Shown here: piece after piece, positions 1-64,000 of the stretch
Position numbering within the stretch: position 1 is the stretch's first letter
Layout of the letters: each line of letters begins with the position of its first letter
Assembly (NCBI GenBank): GCA_003222675.1
Contig: QHWT01000047.1
Coordinates: 124,069 to 188,068 of the forward strand
DNA from: Acidobacteriota bacterium
GTDB taxonomy: Bacteria; Acidobacteriota; Vicinamibacteria; Vicinamibacterales; 2-12-FULL-66-21
DNA length: 64,000 bases
Direction: 5' to 3'
Position numbers and translations under genes: made by a program
Notes under the pieces: model-generated
What the model was told of the DNA's origin: nothing
The model's database searches: none
What the model saw: the letters and a program-made list of their open reading frames with translations, nothing else

Positions 1-379
1 TGGGCGCGGTCGCTATCGTCCTGATGATCGCGTGTGCGAAGGTCGCGAATCTCCTGCTCGCACGCTCGAGCGTGCGCGAGCGCGAAGTCGGCATCCGCGC
101 TGCGCTGGGCGCGGGACGTTGGCGGCTCATCCGGCAGCTGCTGATCGAGAGCCTCGTATGGCGCAGCGGCGATTCAACATGCTGCTGCTCGGGCTATTCG
201 GCGTGCTGGGCCTCGTGATTGCTGCCGTCGGGATCTACCGGCTCATGGCCCATGTCGTCTCGCAGCGCACGCGCGAGATCGGCGTCCGTATGGCGCTCGG
301 CGCCACGGACTCACAATCGAACAGCATTCACTTGTCACGGACGCTCTCACGCCGAGCGCGCCGAGAACACATCGGTTAG
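1..379 (+). pseudogene. Remnant of an ADOP/MacB-type FtsX-like ABC permease gene
   Basis: Two permease pieces sit in different frames. Positions 3 to about 170 encode the end of a first FtsX domain, with [19 protein letters not shown] followed by [17 protein letters not shown]. From about 172 a second frame reads [18 protein letters not shown] and then [12 protein letters not shown], typical of the C-terminal FtsX domain. In intact family members several hundred residues separate these motifs, so an internal deletion with a frame change appears to have joined them. Resemblance ends near 305. The 5' end lies outside the window. The piece is very unlikely to be functional. Confidence 0.7.
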
Positions 380-471
380 GTTTTTATCTCTGCAGTGCAC
401 TCCGCGCCCTCCCCGTGAAATCGTGCGCGGACTCTCCTGACTAAGCGTCGCGGTAGCAGTTCTCGGTCGGA

Positions 472-1917
472 CTAATACTTCGGCTGCGAGGGATCGATCC
501 GATCGATCCACGCCAGGATCCCGCCTTTCAGGTTGAACACGTTCTTGAACCCGCGCTCCTGCAGGAGCGCGACAGCCTTCGCGCTGCGGCCGCCCATCTT
601 GCAATGGACGACGAGTTCGCGTGAGGGATCGAGCTCCCCGGCGCGCGCGGCGACCTGGCCGAGCGGGATCAGCTTCGAGCCTTCGATGCGGCAGATCTGG
701 TACTCGTTCGGCTCGCGCACGTCGAGCAGGTACACGTCCTCGCCGCGGTCGTAGCGCGCCTTCAATTCCTCCACCGTGATCTCCGGCACCGTCGGCGCGG
801 CATTGGCGGCTTTTTGTGGCGGGGTGACGCCGCAGAAGGCATCGTAATCGATCAGCGTCTTGATCGTTGGATGATCGCCGCAGACCGGGCAGTCGGGGTC
901 CCGGCGCAGCTTCAGCTCGCGGAACTTCATCGACAAGGCGTCGTACAGCAGCAGCCGGCCGACGAGCGGCTGCCCTGCGCCAAGAATCAGCTTCACCGCT
1001 TCGGTCGCCTGGATCACGCCGATGATCCCGGGCAGCACACCCAGCACGCCTCCCTCGGCGCAACTCGGGACGAGGCCCGGAGGCGGTGGCTCTGGATAGA
1101 GGCACCGATAGCAGGGTCCATCCGGCACCGCGAACACGGCCGCCTGCCCGTCGAATCGGAAGATGCTGCCGTAAACGTTCGGCTTGCCGAGCAGCACGCA
1201 GGCGTCGTTGACAAGATAGCGGGTCTGGAAATTATCGGTGCCGTCGACGACGAGGTCGTAGTCGCGGAGGATGTCGAGCGCGTTCTTCGATGTCAGCGCC
1301 ACTTCGTGCGTCACGACGTTCAGGCTCGGGTTCATCGCCTGCAGGCGCTCCTTCGATGCCTCGAGCTTCCGCCGTCCCACATCCGGTGCGCCGTAGATGA
1401 TCTGCCGATGCAGGTTGCTCGCGTCGACGGTATCGAAATCGACCAGACCGATCGTGCCGACGCCCGCCGCGGCGAGATACATTGTCGCTGGCGATCCAAG
1501 CCCGCCCGCACCCACGCACAGTACGCGTGCAGCCTTCAGCTTGCGCTGACCCTCGACGCCGACCTCCGGCATGATCAGATGACGGCTGTAGCGCTGGATC
1601 TCATCCCGCGTCAGTTCCGGCGTCTCGCGTTCGACCGTCGTGCTCCCCCCCGCGACGGAGGGGACGATGGTGACGGTGTCTTTCGGCGTGACCGGCGTCG
1701 ATTCCCGCTGCAGGTGACGGATGTCTTCGTCGTTGACGTAGATGTTGACGAAATTCCGGAGCTTGCCTTCGTCGGAGTACAGGTGGCGCCGTAAATCTCC
1801 GTGCTGCGCGATCAGCGCCTTCAACAGATCGCCGATCGTGGCGCCTTCGAGTTCGACGGTGTCGCGGCCGCCGGTGAACGGGCGAAGGGGGGTGGGAATC
1901 AGGATTCGGGTCGCCAT
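472..1917 (-). CDS. Sulfur-carrier/E1/rhodanese fusion (MoaD-like + MoeB/ThiF + rhodanese), 481 aa
   Basis: Predicted to load sulfur onto a ubiquitin-like carrier. Residues 1-91 are a MoaD/ThiS-like fold ending in a Gly-Gly pair at 90-91. Residues 105-345 are a MoeB/ThiF adenylating domain with the GAGGLG nucleotide loop at 136-141, NLHRQ at 168-172, DGTDNF at 225-230, a CYRC pair at 269/272 and a CPVC pair at 343/346. Residues 375-481 are a rhodanese domain with active-site Cys439 in HCKMGGRS. The internal ATG at 1917 is chosen because MoaD homology begins there; it overlaps the upstream JAMM gene by 19 bases. Mycobacterial MoeZ has the E1-rhodanese part with a separate carrier, CysO; here the carrier is fused and its Gly-Gly is internal, so cleavage would be needed to expose it. 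It is the last gene of the run. Domain calls are firm; the physiological sulfur acceptor is inferred. Confidence 0.9.
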   Translation of the reverse strand: MATRILIPTPLRPFTGGRDTVELEGATIGDLLKALIAQHGDLRRHLYSDEGKLRNFVNIYVNDEDIRHLQRESTPVTPKDTVTIVPSVAGGSTTVERETPELTRDEIQRYSRHLIMPEVGVEGQRKLKAARVLCVGAGGLGSPATMYLAAAGVGTIGLVDFDTVDASNLHRQIIYGAPDVGRRKLEASKERLQAMNPSLNVVTHEVALTSKNALDILRDYDLVVDGTDNFQTRYLVNDACVLLGKPNVYGSIFRFDGQAAVFAVPDGPCYRCLYPEPPPPGLVPSCAEGGVLGVLPGIIGVIQATEAVKLILGAGQPLVGRLLLYDALSMKFRELKLRRDPDCPVCGDHPTIKTLIDYDAFCGVTPPQKAANAAPTVPEITVEELKARYDRGEDVYLLDVREPNEYQICRIEGSKLIPLGQVAARAGELDPSRELVVHCKMGGRSAKAVALLQERGFKNVFNLKGGILAWIDRIDPSQPKY

Positions 1918-2327
1918 TGAATCTCCTCGCGCGCGAACGCGACGCGATCGTCGCGCAACCGCCAGCAGGTCACGTCCGCCGGCGCCGCGCGAACCACGGA
2001 CACGATGATGTAATCGATGTTCGGCCAGGCGTGCAGCAGATCGTACTGCGACGGTTCGGCCGCTGCATCCGGATGCGAGTGGTAAAAGCCGAGCAGCGAT
2101 ACCCCCTCGTCGAGCGCCCGCGCTTCGACGTTCAGATAATCCCGAGGGCCGATCGTGAAGCGCCGCTGGCGATCGTCCTGAGACGTGTTGGCCAGCGGCC
2201 ATGCCGCCGTGACGAGGCGCGACCGGCCGTCCGCGCGGCCGAGGAGCGCGCCGCAACACTCCTGCGGATAGGCGGCCGCCGCATGGCGACGAATCGCACT
2301 CATCGCTGACCCGTCCAGCATGATCAC
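1899..2327 (-). CDS. JAMM/MPN+ zinc peptidase (Mec-like), 142 aa
   Basis: Small metal-dependent isopeptidase of the JAMM family. The full signature is visible: catalytic Glu23 in PQECCGALLG and the zinc motif H-S-H-P-D-x5-S-x2-D (His83, His85, Ser93, Asp96). In mycobacteria the relative Mec removes cysteine from the carrier CysO; in Wolinella the relative HcyD trims residues beyond the Gly-Gly of HcyS. Its coding sequence overlaps the threonine-synthase-like gene by 4 bases and the carrier-E1-rhodanese fusion by 19, which points to a shared pathway. Likely jobs are processing the internal Gly-Gly of the fused carrier, releasing the amino-acid product, or both. Family assignment is secure; substrate is inferred. 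Confidence 0.87.
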   Translation of the reverse strand: MIMLDGSAMSAIRRHAAAAYPQECCGALLGRADGRSRLVTAAWPLANTSQDDRQRRFTIGPRDYLNVEARALDEGVSLLGFYHSHPDAAAEPSQYDLLHAWPNIDYIIVSVVRAAPADVTCWRLRDDRVAFAREEIQWRPES

Positions 2328-3598
2328 GAACGCCCGCTGGCGCCGGAGGCGGCGCCGGCGGCCAGCCCCGCGCTCCGCAAGTATGCTTCGAACTCGTCGA
2401 GCGAGCGGCCGATCTCGATCGGTTTCTGCAGGCGTCCGCCGACGGTTTCCGCGGCGGTCTTGTAGCCGTTACCGGTGATGCACACGACAACGGATTCATC
2501 CGGTGCGATGACACCCTGTCGAATCAGCGAAACGGTGCCGGCAAGCGTCGCGCCGCCGGCCGGCTCGGTGAAGATCCCTTCGGTTTCGGCGAGCAGCTGA
2601 ATCGCCCCGAGGATCTCCTCATCCGTCGAGGCGACGCCCGTGCCGCCGGTGGACTGCACCGTGCGCACGACCTGAAAGCCGTCAGCGGGATTACCGATCG
2701 CGATGGACTTCGCGATTGTCGAGGGCTTCACGGGCTCGGGGAACTCCAGGCCTTGTTCGAGCGCCCGCACCACCGGTGCGCATCCGGCCGCCTGCGCCGC
2801 GTGGATTTTGGGAAGATCCCCGCTTACCAGCCCGATCTCCTTCAGCTCGCGCAGACCGCGCGCGATACGCGGCAGCAGCGTGCCTCCCGCCACCGGCGAC
2901 ACGATGTGGCTTGGAAAACGCCACCCGAGCTGCTCGGCGATCTCGAAGCCCATCGTCTTCGCGCCTTCCGCGTAGTACGCGCGCAGGTTGATGTTCGCGA
3001 AGCCCCAGCCGAGACGGTCTGCAATCTGCGTGCAGAGGCGATTCACGTCGTCGTAGTTGCCCCGGACGCCGACGATGTGCGGATGGAAGATCGCGGAGCC
3101 GAGGATCTTTCCAAGCTCGAGATCGTTCGGGATGAAGACGAAGCATTCGAGGCCAAGGCGCGCCGCGTGCGACGACACGCTGTTCGCAAGGTTGCCGGTC
3201 GACGCACACCCGAATACATCGAACCCGAGCTCGATTGCCCGTGTCGCCGCGATTGACACCACGCGATCCTTGTAAGAGAGGGTCGGATGATTGACGGAGT
3301 CATCCTTTATATAGAGCTCGTCGACCCCGAGCGTCGCGGCGAGGCGCCTCGCGCGGACGAGCGGCGTGAACCCGGAGTTGAACCCCGTCCGCGGCTCCCC
3401 TGTGATTGGCAGGAGCTCGCGATAGCGCCACAGGTTCGGCGGCCGGCTCTCGACAATCTCGCGCGTAAGGCGCTGTCGCACGAGCGCGTAGTCGTACACC
3501 GCTTCGAGCGGCCCAAGGCACTCGCGACAGACCCAGAGCGCCTCTGCCGGATACTTCGCGCCGCACAGGTGACACTTCAGGCCGAGCAAGGTTGTCAT
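2324..3598 (-). CDS. Threonine-synthase-like PLP enzyme, candidate thiocarboxylate-dependent synthase, 424 aa
   Basis: Fold-type II PLP enzyme of the threonine synthase family. An N-terminal zinc-ribbon-like set (Cys9, Cys12, Cys24, Cys27) precedes the catalytic domain; the PLP lysine is Lys110 in TLSYKDR, and the phosphate-binding loop is ASTGNLANS. Threonine synthases convert O-phosphohomoserine to threonine. A second, more standard threonine synthase gene lies in the same run at 7711-9036, so this copy may be specialised. It follows homoserine kinase with a 4-base overlap and precedes the JAMM and carrier genes with another 4-base overlap. This resembles the CysM-CysO-Mec and HcyS-HcyD sulfur-transfer sets, where a PLP enzyme uses a thiocarboxylated carrier. 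It could therefore make homocysteine or cysteine rather than threonine; that is inference. Confidence 0.82.
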   Translation of the reverse strand: MTTLLGLKCHLCGAKYPAEALWVCRECLGPLEAVYDYALVRQRLTREIVESRPPNLWRYRELLPITGEPRTGFNSGFTPLVRARRLAATLGVDELYIKDDSVNHPTLSYKDRVVSIAATRAIELGFDVFGCASTGNLANSVSSHAARLGLECFVFIPNDLELGKILGSAIFHPHIVGVRGNYDDVNRLCTQIADRLGWGFANINLRAYYAEGAKTMGFEIAEQLGWRFPSHIVSPVAGGTLLPRIARGLRELKEIGLVSGDLPKIHAAQAAGCAPVVRALEQGLEFPEPVKPSTIAKSIAIGNPADGFQVVRTVQSTGGTGVASTDEEILGAIQLLAETEGIFTEPAGGATLAGTVSLIRQGVIAPDESVVVCITGNGYKTAAETVGGRLQKPIEIGRSLDEFEAYLRSAGLAAGAASGASGRS

Positions 3599-4485
3599 TC
3601 GTCATTCCCCTGATGAACCGTCAAAGTGCGAACCGTGCACGGGACGCGCGCGCGCCGATACAGCGCACCCAGCGCGCGAGCCACGGCCGGCGCGTGGCGG
3701 CGCGCAATCGCGACGACCGAGGGCCCGGCGCCGCCAAGGCACACTCCAAGCAGATCAGGATGCTGCAGTTCGAGGGCCCGACGCAACTGCGGGACGAGCG
3801 GCTGCCGGTAGTCTTGATGGCAGCGGTCGCGAAGCGCTTCCGAGAGCGCTGCCGTATCACGGTCACGAACGGCCGCGAGCAACAGCGCGACGCGCTGCAA
3901 GTTGAAGACCGCGTCTTCCAGCGGGATGCGCTTCGGCAGCACCCGGCGCGAGGTCGAGGTGGACAGCTGCATCTCGGGTGTCGCTACTATGACGCGCCAG
4001 GCCCGCGGCCAGTTCCAGCGCGCGACCTTCACGTCGCCTGCGTCCGTGACGCAGCTGCTCGTCAAGCCGCCGAAAAACGCGGCGGCGGCGTTGTCGGGAT
4101 GCCCTTCGAGCTCGCACGCAACCCGCACCAGATCCTGTGGGGAACGGCGCCCATCGCTCAATTCGCGAAGGCGCAGTCCGGCGATCGTCGCGGCAGCGCT
4201 GCTGCCCAGTCCTGCGCGCTGCGGAATGTCGCTGCGCACGTCCACGGCAATCGACGGCCGCTGCCGGCGCGTCGGCCGAAGCGCATGGAACGCGTGCTCG
4301 ATCCGGTTCTGCCCGCGCGGCACGCCGTTGATGAAGCGGCAGACGAGCCGTCCGCGCCCATCGTCTGCGATTTCTCGTACGCGGATCGTCAGATAAAGCG
4401 CCACCGCCAGACCGAGCGTGTCGAATCCCGGGCCGACATTGCCAATCGATGCTGGAACACGGATATCGCGCGTCACGCGCTGCAT
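3595..4485 (-). CDS. thrB: Homoserine kinase, 296 aa
   Basis: GHMP-family kinase that phosphorylates homoserine to O-phosphohomoserine with ATP. The N-terminal PASIGNVGPGFDTLG, the ATP loop GLGSSAAATIAGL and the C-terminal GGAGPSVVA are the three GHMP motifs. The length fits the family (about 300 aa). It overlaps the sulfite reductase gene upstream by 13 bases and the threonine-synthase-like gene downstream by 4, so the set is probably translationally coupled. Its position between sulfite reductase and the second threonine-synthase-like gene, rather than beside the canonical thrC, is unusual and suggests that its product feeds both threonine and a sulfur-containing product. Confidence 0.93.
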   Translation of the reverse strand: MQRVTRDIRVPASIGNVGPGFDTLGLAVALYLTIRVREIADDGRGRLVCRFINGVPRGQNRIEHAFHALRPTRRQRPSIAVDVRSDIPQRAGLGSSAAATIAGLRLRELSDGRRSPQDLVRVACELEGHPDNAAAAFFGGLTSSCVTDAGDVKVARWNWPRAWRVIVATPEMQLSTSTSRRVLPKRIPLEDAVFNLQRVALLLAAVRDRDTAALSEALRDRCHQDYRQPLVPQLRRALELQHPDLLGVCLGGAGPSVVAIARRHAPAVARALGALYRRARVPCTVRTLTVHQGNDE

Positions 4486-6314
4486 TCACCGTCCTGCACG
4501 TCTGGCACGAATGCCTGGTCTTCGCCAGGATCGATGAAGTCTTCCGGCCTCGCCTGCTCCTCGGTCATCTGCTCGAGATCGGCCACGGCGGCGCGAGCGC
4601 GGGCGGTGTCGACGCGCGCGAAGAAGGAGACGGCGGTTTCGCGCGGCTGGCGTTCGCGCTCGTACAGGCTCACGAGACGATCGATTGCCTCCGGCACCCG
4701 CCGCGCCGGAATCTTCGCCGCGAGGCGGCCGAATGCCGCCTGCTCTCCCCTCGTCTCCCCGCCCACCATCAGGAAATACTGCGGCAGCACGCGGTCGCCG
4801 AGCTTGCGAATGCTGCCCTGCAGGCCGATTCCCGCGACGTGGTGATGTCCGCAGCCATTCGGGCATCCGCTGATCTTGATACGCAGGTCGCGCACCTGCG
4901 CGGTCGACGTCGAGGTGGCGAGATGTTCTCGAATGAGGCGGCCGACGCCGCGCGATTGCGTGACGGCGAGTCGGCAGGATTCGGCGCCCGGGCAGCTCGT
5001 GACGTCGTCGATCGACGCCGCACCCGGGGTACCGAGGCCCGCAACCGCCAGACGGCGGTACAACGCCGGCAACTGCCCGCTGCGCACCCACCGCAGCATC
5101 ACGTTTTGTTCAGGAGTGGTGCGCACGAGGCCATCGCCGTACGATTCGGCGAGCGCCGCGAGCACGCGCAATTGTCCCGACGTCAGATCGCCGAGCGGCA
5201 GCGTGACGGTCACGATCGAATGTGCTGGCTGCTTCTGCGGCCGCACGTTGCTGGTCAGCCACGCCGTGCGCTCGCCGCTCGGCCCGCCGTCCTGCGCGCT
5301 CGACGGCGGATGGATGCCGGGCCCGTGCGTGGGCGTTGTCGAGGCCAGCTCCGCGATGGCCTCGACCGATGGCACTTCGGATCGCGTCCATGAAGGCGCC
5401 TCTTCGGCAGGCGGGTTCTCCGGATCGAATGGAAGCCGTGGAATGCCTTCCGCACGAACCGCCTCGAGCTCCCGCGTGACCGCATCGCGGAACGCGTCCC
5501 ATCCCATCTTCTTGATCAGGAACTTCAGCCGGTTGCGCTGCTTGTGCTCGAAGTCGCCGTTGGCATGAAATACGCGAAGCACGGCCTCGGCGACTGCGAA
5601 GATCTCTCCCGCCGGCACGAAGTTCGAGAACTCAGCGCCGGCGCGACACATGATCGACGTGCCGCCGCCCACGGTCACACGGAACCCGCGCCGTTTCGAT
5701 CCATCCGGCGCAAGCCTCGCGCGCCAGCCGATGTCGTTGACGGCGGTCACCGCGTGATCCTCTGGGCAGCCCTCGAACGCGATCTTGAACTTCCGCGGCA
5801 GCGACGCGCTGAGCGGATGACGCAGCAGGTATCTCGTCAGCGCCTCCGCGTACGGCGTCACGTCGAACAGCTCCTCACGCGTCACGCCGGCGTAGGGGCA
5901 CGCCACGATGTTGCGCACCGAGTTGCCGCACGCTTCACGCGTGGTCAGGCCCACGTCGGCGAGACGTCGCATGGCGAGCTCGACATCGTGCAGCTGTACG
6001 AAGTGGAACTGCAGGTTCTGCCGCGTGGTGACATGGCCGAAGCCGCGCGAATACCGCTCGGCGACGTCCGCGAGCGCGAGCAGTTGCTCGCCGTTCAACA
6101 CGCCTTGCGGCACCTTCACCCGCAGCATCTGCGCGTCTTCCGCCTGCCGCTGGCCGTACGTGCCGCGCACGAGACGGAACCGTCGCCACTCTTCGGCATC
6201 GATTTCGCCGCGTTCGAAACGGCCGAGCGTCTCGACGAACTCATCGATCTCCGCGGGTTCAGCAAACGACAGCCGCGCGCGTCCTGCGGTCTGGGGATCG
6301 TCTAGGACAGACAT
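4473..6314 (-). CDS. sir: Siroheme [4Fe-4S] sulfite reductase (nitrite/sulfite reductase family), 613 aa
   Basis: Two-repeat hemoprotein of the assimilatory nitrite/sulfite reductase family. The N-terminal ferredoxin-like half-domain includes RGTYGQRQ and TTRQNLQFH. The cluster/siroheme ligands are in the C-terminal half: TSCPGAESC (C-x5-C) and SGCPNGCG (C-x3-C). It reduces sulfite to sulfide by six electrons, probably with ferredoxin since no NADPH flavoprotein subunit is adjacent. Sequence alone does not separate sulfite from nitrite reductases, but the two siroheme synthesis genes upstream and the sulfur-carrier genes downstream favour sulfite. It overlaps the methyltransferase gene by 13 bases and thrB by 13. 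Confidence 0.88.
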   Translation of the reverse strand: MSVLDDPQTAGRARLSFAEPAEIDEFVETLGRFERGEIDAEEWRRFRLVRGTYGQRQAEDAQMLRVKVPQGVLNGEQLLALADVAERYSRGFGHVTTRQNLQFHFVQLHDVELAMRRLADVGLTTREACGNSVRNIVACPYAGVTREELFDVTPYAEALTRYLLRHPLSASLPRKFKIAFEGCPEDHAVTAVNDIGWRARLAPDGSKRRGFRVTVGGGTSIMCRAGAEFSNFVPAGEIFAVAEAVLRVFHANGDFEHKQRNRLKFLIKKMGWDAFRDAVTRELEAVRAEGIPRLPFDPENPPAEEAPSWTRSEVPSVEAIAELASTTPTHGPGIHPPSSAQDGGPSGERTAWLTSNVRPQKQPAHSIVTVTLPLGDLTSGQLRVLAALAESYGDGLVRTTPEQNVMLRWVRSGQLPALYRRLAVAGLGTPGAASIDDVTSCPGAESCRLAVTQSRGVGRLIREHLATSTSTAQVRDLRIKISGCPNGCGHHHVAGIGLQGSIRKLGDRVLPQYFLMVGGETRGEQAAFGRLAAKIPARRVPEAIDRLVSLYERERQPRETAVSFFARVDTARARAAVADLEQMTEEQARPEDFIDPGEDQAFVPDVQDGECSA

Positions 6315-7072
6315 AGGGCCTCGACCGAACTGGTGATTTGATGATTTTGGGATTTGGCGATTGCGAGAACGTTGACAACCTCGCCGACGACGATCGTGCC
6401 CGCCGCGTGTCTCGTGATGTCGCGCTCGCCGCGACGCAGTCCGTCCAACGTGCCGCGCCAGACGTGCTCGTCGGCATGCGATGCATCACAGACGATCGCG
6501 GCCGGCGTCGAGCGGTTCCAACCAGCGGCGACGAGCGCACGGGCGATCTCCGCGCGATTCGCAAGGCCCATCATCACGACGATGGTTGCGCTGTGCGGCT
6601 CGAGCGACGCGAGCACCGGTTCAAACGCGGACGCCGCGTGACCGGAGACCACGACGAACGCTGACGCGACGCCGCGGTGCGTCACGGGAATGCCCGCAAT
6701 CAGCGGCGCCGCCACGGCCGTCGTGATCCCGGGCACGACCTCGCAGCGGATCCCGGCCGACGCCAACGCCAGCGCTTCTTCGCCGCCGCGGCCGAACACG
6801 AATGGATCGCCGCACTTCAACCGGACCACTCGCTGCCCGCTCCGTGCGGCGCGGATCATCCGTTCGTTGATCGCGTCCTGCGCGATAGCAGGCTGACCGG
6901 CGCGCTTTCCGACGAAACAGCGACGCGCGCGCGTGGCAAAGGTCAGGGTGTCGGTTGAGACCAGCGCGTCGTACAACACGAGGTCCGCCTCGGCGAGACG
7001 GCGGACAGCCTTCAGCGTCAGCAGCTCGGGATCTCCGGGTCCCGCGCCGACGAGCGATACCAAGCCGTTCAT
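6302..7072 (-). CDS. cobA: Uroporphyrinogen-III C-methyltransferase, 256 aa
   Basis: SAM-dependent tetrapyrrole methylase that makes precorrin-2, the first committed step to siroheme. The start at 7072 begins MNGLVSLVGAGPGDPELLT, matching the family N-terminus and overlapping the upstream sirC stop by 4 bases. Visible motifs are VGAGPGDPELLTLKA, the VRLKCGDPFVFGRGGEE loop and VVPGITTA. The protein corresponds to the C-terminal domain of E. coli CysG, here split from the dehydrogenase. The last 20 or so residues (AKSQNHQITSSVEALCLS) are encoded by a low-complexity 'ggtgattt' stretch related to one at 32404-32440, so the tail may be a later addition. Confidence 0.92.
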   Translation of the reverse strand: MNGLVSLVGAGPGDPELLTLKAVRRLAEADLVLYDALVSTDTLTFATRARRCFVGKRAGQPAIAQDAINERMIRAARSGQRVVRLKCGDPFVFGRGGEEALALASAGIRCEVVPGITTAVAAPLIAGIPVTHRGVASAFVVVSGHAASAFEPVLASLEPHSATIVVMMGLANRAEIARALVAAGWNRSTPAAIVCDASHADEHVWRGTLDGLRRGERDITRHAAGTIVVGEVVNVLAIAKSQNHQITSSVEALCLS

Positions 7073-7650
7073 TGTCCTGCTCCCGTTGCCGTGTGATCGT
7101 AAAGCGCGTTCAGCGCGTCGAGCAGCTGCGGACGCCGCGACGACATCGGCGTGCCTTGCGCGCGCCAGTTCCGGCGCATCTCGCGAGCGCGCGCGAGCCA
7201 TGCGTTCATCTCGTCACCCGTGGGCAGCACGGCGTCGAGCGCCTGGCGCAGCAGCCCGGCGAGCGCCGGCGCGGCGCCGTCGGTCGAGATTGCGATCGTG
7301 GCGCCTCCGCGTTCGACGACGCCTCCCAGATAGGCGCTGGCGTTCGATGGATCGTCAACCGCATTCACGAACACTCGCCGGCGCTCAGCCTCCATCGCGA
7401 CGAACTGGTTCACGTCCGGCGGCCCCGCCGCCACGACGAACCACACATCGTCGAGATCCTCGGGCACGAATGGACGCCGCGCGATGTTGCTGACCGCGGC
7501 GTCGATCGCGTCGCAGACGTCCGGCGCGACGACGCGGAGCTCGGCGCCCGCGCGCTGCAGCGCCGCCACTTTCGACGCCGCCACAGGCCCGCCGCCAACG
7601 ATCAGCACCCGGCGACCCTCGAGTTTCAAGAACGTGGGAAAGAGAGCCAT
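7069..7650 (-). CDS. sirC: Precorrin-2 dehydrogenase (Met8/SirC type), 193 aa
   Basis: NAD-dependent dehydrogenase converting precorrin-2 to sirohydrochlorin, equivalent to the N-terminal part of CysG. A Rossmann loop VLIVGGGPVAASKV is near residue 15, followed by a region ending FVNAVDD and AYLGGVVERGGATIAISTDGAAPALA, which is diagnostic of the Met8 family. At 193 aa it lacks the C-terminal methylase, which is encoded by the overlapping next gene. It may also insert iron, as CysG and Met8 do, because no separate ferrochelatase is visible here. A 60-base spacer with short palindromes separates it from thrC upstream. Confidence 0.9.
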   Translation of the reverse strand: MALFPTFLKLEGRRVLIVGGGPVAASKVAALQRAGAELRVVAPDVCDAIDAAVSNIARRPFVPEDLDDVWFVVAAGPPDVNQFVAMEAERRRVFVNAVDDPSNASAYLGGVVERGGATIAISTDGAAPALAGLLRQALDAVLPTGDEMNAWLARAREMRRNWRAQGTPMSSRRPQLLDALNALYDHTATGAGQ

Positions 7651-7661
7651 TTGTCCTCGAT

Positions 7662-7700
7662 GCCGGTCTACAGACCCGAACGCCGGGTCTACAGACCCGG
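7662..7700. repeat. Short palindromes in the thrC-sirC spacer
   Basis: CCGGGTCTACAGACCCGG at 7683-7700 is a perfect palindrome (8-base arms, two-base centre). A near copy starts at 7662 and is truncated on its right arm. It is the only sizeable gap (60 bases) inside the ten-gene run. It may be a REP-type element or an mRNA-processing hairpin. Confidence 0.7.
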
Positions 7701-7710
7701 CCTACAGTTC

Positions 7711-9036
7711 CTAAGCTGGCACGGCCCGGTCGAGCGCCCTGCGCACGGCGTCGTAATCGTCGGGCAATTCGACGGGCTTGTTGCCGCACGCCCGGCCCAC
7801 GCCTCTCAACGTTCCTTCGTGGTACCCGACCTTGAAGTCGGTGAATTTCAAACCGTTCGCCGTCGAGAGCACCACGACGCGTTCGTCGCGGCCGATCTCG
7901 CCCCGCGCGACGAGCTTCATCAACGCGGCGAGCGCCACACCGGTGTGCGGGCAATTGAACATGCCCGTCCGATCCGCGCGTGCGGCCGCGTCTGCCAGCT
8001 CCGCCTCGCTCGCCTGCTCGACGATCCCGTCGCAACGCTGCAGCGCGCGGATCGCTTTCTTGATCGAGACGGGATTGCCGATCTGAATCGCCGACGCGAG
8101 CGTGGTCTTCGCGGCGATCGGCTGGTACCGCCACTGGTTGCGGTATGCGCGATACAGCGGATTTGCCGCTTCGGCCTGCGCGGCGACGAGCCGCGGCGCG
8201 CGCGACGTCAAGCCGAGCGCGCGCATCATCTCGAACCCCGCGGCAATGGCGCTGACGTTTCCCAGGTTACCGCTGGGCACGACGACAACTTCCGGGACCT
8301 CCCAGTCGAACTGCTGCGCGATCTCAATTGCGACGGTCTTCTGTCCCTCGAGCCGCAGGCTGTTCATCGAGTTCGCGAGGTACATCCCCTCTTCCGCCGC
8401 GAGCCGCTCGATCACTGCCATGCATCCATCGAAGTCGGTATCGAGAGCGAGCACCAGCGCGCCGTTCGCAAGCGGCTGCACGAGCTGCGCGGACGTGACC
8501 TTCTGCCGCGGAAGAATCACGATCGCCGGAATACCCGCCGCTGCCGCGTAGGCCGCGAGCGATGCGGAGGTATCGCCGGTTGATGCGCACCCGACGGCCC
8601 GGATATGCCGGCCGTCCGCGATCATCTGCTGCACGGCCGAGACGAGCACCGTCATCCCGAGATCTTTGAACGAGCCGGTGTGGGAGTTGCCGCAGAGCTT
8701 CACCCACAGATCGTCCAGACCAATCTCGGCGCCAAACCGCTGGGCATAAAAAAGGTTCGTCCCGCCTTCGTCCATCGACACGACGTTTTCATCGCGGACG
8801 GATGGGGCGACCCACTCCTTCTTGCCCCACACGCTCGACCCGTACGGCCACGCCGTGCGCTTGTAGCGATCGTCGAACAACCGCTTCCATTCATCAGCGC
8901 TGCGGTCGCGGAGCGCGCGGAGATCGTGGACGACCTCCAGCAGCTCGCTGCATTTGGGGCATCGATACAGGACCTCGTCCAGCGCATACGCGCCGTCGCA
9001 CCCCGCCGTGCACTGGAGGGTCGCGCGATACGTCAC
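7711..9036 (-). CDS. thrC: Threonine synthase, 441 aa
   Basis: PLP enzyme converting O-phosphohomoserine to threonine. Cysteines C9, C13, C26 and C29 resemble a zinc ribbon at the N-terminus; the PLP lysine is in HTGSFKDLG; the phosphate loop is [18 protein letters not shown]. It starts with GTG at 9036, overlapping the homoserine dehydrogenase stop (GTGA). Because it directly follows aspartate kinase and homoserine dehydrogenase, this copy is the best candidate for the true threonine synthase, leaving the paralog at 2324-3598 free for another role. Confidence 0.92.
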
Positions 9037-10373
9037 GCCGTGACCTCCGCTGGCGCCCTGCCGTCGAGCACGGGCATCGCCAGCATCGGGACGAGGTGAA
9101 AGTCGAACGCGCCGATCTCCGCGAGCGCCGCGTTGACGGCGGCCGACGGCGCGGCATCGAGGCTGACGATGAACGGCCGCTGGCTCGCAGGGAACCCGGG
9201 CTCCTGAAGGATGGCGTCGATGTTGATCTCGTACTTCGCGAACACGGACGCGAGCGCCGCGATGATCCCGGGGCGATCGACGACGGTGAAGCGCACGTAG
9301 TATGGCGTCGCCGCGTCGGACGAGACGCGAGCGGATCGTTCCGCGCGCGGCCGCACAGCGGGGCGCGCGCCCCGCGCGATCGTCAGCACGTCCGACAGCA
9401 CCGCCACGGCGGTTGGGTCTCCTCCCGCGCCGCGTCCGCCAAAGGTCGTTTCACCTCCGAAGCGTCCCTGGATCGAGACGAGGTTTTCGCTGCCATTGAC
9501 GGCGGCAAGCGGCGACTCGAGGGGCACGAGCGTGGGACCAACGCCCGCGCACAGTTCGAGATCACCGTTGCGCTCGGCCCACGCGATCTGCCGGATCGTG
9601 CAGCCGAGGCGTCGTGCGTAGCGGAAATCGACTCCGTCCACGGTTGCGATCGATCGCGTCGCAATCGCGTCGGGGGGCGCCTGGATCCCGAGCGCCACCA
9701 TCGCGAGAATGGCGAGCTTTGCCTGCGCGTCGAACCCATCGATGTCCTGCGACGGATTGGCCTCGGCGTAGCCGAGCGCCTGCGCTTCGCGCAGCGCGTC
9801 GGCGAACGCAGTGCCCTCGCGTTCCATCTTCGTCAGAATGTAGTTGCAGGTGCCGTTCAGGATGCCGGCGACGCGCGTCAGCCGGTCGCCGGCGAGGCCG
9901 CTTTCGATTGCGCGAATAACGGGTACGCCGCCGGCGACAGCCGCCTCGAATCGCAGGTGACAATCATTGGCCGCCGCGGCATCGAGCAGCGACGCGCCGT
10001 CCCGCGCGATCACCTGCTTGTTGGCCGTGACGACGGAGATGCCCCGCGCGAGCGCGCGGCGGATCCAGTCTTCGGCAGGCGAGCGCCCGCCAATCAATTC
10101 GATGAAGACATCGATCGGCCGGTCGAGGACCTCCTCGATTGAATCGGTCCACCGCACAGCGCCGTCGACCCAGTCGACACGCTTCCGATCGACGTCACGA
10201 TTGAGAATGGCGACGAGCTCCACCTCACGCGCCGCGTCCTGCAGCAGGCGCGCCGCCGATCGGCCGACGGTGCCAAACCCCGCAAGCGCTACGCGGCATC
10301 GGCCTTCCGCGCCGGTCGACACCCGACTCGTGACTTTCGGCTCGGGACCAGGGACCAGCGACTGGAGACTCAT
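9033..10373 (-). CDS. hom: Homoserine dehydrogenase, 446 aa
   Basis: NAD(P)-dependent reduction of aspartate semialdehyde to homoserine. The Rossmann motif [13 protein letters not shown] starts near residue 32; [11 protein letters not shown] and [15 protein letters not shown] are the conserved substrate-region motifs; an ACT domain near residues 345-430 ([20 protein letters not shown]) suggests end-product regulation, most often by threonine. The N-terminal 25 residues before the Rossmann fold are extra and a later start is possible. ATGA overlap with aspartate kinase upstream and GTGA overlap with thrC downstream. Confidence 0.94.
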
Positions 10374-11770
10374 TGGTTCACCGCCAAGGGAAAGTCGCCC
10401 GGCCGCGACGCGTTCGCCTCGAACAGGAACCCGTCGTGCAGCCTCGTCAGCGTCGATTCCGCGTGCGCCTCGTCAACGACCAAGGCCAGCGGCGAGCTCC
10501 CTGATGGCCGCGCGACCATGTGCACCGGCGTATCCCCCAGCACGGCCAGCGCATCGCGGATGAGCCGCGGCTCGGCGGACCAGCCGCGGCCGACGGCGCA
10601 CACCGCGGCGAGTCCGCGACGCAGCCGCACGTCCGCAAACGCCGCGACGCCGCTGCAGAAGCCGTCGAAGTCGGCCGAGTCGTCGACCGCGACCGACAGG
10701 CGATTGCCGCAGAGGTCCGCGAGCACGACCGGGGTGCCTCCCTGCGCCAGCACGTGAAACACCTTCGCGGCGAAAAACTCGCGGCCGCGCGTGTCGCGCG
10801 AGATCACCTCCACCAGCGTCACGCCGCTGCGACACGCAACCGCCGTCAACCGCGGGTCGACATCGAGATCAGTGTGCGGCCCGATAATCGTTCCGGTCGC
10901 GTCGGGACGGCGCGAGTTGAGCACGCGGACGGGAATGTTGCGGGCCGCCGCCGGCTGAATCGTCGCGGGATGCAGCACCTTCGCACCGAATATCGCAAGG
11001 TCGTGCGCCTCGGCGTACGACAGCCGCTCGACGAGCCGCGCGTGCGCAATGACGCGAGGGTCGGCGGTGAGAATGCCGTCGACATCAGTCCAGATCTGAA
11101 TTTCGTCGGCCGAAAGGCATGCGCCGAGGAGGGCCGCGGAATAATCGGATCCGCCGCGCCCGAGGGTTGTGGTCGATCCGTCCGGCGCCGATCCGATGAA
11201 TCCGCCGATAACCACGACCCGATCCGATGCGAGGAGCGGTCGAACGAGTTTGTCGACCGCGCGAGCGGTAGGGACGAGATCGGGCGTGGCGGCCTGGTAT
11301 CGGGCATCGGTGTGGACGATTTCGGGCGGGTCGAGCCAGCGCGACGCAATGCCCGCGTCCTCGAGCAGCGCCGCGACGAGGCGGCTGCTCCACAACTCGC
11401 CGGTCGCGACGAGACGATCCGCCGAGGCGGGCGTCGGCCTCGCGCGCCCGGCCGCGCGGATCGCGGCGACGGCGCCGCGCGCGGAACGTGAGAGCCCGTC
11501 GATGCCGGCGGAGAGCAGGCGACGCCGTTCGGCATGGCGGACCGCGCGCGCGACGTCATGGTGCCGCGCCGTCAGGCCGTCCAGCGCGCGGAGCGCCGCG
11601 TGTTCGTCGGCGCAGGCGACCTCGCCGATCTGCAGGAGCGCGTCGGTGACGCCGGCGAGCGCCGAGACCACCACCACGCGCGCGCCGCGCTGCGCGCCCA
11701 CGATGGCAGCGGCACGCCGGATGGCGTCCGCGTCGGCGACCGACGTTCCTCCGAATTTGAGCACCAGCAT
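10370..11770 (-). CDS. ask: Aspartate kinase (threonine/sulfur operon copy), 466 aa
   Basis: Phosphorylates aspartate, the entry to the aspartate family. The ATG at 11770 gives MLVLKFGGTSVADADAIRR, the standard kinase N-terminus; earlier in-frame codons belong to the attenuator region. Other motifs are GRGGSDYSAALLG, IWTDVDGILTADPR and FGAKVLHPATIQP, followed by C-terminal ACT domains. A second aspartate kinase lies in the lysine operon (28695-30068), so the two are probably under different end-product control. It is the first structural gene after the leader at 11874-11969 and the terminator at 11808-11846. Confidence 0.94.
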   Translation of the reverse strand: MLVLKFGGTSVADADAIRRAAAIVGAQRGARVVVVSALAGVTDALLQIGEVACADEHAALRALDGLTARHHDVARAVRHAERRRLLSAGIDGLSRSARGAVAAIRAAGRARPTPASADRLVATGELWSSRLVAALLEDAGIASRWLDPPEIVHTDARYQAATPDLVPTARAVDKLVRPLLASDRVVVIGGFIGSAPDGSTTTLGRGGSDYSAALLGACLSADEIQIWTDVDGILTADPRVIAHARLVERLSYAEAHDLAIFGAKVLHPATIQPAAARNIPVRVLNSRRPDATGTIIGPHTDLDVDPRLTAVACRSGVTLVEVISRDTRGREFFAAKVFHVLAQGGTPVVLADLCGNRLSVAVDDSADFDGFCSGVAAFADVRLRRGLAAVCAVGRGWSAEPRLIRDALAVLGDTPVHMVARPSGSSPLALVVDEAHAESTLTRLHDGFLFEANASRPGDFPLAVNQ

Positions 11771-11807
11771 CGCTGATCTCCGCTGTTCTCCCGCTTCGCG
11801 CCCCTCA

Positions 11808-11846
11808 AAAAACAAAAAACCCGCCGGCTTGTGAAGTCCGGCGGGT
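11808..11846 (-). terminator. Attenuator terminator before aspartate kinase
   Basis: On the minus strand CCCGCCGG and CCGGCGGG form an 8-base stem (plus-strand arms 11820-11827 and 11838-11845) followed by T6-G-T6. It lies 38 bases before the kinase start, after a leader ORF. GTCCGGTGG at 11896-11904 can pair with CCGCCGGAC at 11836-11844, giving an alternative antiterminator. Confidence 0.85.
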
Positions 11847-11873
11847 GTTTACGGTGCACGCAGTCTGAAACGA

Positions 11874-11969
11874 TCAGGGTGCATATACGCAAACGCCACC
11901 GGACACGCGAATTCGCATGGTGCGATTTCGCATGCTGGTCTTGGTGGCGGTGCAGCTACAGCAGCCCAT
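11874..11969 (-). CDS. Leader peptide of the threonine/sulfur operon, 31 aa
   Basis: ORF ATG 11969 to TGA 11874, starting MGCCSCTATKTSMRNRTMRI, then a tail with Val, Gly, Cys and Tyr. It carries four Thr (all ACC), three Met, one Lys, one Ile and four Cys, i.e. aspartate-family and sulfur amino acids. The antiterminator strand GTCCGGTGG lies in codons 22-25, so a ribosome stalled on the upstream Cys/Thr/Met codons would leave it free, while one reading to the stop would cover it and allow the terminator. The ATG lies 8 bases after a -10 box with no Shine-Dalgarno, so the transcript may be leaderless. Regulation by translation is inferred. Confidence 0.65.
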   Translation of the reverse strand: MGCCSCTATKTSMRNRTMRIRVSGGVCVYAP

Positions 11970-11977
11970 TAACCGCG

Positions 11978-12007
11978 AGTATAGGCACCTCGGCGAGCCG
12001 GCGTCAA
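11978..12007 (-). promoter_or_regulatory. Promoter of the threonine/sulfur operon
   Basis: Minus strand TTGACG (12002-12007), 18-base spacer, TATACT (11978-11983). It is a near-consensus sigma70 promoter directed at the leader ORF. The lysine-operon leader has the same TTGACG-N18 arrangement. Confidence 0.75.
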
Positions 12008-12061
12008 GAGGGGCACGTCCGGTATATAACCGGCATTTATCATCGAAGAAAGATTATAAGT

Positions 12062-12091
12062 TTGACACCTGCTGCCATGCGGACCGATCAT
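12062..12091 (+). promoter_or_regulatory. Possible ilv operon promoter
   Basis: TTGACA at 12062-12067 is a perfect -35; with an 18-base spacer the -10 would be GATCAT (12086-12091), which is weak. The spacing to the leader ATG (7 bases) matches the two minus-strand leaders. TATAAG at 12055-12060 is an alternative -10 with a poor -35. Confidence 0.4.
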
Positions 12092-12098
12092 GGAGGCC

Positions 12099-12167
12099 AT
12101 GACGACCTGCGTCGGGGTGTCGCTCGCCATTCGACTTATTGGAGTTACGGCCCTCAGCGCCGGATGA
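12099..12167 (+). CDS. ilv operon leader peptide, 22 aa
   Basis: ATG 12099 to TGA 12165-12167, reading MTTCVGVSLAIRLIGVTALS plus Ala-Gly. Eight of 22 residues are branched-chain (three Val, three Leu, two Ile) and three are Thr, the isoleucine precursor. An in-frame ATG at 12090 would add three residues. ACGGCCC at 12147-12153, inside the peptide's distal codons, is complementary to the 5' arm of the downstream terminator (GGGCCGT, 12200-12206). This is the classical ilv/leu attenuation layout: stalling on the Val/Leu/Ile codons frees the antiterminator. Confidence 0.75.
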   Translation: MTTCVGVSLAIRLIGVTALSAG

Positions 12168-12199
12168 CGACGCCCCTTATCGAGACGACAGATTTTACG

Positions 12200-12232
12200 G
12201 GGCCGTCATCCACAAGGGTGACGGCCCTTTTT
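12200..12232 (+). terminator. ilv attenuator terminator
   Basis: GGGCCGTCA (12200-12208) pairs with TGACGGCCC (12219-12227), a 9-base perfect stem with a 10-base loop, followed by TTTTT. It sits between the leader peptide and ilvD. The 5' arm can instead pair with ACGGCCC at 12147-12153. Confidence 0.88.
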
Positions 12233-12258
12233 GTTGTTGGGACGGCGCGGATTTGGAG

Positions 12259-12278
12259 GCCGGACCTTAAGGTCCGGC
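12259..12278. repeat. 20-base palindrome before ilvD
   Basis: GCCGGACCTTAAGGTCCGGC is a perfect 20-base palindrome, ending just before the ilvD start region. Its right edge supplies part of the GGCGGGAG Shine-Dalgarno-like sequence. It belongs with the other REP-like palindromes of the window. Confidence 0.8.
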
Positions 12279-12282
12279 GGGA

Positions 12283-14016
12283 GTGGTTGTGGCGGACCAG
12301 AAAGATAAATGGCAGAGCGGCGCGATTACGGACGGTCCCAGCCGGGCTCCCGCGCGCGCGATGCTCCGCGCGGTCGGATTCGATCGACAGGCGCTCGCCC
12401 GACCGATCGTGGGCGTTGCCAACACCTGGACCGAGATCGGACCCTGCAATTACCACTTGCGCGACCTCGCGATCCCGCTGAAGGAGGCCATCCGCGCGGC
12501 CGGCGGCACGCCGATGGAGTTCAACACCGTCTCGATCTCCGACGGCATCACGATGGGCTCGCCCGGCATGCGCGCCTCGCTCGTCAGCCGCGAAGTGATC
12601 ACCGATTCGATCGAGCTCGTGGCGCGCGGCAACCTCTTCGATGCGCTGGTCGTGCTCGTCGGCTGCGACAAGACCATCCCGGCGGCCGCAATGGCGCTCG
12701 CGCGCCTCGACATCCCGGGCGTCATCCTTTACGGCGGGTCGATCGCGCCGGGCCGTGTTCAGGGACGCGACGTCACCATTCAGGATGTGTTCGAAGCGGT
12801 CGGGGCGCATGCCGCAGGGCGGTTGTCGGATGCCGGCCTCTGTGAGATCGAGGATCGCGCGTGCCCCGGCGCCGGCGCGTGCGGCGGACAGTTCACCGCA
12901 AACACGATGGCGACCGCGTGCGAGTTCCTGGGTCTCGCCGCGATGGGGAGCGGCGATGTGCCCGCAACCGATCCTGACAAGCGCCAGGTCGCCGTTCGCA
13001 CCGGTGCGCTTGTGATGGAGGTCCTCCACAACGATCGTCGTCCTTCGCGGATCGTCACGCGAGAGGCGCTCGAGAACGCGATCGCGTCAGTGGTCGCGAC
13101 GGGCGGGTCGACGAACGCGGTGCTCCACCTGCTGGCGATCGCGAACGAGGCCGGCGTGGCGCTCGAGATTGACGACTTCGATCGCATCAGCGCGCGCGTG
13201 CCGCTCCTGGCGGATCTCAAGCCGGGTGGACGATTCGTCGCGGCCGATCTTCACGCGGCCGGCGGCACGAGGCTGCTGGCCAGACGCCTCATCGAGGCGG
13301 GCGTGCTGCACGCCGAGGCCCTCACGGTCAGCGGCCGCACGGTGGCAGAGGAAGCGGCGCGCGCTTCTGAAACTCGCGGTCAGGAAGTGATCCGTCCGGT
13401 GAGCGCACCGCTCAAGACCACCGGCGGCCTTGTAATCCTGCGCGGCAATCTCGCGCCCGACGGGTGCGTCGTCAAGGTCGCGGGTCACGACCACGTGACG
13501 CATCAGGGTCCGGCGCGTGTGTTCGACTCCGAGGAAGACGCGTTCGCCGCGGTGCAGACGGGGCGCATCTCTCAGGGTGATGTCGTCGTGATCCGCTACG
13601 AGGGGCCGCGCGGCGGCCCTGGCATGCGCGAAATGCTCGCTGTGACGGCGGCCATCGTGGGCGCCGGGCTCGGCGACTCCGTCGCACTCGTCACCGACGG
13701 CCGCTTCTCGGGCGCGACGCGGGGATTGATGGCGGGGCACGTGGCTCCGGAAGCGGCGAGCGGCGGACCGATCGCCGCGGTGCGCGATGGCGATCTGATT
13801 ACGCTCGATCTGAACGCGCGAGGAATTCGGATTGAGATCAGTGATGCGGAACTTGCGTCGCGGCTGGCGCGGTGGACCCCGCCGCGACCCCGATATGCAG
13901 ACGGCGTCATGGGCAAGTACGCGCGGCTCGTGGGATCGGCCGCCGCGGGCGCCGTGACCACCGCGCATGCGGTGCAGGAACACACCGAGCAACGCTTCAC
14001 GGTAGGGACAAAGTAG
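12283..14016 (+). CDS. ilvD: Dihydroxy-acid dehydratase, 577 aa
   Basis: Iron-sulfur dehydratase of valine/isoleucine synthesis, converting 2,3-dihydroxy acids to 2-oxo acids. Cluster cysteines are visible in GPCNYH, GCDKTIPAAAMA and ACPGAGACGGQFTANTM; LVTDGRFSGATRG near residue 475 is the family signature. Length is typical (about 560-580). The start is GTG at 12283 or GTG at 12289; the second lies a better 6 bases from GGCGGGAG. First structural gene after the attenuator; ilvB follows 47 bases later. Confidence 0.94.
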   Translation: MVVADQKDKWQSGAITDGPSRAPARAMLRAVGFDRQALARPIVGVANTWTEIGPCNYHLRDLAIPLKEAIRAAGGTPMEFNTVSISDGITMGSPGMRASLVSREVITDSIELVARGNLFDALVVLVGCDKTIPAAAMALARLDIPGVILYGGSIAPGRVQGRDVTIQDVFEAVGAHAAGRLSDAGLCEIEDRACPGAGACGGQFTANTMATACEFLGLAAMGSGDVPATDPDKRQVAVRTGALVMEVLHNDRRPSRIVTREALENAIASVVATGGSTNAVLHLLAIANEAGVALEIDDFDRISARVPLLADLKPGGRFVAADLHAAGGTRLLARRLIEAGVLHAEALTVSGRTVAEEAARASETRGQEVIRPVSAPLKTTGGLVILRGNLAPDGCVVKVAGHDHVTHQGPARVFDSEEDAFAAVQTGRISQGDVVVIRYEGPRGGPGMREMLAVTAAIVGAGLGDSVALVTDGRFSGATRGLMAGHVAPEAASGGPIAAVRDGDLITLDLNARGIRIEISDAELASRLARWTPPRPRYADGVMGKYARLVGSAAAGAVTTAHAVQEHTEQRFTVGTK

Positions 14017-14019
14017 ATG

Positions 14020-14056
14020 AACCACGGATCACACGGATCACACGGATCGCACGGGT
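14020..14056 (+). repeat. Tandem 9-base repeat between ilvD and ilvB
   Basis: 'cacggatca' units repeat in tandem about four times (the last as cacggatcg, then cacggg), filling the 47-base ilvD-ilvB gap. No separate regulatory signal is evident. Confidence 0.65.
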
Positions 14057-14063
14057 GGGATCG

Positions 14064-15773
14064 ATGAAACGCACAGGAGCGCAGATTCTCTGGGAATGTC
14101 TGGTGCGGGAAGGGGTGACCGAAGTGTTCGGGTATCCCGGCGGCGCCATTCTGCCCGCGTACGACGCCATGCTCGATTATCCGATCCGGCACACCCTGGT
14201 GCGGCACGAGCAGGGGGCCACGCACATGGCGGACGGCTATGCGCGCGCGAGCGGAAAGGTCGGCGTCGCGATCGCGACGTCGGGTCCTGGCGCGACGAAC
14301 ATGGTCACCGGGATCGCGACCGCGATGCTCGACTCATCGCCGATCGTGTGCATCACGGGACAGGTGGGCAGCCGGCTGATCGGCACTGACGCATTCCAGG
14401 AAATCGACATCACCGGCATCACGCTCCCGGTGACGAAGCACAACTATCTGGTGACGTCCGCTCAGGACGTGGCGCGGACGGTCCGCGAAGCGTTCATGAT
14501 CGCGAAGTCCGGACGCCCCGGGCCGGTGTTGATCGACATTACGAAGGACGCGCAACAGGCCTCGTGCGAGTTCGAGTGGGAGACTGCGGCGCCGGTGGTG
14601 CCCGGCTGGCGCGAAGCGCCGCCACTCGGACGCGCCGAGCTCGCGCGCGCGGCCGAACTGATCAGGACCGCCGAGCGGCCGGTCATTCTCGCGGGACATG
14701 GCGTCACGATCTCCGGCGCCGAGCCGGCGCTGCGCGCGTTCGCCGAGCGCGCGAATATTCCCATCGCAGCCACGCTGCTCGGCATCGGCGGCTTCCCCGC
14801 GTCGCATTCACTCAATCTCGGCATGATGGGCATGCACGGGGAGGCGTGGGTGAACCTCGCCATCCAGGAAGCGGATCTCCTGATCGCGTGCGGCATGCGC
14901 TTCGACGATCGCGTGACCGGCAACCTCAAGACCTACGCGCCGCATGCCAAGAAGATCCACATCGAGATCGATCCGTCGGAGATCAACAAGAACGTACGAG
15001 TCGACGTCGCGCTCGTCGCCGATCTGCGCGACGTGCTCGAGCGCCTGGTGCCGCTCACGGAGCCGGGCCATCGCCAGGCGTGGTTCGATCGCATCGCCGG
15101 ATACAAGGGAGACTCCGCCGTCCGCGACATCCAGTCGCTGCCCGACGATGGTCATCTCTATGCCGCGCACGTGATCAATGACCTGTGGCGCGCGACGCGC
15201 AGCCAGGACACCATCGTCGTCACCGACGTCGGCCAGCACCAGATGTGGGAAGCGCAGTACTACCATCACGAGAATCCGCGCTCGCTCATCACGTCGGGCG
15301 GCCTCGGCACGATGGGCTTCGCCGTGCCGGCGGCAATCGGCGCCAAGCGCGCCCGGCCCGAAGCGGAAGTGTGGGCGGTGGTCGGCGACGGCGGCTTCCA
15401 GATGACGATGTGCGAGCTGGCGACCGCCGTGCAGGACGCGATCAATATCAAGGTCGCGATCATCAACAACGGATATCTGGGCATGGTGCGGCAGTGGCAG
15501 GAGTTCTTCTACGAGCGGCGCTACGCCGCGACGCCGCTGTCCGGGCCCGACTTCGTCAAGCTGGCCGATGCATTCGGGATCCGCAGTCGCGCCGTGTCGA
15601 CGCGTAGCGATGTGCTGTCGGCGATTGCGGATGCCACGGCGCACGAAGGACCTGTCGTGATTGATTTCAGGGTCGAACAGGAAGACACCGTGTACCCGAT
15701 GGTGCCGGCTGGCGCGGATCTGCACGCGATGATCCGCCGGCCCAATCCAATCGTCGAGACGGCCGCGGACTAG
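14064..15773 (+). CDS. ilvB: Acetolactate synthase large subunit, 569 aa
   Basis: ThDP-dependent condensation of pyruvate to acetolactate (or with 2-oxobutyrate). Start ATG 14064 gives MKRTGAQILWECLVREGV, the usual N-terminus. GYPGGAILPAYDAM carries the region before the catalytic Glu in RHEQGATHMADGYARASG; GDGGFQMTMCELATA with IINNGYLGMVRQWQ is the ThDP/Mg motif; the FAD-binding middle domain includes GMRFDDRVTGN. Length is standard. The regulatory subunit ilvN follows after 16 bases. Confidence 0.95.
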   Translation: MKRTGAQILWECLVREGVTEVFGYPGGAILPAYDAMLDYPIRHTLVRHEQGATHMADGYARASGKVGVAIATSGPGATNMVTGIATAMLDSSPIVCITGQVGSRLIGTDAFQEIDITGITLPVTKHNYLVTSAQDVARTVREAFMIAKSGRPGPVLIDITKDAQQASCEFEWETAAPVVPGWREAPPLGRAELARAAELIRTAERPVILAGHGVTISGAEPALRAFAERANIPIAATLLGIGGFPASHSLNLGMMGMHGEAWVNLAIQEADLLIACGMRFDDRVTGNLKTYAPHAKKIHIEIDPSEINKNVRVDVALVADLRDVLERLVPLTEPGHRQAWFDRIAGYKGDSAVRDIQSLPDDGHLYAAHVINDLWRATRSQDTIVVTDVGQHQMWEAQYYHHENPRSLITSGGLGTMGFAVPAAIGAKRARPEAEVWAVVGDGGFQMTMCELATAVQDAINIKVAIINNGYLGMVRQWQEFFYERRYAATPLSGPDFVKLADAFGIRSRAVSTRSDVLSAIADATAHEGPVVIDFRVEQEDTVYPMVPAGADLHAMIRRPNPIVETAAD

Positions 15774-15789
15774 ACCAGGGAGACGCATC

Positions 15790-16338
15790 GTGAAGCTGCA
15801 CACATTCACCGTCTACGTCGAAGATCGGCCCGGGGTGCTCAACCGCGTGGCGTCGCTCTTCCGGCGTCGCGGATTCAATATCCAGTCGCTCAGCGTCGGC
15901 CACAGCGAGACGGCCGGCGTGTCGCGCATGACGGTCGTCGTCGAGACCGACGATAGCGGCGCGGCGCGCATCAAGGCGCACGTCTACAAGCTGATTAACG
16001 TCGTCCGCGTCGAGGACATCACCGACCGGCCGTCGGTCGTCCGCGATCTCGCGCTGATCAAGGTGAGCGCGAATCATCAGAATCGCGCGGCGGTCATGCA
16101 GCTTGCGAACGTCTTCCACGCGCGCGTGGTCGACGTCGCCCCCGAATCGCTCGTCGTCGAGATGGTGGGATCGGAAGCCAAGATCGACGGCCTGCTGGAA
16201 GTACTGCGGCCGTACGGTGTGCTGGAGATGGTTCGCACCGGTCGCGTGGCCATGGCGCGGGGGTCGGGCGCGGGCGTTGCGGCTGGCGGCGGGCGGTTCC
16301 TGCCCGAGGCCGAAGAGGGATTTTCTTACAGCGTGTAA
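15790..16338 (+). CDS. ilvN: Acetolactate synthase small (regulatory) subunit, 182 aa
   Basis: Regulatory partner of IlvB conferring valine feedback. GTG start at 15790, giving an N-terminal ACT domain (LHTFTVYVEDRPGVLNRVAS, then RRGFNIQSLSVGHSE) and the C-terminal ALS_ss_C domain (residues 75-160, LALIKVSANHQNRAAVM). About 20 residues beyond the domain (Gly/Ala/Arg-rich, ending EGFSYSV) form a loose tail. Downstream lies a 460-base repeat-filled gap before ilvC. Confidence 0.94.
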   Translation: MKLHTFTVYVEDRPGVLNRVASLFRRRGFNIQSLSVGHSETAGVSRMTVVVETDDSGAARIKAHVYKLINVVRVEDITDRPSVVRDLALIKVSANHQNRAAVMQLANVFHARVVDVAPESLVVEMVGSEAKIDGLLEVLRPYGVLEMVRTGRVAMARGSGAGVAAGGGRFLPEAEEGFSYSV

Positions 16339-16397
16339 CCCGTTATGCGGCTCACAACGAGAGTTTTGTACTCGCACCGAGCGAGCCGCATAACGGG
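16339..16397. repeat. 15-base inverted repeat after ilvN
   Basis: CCCGTTATGCGGCTC (16339-16353) and GAGCCGCATAACGGG (16383-16397) are perfect inverted copies flanking 29 bases that contain an inner CGAG...CTCG stem. The left arm begins with the last base of the ilvN stop codon. It could act as an intra-operon hairpin or be the end structure of a miniature element. Confidence 0.8.
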
Positions 16398-16419
16398 CTG
16401 GGCGCGCATGGCGCGCCCT

Positions 16420-16792
16420 GCGAGGGAGCGGAGCGGGGCGCAGGGTCCCCGCGAGCGACCGAGCCGGGGTATGGGGCGGAGCCCCATGTTAGTGCGAGGG
16501 AGCGGAGCGGGGCGTAGCGGTCCCCGCGAGCGACCGAGCCGGGGGTATGGGGCGGGGCCCCATGTTAGTGCGAGGGAGCGGAGCGGGGCGCAGGGGTCCC
16601 CGCGAGCGACCGAGCCGGGGTATGGGGCGGAGCCCCATGTTAGTGCGAGGGAGCGGAGCGGGGCGCAGGGGTCCCCGCGAGCGACCGAGCCGGGGTATGG
16701 GCGGAGCCCCATGTTAGTGCGAGGGAGCGGAGCGGGGCGCAGGGGTCCCCGCGAGCGACCGAGCCGGGGTATGGGGCGGAGCCCCATGTTAG
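16420..16792. repeat. Five tandem copies of a ~75-base unit between ilvN and ilvC
   Basis: Units start at 16420, 16494, 16570, 16645 and 16719 (74, 76, 75, 74 and 74 bases), each running from 'gcgagggagcggagcgggg' to 'gagccccatgttagt'. Copies differ by a few substitutions and one-base indels. Each contains palindromic GGGGTCCCC and GGGGCGGAGCCCC cores. The last unit ends in the ilvC Shine-Dalgarno (aggaggacgag before ATG 16802). Both strands are open in some frames, but the repeated translations are not real proteins. Confidence 0.92.
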
Positions 16793-16801
16793 GAGGACGA
16801 G

Positions 16802-17776
16802 ATGCCGAAGGTGTATTACGACGCGGATGCCGACCTGGCCCTGGTACGGGGCCGCAAGGTGGCGGTGCTCGGATATGGATCGCAGGGACACGCGCATGCG
16901 CTGAACCTGCGCGAGAGCGGCGTCGACGTCCGCGTCGGGCTGCCCGCGTCGAGCGGATCGCGCGCAAAGGCGCAGGCAGATGGGCTCACGGTGCTCGAGC
17001 CCGCCGCCGCGTGCGCGTGGGCCGACGTGATCATGGTGCTCGTGCCGGACACGGTGCAGGCTGCACTGTACCGCGACGCGATCAAGCCGAATCTGGCGAA
17101 CGGCAAGACGCTGATGTTCGCGCATGGCTTCAACGTGCGCTTCGGCACACTCGATCTGGTGCGCGAGCTCTACCAGGAAGGTGCGGGCACGCCCGCGCTG
17201 GTGGCAGTCCACCAGGACGCGAGCGGCAAGGCGCGCGACTTCGCGCTGTCGTACGCGAAAGGCATCGGCGTGACGCGCGCCGGCGTCATCGAAACAACGT
17301 TCGCGGAAGAGACCGAAACCGACCTCTTCGGCGAGCAGGCGGTGCTGTGCGGCGGCGTCAGCGCGCTCGTCAAGGCTGGATTCGAAACGCTCGTCGAAGC
17401 GGGCTATCAGCCGGAGGTCGCATACTTCGAGTGCCTCCACGAGCTCAAGCTGATCGTCGATCTGATGTATCAAGGCGGGCTGAACTACATGCGCTACTCC
17501 GTCAGCGACACGGCGGAGCACGGCGATTACACGGGCGGTCCGCGATTGATCACCGATCAGACACGTCAGGAAATGCGCAAGATGCTTGCGGAGATCCAGG
17601 ACGGCACCTACGCGCGGCGCCGCTGGATCGACGAGGACAGGAAGGGTCGCCCGTGGTTCAACGAGACGCGCACTCGCGAACGTCAGCACCAGATCGAGCA
17701 GGTGGGCGCAAAGCTGCGAGCGATGATGCCGTTCCTCAAGCCGAAGAAGGCGCCGGAACCGGCGGGCGTCGCGTGA
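16802..17776 (+). CDS. ilvC: Ketol-acid reductoisomerase with a missing catalytic segment, 324 aa
   Basis: Class I KARI, normally converting acetolactate to dihydroxyisovalerate with NADPH and Mg. The Rossmann motif [12 protein letters not shown] (24-35), FAHGFN with His108, and the metal-binding [14 protein letters not shown] are all present. After NVRFGT (residue 116) the sequence passes directly to [13 protein letters not shown]. Class I enzymes have about 20 more residues there, including the conserved IVPPxDVDVxMVAPKxPGH with the lysine equivalent to E. coli Lys155. The deletion is in frame (near 17147-17158). Length 324 against about 338. Either the enzyme is impaired, or the sequence or assembly lost about 60 bases. 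A strong ribosome site (aggagg) is supplied at the end of the repeat array. Confidence 0.88.
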
Positions 17777-17783
17777 ACATGAT

Positions 17784-17835
17784 GCAGCCCTAAAGGGCTG
17801 CGCTACCACAATGTAGCGCAGGCCTTTAGGCCTGC
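17784..17835. repeat. Three adjacent REP-like hairpins between ilvC and ilvE
   Basis: GCAGCCCTAAAGGGCTGC (17784-17801), then GCGCTAC..GTAGCGC sharing its edge, then GCAGGCCTTTAGGCCTGC (17818-17835). The outer two have 7-base arms around TAAA or TTTA. They fill the 75-base ilvC-ilvE gap and leave ilvE without an obvious Shine-Dalgarno. Confidence 0.85.
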
Positions 17836-17851
17836 GGAACCAAATATACAG

Positions 17852-18802
17852 ATGTCTGGACTCACGTGGATGAACGGGCGGCTTGTGCCGGAGTCGGAGG
17901 CGGTAGTGCCCTTCCTGACCGCCGGGCTCCATTACGGCATGGGTGTGTTCGAAGGCATCCGCTGCTACGACACGGCCGACGGACCGGCCGTGTTCCGGCT
18001 GCGCGATCACGTGCTGCGCCTCGTCGCGTCTGCGAAGACGCTCGGCTTCCGTGAGCTGCCGTACGACGAGGCCACGCTGAGCGCCGCCATCCACGAGACG
18101 ATCAGCGCCAACGCTCTTCGCGCGTGCTACATCCGTCCGGTGATTTTCCTCGCCGAAGGAGGCATGAACCTCAACATTGACACCGGGCGTCCCCATGTTG
18201 GGATAGCCGTGTGGCCGTGGAAGGAGTTCCATGGCGAGGGCAGCCTCGATGCGGGCATCCGCGTCAACGTGTCGTCGTACACGCGCCATCACCCGAACAT
18301 CATGATGACGCGCGCGAAGATCTCCGGCAATTACGTCAACTCGTTCCTGGCGAAGACCGAGTCAGTCCGCCTCGGCTTCGACGATGCGGTGCTCCTCGAT
18401 CCTGACGGCTACGTCGCGGAGTGCACGGGCGAGAATCTGTTCGTCGTCACTCGTGGCCGGATCATCACGCCGCCCGTCGCGGGCATTCTCGAGGGCATCA
18501 CGCGCGACACGGTGATCACGCTGGCGCGCGACGCGGGACTCACGGTCGTCGAAGAACGGATCGTCCGCGACCGCCTGTACGACGCCGACGAGGTGTTTCT
18601 CTCGGGGACCGCGGCGGAGGTGATCGGCGTGCGCGAGGTGGACTTCCGGACGATTGGTTCGGGATCGATCGGCCCGATCACGCGCACGGTGCAGCAGGCC
18701 TTCCGTCAGACGGTGCGCGGTGAGCATCACCGCTCGCCCGAATGGCTGGAGCCGGTCCTGCCGCTCGACGACGAGGCGGAGGCGAAAATACTGCGGGCGT
18801 GA
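17852..18802 (+). CDS. ilvE: Branched-chain amino-acid aminotransferase, 316 aa
   Basis: Fold-type IV PLP aminotransferase for the last step of Val/Leu/Ile synthesis. GMGVFEGIRCY near residue 30, RAKISGNYVNSFLAK with the PLP lysine, and the Glu-containing AECTGENLFVV are diagnostic. GILEGITRDTVITLA and LSGTAAEVIGVREVD follow. Length fits IlvE (about 300-310). No good Shine-Dalgarno is seen because the upstream gap is palindromic repeats. Its TGA overlaps the GTG start of the LysR gene (GTGA). Confidence 0.94.
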   Translation: MSGLTWMNGRLVPESEAVVPFLTAGLHYGMGVFEGIRCYDTADGPAVFRLRDHVLRLVASAKTLGFRELPYDEATLSAAIHETISANALRACYIRPVIFLAEGGMNLNIDTGRPHVGIAVWPWKEFHGEGSLDAGIRVNVSSYTRHHPNIMMTRAKISGNYVNSFLAKTESVRLGFDDAVLLDPDGYVAECTGENLFVVTRGRIITPPVAGILEGITRDTVITLARDAGLTVVEERIVRDRLYDADEVFLSGTAAEVIGVREVDFRTIGSGSIGPITRTVQQAFRQTVRGEHHRSPEWLEPVLPLDDEAEAKILRA

Positions 18803-19779
18803 GCAAGGCCGTGGATCTCAGACAACTCGAAATCATCCGCGCGATCGCCGATACGGGCTCGTTCACGCGAGCCGGTGCACGGCTCCATGTCTCGCAATCG
18901 GCCATCAGCCGGCAGATCCTCCTGCTGGAAGAGGAACTGCACGAGCCGCTCTTCCTCCGCTTCGGACGCCAGGTCCAGATCACGCCGGCAGGCGAAGCGC
19001 TCCTGCAGCTCAGCAACCGGATGTTCGCCGACATCCGCGAAACGTGCGCAACGATCGTAGACCGCCAGAAGAACCTGAGCGGCACGCTCAATCTGGTCGG
19101 CGGAATGACGGTGTGCCTCTACCTCTTCCCGCGTCTGCTGAAGGAATTCCGCCGGCATCATCCAGACGTCGAGATCAGGATTGCGACGGGCGGAATGCAG
19201 CGGCTGCTGCGCCGACTCCGCTCGGGACGCGCGGACCTCGCGCTGCTGACGCTGCCCGTCAATGAGCCGGGCCTGACGACCGTGCCAGTGCTGCGCGAGG
19301 AGCTGCTGCTCGTCATGCCGCCAGGACACGCGCTGGAGCGCGTAAAGCATCCGCTCGATCCGGCCGCGCTCATCGGGGAACCGTTCATCATCTTCGAGGC
19401 GGGATCCAACACGCGCCGGGCGATTGACGACTTCTTCCTGCGGGAACAGATCACGCCAAAGGTCGTCACCGAAACGGAGAACGTGGAGATCATGAAAGCG
19501 ATGGTCGCCAGCGGCCTTGGCATCAGCATCGTCCCATTCCAGTCCGTGGCGCACGAGACGCGCAGCGGCACGCTCTCGGTCGCCCGTATCCGCGGCCAGC
19601 AACTCGTGCGCGAAACCGGCTGGGTCTACCGGACGGGGGAGCGCGTGCCGCGCGTCGTGCAGGAAATGATGGCGACGTTGACCCGCATCGCGCCGCAACT
19701 GCAGCTCTCCGCCGAGAGCCGGCCCGCCATCGACGCCGAACCGGCGATCGCCGCACACCGCCGTCGGAAAAGCGGATAA
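18799..19779 (+). CDS. LysR-family transcriptional regulator, 326 aa
   Basis: N-terminal winged helix-turn-helix ([20 protein letters not shown], then [17 protein letters not shown]), followed by a periplasmic-binding-like effector domain (about residues 90-300). GTG at 18799 overlaps the ilvE stop and is the natural start; GTG at 18811 is an alternative. The C-terminus is basic. It lies between ilvE and ureA on the same strand, so it could regulate the branched-chain or urease genes; no operator can be assigned. The LysR family is certain, target and effector are unknown. Confidence 0.9.
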
Positions 19780-19792
19780 TAATGCCGCTGTC

Positions 19793-20095
19793 ATGCGTCT
19801 CACGGAACGGGAGATCGACAAGCTCCTCGTGTTCACCGCTGCAGAAGTGGCCCGCCGCCGCCGCGCGCGCGGCCTCAAGCTGAATCATCCCGAAGCCGTA
19901 GCCCTCATCACGGCTGAAGTGCTCGAAGGCATCCGCGATGGACGGAGCGTCGCCGACCTGATGACATTCGGCGCCGGCGTCCTCAGGCGCGACGACGTGA
20001 TGGAAGGCGTCGCCGAGATGATTCCGGAAATCCAGATCGAAGGCACGTTTCCCGACGGCACCAAACTGGTGACCGTGCACGATCCGATCCGGTGA
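19793..20095 (+). CDS. ureA: Urease gamma subunit, 100 aa
   Basis: Smallest urease structural subunit. [20 protein letters not shown] and the [19 protein letters not shown] segment match UreA along its full usual length (100 aa). First gene of ureABCEFGD; ureB starts 7 bases after its stop. The start is 14 bases after the LysR gene. Confidence 0.96.
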
Positions 20096-20101
20096 CGCGC
20101 G

Positions 20102-20467
20102 GTGATTCCAGGCGAATACTTCCTCCGCGAAGACGCGATCGAGCTGAACGCGGAGCGCACGCCTGTAGGCGTCCGCGTCGAGAACACCGGCGATCGCCCT
20201 GTCCAGGTCGGCTCTCACACTCACTTCTTTGAAGTGAATCGTGCGCTGCGATTCCCACGCGCGGCCGCTTACGGTCATCGGCTCGACATCCCCGCAGGCA
20301 CGTCATTGCGATTCGAGCCTGGTGAAGGCCGCGACGTCACGCTGGTGCCATTCGCGGGCAGCCGTACCGTGTTCGGCATGAGCGCTCTCGTCAACGGTCC
20401 GCTCGAGGCGCGACGCGAGCAGGCAATCCAGGACGTGCGCGCGCGTAAGTTCCTCGATACACCATGA
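20102..20467 (+). CDS. ureB: Urease beta subunit, 121 aa
   Basis: Urease structural subunit with GTG start at 20102. [10 protein letters not shown] near the N-terminus, [20 protein letters not shown] and [12 protein letters not shown] are characteristic. Length is slightly above the usual 101-110 aa. Its stop overlaps the ureC ATG by 4 bases. Confidence 0.95.
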
Positions 20468-22126
20468 AGATTCCGCGAGACCAGTACGCGGGCCTCTATG
20501 GCCCAACGGCCGGCGATCGCGTGCGTCTCGCCGACACCGGTCTCGTGTTGCAGATCGAGCGCGACTTCGCGCGATATGGGGAGGAGGTGCCGTTCGGCGG
20601 CGGCAAGGTCGTGCGGGATGGGCAGGGTCAGTCGCAGGTGTCGCGCGGGGAAGGCGCGCCGGATCTCGTCATCACGAACGTGATCGTCCTCGATCACTGG
20701 GGCGTGGTGAAGGGGGACGTCGGCGTCCGCGACGGCCGCATCTCGGCGATCGGCAAGGCGGGAAACCCCGGCATCCAGGACGGCGTGACGCCGGGCCTTG
20801 AACTCGGCGCATCGACGGAAATCATCGCCGGCGAGCATCGTATTCTGACGGCTGGCGGGATCGACTCGCACATCCATTTCATCAGTCCGCAGCAGGCGTG
20901 GGAAGCGCTCTACAGCGGCGTCACGACGATGATTGGCGGCGGCACCGGACCGGCGGACGGCACGCGCGCCACGACGTGCACGCCGGGCGAATGGCACATC
21001 CACCGGATGATCGAAGCCACCGACAGCCTGCCGCTCAACTTTGGTTTTCTGGGCAAGGGCAACGCGTCGCGCGAGGAGCCGCTGATCGAGCAGGTCCGGG
21101 CCGGCGCGATCGGCCTCAAGCTGCACGAAGATTGGGGCACAACGCCGGCAACAATCGATGCGGCGCTCACCGTCGCGGACGCGTACGACGTGCAGGTCGC
21201 GATCCACACCGACACGTTGAACGAGTCGGGATTCGTCGAGGATACGCTCGCGGCCATACGCGGCCGCACCATCCACACCTATCACAGCGAAGGCGAGGGA
21301 GGCGGCCATGCGCCCGACATCCCCAACGATGCCGTTCACGGTGAATACGCTGGACGAGCACCTGGACATGCTGCTCGTGTGCCATCACCTCAACGCGCAG
21401 GTGCCGGAAGACGTGGCGTTCGCGGAATCGCGCATCCGCCCGGAAACGATGGCGGCCGAAGACGTGCTGCACGATCTCGGCGCGATCAGTATGATGTCCT
21501 CCGACTCGCAGGCCATGGGACGCGTCGGCGAGGTGATCATGCGGACGTGGCAGACAGCGCACGTCATGAAGGCTGCGCGCGGTCCTGTTGCGGGAGACCC
21601 GCGGGAGCACGACAACCGGCGAATTCGGCGGTATCTCGCGAAATACACGATCAATCCCGCGCGCGCGCATGGCATCAGCGAGTATGTTGGATCGATCGAG
21701 GTCGGCAAGTACGCGGACCTGGTGTTGTGGTCCCCCGCGTTTTTTGGCGTCAAGCCGGATCTCGTGATCAAGGGCGGCTTCGTCGCCGCCGCTTTGATGG
21801 GCGATCCCAATGCCTCGATCCCGACACCAGAGCCGGTGCGGTACCGTCCGATGTTCGGCGCCCTGGGTCGCGCGACAAGCGCCGTGTCGTGGACGTTCGT
21901 GTCTCAGGCTTCAATCGACGAACATCGGTTGCCGTCACGCGTCGATCGTGCGCTGCTGCCGGTGCATGGCACGCGCGCGCTCGGGAAGCGCGACATGATT
22001 CTCAACGACGCGTTGCCGCGAATCGATATCGACCCTGAACGTTATACCGTCGTCGTCGATGGCGAGGCAGTCGTGCCCCAACCCGCCGCGACGCTTCCTA
22101 TGGCCCAGCGATATTTCCTGTTCTGA
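20464..22126 (+). pseudogene. ureC: Urease alpha subunit, disrupted by an internal deletion/frameshift
   Basis: Catalytic urease subunit in two frames. From 20464 the frame reads [20 protein letters not shown] through GIDSHIHF (nickel His pair), the carbamylated-lysine region [18 protein letters not shown] and [15 protein letters not shown]. At about 21318-21323 homology jumps to another frame reading [24 protein letters not shown] (active-site flap Cys-His) and [12 protein letters not shown] (nickel Asp), ending PMAQRYFLF at 22126. Intact UreC has about 15 residues (around GEPNVLPSSTNP) between these points. A loss of 44 bases (or another length giving remainder 2 on division by 3) fits. Every catalytic residue is encoded but not in one frame. 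All other ure genes look intact, so an assembly error or a recent mutation is likely. Confidence 0.9.
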
Positions 22127-22129
22127 CCA

Positions 22130-22588
22130 ATGTCCGCACCAGACGCGGTCGTCTCGATCCGAGCGCTCCCGGAGGACCATCATCCGCACGCGAGCGACGC
22201 CGATATCGTCGAGATCCCGATGACGGCGCACGATCGGCGGCGCGTCCGCCGCGTCATCGAGGCGGCAGATGGCACGAAGCTGGCGTTCGAGCTCCCAACC
22301 GGTACCGTGCTGCATCCCGGACAGGTGGTGCACCGAAGCGGCGTGCGTGAATACGTCGTGACCGCCGCGCCGGAAGACGTGCTCGTCACGCGTCCGCGCA
22401 GCGTGGAGGAGGCCGCACGGATCGGTCATCTGATCGGCAATCTGCATCGGGACATCGAGGTGCACGGCGGCGACGTGATCGCACTCGCCGACGACGCGCT
22501 CGCCGACCGGCTGACGCGCGCCGGGGTGCCGTTCGAGCGCAGCCGGCGCGCTTTTCAGGGGCGTGCGCCTGGGGAGCACGCGCACTGA
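22130..22588 (+). CDS. ureE: Urease accessory protein UreE (nickel chaperone), 152 aa
   Basis: Delivers nickel to apo-urease. An N-terminal peptide-binding domain (residues 25-75, VEIPMTAHDRRRVRRVIEAA) and a C-terminal metal-binding domain with IGHLIGNLHRDIEVHGGDV match UreE. The His at the end of GNLH and the final HAH tail could bind nickel, though the His-rich tail is short. The N-terminus also carries HHPHASDAD. It starts 3 bases after ureC and its stop overlaps the ureF start. Confidence 0.9.
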   Translation: MSAPDAVVSIRALPEDHHPHASDADIVEIPMTAHDRRRVRRVIEAADGTKLAFELPTGTVLHPGQVVHRSGVREYVVTAAPEDVLVTRPRSVEEAARIGHLIGNLHRDIEVHGGDVIALADDALADRLTRAGVPFERSRRAFQGRAPGEHAH

Positions 22589-23253
22589 TGGACGCCGTGG
22601 CGTTGCTGCGCCTGCTGCAGCTGTTCGATTCGCAGTTTCCCGTCGGCGCGTTCGCGCATTCGGGCGGCCTCGAGACATATGCGGCAGACGGCGCGGAGCT
22701 GCCGCAGCTGGTTGAAGTGCTCGAGAACCAGATTGAGCTCGGATGGGGACGAAGCGACCTTGCGGCGGCGTGCCTCGCCTGGCGGGCCGGCGTCGACACG
22801 ACGTCGCTTCGTGCGTTGGACGATCTGTCGGCGCGCGTCCACGCGTTCAAGGTGATTCCTGCCGCGAGGGACACGAGCGTTCGCCTGGGATGCCGCACGC
22901 TGGCGCTGGTCCGCCGACTGTATCCTGGTGCCGTCTCAGGCCTGGACGTGCAACCTACGCATCACGCGGTGGTGATCGGCGCCGTCGGGCGCCGCCTTGG
23001 TCTCGAGCTCACACCGCTGCTGATCGCGTTCGCGCAGAGCCTGGCTGCCGGCACGCTCGCCGCGGCGACAAGGTGCATGCCGGTGAGCCCTGCGCAGGCG
23101 CAGACCCTGCTGGTGCAGATCCACGACGCGATCGCGTCTGCGGTGGCGCGCGCGCAGCGCGACCCCGAGGATCACCTGTTCACGTGCACACCGGCGCTCG
23201 ACATCCGCGCATATCAACAGGCGTTCCTGCACACCCGCCTGTTCCAGTCGTGA
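22588..23253 (+). CDS. ureF: Urease accessory protein UreF, 221 aa
   Basis: Alpha-helical assembly factor acting with UreG and UreD/UreH to carbamylate the active lysine and load nickel. [23 protein letters not shown] near the N-terminus is the UreF signature, and [17 protein letters not shown] lies near residue 125. Normal length. One-base overlap with the ureE stop and 7 bases from ureG. Confidence 0.93.
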
Positions 23254-23260
23254 GGCTGAC

Positions 23261-23899
23261 GTGGCACGCGTGATCATCGGCGTGGGAGGCCCGGTCGGAT
23301 CGGGCAAGACGGCGCTGCTCGACAGCCTCTGCAAGCAGATGCGCGATCGCTACAGCCTCGCGGTGATTACCAACGACATCTACACGTACGAAGACGCTGA
23401 GTTCCTGATGCGATCCGGGGCGCTTCCGCTCGAGCGCATCCGAGGCGTGCAGACCGGCGGCTGCCCGCACACCGCGATCCGCGAAGACACCTCGATCAAC
23501 CACGAGGCGATCGAGGAGACAATCCGCAATTTTCCAGACGTGCAGATCGTGTTCCTCGAATCGGGCGGCGACAATCTTGCCGCGTCGTTCAGCCCGGAGC
23601 TCGTCGACGTCAGCATCTATGTCGTCGACGTGGCGGGCGGCGACAAAGTCCCTCGCAAGGGAGGCCCGGGCGTCACCCGCAGCGACCTCCTCGTCATCAA
23701 CAAGATCGATCTGGCGCCGTATGTGGGGGCGGACCTCGACGTCATGCAGCTCGACGCCGCGGCCATCCGCGGCGGCAAGCCGATCGTGTTCACGAATCTC
23801 AAGACCGGTGAAGGCCTCGACCAGGTGATCTCGTGGATTCAGCACGACGTGCTGTTCGAGCCGATCGAATCGAAACCTGACGCCGCGGCAGAATCATGA
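23261..23899 (+). CDS. ureG: Urease accessory GTPase UreG, 212 aa
   Basis: SIMIBI GTPase energising nickel insertion. P-loop [15 protein letters not shown] near residue 9, the Cys-Pro-His motif in [28 protein letters not shown], and the guanine motif NKIDLA are all present. GTG start at 23261. Length typical (about 205). Overlaps ureD by 4 bases. Confidence 0.95.
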
Positions 23900-24789
23900 G
23901 CCGCATGTTGCCGTCCGACGCCGCGTGCGGGTTGCGCGGCGGTGCGCAGCTGACGTTCTGCCGACGCGGATCGGCGACGGTCCTGTCGTCGGCGCGCGTG
24001 GAGGCGCCGCTGAAGCTCGTTCGACCGTTCGCACTCGCCGACGGACGATTGATCGTTCCGCTGATTACGCTCGGTCCGGGACTTTGTGGAGGCGACACCT
24101 GCGCTATCGACGTCCACGCGGAGGCGGGCGCGCGCGTCATCATCACCAACACTGCCGCGACGCGCGTCCTGGGCATGGCCGACGACGCCCAGGCGATCCA
24201 GCGCGTCCGGCTGACGGCGGGTCCGGGCGCGCACCTCGAGTACTATCCAGGCCTCACCATCCCGTTCCCCGACAGTGCGTTCGTACAGGAGATCGAAGCG
24301 ACCGCCGCACGCGACGCACGCGTCGGGATTCTCGAAACGTGGGCGCTCGGCCGCGCCGCGCGCGGTGAATATCTTCGGTTCCGTTACGTACGCAGCCGCA
24401 CGACCGTACGCGTCGACGGCGCCTTGATCTACGCGGATGCGACCCTGCTCGAGCCGCGCACCGCAGCGGTAGCCGGCGCAGGCGTCCTCGATGGGCGGCG
24501 CTATCTCGTGTCGGGCTTCTGGTATGCCGCCGATGTGTCAGCCGGCTGCCGGGGTCAGACCCCGGACGCTCCGTTACACACTGTGTCGTCGCGGAACTGG
24601 GGTCAGACCCCGGACGGTCGGTTACACACTCTGCTGGTGGCGTTCGGGCAGTCGGCTCCCGGGCGGGTGTTCCTGCGGGCGCTGGGAGATGACGGTCGGG
24701 CGCTCGATCGCGTTGTCCGTGACGCCCTGGCGCGCGTCGCGGACGCGTGGAAAGTACCGCCCCTGCGGCTGGAGCGTTTTCGATGCTGA
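23896..24789 (+). CDS. ureD: Urease accessory protein UreD/UreH with repeat-derived insertion, 297 aa
   Basis: Scaffold for urease activation. Homology is clear: [50 protein letters not shown] and [15 protein letters not shown]. Between the strand ending VSGFWYAAD and the one starting [11 protein letters not shown], about 34 residues are encoded by two copies of a repeat (24551-24633), giving the repeated peptide GQTPDxxLHT. Frame is kept because the two units are 48 bases apart. The insertion lies in what would be a loop, so the protein may still fold. Confidence 0.88.
24551..24633 (+). repeat. Two copies of a 35-base palindrome-headed repeat inside ureD
   Basis: Copies at 24551-24585 and 24599-24633 differ at three positions. 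Each begins GGGGTCAGACCCC, extended to a CCGGGGTCAGACCCCGG palindrome in the first copy, and ends near 'gttacacact'. Their 48-base period is a multiple of three, which preserves the ureD frame. Confidence 0.9.
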
Positions 24790-24794
24790 GGTCC

Positions 24795-24986
24795 CTAGGC
24801 GCGCGCCTCCGCGAACGGAGAATCGTCGTCTTCGTCAGCCTCAGACCGGGAATAGCCGGCTTCCTCGAGCGTGCGATTGATCTCCTGCTTCAACCAAGCC
24901 GACGGATTCGGCTTGATCGCGCGCAACGCCTGCCACTCTGACTCGGTCAGCGTGATTGCAATGAATCGGCTCGTTCCCTTGTCCAT
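24795..24986 (-). CDS. Small acidic-tailed hypothetical protein, 63 aa
   Basis: Not recognised as a named family. ATG 24986 is preceded by an excellent Shine-Dalgarno (AGGAGGGG, 6 bases away), which supports a real gene. The N-terminal half reads RFIAITLTESEWQALRAIKP, a strand followed by a helix, then PNPSAWLKQEINRTLEEAG, a helix, which resembles short ribbon-helix-helix or antitoxin-like proteins. The C-terminus is acidic (EADEDDDSPF). It lies convergent with ureD, five bases away, and no toxin partner is visible. Function unknown. Confidence 0.65.
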   Translation of the reverse strand: MDKGTSRFIAITLTESEWQALRAIKPNPSAWLKQEINRTLEEAGYSRSEADEDDDSPFAEARA

Positions 24987-25110
24987 TCGCCGCCCCTCCT
25001 GTCCTCGTCATCGTAGTACGCGGCCCGGCTCTCCTTGCATAGAATTGCAGCATCCCGGCCATCTGATTCGGTCATGACCGCTGAAATCCGCGCGCCGGCA
25101 GAATTCCGCC

Positions 25111-26112
25111 TCAGGCAGCGGACAAACAGTGGCTGGCGAGTCTGGCGTACGTGCCAATCGCCGCGTGGACCTCATCGACGTGCACGTGCTCCCGCTGAGT
25201 GTGCGCGACGAGAATCGATCCCGGCCCGAACAAGAGCGGCGTGCCCCAGCGATTGAGCAGGGGAACGTCGGTCGTGAACGGAAAGACCGCCGCTGGGATT
25301 CCGGGGACCGTGTGAAAGCGCACCATCGGGACTCGCAGGATTTCCGTGACGGTGACGTTCGGCTCGACCTCCCGCGCCCTCGCGAGCACCTCGTCAGCCG
25401 ATCCGACGATCCGAAACATCAGCTCCGCAGACGCTGACGGCGAGATCACGTTGGGTGCGATCCCTCCCTCGATCAATCCGATGGAGTAGAACGTGTTTCC
25501 GAGCTCAGGATCGGACGGCCACTGCATCCCGCGCAGACGCACCAGGACGTCGACGAGCTTGTCAATCGCCGAATCGCCATGTTCCGGCACGGCGGAGTGC
25601 GCGGCGCGTCCTTTCGCGCTGAGTTGCACCCTCAACATGCCGCGCGTGGCAATCGCGAGACGGCTGTCGGTGGGTTCGCCGTTAATCAGAAAGCTCGATC
25701 GCGCCGCTGCGGCATTCGCGACGTTGGCGCCGTCGCTTCCGCGTTCCTCGCCGACGACGAACAGCAACGCAACCCGGCGTTCGCCGGACGCGCGCATCCG
25801 TTCAACAGCGGCCAGCTGCGCGGCGAGGATTCCTTTCGCATCGCACGACCCGCGACCGAACAGGCATCCATCGCGTACGTCGCTCGGGAAGAACGGCGGC
25901 ACGCAGTCGAAGTGGGTCGACAGCACGACCCGAGGGTCATCGAGTCGCGCGTAGACGTTGAATCGTCGGTCGGCAACGGGCTGCCGTTCGACGGTGTAGC
26001 CGAGTCGCGACAGCTGCGAGGCCAGCCACTCCCCTGCCGCCTGCTCGCGGCCGGTCGTTGAATCGATGTCGATCAGTGCGCGCGCGAAGGTGATCGGGTC
26101 TATCGAATCCAT
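25111..26112 (-). CDS. dapE: M20-family deacylase, succinyl-diaminopimelate desuccinylase candidate, 333 aa
   Basis: Zinc aminoacylase-fold enzyme. Metal and catalytic residues appear in LSTHFDCVPP (His), FGRGSCDAKG (Asp), VGEERGSDGA (Glu pair) and a late His in VAHTQREHV. ATG 26112 starts MDSIDPITFARALIDIDSTT, overlapping dapD by 13 bases. Its place after dapA and dapD identifies it as the desuccinylase of the succinylase lysine route; by sequence alone ArgE-like deacetylases are also possible. It is slightly short for DapE (about 375 aa), partly through a compact lid domain. Confidence 0.85.
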   Translation of the reverse strand: MDSIDPITFARALIDIDSTTGREQAAGEWLASQLSRLGYTVERQPVADRRFNVYARLDDPRVVLSTHFDCVPPFFPSDVRDGCLFGRGSCDAKGILAAQLAAVERMRASGERRVALLFVVGEERGSDGANVANAAAARSSFLINGEPTDSRLAIATRGMLRVQLSAKGRAAHSAVPEHGDSAIDKLVDVLVRLRGMQWPSDPELGNTFYSIGLIEGGIAPNVISPSASAELMFRIVGSADEVLARAREVEPNVTVTEILRVPMVRFHTVPGIPAAVFPFTTDVPLLNRWGTPLLFGPGSILVAHTQREHVHVDEVHAAIGTYARLASHCLSAA

Positions 26113-26951
26113 TGTTCGAGGGCCGTACGGGCGCTGGTGCGCTCGTCGCGATACTTGACTATCACGGGCGTCGCGAGCGCGAGGCCCCAATCGCGTCCTG
26201 GACCGGCCGAGATCGGACGTGTCCCGGGAACCACGACGGCCCCTTCGGGCACGATGAGCGGCTGGCCCGCGGAGGGTTCGATGACGCGGTTGTTCGGAAT
26301 GTCGAAGATCGGGGTCGAGCCCGTGAGCACTGCACCGGCCGCGAGCACCGCCCTGCGTTTCACGACCGTTCCCTCGTATACACCGCAGTTGCCGCCCACG
26401 AGCACATCGTCCTCGACGATTACCGGCAACGCGCCGACCGGCTCGAGGACACCGCCGATCTGCGCGGCGGCGCTGAGGTGCACGCGCTTGCCGATCTGCG
26501 CGCACGATCCCACGAGCGCGTGCGAGTCGACGAGCGTCTCCTCGTCCACATAGGCGCCGATGTTCACGTACATCGGCGGCATGCAGATGACGCCCCGCGC
26601 GAGGAACGCGCCGTCACGAATGCTCGATCCGCCGGGGACGATGCGGATGCCAGCGGAGACGTCTACCTTCTTCAGCGGCAGCGTGTCCTTGTCGATGAAC
26701 GGCCAGCGGCCGTGATCCGCGGATGCGTCCGCGATCGCGCCGAAGCGGAACCCGAGCAGGATCCCGCGCTTCACCCACGCGTTCACTTTCCAGCCGGAAG
26801 GAGACGCCGAGTCGGGTTCAGCGGCGCGGACGGTTCCTTCCGACAGCGCGGCACGGAGGGCCGTAAAGGCGGCGCGCGCCTCGTCTCGCGGCGCATCGCC
26901 GCCTGCGGCGGCAAGCCGGTCAACCGTGTCGGCCAGCACCGCCGGCGTCAT
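26100..26951 (-). CDS. dapD: Tetrahydrodipicolinate N-succinyltransferase, 283 aa
   Basis: Left-handed parallel beta-helix acyltransferase using succinyl-CoA. Hexapeptide-repeat region from about residue 110 (ARGVICMPPMYVNIGAYVDE, then VGSCAQIGKRVHLSAAAQIG) matches DapD. The N-terminal helical domain is present. Overlaps dapA by 4 bases and dapE by 13. Indicates the succinylase branch of diaminopimelate synthesis. Confidence 0.94.
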   Translation of the reverse strand: MTPAVLADTVDRLAAAGGDAPRDEARAAFTALRAALSEGTVRAAEPDSASPSGWKVNAWVKRGILLGFRFGAIADASADHGRWPFIDKDTLPLKKVDVSAGIRIVPGGSSIRDGAFLARGVICMPPMYVNIGAYVDEETLVDSHALVGSCAQIGKRVHLSAAAQIGGVLEPVGALPVIVEDDVLVGGNCGVYEGTVVKRRAVLAAGAVLTGSTPIFDIPNNRVIEPSAGQPLIVPEGAVVVPGTRPISAGPGRDWGLALATPVIVKYRDERTSARTALEQWIR

Positions 26952-27844
26952 GCGGGGATCGCGGCGGCGAGGCCAAGCGATCTCAGCACCGTCGCAATCC
27001 GCTCGCGCGATGCCGGCCGCGGCGGCACCATTGGCAGGCGATAGATCTCGTCGAGCAGCCCGAGCATGGCCATCGCGCTTTTGACGGGAATGGGATTCGA
27101 CTCAATGAAGTTCACCTGCAGCAGCGGCATCAGTCGCTGATGCAGCTGGCGCGCGGACGCGAAGTCGCCGTGACTGCCAAGCTCGGCGAGCCTGCTCATC
27201 TCCCCCGGAATCTCGTTCGATGCGACCGAGATGATCCCTCGTCCGCCGATCGCCATCAGCGGCAGCGTCAACGCATCGTCGCCGGACAGGACCGTGAAGG
27301 TGTCCGGAACCGACGCGCAGATCTCACACATCTGCATCATGTTTCCCGATGCTTCCTTCACTCCGGCAATGTTCGGGATGGATGCAAGGCGGACGAGCGT
27401 GGCGGGGTCGATGTTGCAACCGGTGCGCCCTGGCACGTTGTAGAGAATGATTGGAAGCTCGATCGCCTCGGCAATCGCGCGATAGTGCGCGACGAGGCCG
27501 TCGGGGGTCGGCTTGTTGTAATAGGGCGTCACCGACAGGATGCCGTCCGCGCCCGCGCGACGCATTCGCTTCGCCGCCTGAATGACCTCGTGCGTGTTGT
27601 ACCCGCCGGCGCCCGCAAGCACCGGCACCCGTCCCTTGGCCTGCTCGACAACCAGCTCGACCACCCGCACACGCTCTTCTTCCGTGAGTGTCGGGCTCTC
27701 ACCCGTCGTGCCGCACGGGACGAGGAAGTGGATGCCGGCATCGATCTGGCGCTTCGCCAGGCGCGACACGCCCGCTTCATCGAGCGACCCGTCGCGCCTG
27801 AACGGCGTGACGAGTGCGGTCCCGCATCCGGTAAATGGCCGCAT
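26948..27844 (-). CDS. dapA: 4-Hydroxy-tetrahydrodipicolinate synthase, 298 aa
   Basis: TIM-barrel aldolase condensing pyruvate with aspartate semialdehyde. GTTGESPTLTEEE, the catalytic Tyr in VTPYYNKPT, and the Schiff-base lysine in GVKEASGN are seen. ATG 27844 is preferred over 27856 because GGAGG lies 6 bases before it. A 175-base gap with microrepeats separates it from dapB. Confidence 0.95.
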   Translation of the reverse strand: MRPFTGCGTALVTPFRRDGSLDEAGVSRLAKRQIDAGIHFLVPCGTTGESPTLTEEERVRVVELVVEQAKGRVPVLAGAGGYNTHEVIQAAKRMRRAGADGILSVTPYYNKPTPDGLVAHYRAIAEAIELPIILYNVPGRTGCNIDPATLVRLASIPNIAGVKEASGNMMQMCEICASVPDTFTVLSGDDALTLPLMAIGGRGIISVASNEIPGEMSRLAELGSHGDFASARQLHQRLMPLLQVNFIESNPIPVKSAMAMLGLLDEIYRLPMVPPRPASRERIATVLRSLGLAAAIPA

Positions 27845-27860
27845 TACTACCTCCATGTCG

Positions 27861-27954
27861 GTGCTCGGTGCTTTGGGTGCTCAATGCTTGGGTGCTCAAT
27901 GCTTGGGTGCTCAGTGCTCCCGTGGTGCTCAGTGCTCCCGTGGTGCTCAGTGCC
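27861..27954. repeat. Degenerate 15/18-base tandem repeats between dapB and dapA
   Basis: 'gggtgctcaatgctt' recurs about three times, then 'cccgtggtgctcagtgct' about twice, all built on 'ggtgctcRRtgct'. The remaining gap to 28019 holds no ORF or clear signal. It interrupts an otherwise tight operon. Confidence 0.8.
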
Positions 27955-28019
27955 GAGTACTTCGTGCGTTAGCACTCTGCACGCAGCACCTGGCACATTG
28001 CACCGAAAACCTGTGCGCG

Positions 28020-28691
28020 TCACAGCCCGAGCACGTCTTTCATCGTGAACCACCCGTGCCGCCCCTGGATCCAGCGCGCCGCTTCGAGGGCGCCGCGCGC
28101 GAACGCCGCGCGATCGCGGGCGCTATGGGTGATGGTAATCGTTTCCGAGACGGCATCGAAGCCCAGCGTGTGCGTCCCCGGAATTGTGCCGGCTCGGGTG
28201 GAGGCGATCGGCACAGCCGTCGCGTAGCCGGCCTGCCGCAGTGCGCGCTCCATCGCGAGCGCGGTGCCGGAAGGCGCGTCCTTCTTCGCGGCGTGATGCA
28301 GCTCGTGAATCCAGGCGCCAAATCCCGCCTGCGGTGACATCAACGCGCCGACGCGCTCGATAAGTGCGAGGAACAGGTTGACGCCGACGGCAAAGTTCGG
28401 CGCCGCCACGACGCCGATGCCGTGCCGCGCAACTGCATCGCGGATCTCCTGCTCGCGGGACTGCCACCCCGTCGTACCGATCACCAGCGGCGTGCCACGC
28501 GGCGCGAGCTTCTCAACGGTCACCGGCACCGCATCCGCCGCCGAGAAGTCGATTGCGACCTCCGCGTCGGGCCATGCTGCGCCGGCATTGCCGCGCGCGA
28601 TTGCGCCGGTCACCTCAAATCCATACTCAGGCGCCAGCGTCTCGACCAGCTGCCCCATCCGGCCATGCCCAATCAGAAGCAAGCGGGGCAT
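28020..28691 (-). CDS. dapB: 4-Hydroxy-tetrahydrodipicolinate reductase, 223 aa
   Basis: NAD(P)H-dependent reductase after DapA. The Rossmann loop LLLIGHGRMGQLV is at the N-terminus; IGTTGWQ, VAAPNFAVGVNLF and the catalytic HELHHAAKKDAPSGTA motif follow. It is shorter than enterobacterial DapB (about 270), lacking the spacer typical of that group. Three bases after the lysC stop. Confidence 0.94.
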   Translation of the reverse strand: MPRLLLIGHGRMGQLVETLAPEYGFEVTGAIARGNAGAAWPDAEVAIDFSAADAVPVTVEKLAPRGTPLVIGTTGWQSREQEIRDAVARHGIGVVAAPNFAVGVNLFLALIERVGALMSPQAGFGAWIHELHHAAKKDAPSGTALAMERALRQAGYATAVPIASTRAGTIPGTHTLGFDAVSETITITHSARDRAAFARGALEAARWIQGRHGWFTMKDVLGL

Positions 28692-28694
28692 CGC

Positions 28695-30068
28695 TCAGCG
28701 GATTGCGACGGTCTCGAACAGCTCGTCATGCAGGTGTTTCATCGCGTCGGGCGCCGCGCTGTCTGCCAGCACCATCGTGAGGTTTCTGCGGGACGCCGCC
28801 TGCGAAACCATGCGCAAAGGAAACGTCGCCAGTGCGCCAATCACGCGCGACGCCGTGTCGGAGCGGCGCCGGAGATTCTCGCCGACGACGCAGAGAATCG
28901 CCATCTCTTCCTCGACGCTCACGTCTGCGAACTCGCGGAGCGCGTTGACGATTTCCGGCACGCGGCGGCGATCATCGACAGTCACCGATACGCTCACTTC
29001 GGACGTGGTGACCACATCGACCGGCGTGCGGTAGTGCTCGAAGGTTTCGAACACGCGTCGCAGAAAGCCGTAGGCCATCAGCATTCGCGTCGACGTGACG
29101 TCGACGACCGTAACACCACGCTTGCACGCGATAGCCGTCACCGGGCGGCCGTCGTCAGCCGGCGAACTGGTGATGAGCGTTCCTTCGGCCTCAGGTCGTC
29201 GGCTATTGAGAATACGCACCGGGATGTTGTGTGCGACCGCCGGCAGGATCGTGCTCGGGTGGAGGACCTTCGCGCCGAAATACGCGAGCTCGGAGGCTTC
29301 GCCGAACGAGAGCTGCCGCACGACCCGCGGTTCCTCGACGATGCGTGGATCCGCCGTCAGCATGCCGTCGACGTCGGTCCAGATCTGGATCTCGGAGGCA
29401 TCGATCGCCGTACCAATCAATGCGGCGGAGTAGTCCGACCCGCCACGGCCGAGCGTTGTCGTGGCCCCGTCCGGCGCGCGGCCGACGAATCCGCCGATGA
29501 CGGGGATGCGGCCCGACTGGAGCAGCGGCAGCACGAACTCCGAGGCCGCCTCCTTTGTTGCGTCAGCGAGCGGCGCGGCCTGGCCGTAGGTCGCGTCCGT
29601 CATCAGCACCGATCGCGCGTCGACGAATGCTGCCTCGAACCCGTGTGCGCGGAGCGCCGCCGCAACGAGACGGCTGTTGAGCAACTCGCCGCTTGCCGCT
29701 ACACGATCGAGCGCGCGCGAATCCGCGTGTCGGAGAACGTCGATGGCCTGCAACACGGCGCCGAGCTCCGTCAGCTCGCGTTCGATGTCGCGCGCGACGG
29801 GAGCTGCCGATGCGCCAACCAGCCGAAGCGCCGCGTCGCCATGCCTCCGCGACAACTCGTCGAGTCCATCGCGCACGACGTCGGTTCGCCCGCTGCTCGC
29901 CGCGTCCGCCATCGCGAGCAGCCGATCGGTGACCTTTGACATCGCGGACACAACCACGACCGGCGCCGCGTCCGATTCGACGGCGCGGCGCACGATCGAG
30001 ATCGTCTGCGTGATCGCGGCGGCATCGGCCACCGAGGTCCCGCCGAACTTCATCACCACCTTGCGCAT
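28695..30068 (-). CDS. lysC: Aspartate kinase (lysine operon copy), 457 aa
   Basis: Second aspartate kinase of the window. MRKVVMKFGGTSVADAAAIT, GRGGSDYSAALIG, IWTDVDGMLTADPR and FGAKVLHPSTILP define the kinase domain; two ACT domains follow (about 305-450, with RGVTVVDVTSTRMLMAYG and AILCVVGENLRRR). Co-transcription with asd and dap genes suggests lysine control. It overlaps the asd stop by one base. Compare the paralog at 10370-11770, linked to threonine and sulfur genes. Confidence 0.95.
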   Translation of the reverse strand: MRKVVMKFGGTSVADAAAITQTISIVRRAVESDAAPVVVVSAMSKVTDRLLAMADAASSGRTDVVRDGLDELSRRHGDAALRLVGASAAPVARDIERELTELGAVLQAIDVLRHADSRALDRVAASGELLNSRLVAAALRAHGFEAAFVDARSVLMTDATYGQAAPLADATKEAASEFVLPLLQSGRIPVIGGFVGRAPDGATTTLGRGGSDYSAALIGTAIDASEIQIWTDVDGMLTADPRIVEEPRVVRQLSFGEASELAYFGAKVLHPSTILPAVAHNIPVRILNSRRPEAEGTLITSSPADDGRPVTAIACKRGVTVVDVTSTRMLMAYGFLRRVFETFEHYRTPVDVVTTSEVSVSVTVDDRRRVPEIVNALREFADVSVEEEMAILCVVGENLRRRSDTASRVIGALATFPLRMVSQAASRRNLTMVLADSAAPDAMKHLHDELFETVAIR

Positions 30069-31132
30069 CAGTCTTCCCCGATCAGCCCGGTCGCGAGCAT
30101 CAGCTCCGCGTTCAGCACCGCTGCACCGGCGGCGCCGCGGATTGTGTTATGTCCGAGCGCGACGAGCTTCACGCCCAGTATCGGACACCGGCGGACGCGG
30201 CCGACCGTGATCGTCATCCCGCCATCGCGATCGACGTCGCGTCGCGGCTGTGGACGATCGGGCGCCGCGCTGACGACAATCGGATTCGCCGGCGCGGTCG
30301 GCAGATTGAGCGCCTGTGGTTGTCCCTTGAACGACGCCAGCGCACCGCTCACCTCGTCGAGCGACGGACGTGCCTTCAGCGCGATCGAAATGGCCTCCGT
30401 GTGTCCGTCGATCACCGGCACGCGGTTGGTGTGCGCGCTCACGGTGACAGCGTGCGGCGTGACACCCGAGTCGCCTATGGTGCCCAGAATCTTGCACGTC
30501 TCGCTCTCCATCTTCTCTTCTTCATTCGCGATGAAAGGCACGACGTTGCCGAGAATGTCCATCGAGGAGACACCAGGGTAGCCGGCGCCGGAGACCGCCT
30601 GCATCGTGGTGACGAGCACGGACTCGAGGCCGAAGCGCCGGAGCGGGGCCAGCACCATGGCGAGAACAACAGTTGAACAGTTCGGGTTGGTGACGATTGC
30701 GCCCCGCCAGCCGCGCGCGCGGCGCTGCCGATCCAGCAGGGCGAGATGATCCGCGTTGATCTCGGGAATCAGCAGTGGCACGTCCGCGTCCATGCGATAG
30801 CACCGCGCGTTGCTGACGACGAGATGGCCGGCGGCGGCAAACGCCGGTTCGATGTCTTGTGCGGCGGTCGCGTCGAGCGCGGAAAAGACGAGCCGCGGAC
30901 CGCGTCCCGGCACGCAGCCGTCGACGCGGGATGCGCGCACTTCTTCCGGCGGCGCGTCGCTCAGCCGCCACGGCGCTGCGTCGGCGTATGCGCGGCCTTC
31001 GGACCGTTCGCTCGCAGCCAGCCACGCCGGCCGAAACCACGGATGCCGCGCGAGCTGCCGCACGAACTGCTGACCCACCATCCCGGTGGCGCCAAGTACC
31101 CCGACGTCGATTCGCTTTCGTACTCCCTGCAT
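30068..31132 (-). CDS. asd: Aspartate-semialdehyde dehydrogenase, 354 aa
   Basis: NADP-dependent reduction of aspartyl phosphate. GVLGATGMVGQQFVRQLARH is the Rossmann start; catalytic Cys lies in VTNPNCSTVVLA; AVSGAGYPGVSSMDILGNVVP and the late HTNRVPVIDGHTE match the archaeal/fungal-like ASADH type. ATG 31132 is chosen because GGAGG lies 8 bases before it. First structural gene after the lysine-operon attenuator; supplies both lysine and homoserine branches. Confidence 0.94.
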   Translation of the reverse strand: MQGVRKRIDVGVLGATGMVGQQFVRQLARHPWFRPAWLAASERSEGRAYADAAPWRLSDAPPEEVRASRVDGCVPGRGPRLVFSALDATAAQDIEPAFAAAGHLVVSNARCYRMDADVPLLIPEINADHLALLDRQRRARGWRGAIVTNPNCSTVVLAMVLAPLRRFGLESVLVTTMQAVSGAGYPGVSSMDILGNVVPFIANEEEKMESETCKILGTIGDSGVTPHAVTVSAHTNRVPVIDGHTEAISIALKARPSLDEVSGALASFKGQPQALNLPTAPANPIVVSAAPDRPQPRRDVDRDGGMTITVGRVRRCPILGVKLVALGHNTIRGAAGAAVLNAELMLATGLIGED

Positions 31133-31154
31133 GGTCCACGCCTCCACCGCTCGC

Positions 31155-31189
31155 CAAAAAAAACCGCCGGCACCTCAAGGGGCCGGCGG
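31155..31189 (-). terminator. Attenuator terminator before asd
   Basis: Minus strand CCGCCGGC and GCCGGCGG (plus-strand arms 31182-31189 and 31164-31171) form an 8-base stem followed by eight T. GGCCGGTGG at 31243-31251 can pair with CCGCCGGCC at 31181-31189 as antiterminator. It closely parallels the structure at 11808-11904. Confidence 0.88.
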
Positions 31190-31225
31190 TTGGTGGAATT
31201 TCGGCTGCGAGCTGATCGTTTCAGA

Positions 31226-31303
31226 TCACGAGCGACACCCCACCACCGGCCTGCGAATTCGCAAGGCCCGCTTTCGAGTCGTGTGGCAGGTCGGGCTTGT
31301 CAT
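31226..31303 (-). CDS. Leader peptide of the asd-lysC-dap operon, 25 aa
   Basis: ATG 31303 to TGA 31226, starting MTSPTCHTTRKRALRIRRPV and ending VGCRS. It contains four Thr (ACA, ACC, ACG, ACT), one Lys and one Ile. It resembles the peptide at 11874-11969: both have Cys then Thr-rich residues, then an LRIR/MRIR motif encoded by TGCGAATTCGC, then the antiterminator strand. A CTGA-N5-TCAG hairpin (31212-31224) follows the stop, as in the other leader. Expression of the peptide is inferred. Confidence 0.6.
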   Translation of the reverse strand: MTSPTCHTTRKRALRIRRPVVGCRS

Positions 31304-31315
31304 GGTCTGTGGCAA

Positions 31316-31345
31316 ATCTTAACGCGCCGCGACCGTACGCGTCAA
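31316..31345 (-). promoter_or_regulatory. Promoter of the asd-lysC-dap operon
   Basis: Minus strand TTGACG (31340-31345), 18-base spacer, TAAGAT (31316-31321), 12 bases before the leader ATG. Identical -35 and spacing to the threonine/sulfur operon promoter at 11978-12007. Confidence 0.65.
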
Positions 31346-31400
31346 CGGTGAATCAGTCGCAGGTTCTGGTGTCCGCCCTCAGCCAGACCTCGTGCGTCTC

Positions 31401-32222
31401 TCAGGCTTCTTCTTTTCCGGACTTGTAGCTGCCGAGCGTCCGCACCCACTGCGTGAACTCGCCGAGATCGGCGAGCGCGCGGCCGCACGCCAGCGAATCG
31501 CGCGCGACCTCCACGTCGGCGTAGAACATGTACTCCCACGGGCGGCCCCGAATCGGCCTGGATTCCAGTTTCGTCAGATTGATGTCGCGCAGCGCGAAGC
31601 CCGCCAGCGCCTTGAACAGCGTCCCCGGCTTGCTCTGCAGCGCGAAGACGATCGACGTCTTGTTCGCGTCCGGCACGTCGCGCCCGCTGCGTGCGATGAC
31701 GAAGAAGCGCGTGATGTTCCCCTCGAAGTCCTGGATCGATTCCCTGAGCACCTCCAGGTTGAAGACTTCCGCCGCCCGCCTCGATGCCACCGCCGCCGCA
31801 TCGTCGCGCCCGCTCTCGCGGACCATCTTCGCGGCGCCGGCCGTATCGTACACGGCCACGATCTCGACGCCGGAAAGCTGCTGGAGGAAGTCTTCGCACT
31901 GCGCGAGCGCTTGCGGGTGCGAGTAGACCACCTTCACCGCGCCCATCGGCGTGCCCGGGAGCGCCAGGAGACAGTGATCCACGCGCAGCTCCACTTCTCC
32001 GACGATCGGCAGCTCGTGCTCGACGAGCAGATCGTAGTTGCGGTGGATGCTGCCGCCGATGGAGTTCTCCATCGGCAGGATGCCGTGGGTGGCCCGCCCT
32101 TCCGTCACCGCGGTGAAGACGTCTTCAAAACTGCGGCATGGCAAGACGTCGGCCTTGGGTGCGAACCGGAACGCCGCCGCTTCGCTATACGCGCCCGGCT
32201 CACCTTGGAAGGCAATTCGCAT
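31401..32222 (-). CDS. pheA: Prephenate dehydratase, 273 aa
   Basis: Converts prephenate to phenylpyruvate. MRIAFQGEPGAYSEAAAFRF, ILPMENSIGGSIHRNYDLL and the catalytic Thr region NITRFFVIA identify the PDT domain; a C-terminal ACT domain (about 195-270, KTSIVFALQSKPGTLFKALA and NLTKLESRPIRGRPWEY) carries the phenylalanine-binding ESRP motif. No chorismate mutase domain is fused. No Shine-Dalgarno is seen; a TATAGT box lies only 8 bases upstream, so the mRNA may be leaderless. Confidence 0.95.
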   Translation of the reverse strand: MRIAFQGEPGAYSEAAAFRFAPKADVLPCRSFEDVFTAVTEGRATHGILPMENSIGGSIHRNYDLLVEHELPIVGEVELRVDHCLLALPGTPMGAVKVVYSHPQALAQCEDFLQQLSGVEIVAVYDTAGAAKMVRESGRDDAAAVASRRAAEVFNLEVLRESIQDFEGNITRFFVIARSGRDVPDANKTSIVFALQSKPGTLFKALAGFALRDINLTKLESRPIRGRPWEYMFYADVEVARDSLACGRALADLGEFTQWVRTLGSYKSGKEEA

Positions 32223-32230
32223 GAGTGGCT

Positions 32231-32236
32231 ACTATA
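32231..32236 (-). promoter_or_regulatory. Likely -10 box of pheA
   Basis: Minus strand TATAGT, 8 bases before the pheA ATG; the -35 region is poor. A transcript starting about 7 bases downstream would begin at the start codon. Confidence 0.4.
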
Positions 32237-32596
32237 CACAACGTCCTTCACAGCCCATCTCGGTTGCGCGCCGGGTCTTCATCGGTTGTAACCGGGTCTT
32301 CGTTGATTGTCGGCGAGATCGTTAGCCCGCTCATAGACCGGATCGATCGACCGTTTGTGGGCCGGGCCTTAGCAGGCTGCTGAAGAAAAAGGCAGCCCTG
32401 CGGGATTTGGTGATTTCTGGATTGGGTAATCTGGTGATTGTGCTTCGGGACGCGCTCCCGCGCGTGCGTCCAGACCCGCCGGAGAGTGTAGGCCGGGTCT
32501 TTAGACCCGGCACCATTTGACCCCGGCACCCAGGGCAGGTCGTTCGACCCGGCTGCGTGAACCCCTGGCAACCTCGCTCGAGGCGAGCGCTCCCGG
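32237..32596. other. Gene-free spacer with palindromes between pheA and the NifA-like gene
   Basis: No convincing ORF. It contains GCCGGGTCTTTAGACCCGGC (32492-32511, 8-base arms around TTTA), an imperfect GC-rich stem around 32381-32410 (GCAGGCTGC ... GCAGCCCTGC), and a 'ggtgattt' low-complexity stretch (about 32404-32440) related to one at 6331-6365. It lies downstream of the regulator gene and upstream of pheA on the minus strand. Confidence 0.6.
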
Positions 32597-34180
<1,584 letters not shown>

Positions 34181-34260
34181 GTTCGTCCCCAAGCAGGCTA
34201 TCTAGCAAGTAGCGTCAGCTCGCAGCGGTGAGCCGTCAGCATTTGGCATTTGCCCATTCC

Positions 34261-36975
<2,715 letters not shown>

Positions 36976-36989
36976 TGGAGTAGCCGCTT

Positions 36990-37060
36990 CTTCCACCTGA
37001 AGGTGGAAGCCACGAGTTTCTTGCGATGCGAATCGTGTGGCTTCCGCCTTTAGGCGGAAG
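36990..37060. repeat. Nested REP-like palindromes between ppc and the LOR/SDH gene
   Basis: CTTCCACCTGAAGGTGGAAG (36990-37009) and CTTCCGCCTTTAGGCGGAAG (37041-37060) are both perfect palindromes. The sequence between them also pairs (GGAAGCCACGA with TCGTGTGGCTTCC). It lies between divergent genes, so it may carry promoters or a bidirectional signal. Confidence 0.85.
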
Positions 37061-37084
37061 TACCAACGCTATAATCCGGACGAC

Positions 37085-38311
37085 GTGACCGACACACAGC
37101 CTCACAATGCGATCGTCGCCGCCGAAGGGCACCTGATCGATTCCCAGCTGCTGAACGCGATCTTCGACACGGTGATCGAACGCGGCGGCGCGTTCGAAGT
37201 GCTGCATTTCGAGATCGGGCGCACCAACCAGGATTTCTCGCGCCTCACGCTGAAGGTTTCGACCCCGAGCGCACCGGCACTCGCAACCCTGCTCGAGACG
37301 CTGATCCCGCTCGGCTGTCACGTTGCCGAGGAGCACGACGCCTTGATCCGCGTGGCCGATCGCGACGGCTGCGTCCCTGACGACTTCTATTCGACGACCA
37401 ACCAGCGGACGCAGGTGCGCATCAACGGGCGCTGGGTCGATGTCGCGCGCCAGCGCATGGACGCCGTGATCGTCCTCAAGGGCGGCGCCGTCGAGTGCCG
37501 GAAGCTGCGCGACGTGCGTTCCGGCGATCGGATCGTGTGCGGGCTCGAAGGGCTCCGCGTCACGCCCGAGTTCCGCGATCGCGATCGCGCGGATTTCACG
37601 TTCATGGCGAACGACGTGTCGTCGGAACGGCGCGTCGAAGTGAGCGTCGCGAGAATCGCGCGGATGATGCGCGATACGAAGGCGCGCGGACGCCGGCTCG
37701 CGTTCGTCGTCGGACCTGTGGTCGTGCACACGGGTGGCGCGACCTATTTCACGCAGCTGATTCGAAGTGGATACGTCGACGTGCTCCTCGCCGGCAATGC
37801 GCTCGCCGTGCACGATGCGGAGCTGGCGCTCTTCGGCACCTCGCTCGGGGTGGACCTCGAGGCCGGAACGCCCGTGTCCGGCGGTCATCGCCACCACATG
37901 CGCGCGATCAACGCCATCAATCGTGCCGGGGGCATCAGGTCCGCCGTGGAGCAGGGCGTGCTGAAGAGCGGCGTGATGGTGGAATGCGTCCGCGCCGGAG
38001 TCGACTACATCCTCGCCGGCAGCATTCGCGACGACGGTCCCATTAGCGACACGATCAGCGACATCGTCGACGCGCAGGATCGCTACACGGCGGCCCTGGC
38101 CGATGTGGGCATGGTGATCGTGTTGTCGACGATGCTTCATGGAATCGGCGTCGGCAACATGCTGCCCGCATGGGTGCCGGTGATTTGTGTCGATATCAAC
38201 CCAGCCGTCGTGACGAAACTTGCTGATCGCGGATCGTCGCAGACGATCGGGCTCGTCACCGACGTCGGGCTGTTTCTGCATCAACTGGCGATGCAGTTGA
38301 CAACGTCGTAG
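37085..38311 (+). CDS. TIGR00300-family protein (LOR/SDH bifunctional conserved domain), 408 aa
   Basis: Matches the family named for the conserved domain of lysine-oxoglutarate reductase/saccharopine dehydrogenase. The N-terminal part (AAEGHLIDSQLLNAIFDTVIE and FEIGRTNQDFSRLTLKV) and the C-terminal nucleotide-binding-like part (VVVHTGGATYFTQLIRSGYV, VLLAGNALAVHDAELALFGTSLG, TPVSGGHRHHMRAIN) are complete. In cyanobacteria the domain is fused to arginine dihydrolase (ArgZ/AgrE), and in some archaea related proteins act as ornithine cyclodeaminase. An ornithine/arginine or proline role is thus possible but unproven here. GTG 37085 is chosen since homology begins there. Confidence 0.8.
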   Translation: MTDTQPHNAIVAAEGHLIDSQLLNAIFDTVIERGGAFEVLHFEIGRTNQDFSRLTLKVSTPSAPALATLLETLIPLGCHVAEEHDALIRVADRDGCVPDDFYSTTNQRTQVRINGRWVDVARQRMDAVIVLKGGAVECRKLRDVRSGDRIVCGLEGLRVTPEFRDRDRADFTFMANDVSSERRVEVSVARIARMMRDTKARGRRLAFVVGPVVVHTGGATYFTQLIRSGYVDVLLAGNALAVHDAELALFGTSLGVDLEAGTPVSGGHRHHMRAINAINRAGGIRSAVEQGVLKSGVMVECVRAGVDYILAGSIRDDGPISDTISDIVDAQDRYTAALADVGMVIVLSTMLHGIGVGNMLPAWVPVICVDINPAVVTKLADRGSSQTIGLVTDVGLFLHQLAMQLTTS

Positions 38312-38314
38312 TCG

Positions 38315-38450
38315 CCAGCTACCAGCTACCAGTTGCCAGTTGCTGGTTGCTGGTTGCTGGTTACCGGTTACCGGTTACCGGTTACTGGTTACTGGTTACC
38401 GGTTACTGGTTACCGGTTACTGGTTACCGGTTACTGGTTACCGGTTACTG
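38315..38450. repeat. Heptamer tandem array with an orientation switch
   Basis: Nineteen contiguous 7-base units. Four CCAGCTA/CCAGTTG units are followed by fifteen CTGGTTG, CTGGTTA or CCGGTTA units, which are the reverse-complement type, so the array can fold on itself near 38342. CTGGTTA and CCGGTTA alternate regularly at the right end. The gltD stop codon (38445-38447) lies inside the array. Confidence 0.93.
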
Positions 38451-39885
38451 TAACGGCGCCGGCAGATCCGAATCTCCCATCAGGAACGCGTCGACTCCGC
38501 GCGCGCAGCTGCGGCCTTCGGCGATCGCCCACACGATGAGCGATTGGCCGCGCTGCATGTCGCCTGCGGTGAACACCCCGGCGACGCTCGTCATCCACTT
38601 CTCGTCGCGCCACACGGTGCCGCGCTGCGTCATGCGCACGCCGAGCTGATCGAGCATGCCGCCGCGCTCGGGCCCGGTGAACCCCAGCGCGAGCAGCACG
38701 AGCTCCGCCGGCAGCTCGAACTCCGAGCCGGGCACGGGCTTGAACGTCGCCCGGCCCGACACAACGGCGGGCTCCACGCGTGTGGCGTGCAGCGTCGCGA
38801 CGCGACCGTCCACGTCACCGCTGAATCGCTCGGTCGAGACCGAGTAGAGACGCTCCCCGCCTTCTTCGTGCGCGCTCGACACGCGGAAGATGTTGGGCCA
38901 CGTCGGCCACGGATTGTCGGCCGCGCGCTGCTCCGGTGGCTGTGGGAGCAGCTCCAGCTGCCGGATGCTTCGCGCGCCCTGACGGATCGCCGTTCCGAGG
39001 CAATCGGCGCCGGTGTCTCCGCCGCCGATGATGACGACGTGCTTCCCCCCGGCGGAGATGAATTGCGAGTCCGGCAGATCGTCCCCTTCGCAGCGGCGGT
39101 TCTGCGCGGTGAGATACTCCATCGCGAAGTGCACGCCGTTCAGCTCGCGCCCCGGCACCGGCAGATCGCGGGGCTGCGTGGACCCTCCCGCAAGCACGAT
39201 CGCGTCGAACTCCGCAAGCAGATCCTCTGCGGAGACGTCAATGCCGACGTGACATCCGGTTTGAAATTCGATGCCTTCCTCACGCATCAAATCGAGCCGG
39301 CGCTCGAGCAGCCGTTTCTCGAGCTTGAACTCGGGAATGCCGTAGCGAAGCAACCCGCCAACGCGATCCGCACGCTCGAGCACTGTCACGAAGTGACCCG
39401 CGCGATTCAACTGATCTGCCGCCGCGAGACCTGAGGGGCCAGAGCCAATCACGACGACGTGCTTCCCGGTGCGCCGCACGGGAGGACGCGCGATGACCCA
39501 CCCTTCTGAAAATGCGCGATCGATGATCGCGACCTCGGTGGACTTGATGGTCACGGGCGAGTCGTTGAGGCCGAGCACGCAGGATCCCTCGCAGGGCGCC
39601 GGACACAAGCGGCCGGTCAACTCGGGAAAGTTGTTCGTCGCGTGAAGGCGCTCAATAGCGGTCTGCCAACGATCGCGATAGACGAGATCGTTCCAGGCCG
39701 GAATCAAGTTGCCGAGCGGGCAGCCCTGGTGACAGAACGGGATGCCGCAATCCATGCAGCGCGCCGCCTGATCCTTGATCGCCTGCCGTTCGTACGGCAG
39801 ATACACTTCGCGCCAGTCCCGAATGCGTTCGGGAATCGGACGTGACGGCTGCTTCTGCCGCTGAATTTCGAGAAACCCGGTGACC

Positions 39886-39893
<8 letters not shown>
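38445..39893 (-). CDS. gltD: Glutamate synthase (NADPH) small subunit, 482 aa
   Basis: Electron-donor subunit of GOGAT. An N-terminal iron-sulfur domain shows [17 protein letters not shown] and [13 protein letters not shown]; the FAD site is [16 protein letters not shown] near residue 150; the NADPH site is [14 protein letters not shown]; the late [21 protein letters not shown] is also typical. ATG 39893 gives [13 protein letters not shown]. It overlaps gltB by 8 bases. Its final two codons and stop are contributed by the heptamer repeat array. Confidence 0.95.
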
Positions 39894-44460
<4,567 letters not shown>

Positions 44461-44542
44461 AGCGTCCCTGTCTCTGCGTTTATCGCAGACCGGGGACGCT
44501 GGTACCAAATAGAATGATCACATCGGAGTCATACCGTGATCA
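44461..44542. repeat. 40-base palindrome abutting gltB and a second inverted repeat
   Basis: Positions 44461-44500 form one long hairpin: outer arms AGCGTCCC/GGGACGCT and inner arms TCTGCG/CGCAGA around a TTTAT loop. Its left end touches the gltB start codon. TGATCAC (44515-44521) and GTGATCA (44536-44542) form a further inverted repeat that could be an operator for gltB. Confidence 0.85.
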
Positions 44543-44580
44543 GATGGGTGGGGCGCCGTTCGGCAGACTTTCCGATATCT

Positions 44581-44910
44581 CTAGAGATCTCGCTCGCCGG
44601 TGCGGATGCGGTAGGACTGCTCGACGGGAATCACGAAGACGCGTCCGTCCCCAATCTCCCCCGTACGGGCCGCTTCCACGATCGCGCGGATCGCCTCGTC
44701 CACGATGCTGTCGGCTACTACCACCTCGATCTCCATTTTCGGCAGCAAACTGACGTTGTATTCCTTGCCGCGGTAGATGGCCGTGTGCCCCTTCTGCTTG
44801 CCATGGCCGCGCACCTCGGTCACGGTCATGCCCGAGAGATTCAGCTTCGCGAGCGCGTCCTTCACCTCGTCCACCTTATTGGGCCGGATGATGGCTTTCA
44901 GCAGCTTCAT
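44581..44910 (-). CDS. glnB: Nitrogen regulatory protein PII, 109 aa
   Basis: Trimeric signal protein sensing 2-oxoglutarate, ATP/ADP and glutamine status. MKLLKAIIRPNKVDEVKDAL, a T-loop with Tyr51 (GKEYNVSLLPK, the uridylylation site) and the C-loop TGEIGDGRVFVIPVE are all conserved. Start ATG 44910 overlaps the glnD end by 35 bases. The C-terminus is a few residues shorter than the usual 112. The adjacent glnD and amt genes are its modifying enzyme and a typical target. Confidence 0.96.
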   Translation of the reverse strand: MKLLKAIIRPNKVDEVKDALAKLNLSGMTVTEVRGHGKQKGHTAIYRGKEYNVSLLPKMEIEVVVADSIVDEAIRAIVEAARTGEIGDGRVFVIPVEQSYRIRTGERDL

Positions 44911-47419
44911 CAGTGTCCTCCAGCGTGCGTTGCAGGGCGGAGGCGAGCGCCTCCTGCTCCACATCGGAGAGTTTCGCGCCCCCCTTCGTGATGTGGAACA
45001 CATCGATCGCTTTCGCGCCTTCGGTCGCGATGAGCACGAGGTCGATCTCGCAGCCGCACAGGGAGATCGCAGTGCCGATGCGGTGCAGCAGGCCGAGCTG
45101 GTCGGCGGCCACGATCTCGACGATCGTGTAGCGCTTCGACGACGAGTTGTCGCAGTACACGACCGGCGTCACCTCGCTGGCGCGCCGCCGCACCAGACCG
45201 AGCTGACGCCGGCGCAGCCGCTCCTCGACATCCGCTCGGCCGGCGACCACGTCCTCCATGGCGTGCAGTATTGCGTCTCTCGCGTCCGGGTTCAACGCGA
45301 GAAACCGTTCGCCGTCGGCGAACTGAAATACGTCGAGCACGAGGCCATTCGGATTCGTCATCGCGTGGCCGCGAAGGATGTCCATGCCGAACGACGACAG
45401 GACGCCGCAGATGTTGGCAAAGAGCATCGGCTTGTCGAGCGTCACCACGGTGAGCTCCCAGGCGGTCTCCGCCTGATCGAGACGGAGGTGCACTTCGTCG
45501 TGGCGGATGTTCCGCGCAAGGCGCACGTGCTGATAGACGGCCGGCCGGGACACGAGCTGGAGGTAACGGCGCGGCAGCCCCTCGAGAAACGACGTGACTT
45601 CCGCCGCGCTCAGGTCAGTGGGCCGGCGCCTGACGCAGTCGGTGACCGCCGCCTGCGTGCGCTCGATCAGATCATCGCCGTAGCCGTGCGTCAGGTGATT
45701 GTAGGTGTCGACGTACAGCCGCCAGAGGAGCTCCTCCTTCCAGCGCGTGAGCGTGGCCGGGCTCACCGCCTGGACATCGGCGATCGTCATGAGGCACAGC
45801 ATCTTCAGCCGATCCTCGACGCCGACCGAGGCGGCGAAGTCCCTGACGATTTCCGGATCCTCGGTGTCGCGTCGAAAAGCCACCTGCGACATGCGGAGGT
45901 GGTCGCGGATCAGGAACAGGACGGTCTCGCGCTGGGTCTCGGGCAAGCGCAGCTGATCGAGAAACCGCTCGGCGATCCGGACGCTCTCGGACGCGTGATC
46001 TTCTTCCTGCCACTTGCCGACGTCGTGCAGGAGCAGCGCGAGCACCAGCAGCTCCGGGGAGGCGAGATCGCGGAGCAGCGACGCGAATCGCTGCCGCTCC
46101 GGAGCCGCGTCCGCAAGCCGCTCCAGATTCCGAATCGTCAGCAGCGTGTGCTCATCGACGGTGTACTTGTGGTAGAAGTCGCGCACGACGCGACAGGTGA
46201 TCGGCTGGAAGGGCGGAATCATCCGCCCGAGCACCGTGCAGTCGTGCATCTCTGACAAGCGCGCGTAGAGGCCTGGTCGCGGCGTGAGGAAGTGCAGCAG
46301 CGCCGCGCGGTGCTCGGCAGTTGGAAAAAAATCCTCGAACTGGAACCGGTCCGCGTGGTGGCGCATCAAGGCGAGCGCCTCATCCGACACTGACGTGGCG
46401 GTGTCCAGCGCCGATTGAAACACCGCAAGCCACGTCGCGGGCTGGATCGCCGCCTTGCGATCGTCGATGAACCGGATGCCGTCACGCGTACGCCCCGCAT
46501 TGATCGCGACGGGCACAGGCGCGCCGCGGCGGGTCCGATCGAGCAGCCGGCTGACGCCGCGCGCGTGGCGGAAGTAATCCGCCATCAGCGCTTCGACTTT
46601 ATGCCGGGAGGATCGGCCCGGATACCCCAATGCGTCGGCGAGCTGGTCCTGCATCTCGTGTGTCAGCACGTTGTGGTTGCGCCGATGCGCCAGGTGCAGC
46701 ATCGCCCGGAGTCGGAGGAGGAAATCTTCCGCCTCCGCCAGGCACGCGGCGTCCTCGGACCGCCGAAGCAACGCCGGATCCGTGATGGCGGCGATCGTTC
46801 GGATGGCCGAAACGTCGCGCAAACCGCCGGGCGCTTCCTTTACGTCCGGTTCGAGCTGGTACAGCGTGCCGTTGAAGCCGGCGTGGCGCGCGTCGATCAG
46901 ATCGGTGAGCGCGCCGAGCACGTGCGCGTGCGTCTCGGGCACGTGGAATGCTTCGCGGCAGCGATCGAAGAGGGTGCGATCGCCCGTCACCAGGCGCGCG
47001 TCCGTGAGCGCAAGCAGGAACTCCGGGTTGTCTACTTCGAGTCGTGTCAGCTCGTCGATCTCACGCACCTGCTGGCCGACGGTCAGGCCGGCGTCCCACA
47101 ACGGATGCAGAATTGCGCGGAGACATTGCTCTTCGGGATCGCCAATCGGCCCGCCGAACAGGACGAGAATGTCGAGGTCGGAATACGGGCAGAGATGACG
47201 CCGTCCGTAACCGCCCAGCGCGATCAACGCCAGCGCGGCTGCGGGTTGCGGCGCTTCGTCGGCAAGCCGATGAAGAGTGCTGTCGATGTGGCCCGTATAG
47301 CGCTCGAGCGTCGCAGCTCCGCCCGCTCCGCGCAGGATGTCGTCGCCGACATCCCGCCGGGTCTCTTCCAGTCGCGCGCTAGCCTTTGGTGCTGAACGAA
47401 TACAGCACTCCGAAACCAA
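44876..47419 (-). CDS. glnD: [Protein-PII] uridylyltransferase/uridylyl-removing enzyme, 847 aa
   Basis: Bifunctional glutamine sensor that modifies PII. The nucleotidyltransferase motif ALGGYGRRHLCPYSDLDILV is near residue 70; the HD domain contains LLLHDVGKWQEEDHA; two ACT domains form the C-terminus (from about residues 665 and 770). Length matches GlnD (about 850-950). The proposed start is TTG at 47419, overlapping the porin gene by 41 bases, and is uncertain; homology becomes clear about 40 residues in. Operon order amt-porin-glnD-glnB. Confidence 0.92.
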   Translation of the reverse strand: MVSECCIRSAPKASARLEETRRDVGDDILRGAGGAATLERYTGHIDSTLHRLADEAPQPAAALALIALGGYGRRHLCPYSDLDILVLFGGPIGDPEEQCLRAILHPLWDAGLTVGQQVREIDELTRLEVDNPEFLLALTDARLVTGDRTLFDRCREAFHVPETHAHVLGALTDLIDARHAGFNGTLYQLEPDVKEAPGGLRDVSAIRTIAAITDPALLRRSEDAACLAEAEDFLLRLRAMLHLAHRRNHNVLTHEMQDQLADALGYPGRSSRHKVEALMADYFRHARGVSRLLDRTRRGAPVPVAINAGRTRDGIRFIDDRKAAIQPATWLAVFQSALDTATSVSDEALALMRHHADRFQFEDFFPTAEHRAALLHFLTPRPGLYARLSEMHDCTVLGRMIPPFQPITCRVVRDFYHKYTVDEHTLLTIRNLERLADAAPERQRFASLLRDLASPELLVLALLLHDVGKWQEEDHASESVRIAERFLDQLRLPETQRETVLFLIRDHLRMSQVAFRRDTEDPEIVRDFAASVGVEDRLKMLCLMTIADVQAVSPATLTRWKEELLWRLYVDTYNHLTHGYGDDLIERTQAAVTDCVRRRPTDLSAAEVTSFLEGLPRRYLQLVSRPAVYQHVRLARNIRHDEVHLRLDQAETAWELTVVTLDKPMLFANICGVLSSFGMDILRGHAMTNPNGLVLDVFQFADGERFLALNPDARDAILHAMEDVVAGRADVEERLRRRQLGLVRRRASEVTPVVYCDNSSSKRYTIVEIVAADQLGLLHRIGTAISLCGCEIDLVLIATEGAKAIDVFHITKGGAKLSDVEQEALASALQRTLEDTDEAAESHHPAQ

Positions 47420-48551
47420 TGGACGATTGCGTCTTCTTCAGGCCCGACCCGGTCTTGAACACCGGCGCATCCGAGAAGTCGCGCCGATACTCGATACGCC
47501 AGATGAACGAGTCCGAGGGCTTCAACTCGAGTGTACCCGTCGCTTCCTTCAGCGTCTGTGCCGCGCCTGTCGTGAAGCCCGAGGGGTCGTCGTACCACTC
47601 GAACCGCGGCGACACCGCAAGCCACTTCCGCGCCTGCAGCTTCGCGTAGCCCGCAACGCCCTGCCAGTGCACGGCGCTTCCGGCGACGGTGTCGTTACCG
47701 TAATCATAATTGCCCATCACGCTGAACGACGGAGTCATCGTCCAGGTCACGGTGCTGTCGGAGAGATGACGCCAGTCGTGGTTGTTCGACTCCTGTTCCG
47801 GACCGGCCATGTAGTTCTGCACGATCGACAGCGCGGGAACCGGCGTGAACGCGATCTGCGCGCCAAGGGTCTTCCCCGAGTTGTTCTCGACCACGTTGTT
47901 CCAGCCGTTGACAATGGTCCCCATGATCGTCGTCTTCCCGTTCAGCGCGTAGCTGACGCGCACACCGGAATGATAGTAGGGGATCGCCAGCGAGAAAAGC
48001 AGCGACCGCGAATAGTTCCAGTTGCTTTTCGCTTCGATCACTTCCGCGCCGTGCTGCGTGACGAACTTGCCCACGTCAACCTGCAAGCCCTTCCCGAGCG
48101 GCGCGAGATAACTCAGGTAGCCCTCCTCGATGTTCTGGATGAACTCGTTCGTGCCCGGCTCGAACGAATTCACCAGCGTCGAAGCCGGACCGAAGTTGAA
48201 CTTGACCTTGAAGCCTGTGCGCGAGTCGGCGGACGCCGGCTTCGCGAGCCATACCTGCGCCATGCTGAACGCGAACTGATTGTGCTTCGTATCGAAGTTC
48301 CTGTACTGCGCGTCGCCGGAAGGCCTCGTCGAATAGAAATCGTAGTACGCGTCGACGAGCGCGCCGAGCTCAGTGTTGCGAAAGAAGCTCTCCTGGGTCT
48401 CCGCGGGTGGCGGAGGATCCGGCGCAGGCGGCGCGGGAGTCGCGGACGCCACCGGGACGGTCGCTTCCTGTGCCTGCACGGGCTGGACGTTGGTCCAGAG
48501 CATCGACACCGCACACACCGCAGCAATCGTGAACGACGTAACGTGCTTCAT
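47379..48551 (-). CDS. Predicted outer-membrane beta-barrel porin (OmpL-like/bbp2 type), 390 aa
   Basis: A signal peptide is evident (MKHVTSFTIAAVCAVSMLW, cleavage near VQAQEA), then a Pro/Ala-rich linker and an extended beta-rich domain with alternating aromatic and polar residues (LGALVDAYYDFYSTR, GYLSYLAPLGKGLQVDVGKF, GVRVSYALNGKTTIMGTIVNG). This pattern fits the putative beta-barrel porin family near OmpL. It is in the middle of a nitrogen operon, 16 bases after amt and overlapping glnD, which suggests outer-membrane entry of ammonium or another nitrogen solute. Substrate is inferred. The C-terminus ends FSTKG rather than in the usual aromatic residue. Confidence 0.8.
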   Translation of the reverse strand: MKHVTSFTIAAVCAVSMLWTNVQPVQAQEATVPVASATPAPPAPDPPPPAETQESFFRNTELGALVDAYYDFYSTRPSGDAQYRNFDTKHNQFAFSMAQVWLAKPASADSRTGFKVKFNFGPASTLVNSFEPGTNEFIQNIEEGYLSYLAPLGKGLQVDVGKFVTQHGAEVIEAKSNWNYSRSLLFSLAIPYYHSGVRVSYALNGKTTIMGTIVNGWNNVVENNSGKTLGAQIAFTPVPALSIVQNYMAGPEQESNNHDWRHLSDSTVTWTMTPSFSVMGNYDYGNDTVAGSAVHWQGVAGYAKLQARKWLAVSPRFEWYDDPSGFTTGAAQTLKEATGTLELKPSDSFIWRIEYRRDFSDAPVFKTGSGLKKTQSSIGFGVLYSFSTKG

Positions 48552-48567
48552 GAGGACTCAACCTTCC

Positions 48568-50214
48568 TTAGCTCTTGCCGGTGAGAGGTTGCAGGACCGG
48601 GTGAGGGATCGTCGCGCCCTTGACGGCGGCTGCAACCGACGTCCCCTCGGGACCAGGCGTCAGAACGAAATCGGGATAGCCGAGCACGCCCATCTCCGGC
48701 ACGTCGAGGCCGGCGAGTTCCACATCGGCCGTGACACGGTTGCCCATCAGGACGTCGACGAGCTTGAAGAACGCGTAGAAGACCGTGAAGGTAAAGACGA
48801 TGCACGTCGCGGTGCCAATCGACTGCGCGACGAACTGCCGCGCGTCGCCGTAGAACAAGCCGCGCACCGTTCCCGGCACGCCGTTCCAGCCGTCGCCGTA
48901 AGCGCCGTCCGCGAACAGGCCGAGTGCGAGCACTCCCCATGCGCCGTTGAAGCCATGGACCGCCACCGCGCCGACGGGATCGTCGACCTTCAGCGTGCGC
49001 TCGACGAAGAGCGCCGCCCACACCACCAGCACGCCGGCGACCAGCCCGATGATCACGGCGGAGATGCTCGTGACGAACGCGCAGGGTGCGGTGATCGCCA
49101 CGAGACCTGCCAGCATTCCGTTCGCCATCATGCTGGGATCCGGTTTGCCGAAACGCGACCAGACGTACATCATCGCGGACAGCGCGCCGGCGGCGCCTGC
49201 GAGCATCGTGTTCACCGCCACGACGCTGATGCGCAGGTCCCCCCCGGCGAGCGTCGATCCCGGATTGAAGCCGAACCAGCCGAACGCCAGGATGAACGTG
49301 CCGACGATCGCCATCGGAATGTGATGACCGGGAATCGCGACCGGCTCACCGTCTTTCGTGTACTTGCCGATGCGCGGGCCAATCACCAGAGCGCCGGCGA
49401 GCGCCGCGGCGCCGCCCACGAGGTGCACGACGGACGATCCTGCGAAGTCCACATGCCCATGCCCGAGGCCGAAATTTGCGCCGAGCTGCGCCAGCCAGCC
49501 GCCGCCCCACACCCAGTTGGCGAACAGTGGATACGCGAACATCGACATGAAGAAGCCGAAGACGACGAACGAGGAGAACTTCCAGCGCTCCGCCATCGCG
49601 CCGGTGGGAATCGTCGCGGCGGTGTCCATGAACACCATCTGGAACAGGAACAACGCGTATACGCCCACGTCATAGGCGTCACCGGAGAGGAAGAAGCCTT
49701 TCAGACCGAATAACCCGAACGTCTTGCCGAAAAGCGTGACCGTGAACTCGTGGTTGAGCGGCGCGGTGCCGCCGAGCGCGGCCACGGCGCCGACACCGCC
49801 CATCTGGATCGCGTAGCCGCAGACCCAATAGCCGAGCATCCCGATCGCATAGACCATGAAGTTCATGCTCATGGTGTGCGCGACGTTCTTTGCGCGCGTG
49901 AAGCCGGTCTCCACCATCGCGAAGCCGGCCTGCATGAACATCACGAGGAAACCGCAGAGCAGCGTCCATACGACGTTGATCGCGATCTTGTTGTGCCCGA
50001 CGCTGTCCATCACCTCGGGCAGCGTGGGGTTCTTGGCGTCTTTCACGGCGACGTCTTTCGCGGTACCGGTGGTCGCGCCCGTCGGATCTCCAGTCACGGC
50101 CGCCTGCTGCGCGGCGTGCGCCTCGAGCAGCGGGCGCTGCACGAGCGGCGTCAACGCCATCGCGATAATGAAACCTGCAAGCCCTCTCCAAAACAGACGC
50201 GGCAATTTAGTCAT
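48568..50214 (-). CDS. amt: Ammonium transporter, 548 aa
   Basis: Amt/Rh channel. ATG 50214 begins MTKLPRLFWRGLAGFIIAMA, a signal-peptide-like segment as in E. coli AmtB, followed by an unusually long hydrophilic linker (to about residue 75) before the first core helix (NVVWTLLCGFLVMFMQAGFAM). Eleven or so membrane segments follow, with the twin histidines in SSVVHLVGG and AVHGFNGAWG and the signature DFAGSSVVH. A 35-residue soluble tail carries EMGVLGYPDF. Adjacent glnB supplies its usual PII partner. Confidence 0.94.
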   Translation of the reverse strand: MTKLPRLFWRGLAGFIIAMALTPLVQRPLLEAHAAQQAAVTGDPTGATTGTAKDVAVKDAKNPTLPEVMDSVGHNKIAINVVWTLLCGFLVMFMQAGFAMVETGFTRAKNVAHTMSMNFMVYAIGMLGYWVCGYAIQMGGVGAVAALGGTAPLNHEFTVTLFGKTFGLFGLKGFFLSGDAYDVGVYALFLFQMVFMDTAATIPTGAMAERWKFSSFVVFGFFMSMFAYPLFANWVWGGGWLAQLGANFGLGHGHVDFAGSSVVHLVGGAAALAGALVIGPRIGKYTKDGEPVAIPGHHIPMAIVGTFILAFGWFGFNPGSTLAGGDLRISVVAVNTMLAGAAGALSAMMYVWSRFGKPDPSMMANGMLAGLVAITAPCAFVTSISAVIIGLVAGVLVVWAALFVERTLKVDDPVGAVAVHGFNGAWGVLALGLFADGAYGDGWNGVPGTVRGLFYGDARQFVAQSIGTATCIVFTFTVFYAFFKLVDVLMGNRVTADVELAGLDVPEMGVLGYPDFVLTPGPEGTSVAAAVKGATIPHPVLQPLTGKS

Positions 50215-50225
50215 GCCCGCCGGGG

Positions 50226-50514
50226 AGCAAGACGGACGCCCGCACGATCGTCCGTATGCGAATCGACGATTCGCCGCATGAATGCTGGCGCGATTGGCGC
50301 TCTGTCGGGCAAAACCGCCGATGCGCTGAATCGACACAAATGTCGATCAACCTCGCGGAAGTCGACATTCGTGTCGAGATGAAAAACTGCCGACTTCAGC
50401 CGTCGCGCTGAAACCTGAGAATCCACGAGCTGCAGAGATGAAGTGAGAACCCGCGAGGTTCGCAGCGACAGACACAAATGTCGATCCGCGCGCGAGGCTC
50501 GACATTTCTGTCGG
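50226..50514. promoter_or_regulatory. amt upstream region with four TCGACA-N4-TGTCGA sites
   Basis: TCGACACAAATGTCGA (50331-50346) and TCGACATTCGTGTCGA (50362-50377) are perfect; CAGACACAAATGTCGA (50469-50484) and TCGACATTTCTGTCGG (50499-50514) are near copies. Each pair is spaced 30-31 bases centre to centre. GCGAATCGACGATTCGC (50258-50274) is another palindrome. A minus-strand GGGCGTCCGTCTTGCT (50226-50241) has sigma54-like GG-N10-GC spacing, weakly supported, and would place transcription start almost at the amt ATG. The region lies between amt and the divergent gene at 50595; 50215-50594 holds no ORF. Confidence 0.7.
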
Positions 50515-50594
50515 GTCGCTGCCGCGCATGGCGCGTCAATCGGCGCTCCCCGCGCCGCTGGAACGCGGAATGCACTCACGTCGCGGAGGCACTA

Positions 50595-51071
50595 ATGCCG
50601 GAACAGGAAACGTTGAGGCGCGCGCGGCGCGACAAGCGCCAGGGAAAAGCTGCGAGCACGCAGGCGGGTGAATTCGTTCGCGAAGAGATGCACCACATCC
50701 GCGAGGGAAAGCACGGCGCGCAATCCACGAAACAGGCGATCGCGATCGGTCTATCGAAGGCTCGCCGGTCTGGTGTGAAGCTGCCGCGGCCGCCGGCGAG
50801 CGCAAAGCGCAGCACGAAGCGGAGCGCGGCGTCCGCAAGCCGCGCCGGACGGCGTGGACGGAAGCAGCCGTCGGCCCGGCGCTCGCGCGCCACGTCGCGC
50901 GCGCTCAAACGCGAAGGGCGCAGCGCCGCGTCGCGCAAGGCGCTATCTCGTCAGGCACGGAGCGCTGCGCGTCGGAGATCGGCGACCGCGCGTAGCCAGG
51001 CAGCCCGGCGGGCGTCGCGGACGCGACAGCGTCGGCAGCATACGGCGCGTCGACGTCGCGCAAACGCCTAG
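50595..51071 (+). CDS. DUF6496-like N-terminus with a very basic, repetitive tail, 158 aa
   Basis: The ATG at 50595 has GGAGG 6 bases upstream. Residues 1-60 (RARRDKRQGKAASTQAGEFV, then REEMHHIREGKHGA) match the small DUF6496-type domain; the rest is Arg/Ala/Ser/Lys-rich low complexity (AGRRGRKQPSARRSRATSRA style), like histone H1 or AlgP-like DNA-binding tails. Probably a nucleoid-associated or nucleic-acid-binding protein. Its function is unproven. It is divergent from amt across the palindromic operator region. Confidence 0.8.
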   Translation: MPEQETLRRARRDKRQGKAASTQAGEFVREEMHHIREGKHGAQSTKQAIAIGLSKARRSGVKLPRPPASAKRSTKRSAASASRAGRRGRKQPSARRSRATSRALKREGRSAASRKALSRQARSAARRRSATARSQAARRASRTRQRRQHTARRRRANA

Positions 51072-51085
51072 GACGAGGACGACTC

Positions 51086-52324
51086 CTACTGCACGATCCC
51101 GATACGATAGAGGCGGTCGATCGTACGGATGAAGATGGATCGATCGGCGATCCCGATCGACGCGAGCGTTGCGCCGTCGAGTTGGTTCCGCGCGACCACA
51201 CGCAGCGTCGCGCCGGGCTCGACGACGGTCGTCACCCCGTCTTCGCTGAGAAAGTAGATGCGGCCGTCGGCGTATACCGGTGAAGCGGAGTAGCTGCCGC
51301 CGAGCCGCTGCTGCCAGCGCACCTCGCCGGTCCTGGCGTCGAGGCAGGAGATGATGCCGCCATCGTTGACGAGGTAGAGGTCGTCGCCCACGACGAGCGG
51401 TGACGGCGTGAGAGGAGCGGCGCGCCGCATCGTCCACGCGACCTCGGTTTTCGTGATATCTCCCGTGCCCTTGGCCCGTACGGCCAGCAGCGACGGCTGG
51501 TTGAAGCCCGTCGCGATATAGACGAGACCGTGCGCGTACACCGGCCGCGGCACGTTGGAGAATCCGTCGGCGTACTCGACGCGCCAGATTTCCTTGCCCG
51601 TCGCCGGCTCGTACGCCGTCGCCCGGAACGCGCCGACGCTGATCACCTCGTCGCGATCGTCGACGCGAATCACGAGCGGAGTGGAATACGCTTGATCGAA
51701 CGGCTGCCGCCGAGGCGCCTTCCATCGGACCTTGCCCGTGTGCGTGTCGAGCGCGGCGACGAATGCCTCGCTGCCTCCATCGCAATTGACGATAAGCAGA
51801 TCGTGGTAGAGCGCCGGGGAACCGCCGCTGCCGTGCTGAGATTCGTACAGCAGCCGCGCCCGCCACACGATGTCGCCGGCAGCGCTCAGCGCGGCGGTGC
51901 CATCCGCGCCGAAGTGCACGTAAACGCGATCGCCGTCGACGATCGGCGTCGGCGACGCGCGGCTGTTCTTGGGATTGAGCGCACCGGGATGATCGACATG
52001 AAAGACTTCGACGTTGACAATCTCGCGGCCGGTGCGCTCGTCGAACGCCACCGTTCGCAGCGAAACACCGCGGACGCTCCGCGATCCGGGCGGCGCTTCA
52101 ACGGCGGTCGTCAGCCAGACGCGCCCGTCGGCGATCACCGGCGAGGACCACCCCGAGCCTGCTACGGGAACTTTCCAGATGATATTACTGGACTCACTCC
52201 ACTCGACAGGCAGGCCGCGCTCCGCTGACTGTCCTTGCCCGGTCGGGCCGCGGAACTCCGGCCACTGGCCGGCGGCGCCAGAAGCGACGGCGGACAGCGC
52301 CAGCAGAGTAGCAACTCGGATCAT
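51086..52324 (-). CDS. PQQ-like beta-propeller repeat protein, 412 aa
   Basis: Secreted or periplasmic propeller. MIRVATLLALSAVASGAAGQ is a signal peptide, followed by WPEFRGPTGQGQSAE, the usual first blade in this group, and repeated blades with DxxTGKxxW (DTHTGKVRW, EPATGKEIW, DARTGEVRW). No PQQ-dehydrogenase catalytic residues can be assigned, so it is more likely a BamB-like or binding propeller. The ATG overlaps the FkbM gene stop by 4 bases. Common in Acidobacteriota and Planctomycetota. Function unknown. Confidence 0.85.
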   Translation of the reverse strand: MIRVATLLALSAVASGAAGQWPEFRGPTGQGQSAERGLPVEWSESSNIIWKVPVAGSGWSSPVIADGRVWLTTAVEAPPGSRSVRGVSLRTVAFDERTGREIVNVEVFHVDHPGALNPKNSRASPTPIVDGDRVYVHFGADGTAALSAAGDIVWRARLLYESQHGSGGSPALYHDLLIVNCDGGSEAFVAALDTHTGKVRWKAPRRQPFDQAYSTPLVIRVDDRDEVISVGAFRATAYEPATGKEIWRVEYADGFSNVPRPVYAHGLVYIATGFNQPSLLAVRAKGTGDITKTEVAWTMRRAAPLTPSPLVVGDDLYLVNDGGIISCLDARTGEVRWQQRLGGSYSASPVYADGRIYFLSEDGVTTVVEPGATLRVVARNQLDGATLASIGIADRSIFIRTIDRLYRIGIVQ

Positions 52325-53133
52325 CGAGAAGAGGATGCGACCTGCTCGCGGCTGTGACGAAGGCGCTCCGCTTCGGCTGCCCGGATCAGCACGCAACCGA
52401 AGTTGACGACCCGCTCGGCACGGTCCCGCTGCACGGGAAACAGCCCCGTCACGTCGTAGCCGAGATTCTGAAGTTCGGCGATGCCGTCGAGATAGTCGGG
52501 ACTGCCGATATAAACCTGCCGCACCGACAGTTCGACCTGCAGCCCCACAACGCGATCGAGCACGCCACGCGCGCCCCGCACCACGTGCATGTCGTAACCC
52601 TGCGTGTCTGATTTGAGGAAGAGGCGCTCGCCTTTCGCGGTCACCTCCGGGATCACATCGTCGAGCCGGCGGATGGGTACGAATTCGGTGCGCTCCCATT
52701 CCGTCTCGCGCAGGTGCTTGTCGTAGCCCATCAGCCGCAGATTTACTTCGTCGCGCGCGAGAAACGACGTCAAGGTCCGCTCGTGCAGGACGTTGATCTC
52801 GCGGCAGCCGCTGGCGTCGCCGCGCGCAAGCTGCGATAACGACCATCGCGGGTCACCCGCGCTGGCCGCAAGCAGGGTTCGATACAACTCCGCCACCGGT
52901 TCGAAAGAGACGATCCGTCCCGTGTAGCCGACATGCAGTCGGAGGAATTCGTGGAACTGCCCGATGTTGGCCCCCACGTCGAGCACGCAGTCGACGCGCA
53001 GCAGCGAGAGGAGTCAACGGAGGTGCGCGCTCTGATCCCATTTTTGAAGACGCCAGGCGGGCATCACGTGGTACCCGGCGCGCGCACTCCACTGCTCGAC
53101 TAAGCGCCGAACGCGGGCAGGAACCTTCGCCAT
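52321..53133 (-). pseudogene. FkbM-family methyltransferase interrupted by an in-frame TGA
   Basis: ATG 53133 opens a frame reading MAKVPARVRRLVEQWSARAG and ending QSAHLR at residue 39, then TGA (53014-53016). The same frame continues LLSLLRVDCVLDVGANIGQF, the SAM-binding motif, through the FkbM domain (DVIPEVTAKGERLFLKSDTQG) to 52321. The stop replaces a position normally Arg (CGA to TGA is one change). A GTG at 52986 could restart translation at VLDVGANIG, losing the N-terminal 50 residues. FkbM enzymes are usually O-methyltransferases of sugars or secondary metabolites. It may be a recent pseudogene, or the truncated restart product may be made. Confidence 0.78.
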
Positions 53134-53151
53134 GTCGATCGAGCGTGAATC

Positions 53152-53337
53152 TTACATCTGCTCGTTGCGGGATCGATTGCGCGGTTCGCGTTCGTAGGTC
53201 TCTTCCTCGGGAAGCGGCGCATTGCGGTCACGCTCTCCGCGATTGCGCTCTGGAATTGCATCTGGTTTGGAGATTTCGTTCTGGCGCGAGCGCACTCGGT
53301 CGCGGTTCCGGGCCGGTTTGGTCTTATTCCTTTTCAT
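53152..53337 (-). CDS. Small highly charged hypothetical protein, 61 aa
   Basis: ATG 53337 with GAGG 6 bases upstream. The protein starts MKRNKTKPARNRDRVRSRQN and continues with alternating basic and acidic residues (NRGERDRNAPLPEEETYERE), with no hydrophobic core, so probably disordered. Similar tiny charged proteins occur in soil bacteria, often without known function. An upstream extension to 53475 is possible but unconvincing. Confidence 0.5.
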   Translation of the reverse strand: MKRNKTKPARNRDRVRSRQNEISKPDAIPERNRGERDRNAPLPEEETYEREPRNRSRNEQM

Positions 53338-53849
53338 GTCTGACCTCATCACTAGAAGGTAAGTGTTGAGAACGAAATCGAGGTGCAAGGGAAACGCCAC
53401 GTTGCGTGACGCCTGGCGTCGCGTTTGACGCGAAGGCGATGTCAGTTTTGCGTACAGGAATGTCCGAACATTCATGGCTCATGCTCATGGCTCATGGCTG
53501 GCTCGAGGTTCCTGTGGTAAGGCCATAAAAGGGCTTAGGCCACAAGGCATGAGTCGTTAGGCCTGCGCCAATCAGTGATAGCATCCGCGCGATGAGCCAA
53601 GCCGTTCAGCTTGTATCAGCGCGCCCAACGGCCGTCTCCATTCGCCGAGCTGCCAGCTCGAAGTGTCGCCGCTGTATCTGTAGTTAGCTCCTGCGAGCGG
53701 ACGCGGATCGCAGGAGATCTTCCCGCCATGCGTCGTCGCTGACCGGCGCCATCTGGTCAACCACCACTGTCCCGAATTGCGTCGCACCGCCCTTTCATCG
53801 CGACGCGCGCGGGCGTTTGACGATTCTGAAATCCTGACAGGAGGACGCC
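53338..53849. other. Gene-poor spacer upstream of carbonic anhydrase
   Basis: No ORF with convincing coding features. It contains GAATGTCCGAACATTC (53458-53473), a perfect inverted repeat, then short 'catggctcatg' repeats (about 53472-53505) and an imperfect 'aggcc...aggcct' palindromic stretch (about 53517-53567). The carbonic anhydrase ribosome site (aggagg) is at 53839-53844. Confidence 0.5.
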
Positions 53850-54461
53850 ATGAGTAAGGTGCTGCACGAAGTGCTCAATGCGAACGAGCGGTATGCCGGC
53901 AGCTTCGGGGACAAGGCATCGCTGGCTATGCCACCGGCGCGCCGATTTGCGATTCTCACGTGCATGGACGCGCGGCTCGATCCTGCGAAGTTCGCCGGAC
54001 TGGCGGAGGGTGATGCGCACGTGATTCGCAATGCGGGGGGCCGCGCGAGCGACGATGCGATTCGGTCGCTCGTGATCTCACACAAGCTGTTGCGGACGCG
54101 CGAGTGGTTCGTGATTCATCATACGAACTGCGGCATGGAGTTCTTCACCAACGACGTCATGCGTGATCTGCTCGCGCAGAGCCTCGACACAGCGGAGTTG
54201 AGCGACGGCCGCTGGGTTGACGTGGGCGCGGGACCGGGATCACGGGCAGGTGAATTCATTGAATGGCTGACGGTCTCGAACCAGACTCAGAGTGTGATCG
54301 ACGACGTCACGCGCATTCGGACGCACCCGCTGGTGCCGTCGGCGATCGCTATCTACGGATACGTGTACGACGTTACGACCGGCCGGCTGGTTGAGGTCCC
54401 GGAGGCGACGGCGGTCGGGCGCGTTGCGACCCAGTCCGGCCTTGGCGCGACCGTCATTTAG
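53850..54461 (+). CDS. Beta-class carbonic anhydrase, 203 aa
   Basis: Interconverts CO2 and bicarbonate. Zinc ligands Cys38, His91 and Cys94 appear in TCMDARLDP (with the Asp40-Arg42 dyad) and HHTNCG. A good ribosome site (ggaggacgcc) precedes ATG 53850. Length and motif spacing match the small beta-carbonic anhydrases. Bicarbonate supply to PEP carboxylase or urease-derived CO2 handling is a possible link, but the gene stands alone. Confidence 0.9.
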
Positions 54462-54554
54462 ATGGAAAGGAATCGCAGGGTTCGAAGCGTCTAAGGCGCA
54501 TCGAGCCACCCTTCACGCGAATGCCCCGTCTAAAACCCTGACATCTGGAGGTGC

Positions 54555-55131
54555 AGAGTTCTACAGGACCACCGACCAGGTGCCGCAGCGCTCGATGATG
54601 GTCGTCATGCGCTCGCGCGGCGTCGAACCCTCGTCCCTTATCCCGAGCGCCCGCGCGATCATCTCGGGCCTCGATCCGAACCTGCCGATCACGGCGGTGC
54701 AGACGATGGAGTGGGTGGTGAGTGCGTCCATAGGACAACCGCGCCTGCTGTCGGCGGTGTCAGGACTGTTCGGCACGCTCGCCGGACTGCTCGCGATCGT
54801 CGGCGTCTACGGCGTGACGTCGTACAACGTACGGCGCCAGCGACGGGAGTACGGCATTCGGCTCGCCCTTGGCGCGGATCCCGGTGCGGTGCGCCTGCTC
54901 ATCATCCGCCGCGGCGCGGTCGTCGCGGTAACCGGGATCGCGATAGGCGCCGTCTTCGGGCTGCTGTTGATGCGGCTTCTCGCATCGATGCTGAACGACG
55001 TGACGCCAACCGATCCATCGGTGTTCCTGGCGAACGCGGGGATGGTCCTGCTCCTCTCGATCGCCGCCTGCTACATCCCTGCACGCGCGGCCGGGCGGAT
55101 CGACCCCCCGCGTGTGCTGCGGCACGAGTAA
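54555..55131 (+). pseudogene. 3' fragment of an ADOP-family FtsX-like permease
   Basis: A frame from about 54555 reads EFYRTTDQVPQRSMMVVMRS, then SSLIPSARAIISGLDPNLPI, then the C-terminal FtsX domain (GLFGTLAGLLAIVGVYGVTS, RREYGIRLALGADPGAVRLL, CYIPARAAGRIDPPRVLRHE) and a stop at 55131. Intact ADOP proteins exceed 800 residues; here only the last ~190 remain, joined upstream to unrelated sequence after carbonic anhydrase. It may be translated from ATG 54595 but cannot be a full transporter. Confidence 0.75.
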
Positions 55132-55434
55132 TCCAGTCCATTCAGGCGGGCCGGAGTGATAGACTCACCCGCCTGTCGTGGAGTCCGGCATGCCACCTCT
55201 ATAGAACAAACGCGCGAAAACGTGTTTTCCTGACAAGAATGCGTTTGTTCTACTAGATCGGCGGGCCCACGGGTCCCGCCGCTAGCGCGGATGCGCCACG
55301 GGTTTGGTTGCGGCGCAGCCGCGCTGTGAACTCCACACGCCGCCGGTTCGACCGCGCACGGAAAGGAGGTCCCAACCCGAGGCGGAGCAAATGCGACTGA
55401 TCACAGGGCCGATCGCTTCCTGGAGGATCAGGTT
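55132..55434. other. Palindrome-rich spacer before mtoX
   Basis: No ORF supported. TAGAACAAACGC (55202-55213) and GCGTTTGTTCTA (55241-55252) are perfect 12-base inverted copies, enclosing the palindrome GAAAACGTGTTTTC (55216-55229). GC-rich stems lie on both sides (CAGGCGGG...CCCGCCTG near 55144-55176, and CGGCGGG...CCCGCCG near 55259-55281). A ribosome site (ggagg) precedes mtoX by 8 bases. Confidence 0.65.
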
Positions 55435-56832
55435 ATGACCACATTCATGCCAGACACCACGTTCTATCCCTCGCCAGCGATGGCAACGAAGGCGCCGCCG
55501 GAGGCACTCGCCTATGTGGCCATCCTCAACCCGGACGGCCGTGATGCGTTCGCCACTGTCGACGTCAGCACCTCGTCGAAAACGTACGGCCAGACAGTCA
55601 GTCAGTTCGAACTGCCCAATTCCGGCGACGAACTGCATCACTTCGGATGGAATGCGTGCAGTTCCTGCCTGTGTCCGTGGGCGCCGCATCCGCATATGGA
55701 GCGGCGATACCTGATCGTTCCCGGCCTTCGCTCGTCGCGCATCCACATCTTCGACGTCAAGGAGGATCCGCGCAAACCGCGCCTTGTGAAAGTGATCGAG
55801 CCAGCGGAAGTCGCTGCCCGCACCGGCTACTCGCGACCGCACACGACTCACTGCGGACCTGACGGCGTGTACATGAATGCGCTCGGCGCGCCGGACGGCA
55901 ACGGACCCGGAGGCATTTTCGTGCTGGATCCGGAGACGTTCGAGATTCAGGGAGCGTGGGAGAAGGAACGCGGGCCGCAGCATCTGGCTTATGACTTCTG
56001 GTGGCACCTTGGGTTCGATACGATGATCACCAGCGAGTGGGGTACGCCCAACATGGTCGAGAACGGTGTCAACCCCGAGCTGTTGCTCGCCGGCAAGTAT
56101 GGACACGCGCTCCATGTCTGGGACCTGCAGCGGCGCCGTCATCAGCAGGTGCTCGATCTCGGAGCCGAGTACCAGATGGTGCTCGAGCTGCGTCCGGCGC
56201 ACGACCCGAAGAAGGCATACGGCTTCGTCGGTGTGGTGACGTCACTCAAGGATTTGTCCTCGTCCGTCTGGGTGTGGCACCGCGCCGAAACCGGCGCGAA
56301 CGGTGGATGGGCGGTGACGAAGGTGATCGACATTCCGGCGGAGCCCGCGAATCCGGAAGACCTGCCGCCGCTGCTCCAGGGATTCAAAGCGGTGCCGCCG
56401 CTCGTGAGCGACATCAACCTCTCGCTCGACGACAAGAAACTTTACGTGTCGTGCTGGGGCACGGGCGAGATGCGGCAGTACGACGTCAGCGATCCGTTCA
56501 AGCCGAAGTTGACCGGCTCCGTCCACGTCGGGGGCATCGTCCGGCGCGCCTCACATCCATCGCAGCCGCGAACCGCGCTCAACGGTGGACCGCAGATGGT
56601 GGAGATTAGTCGTGACGGCCGTCGCGTCTACTTCACCAATTCGCTCTACGCGAGCTGGGACGCGCAGTTCTATCCCGACGGCATCAAGGGATGGATGGCG
56701 AAGCTGGACGTCGACGCCGATGGGCGGTGCCAGCTCGATCAAACCTTCTTCCTCGATTTCGGGGATCTGCGCCCGCACCAAGTGCATCTCGAAGGCGGCG
56801 ACGCTTCGTCGGATTCGTACTGCTTCTCGTAG
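55435..56832 (+). CDS. mtoX: SBP56-family methanethiol oxidase (selenium-binding protein), 465 aa
   Basis: Beta-propeller copper enzyme of the selenium-binding protein 56 family; bacterial and human members oxidise methanethiol to formaldehyde, H2S and H2O2. DELHHFGWNACSSC holds the CSSC and His residues of the family; HTTHCGPDGVYMNALG, FWWHLGFDTMITSEWG, SDINLSLDDKKLYVSCWGTG and DLRPHQVHLEGGDASSDSYC are conserved. Length matches (about 460). No signal peptide is seen, although some bacterial homologues are exported. The downstream gene follows after 6 bases and encodes a membrane protein. Confidence 0.93.
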   Translation: MTTFMPDTTFYPSPAMATKAPPEALAYVAILNPDGRDAFATVDVSTSSKTYGQTVSQFELPNSGDELHHFGWNACSSCLCPWAPHPHMERRYLIVPGLRSSRIHIFDVKEDPRKPRLVKVIEPAEVAARTGYSRPHTTHCGPDGVYMNALGAPDGNGPGGIFVLDPETFEIQGAWEKERGPQHLAYDFWWHLGFDTMITSEWGTPNMVENGVNPELLLAGKYGHALHVWDLQRRRHQQVLDLGAEYQMVLELRPAHDPKKAYGFVGVVTSLKDLSSSVWVWHRAETGANGGWAVTKVIDIPAEPANPEDLPPLLQGFKAVPPLVSDINLSLDDKKLYVSCWGTGEMRQYDVSDPFKPKLTGSVHVGGIVRRASHPSQPRTALNGGPQMVEISRDGRRVYFTNSLYASWDAQFYPDGIKGWMAKLDVDADGRCQLDQTFFLDFGDLRPHQVHLEGGDASSDSYCFS

Positions 56833-56838
56833 TGTCTG

Positions 56839-57483
56839 ATGGCTCCAGTGCCGGACGCGGCGAACGCCTGGGTCGCACTCGCGCTGCTCGGGGCGTTCCA
56901 CGGCATCAACCCCGGCATGGGTTGGTTATTTGCCGTCGCGCTGGGAATGCAGGAGAACCGCGCGGCAGCGGTGTGGCGCGCACTGCTGCCGCTCGGCGTT
57001 GGCCACGCCTGCGCGATCGCACTGGCGATTACGCTCGCGTTCGCGGCCGGCGCGGTGATTCCGGCCAGCACGCTGAAATGGCCAATCGCGGCCTTTCTCG
57101 TGTTCCTTGGGATCCGCCGTCTGTTGCGCCATCGCCATCCGCGCTGGGGTGGCATGCGTATCGGTCCCGCGGGCCTGACGGTCTGGTCGTTCCTGGTCGC
57201 GACCGCACACGGCGCCGGACTCATGGTCCTGCCGATCTGGCTGCACATGCCCGCGCAAGCTGATGTTCACGGGTCGCACATGTATGTCGAGGCCGACGTG
57301 TCGTCAGGTTTGTCCGTCACGCTCGTGCATGGGGCGAGCTATCTCCTCGTCACGACCGTCATCGCGTGGATCGTGTTCGCAAAAGTGGGCGTTGGTTTGC
57401 TCAGGCGATCCTGGATCAATCTCGATGTCATCTGGGCCGGCGCGTTGATCGTCACGGGCGGCGTGACCCTGTTGCTGCGCTGA
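56839..57483 (+). CDS. Integral membrane protein linked to mtoX, 214 aa
   Basis: Five or six hydrophobic segments. The first contains LALLGAFHGINPGMGWLFAV; a second HG motif lies in FLVATAHGAGLMVLPIW and a third in VTLVHGASYLLVTTVIAW. Repeated HG motifs in helices resemble nickel/cobalt and other small metal transporters (HupE/UreH/RcnA-like), but I cannot assign a family. Six bases after mtoX, so co-expression is likely; a copper or metal supply or sulfur-product export role for methanethiol oxidase is speculative. Confidence 0.75.
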   Translation: MAPVPDAANAWVALALLGAFHGINPGMGWLFAVALGMQENRAAAVWRALLPLGVGHACAIALAITLAFAAGAVIPASTLKWPIAAFLVFLGIRRLLRHRHPRWGGMRIGPAGLTVWSFLVATAHGAGLMVLPIWLHMPAQADVHGSHMYVEADVSSGLSVTLVHGASYLLVTTVIAWIVFAKVGVGLLRRSWINLDVIWAGALIVTGGVTLLLR

Positions 57484-58962
57484 TGCGGATTCCGAGAATC
57501 GCATCGCCCCGGACCTGCGCAAATGTCGTTGCTGCGTCGCGGTGCCCTTCCATCAACGTGCGGGCCGCGATCATGAAGTCGCGCATACGCGTACGCGTCT
57601 TGTCCTCCAGCCGCCGCAGCGCGGCAATAGCCTCCGCGGATCGTCCGAGCGCCTCGAGCGAGAGCGCAACGATGTACGGGTTCTCCTCGAGCCTGGTGGC
57701 GGCTACCCGAGAATAGTCCGCGCGAAGGAACCAGGTGTAGACCACGCTCGTCCGAACTCGCGGCTCGAACCGTCGCGCGTGCGCGTCAGCGGCGAGTGAC
57801 GCCTCGAGCAGCCCGCAGTACTGACAAGCGCTCACGAGCCCGGCGAACAATTCTGAATCGGCGGCCGGCGCCCGTTTGAGGAGCCGCGCCATCGCGTGCT
57901 CCGCGCGGCCAAGGTCGACCTCGAGCTGCGCGTATAATTTGTGCGCCAGTGGCAGCTCCGGATTAATCGCGAGCGCCCGGGTGAACGCCGTCTCCGCCTG
58001 ATCGAGGCTCTCGCGCGGATCCGAATCCACGTACTTGCCGAGGACGTGATACATGCGGCCCAAGCGCGCCCACGCAGGCGCGTAGCGGGGATCGGCTTCG
58101 ACACACCGTAAATACAGATCTCTGGCAACGCTCCACTGCTTCGCGTCGTGACTGAGCTGATTGCCGCGAAGATAAAACTCGTAAGCGCGCGCGCTCGACG
58201 GGACGTCACGCTTGAGCATCCCGTGATCCCGCGCGGTCAACGGCAATGAAAGGGAGTCGACGATGCGGGTTGCGAGTTCGTCCTGGACGGAGAAGATGTC
58301 GCCGAGCGATACCTGAGACGATTGTGACCAACGCAGCGTGCCCGCACCTCGGTGAGCTGCGTGCTGACGCGCAGCTGCTCACCGGATCGCAGCAACGAAC
58401 CCGTCAACACCACGTCGACGTCAGCTTCGGTGGCGATCCTTTTCGGGTCCAGCGGCTCACTCCCGAATCGCGCCGCCACGATGCTCGAGCGCACGACGAG
58501 CGAGTCGAGCCCCGACAGCGAGCTGGTGACCGCATCCGGCGGGCTGAACGCCAGGAAATCTGTTTCCGGGTCCGGACGCAGGATGCGCAATGGCAGCACG
58601 ATCAGCCGCGTGACCCGCGCGGCCACATCTCCCTGTGATGATTCGATCGGCAGGAGGAAGCGATAACCACGGCGCGGCAGCGTCTGGATGTACTGTGGCG
58701 TCTCCGCATCGTCGCCAAGCGCCTCGCGAATCTGGCGCATGCAGGAGTTCAGGCTCTGACTGAAATCGACAAACGTCGCGCCGCTCCAGACGTGTTCGCG
58801 GATCTCGTCGCGGCTGACCACTTCACCGCTGCGCCTGACGAGCAGCGCCAGCACTTTCAATGGCTGCGGCTGGAGTTTGACTCGGTCTCCGACGAAGAGG
58901 CAAGGAAGATATACCCGCAGGGGTGGAAGGCTCCGCGACCGTACCTTCGAGTCGTGCCGCAA
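57452..58962 (-). pseudogene. Winged-helix/TPR transcriptional regulator split by a frameshift
   Basis: The 5' part (from 58962) encodes an OmpR/PhoB-type winged helix (LKVLALLVRRSGEVVSRDEI, then FSQSLNSCMRQIREALGDDA) like CadC-type sensors, followed by a middle domain (DSLVVRSSIVAARFG, VLTGSLLRSGEQLRV). Near 58337-58346 homology moves to another frame reading TLRWSQSSQVSLGDIFSVQD, then TPR-like repeats to 57452. Expected DNA would read E-V-R-A-G-T-L; a 4-base contraction of a GGGC repeat explains the shift. Both halves appear otherwise intact. Such regulators are abundant in Acidobacteriota. Its 3' end overlaps the convergent membrane-protein gene. Confidence 0.72.
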
Positions 58963-59082
58963 CCAGCGAGCGTAAAGGCTGACGTCGGGGCTGACCCGCC
59001 GTCTTCGCCAAGACGAGCATCTACGCTGAGCCGACTGCTCGACCCTCCGGTCGGACGTTCGGCTCAGCGCAGCTAACGCCGA

Positions 59083-59742
59083 TCAATGCTGGTGTGCGTA
59101 CCGCGTTGCCGCCGCGAGATCCTTGCGCAGCTCCTGCGCGGTGCGACGCGGCCCGTAGCCGGGCGTGTCCCGCTGGATGCGCCATCCTTCCTTCAGCGGT
59201 CCCGCGTCCACCGTGTCGAAGCCGAACTGGTCGAGGAGACGCGTCACCGCGGCCTTCGCCTCAGCATCGTCGCTCGCAATGACCAGGGCGCGGCGATTCG
59301 GCGTCCCCGCTGGCTGGCCATCGGTCGTGAGCGCCGCGGCATAGATATGGTTGAACGCCTTCACCACCTTCGACTCGGGCAGATGTGCCTGCAGGAGCTC
59401 CGACGTCGTGGTCGACTCGTTATCGAGTTCTCGAATGTGGCCGTCACGCTGGGGATAGTAGTTGTTCGTGTCGATCACGATCTTCCCCCTCAGGGGCTCA
59501 ACCGGAACGGCACGATAATTCTTGAGAGGCACCGAGACCACGACGATGTCCCCGGCCTTCGCGGCATCCACGGGTGTCGCCGCGCGAGCTTTCGGTCCGA
59601 GCTCGGCGATGAGCGCGGATAGCGTCTCCGGTCCACGGGAATTGCTGATCACGACGGCATAGCCGCTTGCGATCGCGAGTCTTGCCACCTGGCTGCCGAT
59701 GTTGCCGGCGCCAATGATGCCGATGGTTTTTATGGCAGTCAA
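59083..59742 (-). CDS. NADP-binding F420-dependent-type oxidoreductase family protein, 219 aa
   Basis: Rossmann protein of the NADP oxidoreductase, coenzyme F420-dependent group. IGIIGAGNIGSQVARLAIAS at the N-terminus, VVISNSRGPETL (NADP-type Ser-Arg), DIVVVSVPLKNY and VIDTNNYYPQRDG are seen, then VVKAFNHIYAAALTT. TTG start at 59742, five bases after GGAGG, is favoured over longer frames. Substrate unknown; similar proteins are annotated as NADPH-dependent F420 reductases or simple NAD-binding proteins. Confidence 0.85.
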   Translation of the reverse strand: MTAIKTIGIIGAGNIGSQVARLAIASGYAVVISNSRGPETLSALIAELGPKARAATPVDAAKAGDIVVVSVPLKNYRAVPVEPLRGKIVIDTNNYYPQRDGHIRELDNESTTTSELLQAHLPESKVVKAFNHIYAAALTTDGQPAGTPNRRALVIASDDAEAKAAVTRLLDQFGFDTVDAGPLKEGWRIQRDTPGYGPRRTAQELRKDLAAATRYAHQH

Positions 59743-59886
59743 CGTAACCTCCTTGTTCCTCCCTTTGGTGTGAGACCTGCTATCAGAGGATCCGGATCCC
59801 ACCGCCTCGAACATGACCAGTCGATCGTGACACGGAGCGTCAAAACGGCAACAGCCCACTCTGGCGGTTCGCAGTGACTACCGTCG

Positions 59887-60234
59887 TCAGGAGGACGTGA
59901 CCACGATCGATCCGCCCGCGTGCTGTCGGCATGCAAAGTACAGGCAGTCGCGGAAGCGACCACTCGATGTATCGGCCACCATCGCGGAAAGCTGGAAGCT
60001 GGCAGGCGGACCGCACACGTCGTTGACGACCATCGGCGCGGAGAACGTGCTCGCGCCATCGGTCGAACGAATAATCCAGGCGCGCCGGCGCTCCAGAGCC
60101 GGTCGACTCTCAGTAAAGATAGTCGAGTACTGCCCGCACGCCGCCTGCCCGCCGAGCTGCTGGTGCCGCAAGCCGTTGCCAAGGCTCGGCGTCGTGTTCG
60201 TGCACCGCCATCGGCTGGATCTGACGCAGTGCAT
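59887..60234 (-). pseudogene. Fragment of a sialidase-like (BNR repeat) protein
   Basis: The minus-strand frame reads RRRAWIIRSTDGASTFSAPM, then VVNDVCGPPASFQLSAMVAD and SGRFRDCLYFACRQHAGGSI before a stop. The S-T-D-G-x-x-T-F Asp-box-like motif and following strand resemble exo-alpha-sialidase-type beta-propellers, but only about 90 residues are present and both ends stop without the rest of the fold. No other ORF in 59743-60353 is convincing. Confidence 0.45.
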
Positions 60235-60353
60235 TTACGTCGGCGCCGGTCCTCAGGACCGCGCGTTCGCGCGGCGGCTCGGGTTCCAGTACTCCGAGGC
60301 GAATGATTTCTTTGCCCTGTAAGATCAGATTAGCAGCCAGGAACATTGGCGTC

Positions 60354-61598
60354 ATGAAGAGAAAAGACCGGAGAAAGATCGGGTTCCCTGCAGCAGCACA
60401 GAGATTCGTCCCGCGGCAGGTCAATGCTCCCTATCGAATCTGGGGAGAGGGCCTGGAAGAGACGGCCGTTCAACAGCTGAAGAACGCGTGCAAATTGCCC
60501 GTGGCTGTCTCGGGCGCGCTCATGCCGGACGCGCACGTCGGGTACGGCCTGCCGATCGGCGGCGTGTTGGCCACCAACGATGCCGTCATTCCGTATGCGG
60601 TCGGTGTCGACATCGCATGCCGGATGAAGCTGACGGTGCTGGACCTCCCCGTCAGCGCCCTGACAGACGATCAAGCGCGTTTGACGCGAGCGCTCGAGCG
60701 CGAGACACGTTTCGGGCTAGGTGCTTCGTTCAAATCGCGACGTCACCACGATGTCATGGATGCCGACTGGCAGGTGACGAGCGTGACCGCGGGGCTGAAG
60801 GATCGCGCCTGGGCGCAGCTCGGCACGAGCGGGAGCGGCAACCACTTCGTCGAGTTCGGACGCCTCACCGTCCTTGACGACACGGTCGGACTCTGCGCGG
60901 GCGAGTACGTCGCGCTGCTCAGTCACTCGGGCAGCCGCGGCGCCGGCGCGCAAGTGGCCCAGCACTACAGCCGCCGCGCGCGCGATTTGCATCCTGAACT
61001 GCCGCAGGAGCTCTCCCATCTCGCGTGGCTGGATCTGGCGAGTGACGCGGGCCAGGAATACTGGGCGGCCATGGAATTGATGGGAAAATATGCGGCGGCG
61101 AATCATGCGCTCATTCACGCGCATGTCGCGCGGGCGCTCGGCGTAGACGTGTTGCTCGACATCGAGAATCATCACAACTTCGCGTGGCGAGAGCGGCATC
61201 GGCTTCCTGATGGATCGGAAGCAGAGGTCATCGTACATCGCAAGGGTGCGACCCCGGCCGGCGTCGGTGTGCGCGGCATCATCCCAGGCTCGATGGGAAC
61301 GCCAGGCTACGTGGTCCGCGGCAAGGCCGTTGCCGAGTCGTTGAATTCCGCGTCGCACGGCGCGGGCCGGCGCATGAGCCGGACCAAAGCGAAACAGACG
61401 TTCACGTGGGACGCCACTCAGCGCTTCCTGCGCGAGCGCGGCGTCACCTTGCTGTCGGCCGGACTCGATGAAGTGCCGATGGCGTATAAAGACATCGACC
61501 AGGTCATGGCCGCTCAAAGCGATCTCGTCGAACCGCTGGCGCGTTTCGAACCGCGGCTCGTGAAGATGGCGCCGAGTGGAGAACCGCCGGAGGACTGA
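60354..61598 (+). CDS. rtcB: RtcB-family RNA ligase, 414 aa
   Basis: GTP-dependent 3'-phosphate RNA ligase. Metal-binding motifs MPDAHVGYGLPIGG and GVDIACRM, the SGNHFVEFG motif and the guanylylated His region SASHGAGRRMSR are conserved. Start ATG 60354 (MKRKDRRKIGFPAAAQRFVP) is preferred over an upstream in-frame start. Shorter than E. coli-type or archaeal RtcB (about 408-480), consistent with a short bacterial subtype. No archease or rtcA is adjacent. RNA repair is the likely role. Confidence 0.92.
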   Translation: MKRKDRRKIGFPAAAQRFVPRQVNAPYRIWGEGLEETAVQQLKNACKLPVAVSGALMPDAHVGYGLPIGGVLATNDAVIPYAVGVDIACRMKLTVLDLPVSALTDDQARLTRALERETRFGLGASFKSRRHHDVMDADWQVTSVTAGLKDRAWAQLGTSGSGNHFVEFGRLTVLDDTVGLCAGEYVALLSHSGSRGAGAQVAQHYSRRARDLHPELPQELSHLAWLDLASDAGQEYWAAMELMGKYAAANHALIHAHVARALGVDVLLDIENHHNFAWRERHRLPDGSEAEVIVHRKGATPAGVGVRGIIPGSMGTPGYVVRGKAVAESLNSASHGAGRRMSRTKAKQTFTWDATQRFLRERGVTLLSAGLDEVPMAYKDIDQVMAAQSDLVEPLARFEPRLVKMAPSGEPPED

Positions 61599-61629
61599 TC
61601 TATCGACGCGGGTCCAAAACACCCGCCGG

Positions 61630-62592
61630 TCAATCGACCCGGAAAATTACCTTCAATCCGCGCTTCGCAACCTCGAACGCCTGGGCAAATTGCTCGAGTG
61701 GGTAGGCAGCCGTCACGAGCGGCTTCACATCGACGCGTCCGTCGGCAAGCAGGTCGATCGCGCGCGCGAACGGACCGCATCGCGAACCGACGACGGTGAT
61801 TTCGTCCACCACGAGCGGCGAGAACGACACGGGCGTTTCGCCGTGAAATGTTGACTTGAGAACGATCGTGCCGCGTGGACGCACCAGCGCGCCTGCCGCA
61901 GCAAAGCCGGCGGGCGCCCCGGTCGCATCCACAACGACATCGAACCGACGCGCGAGCGAGCGACGCGCAGTGTCCACCGTAACGCTCTCGAAGCCGAGCG
62001 CGGCTGCGGTCGCTCGGCTGGACTCCGTTCGAACGATCGCCGTCACATCGGCACCCTGGGCGCGGAGGACCTGCGCGACGAGCAATCCGAGCCGTCCCGC
62101 GCCTACGACTGCCGCAACCGTACCCCGCTCAATCTCAACCTGCTCCACCACGCGGCACGCTGCGGCGGTCGGCTCGACAAACACTGCCGTCACGTCATCC
62201 AACGATGCGGGAATCGCGTGCAGGTTCACCGACGGAAGCGACAGGTATTCCGCGAAGGCGCCGTCACGGTCGCGAATGCCAAGAACGGTGCGCACGTCGC
62301 AGTGTCCACGCCCTGCCGCGCGACACCCCGCACAGCGTCCGCACCCGACAGTGATCTCGCCCACGACGCGCCGTGCGATCCATGCCGAGTCGCCGGCTCC
62401 CGTATCTTCAACGACTCCGACGAACTCGTGGCCGGGCACGCCTGAAAAGCCCGCATAGCCGCGAAGCAACTCGAGATCGGTGCCGCAGATCCCGGCAGCC
62501 GTCACGCGGATCACGCATTCATCGCCGGCCGACGGTTTCGGCCGATCTCGTAACGAGAGGGTCCCGTCGGTGCCGAGAACCAGGGCGCGCAC
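61630..62592 (-). CDS. Zinc-dependent medium-chain alcohol/polyol dehydrogenase, 320 aa
   Basis: MDR family. Catalytic zinc residues are in AGICGTDLELL and PGHEFVGVVED; the structural zinc cysteines in GCGRCAGCRAAGRGHC; the NAD fold in AAVVGAGRLGLLVAQVL. GTG start at 62592 gives VRALVLGTDGTLS. Somewhat short (320 versus about 340). Substrate cannot be assigned; resembles threonine/sorbitol dehydrogenase-like enzymes. Single gene, opposite in strand to its neighbours. Confidence 0.9.
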   Translation of the reverse strand: MRALVLGTDGTLSLRDRPKPSAGDECVIRVTAAGICGTDLELLRGYAGFSGVPGHEFVGVVEDTGAGDSAWIARRVVGEITVGCGRCAGCRAAGRGHCDVRTVLGIRDRDGAFAEYLSLPSVNLHAIPASLDDVTAVFVEPTAAACRVVEQVEIERGTVAAVVGAGRLGLLVAQVLRAQGADVTAIVRTESSRATAAALGFESVTVDTARRSLARRFDVVVDATGAPAGFAAAGALVRPRGTIVLKSTFHGETPVSFSPLVVDEITVVGSRCGPFARAIDLLADGRVDVKPLVTAAYPLEQFAQAFEVAKRGLKVIFRVD

Positions 62593-62734
62593 GGCGCCAG
62601 ATTACCGCGGAGGAAGGCAGACCTGCCCCGTGGCCCTGGCCGCAAATGCCACTTGGCGTTGACAGGCCAACGCAAGTAAACTCTCGTCCACTTCGTGACC
62701 CTCTTCGGCCCGTGGACGTTGCAAGGGAGGCTGA

Positions 62735-62959
62735 ATGATGACCGTCACCCACTTCACGGCGCAGCAGGCGCCCTGCGGCAAGGTCGTCGAGGCAGACGAC
62801 TATGAAGATCGCGACGACGAGGCGCTGCTCACGCAGGAAACAGATTACGGGTGTGGGTGCGTGAGCATCCAGCATCAGTACCACGACGGCAGCGTCGCCT
62901 GTAAAGTCATCCACCATAACGGCACCGTCCTGAAAGAGGAACTCCTGACGGCGGAATAG
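62735..62959 (+). CDS. Small hypothetical protein, 74 aa
   Basis: Not recognised. ATG 62735 (or 62738) follows GGAGG by 4-7 bases, supporting expression. The sequence is acidic with several Cys and His residues (QAPCGKVVEADDYEDRDDEA and then DYGCGCVSIQHQYHDGSVAC), so metal binding is possible. It lies 42 bases before the succinate dehydrogenase gene on the same strand. Confidence 0.65.
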   Translation: MMTVTHFTAQQAPCGKVVEADDYEDRDDEALLTQETDYGCGCVSIQHQYHDGSVACKVIHHNGTVLKEELLTAE

Positions 62960-63001
62960 CGGCGGATCCGTCTTTCCAGACGGAGGACGCGAGATGCGGC
63001 T

Positions 63002-64000
63002 GTGACCCCGGCATTCGACGTCGTACTCGTCGGCGGTGGAGGTGCCGGGTTGCGCGCCGCCATTGCCCTCGCAGAAGCCTCCCAGCGGCTTCGCATCGCG
63101 GTGGTGTCCAAGGTGTACCCGATGCGCAGCCACACCGTCTCGGCGGAAGGGGGCGCCGCCGGCGTCATCAGCCCCGACGACAGTCTCGACGAACACTGCT
63201 ACGACACCATCTCGGGTGGCGATTGGCTGGGCGATCAGGACGCCATCGAGGCGTTCGTCCGGGAAGCACCACAGGAACTGCTCCGCCTCGAACACTGGGG
63301 CTGCCCGTGGAGTCGCGAAGCTGACGGTCGCGTCGCGGTGCGGCCGTTCGGCGGCATGAGAAAGATGCGCACGTGGTTTGCCGCCGACAAGACCGGCTTC
63401 CACATGCTTCACACGCTCTTCCAGACCTCCCTCAAATACACGACGGTCGTTCGCTACGATGAATGGTTCGTCACCAAATTTCTCGTCGATGATGGACGCG
63501 TCCAGGGAGTGATCGCGCTCGAGTTGGCGACTGGAAGGATCGAGGCGATTACCGCCCGCGCGGTGATCGTGTGCACGGGCGGGTGTGGCAAGGTGTTCCC
63601 GTTTACCACGAATGCGGCAATCAAGACAGGCGACGGCATGGCCCTGGCCTATCGCGCGGGCGCGCCGCTCAAGGACATGGAGTTCGTCCAGTACCACCCG
63701 ACAGGTCTGCCGTTCACCGGCATTCTGATCACCGAGGCTGCGCGATCCGAGGGCGGATACCTCATTAATAAGGATGGGTATCGTTACCTCCAGGACTACG
63801 CGCTCGGCACGCCGCAACCCAAGCCGGTGCTGCGGACGATGGAACTCGGCCCGCGCGATCGACTGTCACAGGCGTTCATGAAGGAACTGGACAAGGGACG
63901 TACGACGGACACGCCGTACGGTCCTGTCGTGTTCCTCGATCTGCGGCATCTTGGTGAGCAACTGATCAACAGAAGGCTCCCGTTCGTGCGCGAACTGTGC
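63002..64000 (+). CDS. sdhA: Succinate dehydrogenase/fumarate reductase flavoprotein subunit (partial)
   Basis: Runs off the right edge after 333 residues. FAD motif [17 protein letters not shown], the covalent-FAD His44 in [48 protein letters not shown] and the catalytic-region [19 protein letters not shown] are all present. GTG at 63002 opens the frame, but the best ribosome site (ggagg, about 62981-62985) lies 8 bases before ATG 62994, which encodes only Met-Arg-Leu-stop, the stop overlapping the GTG. Either coupled initiation or a one-base loss is possible. Confidence 0.9.

Follow-up and report, generated by a model that had tools for sequence, protein, structure and literature searches.

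The window analysed here, a 64,000-nt stretch of contig QHWT01000047.1 (GCA_003222675.1) to whose positions all coordinates refer, contains a fused threonine and sulfur operon that is probably preceded by a ribosome-mediated transcription attenuator. As judged from the sequence of the window and its relatives, this attenuator would be opened by a shortage of threonine or cysteine. The parts of this reading differ in firmness. That the attenuator is real is highly probable, and sensing of threonine by its leader is very likely; sensing of cysteine is likely, mostly from the evidence of other genera. Threonine control is the firmer half, and the cysteine half is weaker in the genus that comprises the window and its congener G001.

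In this uncultured member of the Acidobacteriota, of Vicinamibacterales type, the operon lies on the minus strand in the order lysC-hom-thrC1-met8-sumT-sulfite reductase-thrB-thrC2-mec(JAB)-cysO-like-moeZ (Table 1). From lysC through thrC2 every gene overlaps its neighbour, the sole gap being 60 nt ahead of met8. The family matches give threonine, siroheme, reductase and sulfur-carrier genes, in agreement with the threonine/sulfur operon that an earlier sequence-only reading of this DNA had placed downstream of the leader. The hemoprotein is taken to be a sulfite reductase from its operon context; it and hom each have one strong genome match. From family likeness, we compare the JAB/Mec, ThiS/CysO-like and MoeZ genes with the route by which mycobacteria make cysteine through a sulfur carrier. 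The second threonine synthase-like enzyme, ThrC2, adjoins these genes (472-3598, minus strand), an arrangement that may be compared with the mycobacterial thiocarboxylate route; the substrates of this PALP enzyme might be a carrier thiocarboxylate together with O-phosphohomoserine or O-phosphoserine.

Table 1. Leader elements and genes of the operon, with positions in the window
Feature	Position	Strand	Evidence or remark
-35 box TTGACG	12002..12007	-	identical in G001, 18-nt spacer there too
-10 box TATACT	11978..11983	-	identical in G001
Leader ORF, 31 codons, MGCCSCTATKTSMRNRTMRIRVSGGVCVYAP, then stop	11874..11969	-	G001 counterpart MGRCPQNLSTTTMRNCITRIRTSGGGSA, then stop
Proposed Cys control codons 3, 4, 6	11952..11963	-	place in stall-folding profile
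Proposed Thr control codons 7, 9, 11	11937..11951	-	stall-folding profile; Thr17 at 11921-11919
Segment 1, CGCCACC, codons 7-9	11943..11949	-	fold; pairs with segment 2 if ribosome-free
Inner hairpin, codons 12-22, possible pause hairpin	11903..11935	-	fold; almost unchanged in G001
Segment 2, antiterminator strand GTCCGGTGG	11896..11904	-	duplex p=0.004; invariant in G001
Segment 3, CCGCCGGAC, terminator 5' arm and segment 2 partner	11836..11844	-	pairing, duplex energy
Intrinsic terminator hairpin (segments 3:4), ACCCGCCGGACTTCACAAGCCGGCGGGT plus T tract	11814..11846	-	fold; conserved in G001
lysC, aspartate kinase, first gene of operon	10370..11770	-	TIGR00657 above cut-off, PF00696
hom, homoserine dehydrogenase	9033..10373	-	profile searches
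thrC1, threonine synthase-like	7711..9036	-	TIGR00260
met8-type siroheme synthase N-domain protein	7069..7650	-	TIGR01470
sumT, uroporphyrinogen-III C-methyltransferase	6302..7201	-	TIGR01469
Nitrite/sulfite reductase hemoprotein	4473..6314	-	PF01077 and PF03460; best NCBIfam model below cut-off
thrB, homoserine kinase	3595..4485	-	TIGR00191
thrC2, threonine synthase-like PALP enzyme	2324..3598	-	TIGR00260
JAB/Mec-like metalloprotease	1899..2327	-	PF14464
ThiS/CysO-like sulfur carrier, then MoeB/MoeZ-type adenylyltransferase with rhodanese domain	472..1917	-	PF02597, PF00899, PF00581

The TTGACG-N18-TATACT promoter proposed by the sequence-only reading is located where that reading placed it and has 10 of the 12 consensus bases; two such sites occur in 1.3 kb, against 0.2 expected. 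Translation of the 31-codon ORF that follows bears out the proposed composition of four Cys, four Thr, three Met, one Lys and one Ile, with Cys codons at positions 3, 4, 6 and 27 of 31 and no run of them near the stop. The ATG is only 8 nt downstream of the -10 hexamer in the window and 7 nt in G001, which suggests a leaderless ORF: the 5' end of the leader mRNA would very probably lie at or just ahead of the ATG. By itself, the leader is mildly unusual in Thr content (p=0.043). Its Cys content alone is within chance (p=0.23), so that the case for Thr and Cys together is built on the relatives.

The strong terminator expected downstream is present as a GC-rich hairpin followed by a T run, and the 9-base complementarity to its 5' arm reported by the same reading is likewise found, GTCCGGTGG:CCGCCGGAC forming 9 bp with one G-U pair. 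The antiterminator GTCCGGTGG:CCGCCGGAC and the terminator CCGCCGGAC:GCCGGCGGG share the strand CCGCCGGAC and are mutually exclusive. Since the length of strict Watson-Crick complementarity discriminates too poorly where GC content is high, we used duplex energies instead: the 2:3 duplex has -19.7 kcal/mol versus -11.3 kcal/mol for 500 dinucleotide-shuffled versions of the upstream sequence (p=0.004). In addition, segment 1 pairs with GGTGGCG (11900-11894), corresponding to the "1:2" partner of classical attenuators, and the whole leader folds better than 200 of 200 shuffles (z=-4.6). An Rfam scan of the site gave no leader family, riboswitch or T-box.

The divergent gene ilvD was considered as a possible user of the same hairpin, and this was rejected: read on the plus strand, the sequence after the hairpin is TGTTTAC and thus no T-run. 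The ilvD side has a second, divergent attenuator of its own (12062-12228, plus strand), consisting of TTGACA-18-GATCAT, a probably leaderless ORF MTTCVGVSLAIRLIGVTALSAG ending in a stop codon (12099-12167, plus strand) and a terminator (12199-12228); G001 has MTKVVGVSVVIRLLGITALRAG and a stop codon at the same place. Elsewhere in the window, Rfam reports a match to 5_ureB_sRNA (20625-20895, minus strand; 55.7 bits, cut-off 40), which may be antisense to a coding gene.

G001 has the same divergent arrangement, and its leader region is 72% identical to that of the window. The -35 and -10 boxes with their 18-nt spacer, the frame of the ORF, the terminator and the invariant antiterminator GTCCGGTGGCG are all kept. 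Lack of conservation of the leader ORF, antiterminator and terminator had been named beforehand as evidence against the attenuator; in G001 all of them are conserved, as is the promoter spacing. The two ORFs can be aligned in the same frame free of gaps over codons 1-25. In G001, threonine occurs as the run TTT at codons 10-12, and there are two Cys codons only, of which Cys4 is positionally common with the window and the other is at codon 16. The G001 operon is split over three contigs (lysC start; lysC-hom-thrC1; sumT-sir-thrB-thrC2). For the genus of the window, cysteine control is argued from Cys codons 3, 4 and 6, of which G001 retains one, together with the correlation seen in other genera.

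From these parts, we infer the following course of transcription start, translation, termination and response to the two amino acids. RNA polymerase would start at the leader AUG or one to two nucleotides away from it, and translation would begin without a Shine-Dalgarno site. When Cys-tRNA and Thr-tRNA are ample, the ribosome would reach the stop codon and cover segment 2, so that segments 3 and 4 would pair and transcription would stop after ~155 nt. If the supply of Thr-tRNA or Cys-tRNA falls short, the ribosome would instead stall in codons 3-17 and cover segment 1, best at Cys6 and Thr7/9/11 and poorly at Cys3; segments 2 and 3 would then pair, allowing readthrough into lysC...moeZ. The leader would act as an OR gate for two amino acids that the operon supplies.

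The effect of stalling was calculated for each codon in turn: with that codon in the ribosomal A site, the RNA ahead of the ribosome was folded at equilibrium as far as segment 3 reaches. For stalls at codons 2-18, segment 3 is ~60-70% paired to upstream RNA; from codon 20 on, including the stop codon, its pairing is 0-40%. This places the switch point after codon 19, with Cys3/4/6 and Thr7/9/11/17 in the readthrough zone and only Cys27 outside it. In the leaders of fused operons described below (hybrid leaders), Cys and Thr codons make up 50/153 codons before versus 8/78 after the switch point (p=2e-4), and over all leader classes the odds ratio before versus after it is 3.1 (p=2e-12). Position counting that assumes an E. 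coli-like footprint indicates that a ribosome stalled at Cys3 would not cover enough RNA to prevent 1:2 pairing, and that Cys6 and Thr7-11 are best placed for blocking segment 1. The naked, untranslated leader has an antiterminator pairing of 0.62, versus ~0.6-0.7 when stalled. Because its folding does not clearly favour termination, what is computed is the difference that stalling makes relative to completed translation and not relative to untranslated leaders, for which equilibrium folding alone gives no prediction of termination.

For comparison, we read the neighbourhoods of hom and sulfite reductase at ~80 loci from the order Vicinamibacterales. Hom and SiR were chosen as anchors because most LysC matches represent a paralogue (~43%); LysC loci from a wider genome collection contained no fused threonine/sulfur operon. 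Three kinds of leader occur in the order. Threonine-only operons, with hom first and no adjoining sulfur genes found, have Thr-rich ORFs (18% Thr and 1.4% Cys codons) whose last codons, GGRTGATG, are complementary to the terminator arm CATCATCC. The leaders of met8-sumT-sulfite reductase operons are poly-Cys ORFs (20% Cys codons), each followed by its own terminator (L277, MSTCICCCCCCKGS; L288, MSMVLCSCCCCCC; L293, MALCCTCCRCQACPC). Hybrid leaders precede fused threonine and sulfur operons (n=7, drawn from two families only): besides the window and G001, they are L253 (MFGTACCPVISIIGTPATAGMGMRSCITGAGAEQ), L260 (MFSVIATTTTGCRTARPTRACWCVPTAGCGG...), L315 (MFGTACCTVISIGTMTRTGMAMRSCITGAGAEQ), L319 (MSVRASALWRTRPCMCCLCTCRC..., Cys-heavy with few Thr) and L316 (MSGQACITVISMTCTRATCTRMRSRFIGVGADEN), which is placed here though its contig stops before any sulfur genes.

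The codon content of these leaders follows the content of the operons. Per codon, Cys accounts for 10.8% in hybrid versus 1.4% in threonine-only leaders (p=9e-8; per-leader test, 9e-5), Thr for 14.3% in hybrid versus 7.3% in Cys-type leaders, and Met for 8.4% in threonine-only versus 4.8% in hybrid leaders, contrasts that ignore kinship and are inflated because the leader ORFs of the relatives were picked partly by their Thr and Cys content. This bias is avoided by a frame-agnostic count, namely, the largest number of Cys or Thr per 20 codons in any ORF ending before the terminator. By this count, which likewise ignores kinship, at least three Cys are found in 30/33 sulfur-operon leaders versus 2/16 threonine-only leaders (Fisher p=1e-7) and in 5/7 hybrid leaders versus the same 2/16 (p=0.01), and at least four Thr in 5/7 hybrid versus 2/22 Cys-type leaders (p=0.003). 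The sequence-only reading had predicted control by aspartate-family or cysteine tRNAs; the tracking of operon content by leader codons across the order upholds this for Thr and Cys. This support does not reach Met, Lys and Ile: the window leader has a single Lys and a single Ile, and its Met codons belong to a part whose RNA structure is conserved.

The position of the attenuators varies as well. In seven fused operons (L263, L267, L309, L310, L312, L313 and L314) an internal poly-Cys attenuator lies between thrC2 and met8, and these operons have no recognised front attenuator. No internal poly-Cys attenuator was found before met8 in L253, L260, L315 and L319, which have a hybrid front leader, as would be expected if the Cys codons of the front leader replace it. 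In L311, L320, L324 and L325, a Cys leader lies directly 5' of thrB-thrC2-met8-type genes, after hom where hom is seen.

Several further observations were made among these loci. Thr-rich leaders 5' of hom (L234, L236, L240, L241, L251, L268, L269, L273 and others) have their stop codon in or beside the antiterminator GGRTGATGTAGC, to which a conserved terminator arm, GGCCATCATCC, is complementary; the leaders 5' of hom in L244, L250 and L254 have many Leu and Thr codons and the terminator GGGCCATCACCC. Poly-Cys leaders with intrinsic terminators precede met8-sumT-sulfite reductase in L275, L277, L281-L284, L286-L288, L290, L291, L293, L322, L323 and L328. The terminator motif of one family, CCCGGGAGGCT..CTTCCCGGGC, has exactly one copy in each of 10 genomes and none in the rest of the 193 genomes of the class. 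SAM riboswitches (RF00162) are found in L288 (8576-8679, plus strand) and L282 (5804-5948, minus strand; positions as fetched), in the Luteitalea-like family, downstream of sulfite reductase and upstream of hom/thrC2-type genes; because of this position, a SAM switch may act beside a poly-Cys attenuator in these operons. By eye, no poly-Cys leader was evident at L329, with PAPS-reductase-type genes elsewhere in the window's genome.

Joint control has to be weighed against a leader in which the same mechanism senses Thr-tRNA alone and the Cys codons are incidental. The first three genes of the operon are threonine genes, and both the TTT run of G001 beside its two Cys codons and the chance-level Cys content of the window leader beside its mildly elevated Thr content would fit such a leader. 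However, the hybrid leaders of five other genera have 3-6 Cys each, versus practically none in threonine-only leaders, the sulfur genes of the window are without any other leader, and sister operons control their sulfur genes by poly-Cys leaders; we thus regard sensing of threonine alone as unlikely. The leader might also, additionally or instead, respond to charging with methionine, isoleucine or lysine, given that homoserine and aspartate feed several amino acids. Codons for all three are present in the window leader, and Ile and Met codons also occur in the leaders of L253, L315 and L316, but the window leader has no run of such codons and Met is more frequent in threonine-only than in hybrid leaders, which makes this response rather improbable. 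That the hairpin is simply a constitutive or factor-controlled terminator, with the short ORF untranslated or irrelevant, seems more improbable still. Complementarity of 5-6 nt is indeed common in a GC-rich background; against this stand the retention in G001, at 72% identity, of the frame, the ATG-to--10 position and the antiterminator, and the correspondence of codon and operon content across the order.

Preferring an attenuator that responds to both threonine and cysteine, we propose with moderate confidence that this single leaderless element is an OR gate for the charging of Cys-tRNA and Thr-tRNA, that it arose with the fusion of threonine and sulfur-assimilation operons, its leader codons being rewritten to match, and that it belongs to a larger group of poly-Cys attenuators with terminators in Acidobacteriota, a group that is apparently undescribed. 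Leader codons appear to change when two operons merge, and the threonine-only, Cys-only and hybrid leaders of one order constitute a natural experiment. Whether a single leader can report on two amino acids of separate pathways can be tested directly here, and regulation may be predictable from codons alone for uncultured genomes.

A known counterpart is the leader of E. coli thrABC, which comprises a short ORF with end-product codons, 1:2, 2:3 and 3:4 pairings and an intrinsic terminator, and confers control by Thr and Ile. Like the thr, trp, his and ilv attenuators, the window has end-product codons, the alternative 1:2/2:3/3:4 pairings and an intrinsic terminator. Unlike the E. coli thr leader, it has Cys in place of the Ile run, its RNA probably begins with the ATG, and its operon adds siroheme, sulfite reductase and sulfur-carrier genes to those of thrABC. 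The Rfam Thr_leader covariance model did not match the window even at E up to 10.

Among Acidobacteria, attenuators have almost no assigned function in a published survey (PMC2965389). The literature searched contains no description of Thr/Cys attenuators in this group, an absence that is no proof of novelty; classical attenuation with the combination of Thr and Cys is apparently undescribed. The closest precedent for Cys comes from mycobacteria, where leaderless polycysteine sORFs lie upstream of cys operons, according to the citation of Canestrari et al. 2020 in PMC9094748. In mycobacterial Cys leaders the Cys codons form a run close to the stop, and no terminator hairpins were found with them (Seliverstov et al. 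2005, PMC1262725); their polycysteine control has been described as translation attenuation (PMC13236596). The window leader resembles these sORFs in having Cys codons, in preceding sulfur-assimilation genes and in its predicted response to cysteine supply, and the position of its ATG would fit a leaderless start like theirs. It differs from them in having an intrinsic terminator with a competing antiterminator, in the admixture of Thr codons and in lacking a Cys run by the stop. Further counterparts are the poly-Cys attenuators of other Vicinamibacterales, with which the window shares downstream sulfur genes and a terminator combined with Cys codons, and in several of which the ATG is 6-10 nt past a good -10 box; unlike the window, these leaders have runs of 3-6 Cys and no Thr enrichment, most of them being without a Thr signal.

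Follow-up and report, generated by a model that had tools for sequence, protein, structure and literature searches.

The segment at positions 12099 to 12232 of the window, by which we mean the whole 64,000-nt stretch of acidobacterial DNA analyzed here, is best read as a ribosome-mediated transcription attenuator of the ilvD-ilvB-ilvN-ilvC-ilvE operon, drawn from a phylum-level family of such elements with interchangeable sensing peptides. Based on sequence comparison and modeled folds, we place the probability of this reading at about 0.87. Attenuation of this operon by a translating ribosome had been proposed in the first-pass annotation, and the proposal is supported by three features that recur in relatives: the leader reading frame, the branched-chain codons within it, and an antiterminator incompatible with the terminator.

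The ilv operon and its leader ORF

The window belongs to an assembly of 7.16 Mb in 152 contigs and is most closely related to Acidobacteria bins, several of which are named Vicinamibacteria. The operon is encoded on the + strand and begins with ilvD (12283..14016; NCBIfam ilvD, 698.8 bits), for which a GTG at 12289 is an alternative possible start. It is followed by ilvB, encoding the acetolactate synthase large subunit (14061..15773, start approximate; NCBIfam acolac_lg), ilvN, encoding the small subunit (15790..16338; NCBIfam acolac_sm), ilvC, encoding ketol-acid reductoisomerase (16802..17776; NCBIfam ilvC), and ilvE, encoding a branched-chain transaminase (17852..18802; NCBIfam ilvE_I). 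Upstream of the leader, divergent genes on the - strand encode aspartokinase, homoserine dehydrogenase and threonine synthase. Because the upstream gene is divergent, the leader terminator serves no + strand gene upstream of it.

Translation of 12099..12167 (+ strand) gives MTTCVGVSLAIRLIGVTALSAG, followed by the stop codon UGA at 12165-12167, which agrees with the 22-codon leader with eight Val/Leu/Ile and three Thr residues described previously. Eight branched-chain residues in 21 codons are not significant as a composition (binomial P ~0.09, assuming a 23% background), and since the window leader is unconvincing by itself, the attenuator was accepted on comparison with relatives. In a same-genus relative (L003) the leader reads MTKVVGVSVVIRLLGITALRAG, and 8 of 8 Val/Leu/Ile positions remain Val/Leu/Ile, with exchanges among these residues. 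A short ORF carrying codons for the products of the operon is therefore conserved in front of it.

A consensus scan predicted a promoter at 12062..12091 (+ strand), with TTGACA at 12062-12067, an 18-nt spacer and GATCAT at 12086-12091. The leader AUG lies 7 nt after the -10 hexamer, and the promoter scores 10.1 with an in-frame ATG at +7. The elements TTTGACA and GAT(C/G)AT and the 7-nt gap to the AUG were all kept in the alignment with L003. A GGAGG at 12093-12097, considered as a Shine-Dalgarno sequence for the leader, was rejected, as it is not conserved in L003. With the promoter 7 nt before the AUG, this gap kept and the GGAGG not, the sequence indicates that the window leader probably sits on a leaderless or near-leaderless message. 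Among the leaders of the wider family described below (124 of 127 loci used), promoter-like sites upstream had a median best score of 7.86, versus 4.03 in shuffled sequence, and scores above 7 were found at 74 of 124 loci versus 12 of 124 after shuffling. At the 98 loci with a score of at least 5, an ATG 7-11 nt after the -10 hexamer was in frame with the leader 31 times, versus 2 and 5 times for the other frames. At other family loci the ATG lies 20-30 nt downstream instead, so that a leaderless start is not general.

According to PMC7298713, the attenuated trpL transcript of Sinorhizobium meliloti has its 5' end at the ATG of the leader ORF, and this RNA acts in trans as well. The start predicted here resembles that arrangement, which might suggest that the terminated ilv leader exerts its main effect in trans, either as a small RNA or through its peptide. 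The S. meliloti system, as described there, differs in having Trp rather than branched-chain codons and in its additional trans action. Nothing in our data points to a trans target and a cis-acting switch accounts for the conservation, so we give a mainly trans-acting leader almost no credence compared with attenuation in cis.

Two predicted, mutually exclusive folds of the leader RNA

An intrinsic terminator precedes the first structural gene, as seen in both sequence and fold. The 9-base perfect stem and five T noted previously were recovered; if extended with G-U, the stem has 13 pairs, followed by the five T (12199-12232). Its 5' arm (strand 3, 12199..12211, + strand) is common to the terminator and the antiterminator, its 3' arm (strand 4) occupies 12216..12228 (+ strand), and the T run 12228..12232 (+ strand); the 5' arm is supported by the fold and by covariation with both of its partners, and the 3' arm by the terminator scan and the fold. 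Three terminator-like sites were found in 11800-12400, versus 0.6 expected, and the 166-nt leader has a more stable fold than 200 of 200 dinucleotide shuffles (z -3.78).

The antiterminator strand (strand 2, 12162..12176, + strand; GGATGACG-AC-GCCCC) corresponds to GGRUGA in relatives and contains the leader stop codon, so that a ribosome terminating at this UGA would cover it. It forms a 13-pair duplex with strand 3 (-22.3 kcal/mol). When strand 2 was left free and strand 1 (see below) was made unavailable, 12158-12232 folded as the antiterminator (-31.0 kcal/mol) and the full terminator was lost. When strand 2 was masked, 12177-12232 folded as the terminator (-26.7 kcal/mol). That the antiterminator excludes the terminator is found both in this switch calculation and in covariation (relatedness uncorrected). 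A ribosome at the stop codon would cover strand 2, and one waiting at Val, Leu or Ile codons up to Val16 would not. As modeled, the leader has the geometry of a classical attenuator.

In the proposed mechanism, RNA polymerase would start at or next to the leader AUG, and the leader would be translated from a leaderless or near-leaderless message. With Val-, Leu- and Ile-tRNA plentiful, the ribosome would reach the UGA at 12165 and cover 12162-12176; 12199-12211 would then pair with 12216-12228 and transcription would end. A ribosome stalled at the upstream branched-chain codons would leave strand 2 free to pair with the terminator arm over 13 bp, and with this antiterminator formed, transcription would proceed into ilvD.

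The first-pass annotation had assigned the role of antiterminator strand to ACGGCCC (12147..12153, + strand). This heptamer is indeed the exact complement of GGGCCGT in the terminator 5' arm, and it is kept in L003. However, it is the weaker of two partners (-13.4 versus -22.3 kcal/mol, a difference of 9 kcal/mol from 12162-12176), and when 12147-12211 was folded with both strands free, the terminator arm was taken by 12162-12176. In addition, a stall at Ile14 or Val16 would hide ACGGCCC, judging from the general footprint of a ribosome. The strand that recurs is GGATGA... with the stop codon: across the family, 134 of 156 sequences have a G.TGA site in the segment that pairs best with the terminator 5' arm and loop, and the other 22 have none there. 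On energy and recurrence, ACGGCCC was rejected as the main antiterminator, and ribosome-mediated attenuation through this heptamer is very unlikely; the complementarity stands, and the role would fall to the strand at the stop codon.

The minimum free energy fold of the whole leader combines the terminator with a pairing between strand 2 and a further strand (strand 1, GGGGTGTCG, 12114..12122, + strand), which can pair with 12168-12176 as a protector or pause hairpin, both in the whole leader and in 12099-12180. If the ribosome stalled at late codons, strand 1 would lie exposed behind it. This pairing was assessed across the family with a mispairing control in which each leader was paired with the downstream segment of every other locus (109 non-redundant loci of 126). 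Own pairings gave -23.25 versus -22.88 for permuted ones, and 2700 of 20000 permutations were as good; for an upstream control region, 310 of 20000 permutations reached or fell below the own value, which makes the test noisy. A conserved protector was accordingly not supported beyond the window by this control.

Conservation upstream of ilvD in relatives

The regions upstream of ilvD in relatives were located by IlvD protein similarity and scanned for terminators and small ORFs. A leader was found in relatives, but among the 7 genomes of the window's family with a close ilvD, four (L004, L005, L006 and L008) had no element in the 450 nt read; in L008 a match to the covariance model described below lies further upstream than this. 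At Nitrospira and other non-acidobacterial ilvD loci, the simple scan detected few terminators (L027 and L053), and these had other sequence.

Twenty-one sequences including the window were aligned, and this alignment is the basis of the pair counts and of the model. With relatedness uncorrected, 4 of 12 terminator pairs showed changes on both sides and 96.4% of cells were paired; for the antiterminator, 3 of 11 pairs showed such changes and 90.9% were paired, a value that would be lowered by at least two sequences (L021 and L028) that look misaligned at strand 2.

A family of predicted attenuators in the Acidobacteriota

A covariance model, designated R1, was built from the 21 aligned sequences, with the window among its seeds. 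R1 matched at least 106 of 193 genomes of the class (E up to 0.01) and at least 59 of 396 genomes in a sample of the phylum that included the class (E up to 1e-4); behind non-acidobacterial ilvD loci, 1 of 30 genomes matched (E up to 1e-4, at a different scoring depth). The window scores 61 bits, with the GGRUGA stop site, the complementary terminator arm and the leader peptide all present; since it is 1 of the 21 seeds, this match is circular. The features that recur across the family are a stop codon within GGRUGA, the complement of GGRUGA in the terminator, and the terminator itself.

Two further tests on the family bear on the antiterminator. At the variable position of GG(R)UGA and its partner UCA(Y)CC (123 of 150 sequences kept), 122 clear cases comprised 76 A:T, 18 G:C, 20 G:T and 8 A:C combinations (Fisher P 7e-6, relatedness uncorrected). 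The two bases that follow strand 3, mostly loop positions of the terminator, find a complement in the leader bases immediately preceding strand 2 in 73% and 61% of cases, versus 58% and 41% after shuffling, with 0 of 2000 shuffles as high (132 of 156 sequences, 122 non-redundant loci after removal of duplicates, relatedness uncorrected). The first of these bases may extend the terminator stem at some loci, and the second is the cleaner sign. The 13 loci from outside the class did not show this loop covariation.

An ordinary intrinsic terminator next to a chance small ORF, with no translation-dependent regulation, would fit the unremarkable composition of the window leader and the fact that R1 also matches some loci without a leader (e.g., L212, L213, L215 and L216). 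By comparison, the terminator sits between divergent genes and before ilvD, the frame is conserved, the antiterminator co-varies and the codons match the pathway. Based on position and conserved coding, a plain terminator was rejected, and we consider it highly improbable against the attenuator.

A search of Rfam found no family matching the leader or the R1 element, and the window leader matched none of the Rfam leader families (Leu, Thr, His, Trp, Phe and others) at gathering score. The lowest E-value in the leader region was for suhB (E 0.52; 16 bits versus a gathering score of 41), and no T-box or riboswitch model matched the leader. By sequence, the window element is one copy of a widespread attenuator family absent from Rfam.

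Leader codons and downstream genes

Among the matches listed, 149 loci were read, with antisense twins of the same terminator skipped. Downstream genes were assigned from their likeness to window genes and to a small number of others; Pfam was used to check IlvA, PheA and the LeuA-like domain, and NCBIfam to check the window genes. The first recognised gene was homoserine dehydrogenase (hom) at 37 loci, ilvD at 32, prephenate dehydratase at 15 (with ilvD following in several), ilvB at 10, ilvN at 7, aspartokinase at 4, ilvA at 3, a LeuA-like gene at 3, LysR-type regulators at 5 and others at 8. At 25 loci none was recognised, and 12 of these carry a small ORF of the GYGHG type described below. 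The gene downstream at L155 and L160 is presumably isoleucyl-tRNA synthetase, and the LysR, MFS and other labels of unassigned neighbors are likewise our presumptions.

The peptides were analyzed by frame at 127 of 150 loci, 23 having been dropped because the motif was not found. The +2 frame (stop UAG; e.g., L113, L118, L144 and L155) was taken if the UGA frame has a stop in its last 15 codons, a rule blind to composition. In the 20 codons before the UGA, Val, Ile and Leu make up 33% in frame at 33 ilvD loci (versus 13% and 9% in the other frames) and 44% at 15 ilvB or ilvN loci (versus 18% and 9%). Leu makes up 25% at 11 small-ORF loci (versus 11% and 8%), and Thr 35% at 4 aspartokinase loci (versus 5% and 1%).

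Labels were also permuted among 94 non-redundant leaders of the 127, for residues chosen after the peptides were read. In 0 of 20000 permutations was the observed enrichment reached for Thr plus Met in hom leaders (0.206 versus 0.087; Thr alone, 26 of 20000), Thr in aspartokinase leaders (0.350 versus 0.080), Leu in leaders of the small GYGHG genes (0.244 versus 0.068), Val plus Ile in ilvB/N leaders (0.362 versus 0.173) or Val in leaders of the PheA-IlvD group. Val alone in ilvD leaders was less sharp (0.184 versus 0.114; 333 of 20000). Met-rich hom leaders occur at L183, L247 and L248. At several pheA-ilvD loci (L126, L151-L153, L163, L165, L172 and L182), Phe codons stand amid Val codons, which would suit a sensor of two amino acids. 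In terms of sequence, then, the leader peptides follow the downstream genes, with Val/Ile before ilvD and ilvBN, Thr (and Met) before hom, Thr before aspartokinase and Leu before the GYGHG-tailed small protein.

These codons also bear on whether the terminator could be governed not by a stalled ribosome but by some factor, protein or ligand, with affinity for the conserved GGRUGAUG/CAUCAYCC. The sequence of strands 2 to 4 is common to operons for different amino acids, seemingly beyond what base pairing would need, which such binding might explain. The leader peptides differ from one downstream gene to another in just the amino acids expected, a pattern that one ligand or protein would leave unexplained, and we regard such control as extremely unlikely. 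It is mainly because the leader codons match the pathway that a ribosome sensor is preferred.

Leu-type attenuators of the family are followed by small ORFs ending in GYG(H/Y/F)G(V/I) and a stop codon at L132, L135, L137, L139, L142, L149, L159, L161, L168, L184 and L125. The observation also takes in L145, L185 and L157 and, in the window's genome, G000:C36:105211-105231 (L186 and L192), and in some genomes similar small ORFs sit between the attenuator and homoserine dehydrogenase. In the window's genome, among others, a LeuA-like enzyme ends in this GYG(H/Y/F)G(V/I) tail. Searched as DNA, the GYGHG-tail pattern is present in 76 of 149 genomes from the order, usually as a single copy, and its reversed control gave few matches. 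Four of the GYGHG-tailed small ORFs were without a match in Pfam.

Relation to known attenuators

Ribosome-mediated attenuators control the ilvGMEDA, leu, thr, his, phe and trp operons of enteric bacteria. The window element shares with these a leader with product codons, an antiterminator and an intrinsic terminator that exclude each other, and a stop codon that would favor the terminator upon ribosome termination. It is unlike them in lacking an Rfam leader match, in that one stop-codon/antiterminator sequence serves different amino-acid operons and in its probable leaderless start. PMC2965389 is consistent with the previous remark that reports of such attenuation are rarer for this phylum.

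As described in PMC11857589, the ilvBNC attenuator of Corynebacterium glutamicum has terminator, antiterminator and anti-antiterminator hairpins, and initiation on leaderless messages is discussed there. It resembles the window element as a branched-chain operon with a terminator and an antiterminator, and differs in phylum and gene order; the likeness is drawn from the description. RNA motifs before branched-chain genes are also covered in PMC8632094, where WRC-18-2 (ilvD, Veillonella) and WRC-14-1 (ilvB, Leptospira) are proposed as weak riboswitch candidates; these are found in other phyla and are set apart from our element by description rather than by sequence.

In the searched literature, as far as its text was accessible, no description of the R1 attenuator family was found. 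A comparative survey by Lopatovskaya and others from 2010 may already describe some of these sites. With R1 as a searchable model, a mechanism and a sensed amino acid can be proposed for many such sites together, and the family would offer a naturally occurring series of related switches that differ in sensor for tests of leader-peptide requirements and of attenuator evolution.

A broader proposal, tentative and in our view somewhat short of even odds, is that one module (a stop codon in GGRUGAUG, a terminator CAUCAYCC...GGRUGAUGGCC and a loop that also pairs with the leader) spread through the Acidobacteriota by duplication and exchange. It would have been fitted with peptides for Val/Ile, Leu, Thr, Met, Phe and Ile-tRNA synthetase genes, would be partly leaderless, and some copies would control small proteins with a LeuA-type GYGHG(V/I) tail. 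If this were true, these small proteins would be signs of an unrecognized regulator acting on leucine and threonine synthesis.

Other features of the window

The window had also been said to hold two aspartate-family leaders. Viewed by eye, the divergent aspartokinase gene does have, within 11770-12010 on the - strand, a terminator of its own (ACCCGCCGG...CCGGCGGGT and a run of T) as well as a putative leader, MGCCSCTATKTSMRNRTMRIRVSGGVCVYAP plus stop codon, which begins 8 nt 3' of TATACT; this leader and terminator are without a match to R1. Within the possible leader, GTCCGGTGG is complementary to CCGCCGGAC of the aspartokinase terminator.

Between the ilv terminator and the ilvD start lies a palindrome, CCGGACC-TTAA-GGTCCGG (12259-12279). 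Within the operon, a 75-bp unit is repeated five times in tandem between ilvN and ilvC (16419-16792), with copies 96% alike. Downstream of the operon, Rfam 5_ureB_sRNA matches 20625-20895 on the - strand (55.7 bits versus a gathering score of 40).

Follow-up and report, generated by a model that had tools for sequence, protein, structure and literature searches.

The window, a 64,000-nucleotide stretch of DNA from a soil acidobacterium, contains two leaders, leader A upstream of the lysine operon asd-lysC-dap and leader B upstream of ask-hom-thrC, that are very probably ribosome-mediated transcription attenuators of one paralogous family (probability roughly 0.88). The strongest evidence is that the lysine codons are conserved, that they stand at a fixed distance from the antiterminator and that the sensor codon suits the pathway, rather than the lone base pair that covaries between the two leaders. 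Anatomy, conservation, pairing and codon-pathway match were read from the sequence, and from these we infer the transcription start, translation, stalling, termination and the role of the arginine codon CGA.

The features of both leaders are listed in Table 1. A first-pass annotation of this DNA had described TTGACG-N18 promoters in the two leaders, and rechecking the coordinates located both. The peptide motif (M/L)RIR that it reported was also present, with (T/A)TGCGAATTCGC coding (L/M)RIR, as were the antiterminator/terminator-arm pairs, GGCCGGTGG:CCGCCGGCC in leader A and GTCCGGTGG:CCGCCGGAC in leader B. Its spacing of 60 and 62 bases is correct as a start-to-start distance, but the nucleotides actually lying between the paired strands number 51 and 53. 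The transcription start predicted for leader A lies about 5 nt 5' of the leader ATG. The peptide had been called threonine rich, and 4 of the 25 residues of leader A are indeed threonine; it also has the Lys codon conserved in homologues, and leader A is a probable Lys(+Thr) sensor. A single Lys codon is retained in the window's copy, and the second Lys position is Leu (TTG). Both lysine and threonine may perhaps be sensed by this leader, which would suit an asd-lysC operon.

Table 1. Positions of the leaders, their parts and the genes behind them, numbered within the window.
Feature	Position	Strand	Basis
Leader A, whole, upstream of asd-lysC-dap	31345-31155	minus	
Leader A promoter: TTGACG 31345-31340, N18, TAAGAT 31321-31316	31316-31345	minus	sequence; like layout in other members
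Leader A peptide ORF MTSPTCHTTRKRALRIRRPVVGCRS and stop, nearly leaderless	31226-31303	minus	sequence; homologous ORFs
Leader A CGA AAG (Arg-Lys), proposed sensor codon preceded by slow Arg codon	31271-31276	minus	CGAAAGCGG invariant in 9/9
Leader A region 2, antiterminator 5' strand GGCCGGTGG, within leader ORF	31243-31251	minus	2:3 helix pairing
Leader A region 3 CCGCCGGCC, common to antiterminator and terminator	31181-31189	minus	2:3 and 3:4 helix pairing
Leader A region 4 GCCGGCGG and U8 tract, intrinsic terminator	31156-31171	minus	3:4 helix pairing
asd, first gene of lysine operon behind leader A	30068-31132	minus	NCBIfam TIGR00978, 423 bits
lysC aspartate kinase	28695-30068	minus	NCBIfam
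dapA, 3' of lysC in leader A operon	26948-27856	minus	NCBIfam
dapD in leader A operon	26100-26951	minus	NCBIfam
DapE/ArgE-family deacylase in leader A operon	25111-26505	minus	NCBIfam
Leader B, whole, upstream of ask-hom-thrC	12007-11808	minus	
Leader B promoter: TTGACG 12007-12002, N18, TATACT 11983-11978	11978-12007	minus	sequence
Leader B peptide ORF MGCCSCTATKTSMRNRTMRIRVSGGVCVYAP and stop, Thr/Ile/Met/Asn version of leader A scaffold	11874-11969	minus	sequence; sister-genome homologue
Leader B region 2 GTCCGGTGG	11896-11904	minus	sequence
Leader B region 3 CCGCCGGAC	11836-11844	minus	sequence
Leader B region 4 GCCGGCGGG and U6 tract	11814-11828	minus	sequence; leader matched by covariance model R1
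ask-hom-thrC operon behind leader B	7711-11770	minus	NCBIfam
Third attenuator, before ilvD	12099-12236	plus	sequence; sister-genome counterpart
ilvD-leader peptide MTTCVGVSLAIRLIGVTALSAG, Val/Leu/Ile codons	12099-12167	plus	
ilvD-leader region 2	12162-12176	plus	
ilvD-leader region 3	12199-12211	plus	
ilvD-leader terminator, then U tract	12199-12232	plus	
ilvD	12283-14016	plus	NCBIfam

In the mechanism that we propose, RNA polymerase would start 0 to 6 nt 5' of the leader ATG, so that the leader ORF would be translated almost leaderless. When the charged sensor tRNA is plentiful, the ribosome would reach the stop codon and cover region 2, and the 3:4 terminator would form. When this tRNA is short, the ribosome would stall at the sensor codon and leave region 2, which starts about 10 nt further on, free to pair with region 3, and transcription would continue into the operon. 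In leader A, lysine would be the sensor, with Thr codons ahead of the Lys codon, probably because threonine synthesis depends on asd as well. The Lys codons would have turned into Asn, Thr, Met or Ile codons in leader B. The CGA before the Lys codon probably slows decoding, which would sharpen the stall.

The predicted pairings fit this mechanism. The 5' arm of the terminator has its best partner inside the ORF; terminator and antiterminator share region 3 and are mutually exclusive. Counted from the first nucleotide of the last Lys codon, the antiterminator strand starts at a median of 10 nt, and the end of region 2 falls close to the stop codon, no more than 19 nt away. Duplex energies were on average better than those of synonymous-codon shuffles that kept the peptide (mean z of -1.18, n = 43 leaders), with weaker antiterminator scores in the Thr leaders (z of -1.35, +0.21 and -0.38). 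In the family alignment, 86.7% of the cells of the 2:3 helix were paired versus 20 to 49% when the helix was slid, and its covariation score of 0.183 was reached by 4 of 500 shuffles; the 3:4 terminator helix was 96.3% paired, with a score of 0.29 that none of 500 shuffles reached. Both helices stay paired through sequence changes. Double-sided covariation within the family is modest, with 2 pairs, a count that 70 of 500 shuffles also reach. The U:A to G:C compensation claimed between leaders A and B is real but amounts to just one base pair; beyond it, a C:G to U:A change occurs at column pair 62:135 of alignment A3. A possible protector 1:2 helix was seen only in single-sequence folds of several members. 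The strong hairpins and U tracts found downstream of upstream genes, and some low-scoring model matches that span the terminator alone, might be taken to mean that each terminator simply forms the 3' end of the gene before it and that the ORFs are chance. We consider this extremely improbable, given that promoter, ORF, sensor codons and terminator are conserved jointly across families and that a second partner for the terminator 5' arm lies within the ORF.

The two leaders had been regarded as independently placed copies, which does not hold: in the core, leaders A and B can be aligned codon for codon and are therefore not independent placements. The core codons CGA AAG CGG GCC TTG CGA ATT CGC of leader A correspond to CGA AAT CGC ACC ATG CGA ATT CGC of leader B, giving the peptide cores RKRALRIR and RNRTMRIR (RKRAKR and RNCITR in the sister genome, where the homologue of the leader B peptide is MGRCPQNLSTTTMRNCITRIRTSGGGSA). 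The Lys codons of the leader A scaffold are replaced by Asn and Thr codons in leader B. The sister genome's lysine leader has AAG CGA where its threonine leader has ACG CGA, a one-base change from Lys to Thr. The divergence of sensor codons between the copies is informative.

Other likenesses between the leaders did not extend to the family. The CTGA-N5-TCAG hairpin noted previously is found in both window leaders, but neither the sister genome nor any other family member has it, and it was rejected as a family feature. The element of leader A is the exact reverse complement of that of leader B: the 13-base sequence TCTGAAACGATCA lies at 31225-31213 (minus strand) in leader A and at 11864-11876 (plus strand) at leader B. 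Since its orientation is opposite in the two leaders, their RNAs are complementary there (loop AACGA versus UCGUU). This match is not conserved in the sister genome, and the complementarity is possibly due to chance. The TGCGAATTCGC palindrome was likewise rejected as an operator, as it reads GCGAATTGCG in the sister genome and GCGACCC elsewhere.

A scan of both strands of the window for a promoter, short ORF and terminator found leaders A and B and one other place only, which speaks for more than chance; the scan used a strict -10 rule, which the leader of ilvD escaped. This third attenuator has the antiterminator GGATGACGACGCCCC:GGGGCCGTCATCC, and the leader peptide in the sister genome is MTKVVGVSVVIRLLGITALRAG; ilvD sits on the strand opposite to leader B. 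Separately, positions 20625-20895 (minus strand) of the window match the Rfam family 5_ureB_sRNA (RF02514) at 55.7 bits, versus a gathering score of 40.

A DNA search with leader A returned the sister genome's leader as well as a fragment from one further genome. When DNA upstream of asd or lysC was collected from the window's bacterial family, nine leaders with the same promoter-ORF-terminator plan and predicted 5' UTRs of 2 to 6 nt were found. Their aligned peptides are RKRALRIRRPVV (window), RKRAKRIAWPVV (sister), RKRVKRPGRPVV, RKRVKRPCRSVV, RKRGKRTRRSVV, RKRGKRPGRPVV (twice), RKRIKRASRPRW and RKRAKWGQPAG. The homologous ORFs of all nine genomes encode RKR, usually plus a second Lys, and the flanks of the invariant CGAAAGCGG are variable. 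Of 161 genomes in the order, 106 had a LysC orthologue, and the DNA upstream was scanned for a short ORF followed by a terminator. Leaders precede lysC or asd in families f1, f2, f4, f6, f7, f10, f11 and f13 (for example, TRKCTGRKRAHCVGGVVLER, AARKRATRKRLAGSQVRA, ARKRSDRKRTKSAS and ITITTTKKRSIKRIGRVGG), while about half of the lysC loci examined, including those of many f2 genomes, had no leader under the rules used. In family f4, the leader before asd-lysC-dap of one genome (G014; L240, L283 and L343) codes TRTIITITVTTRKR, mostly Thr and Ile with one Lys, which suggests combined sensing. Scanning found no leader of this type at lysC loci of other Acidobacteriota classes, Ignavibacteria or Gemmatimonadetes. 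Second aspartate kinases of several families had a leader in 1 of 20 upstream stretches, that of G118. In G118, a leader (L278/L286, G118:C34) reads MFGTACCTVISIGTMTRTGMAMRSCITGAGAEQ, with Cys, Thr, Met and Ile codons, and the genes behind it are ask-(unidentified)-thrB-thrC-cysG and a nitrite/sulfite reductase-type gene; it is possibly a multi-amino-acid sensor. Across the phylum, matches to the pattern CGAAAG-N9-CGAAAGCG outside the order look like chance; a backwards control pattern also matched often, and the pattern thus gives no evidence of spread beyond the order.

L-box riboswitches and T-boxes occur upstream of lysine genes in other phyla, and the leaders described here sit upstream of lysine genes as well, as they would if a metabolite-binding riboswitch or T-box sensed lysine or tRNA directly and the short ORF were incidental. 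The leaders were not matched by the lysine riboswitch and T-box covariance models, however, and did not reach the gathering score of Thr_leader, the other Rfam leader families or any further Rfam family; at E values up to 5, Rfam gave weak matches only, all under the gathering score. What is conserved is a reading frame and sensor codons that shift with the pathway, and the antiterminator strand lies inside the ORF. Direct sensing by an RNA is accordingly very improbable.

Codon usage in the leaders was examined with a peptide-blind rule, based on promoter, start and terminator only, which retained 40 of 95 loci; the stretch searched at the nine loci from the window's family was centred on the known motif. 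At these 40 loci, Lys makes up 9.1% of leader residues versus 1.36% in LysC, and AAR Lys codons number 97 in frame versus 4 in frame +1 (frame +2 has 51, mostly from the CGAAAG overlap). Only one of the 40 peptides is without Lys, and it belongs to a methionine operon. The Arg codon directly before Lys is CGA in 46 of 51 cases, versus 21 of the 147 other Arg codons of the same leaders (Fisher, 5e-23) and 11.6% of Arg codons in lysC genes (2e-35), where the sequences are related and the counts not independent. This CGA-Lys motif recurs in several families.

These arginine codons raise the question of whether an Arg/Lys-rich nascent peptide stalls the ribosome, or whether the leader gauges arginine or general translation speed rather than lysine. 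Arg accounts for 18.7% of leader residues, conservation is strong for an Arg-Lys dipeptide in which the rare codon CGA encodes Arg, and CGA alone slows the his leader in an assay (PMC4046918). Yet Arg also accounts for 11.4% of LysC in these GC-rich genomes, in paralogues Arg stays while Lys gives way to the Thr, Met or Ile that suits the pathway, and the motif, about 11 residues from the start, is short for tunnel arrest. We judge such stalling or gauging to be very unlikely and favor attenuation by stalling at the sensor codon. In the his leader assay, CGA was poorly translated and de-attenuation was raised (PMC4046918), which makes it plausible that CGA acts as an amplifier. An Arg tRNA reading CGA via inosine-adenine wobble in the P site would slow decoding of the next codon, and small drops in charged Lys-tRNA would then produce a stall. 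We offer it as a tentative proposal, somewhat less probable than not, that the CGA preceding the Lys sensor codon has been selected as an amplifier and that point changes in the next codon have re-aimed one scaffold to Lys, Thr, Met or Ile. The CGA-AAG motif looks new.

Covariance model R1, for which the nine lysine leaders were the sole input, was run against 149 genomes; matches below about E=1e-3 were left out of the count as plain terminators when they spanned model positions 113-147 alone. In the window genome, leader B comes second among the matches (E=3.7e-8), and members occur in many other families of the order, in agreement with the earlier suggestion of a selected cis-regulatory attenuator family. 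Matches include TTITTTKRIMRIR, with Thr/Ile sensor codons, upstream of thrB-thrC; two tandem Met-rich leaders upstream of hom, then metY and metX; MSMPMMAMRMTSIGG upstream of asd-hom-metY-metX; RKRK leaders in family f15 upstream of lysX, a gene of the alpha-aminoadipate lysine route; and TTTTITTGICMTR in G003. A genome located through its aspartate kinase (G038) has AMRMMAMRMTG before ask-hom-metY-metX. In G033 and G015, the Met-rich peptide was read first and the downstream met genes were looked up only afterwards. The tandem Met-rich leader peptides, at L333 (G033:C7, about 60000-60750), have two terminators and precede hom-metY-metX. The lysine-leader model also led to His-rich leader peptides, HHVHHHHGH and HGHHHHVHH, before hisG (L353 and L355). 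Sensor residues are enriched in their own operon class (K, 9.1% versus 1.5%; M, 21% versus 2.3%; H, 29% versus 1.6%; T, 19% versus 9%; Fisher tests by class) in a set compiled by hand, in which some labels, such as that of G003, are partly peptide based.

The leaders resemble enterobacterial attenuators (thrL, hisL, trpL; Rfam Thr_leader etc.) in having a short ORF with cognate codons, alternative pairings and a terminator before the first gene, and Thr and Ile codons occur together in the threonine operon leader here as in thrL. Unlike them, this family has no Rfam match, a predicted 5' UTR of only 0 to 6 nt, one paralogous scaffold for Lys, Thr and Met operons and a CGA before the Lys sensor codon. 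Thermus thermophilus reportedly has a lysine leader-peptide attenuator before its lysine biosynthesis genes (Tsubouchi et al. 2005). That system also senses lysine through a leader peptide but differs in phylum, and most leaders here precede asd-lysC and genes of the diaminopimelate route; its nearest parallel is found in the f15 leaders before lysX. Given this precedent, the lysine version looks new in the phylum and for the asd-lysC-dap operon, and is not the first lysine attenuator. The lysine riboswitch, for which PMC1262725 uses the name L-box, also controls lysine genes, often by premature termination, but the sensor here is an ORF and not an aptamer. Actinobacterial attenuators (trp, ilvB and leuS) are likewise leader peptides with regulatory codons in GC-rich bacteria, and the same survey found no conserved RNA structure before threonine, lysine or methionine operons in actinobacteria (PMC1262725). 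The mechanism is classical; what looks new is the family with its lysine and methionine versions, and also the CGA-AAG motif.

Attenuators of Acidobacteriota have hardly been annotated: almost none of the attenuators predicted in one study had an associated function (PMC2965389). On the sequence evidence, the lysine, threonine and methionine genes of this bacterium and of those related to it appear to be turned on in response to ribosome stalls on matching leader codons, and leader peptides would do the work done by riboswitches in better-known phyla. One large and previously undescribed family spans lysine (two pathways), threonine and methionine operons across an order, with similar leaders before histidine and branched-chain genes, and its lysine and methionine attenuators are rarely seen versions. 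The family would show how a duplicated attenuator is re-aimed to another amino acid through changes in single codons, and it may serve as a natural test of codon-pair effects on ribosome stalling.
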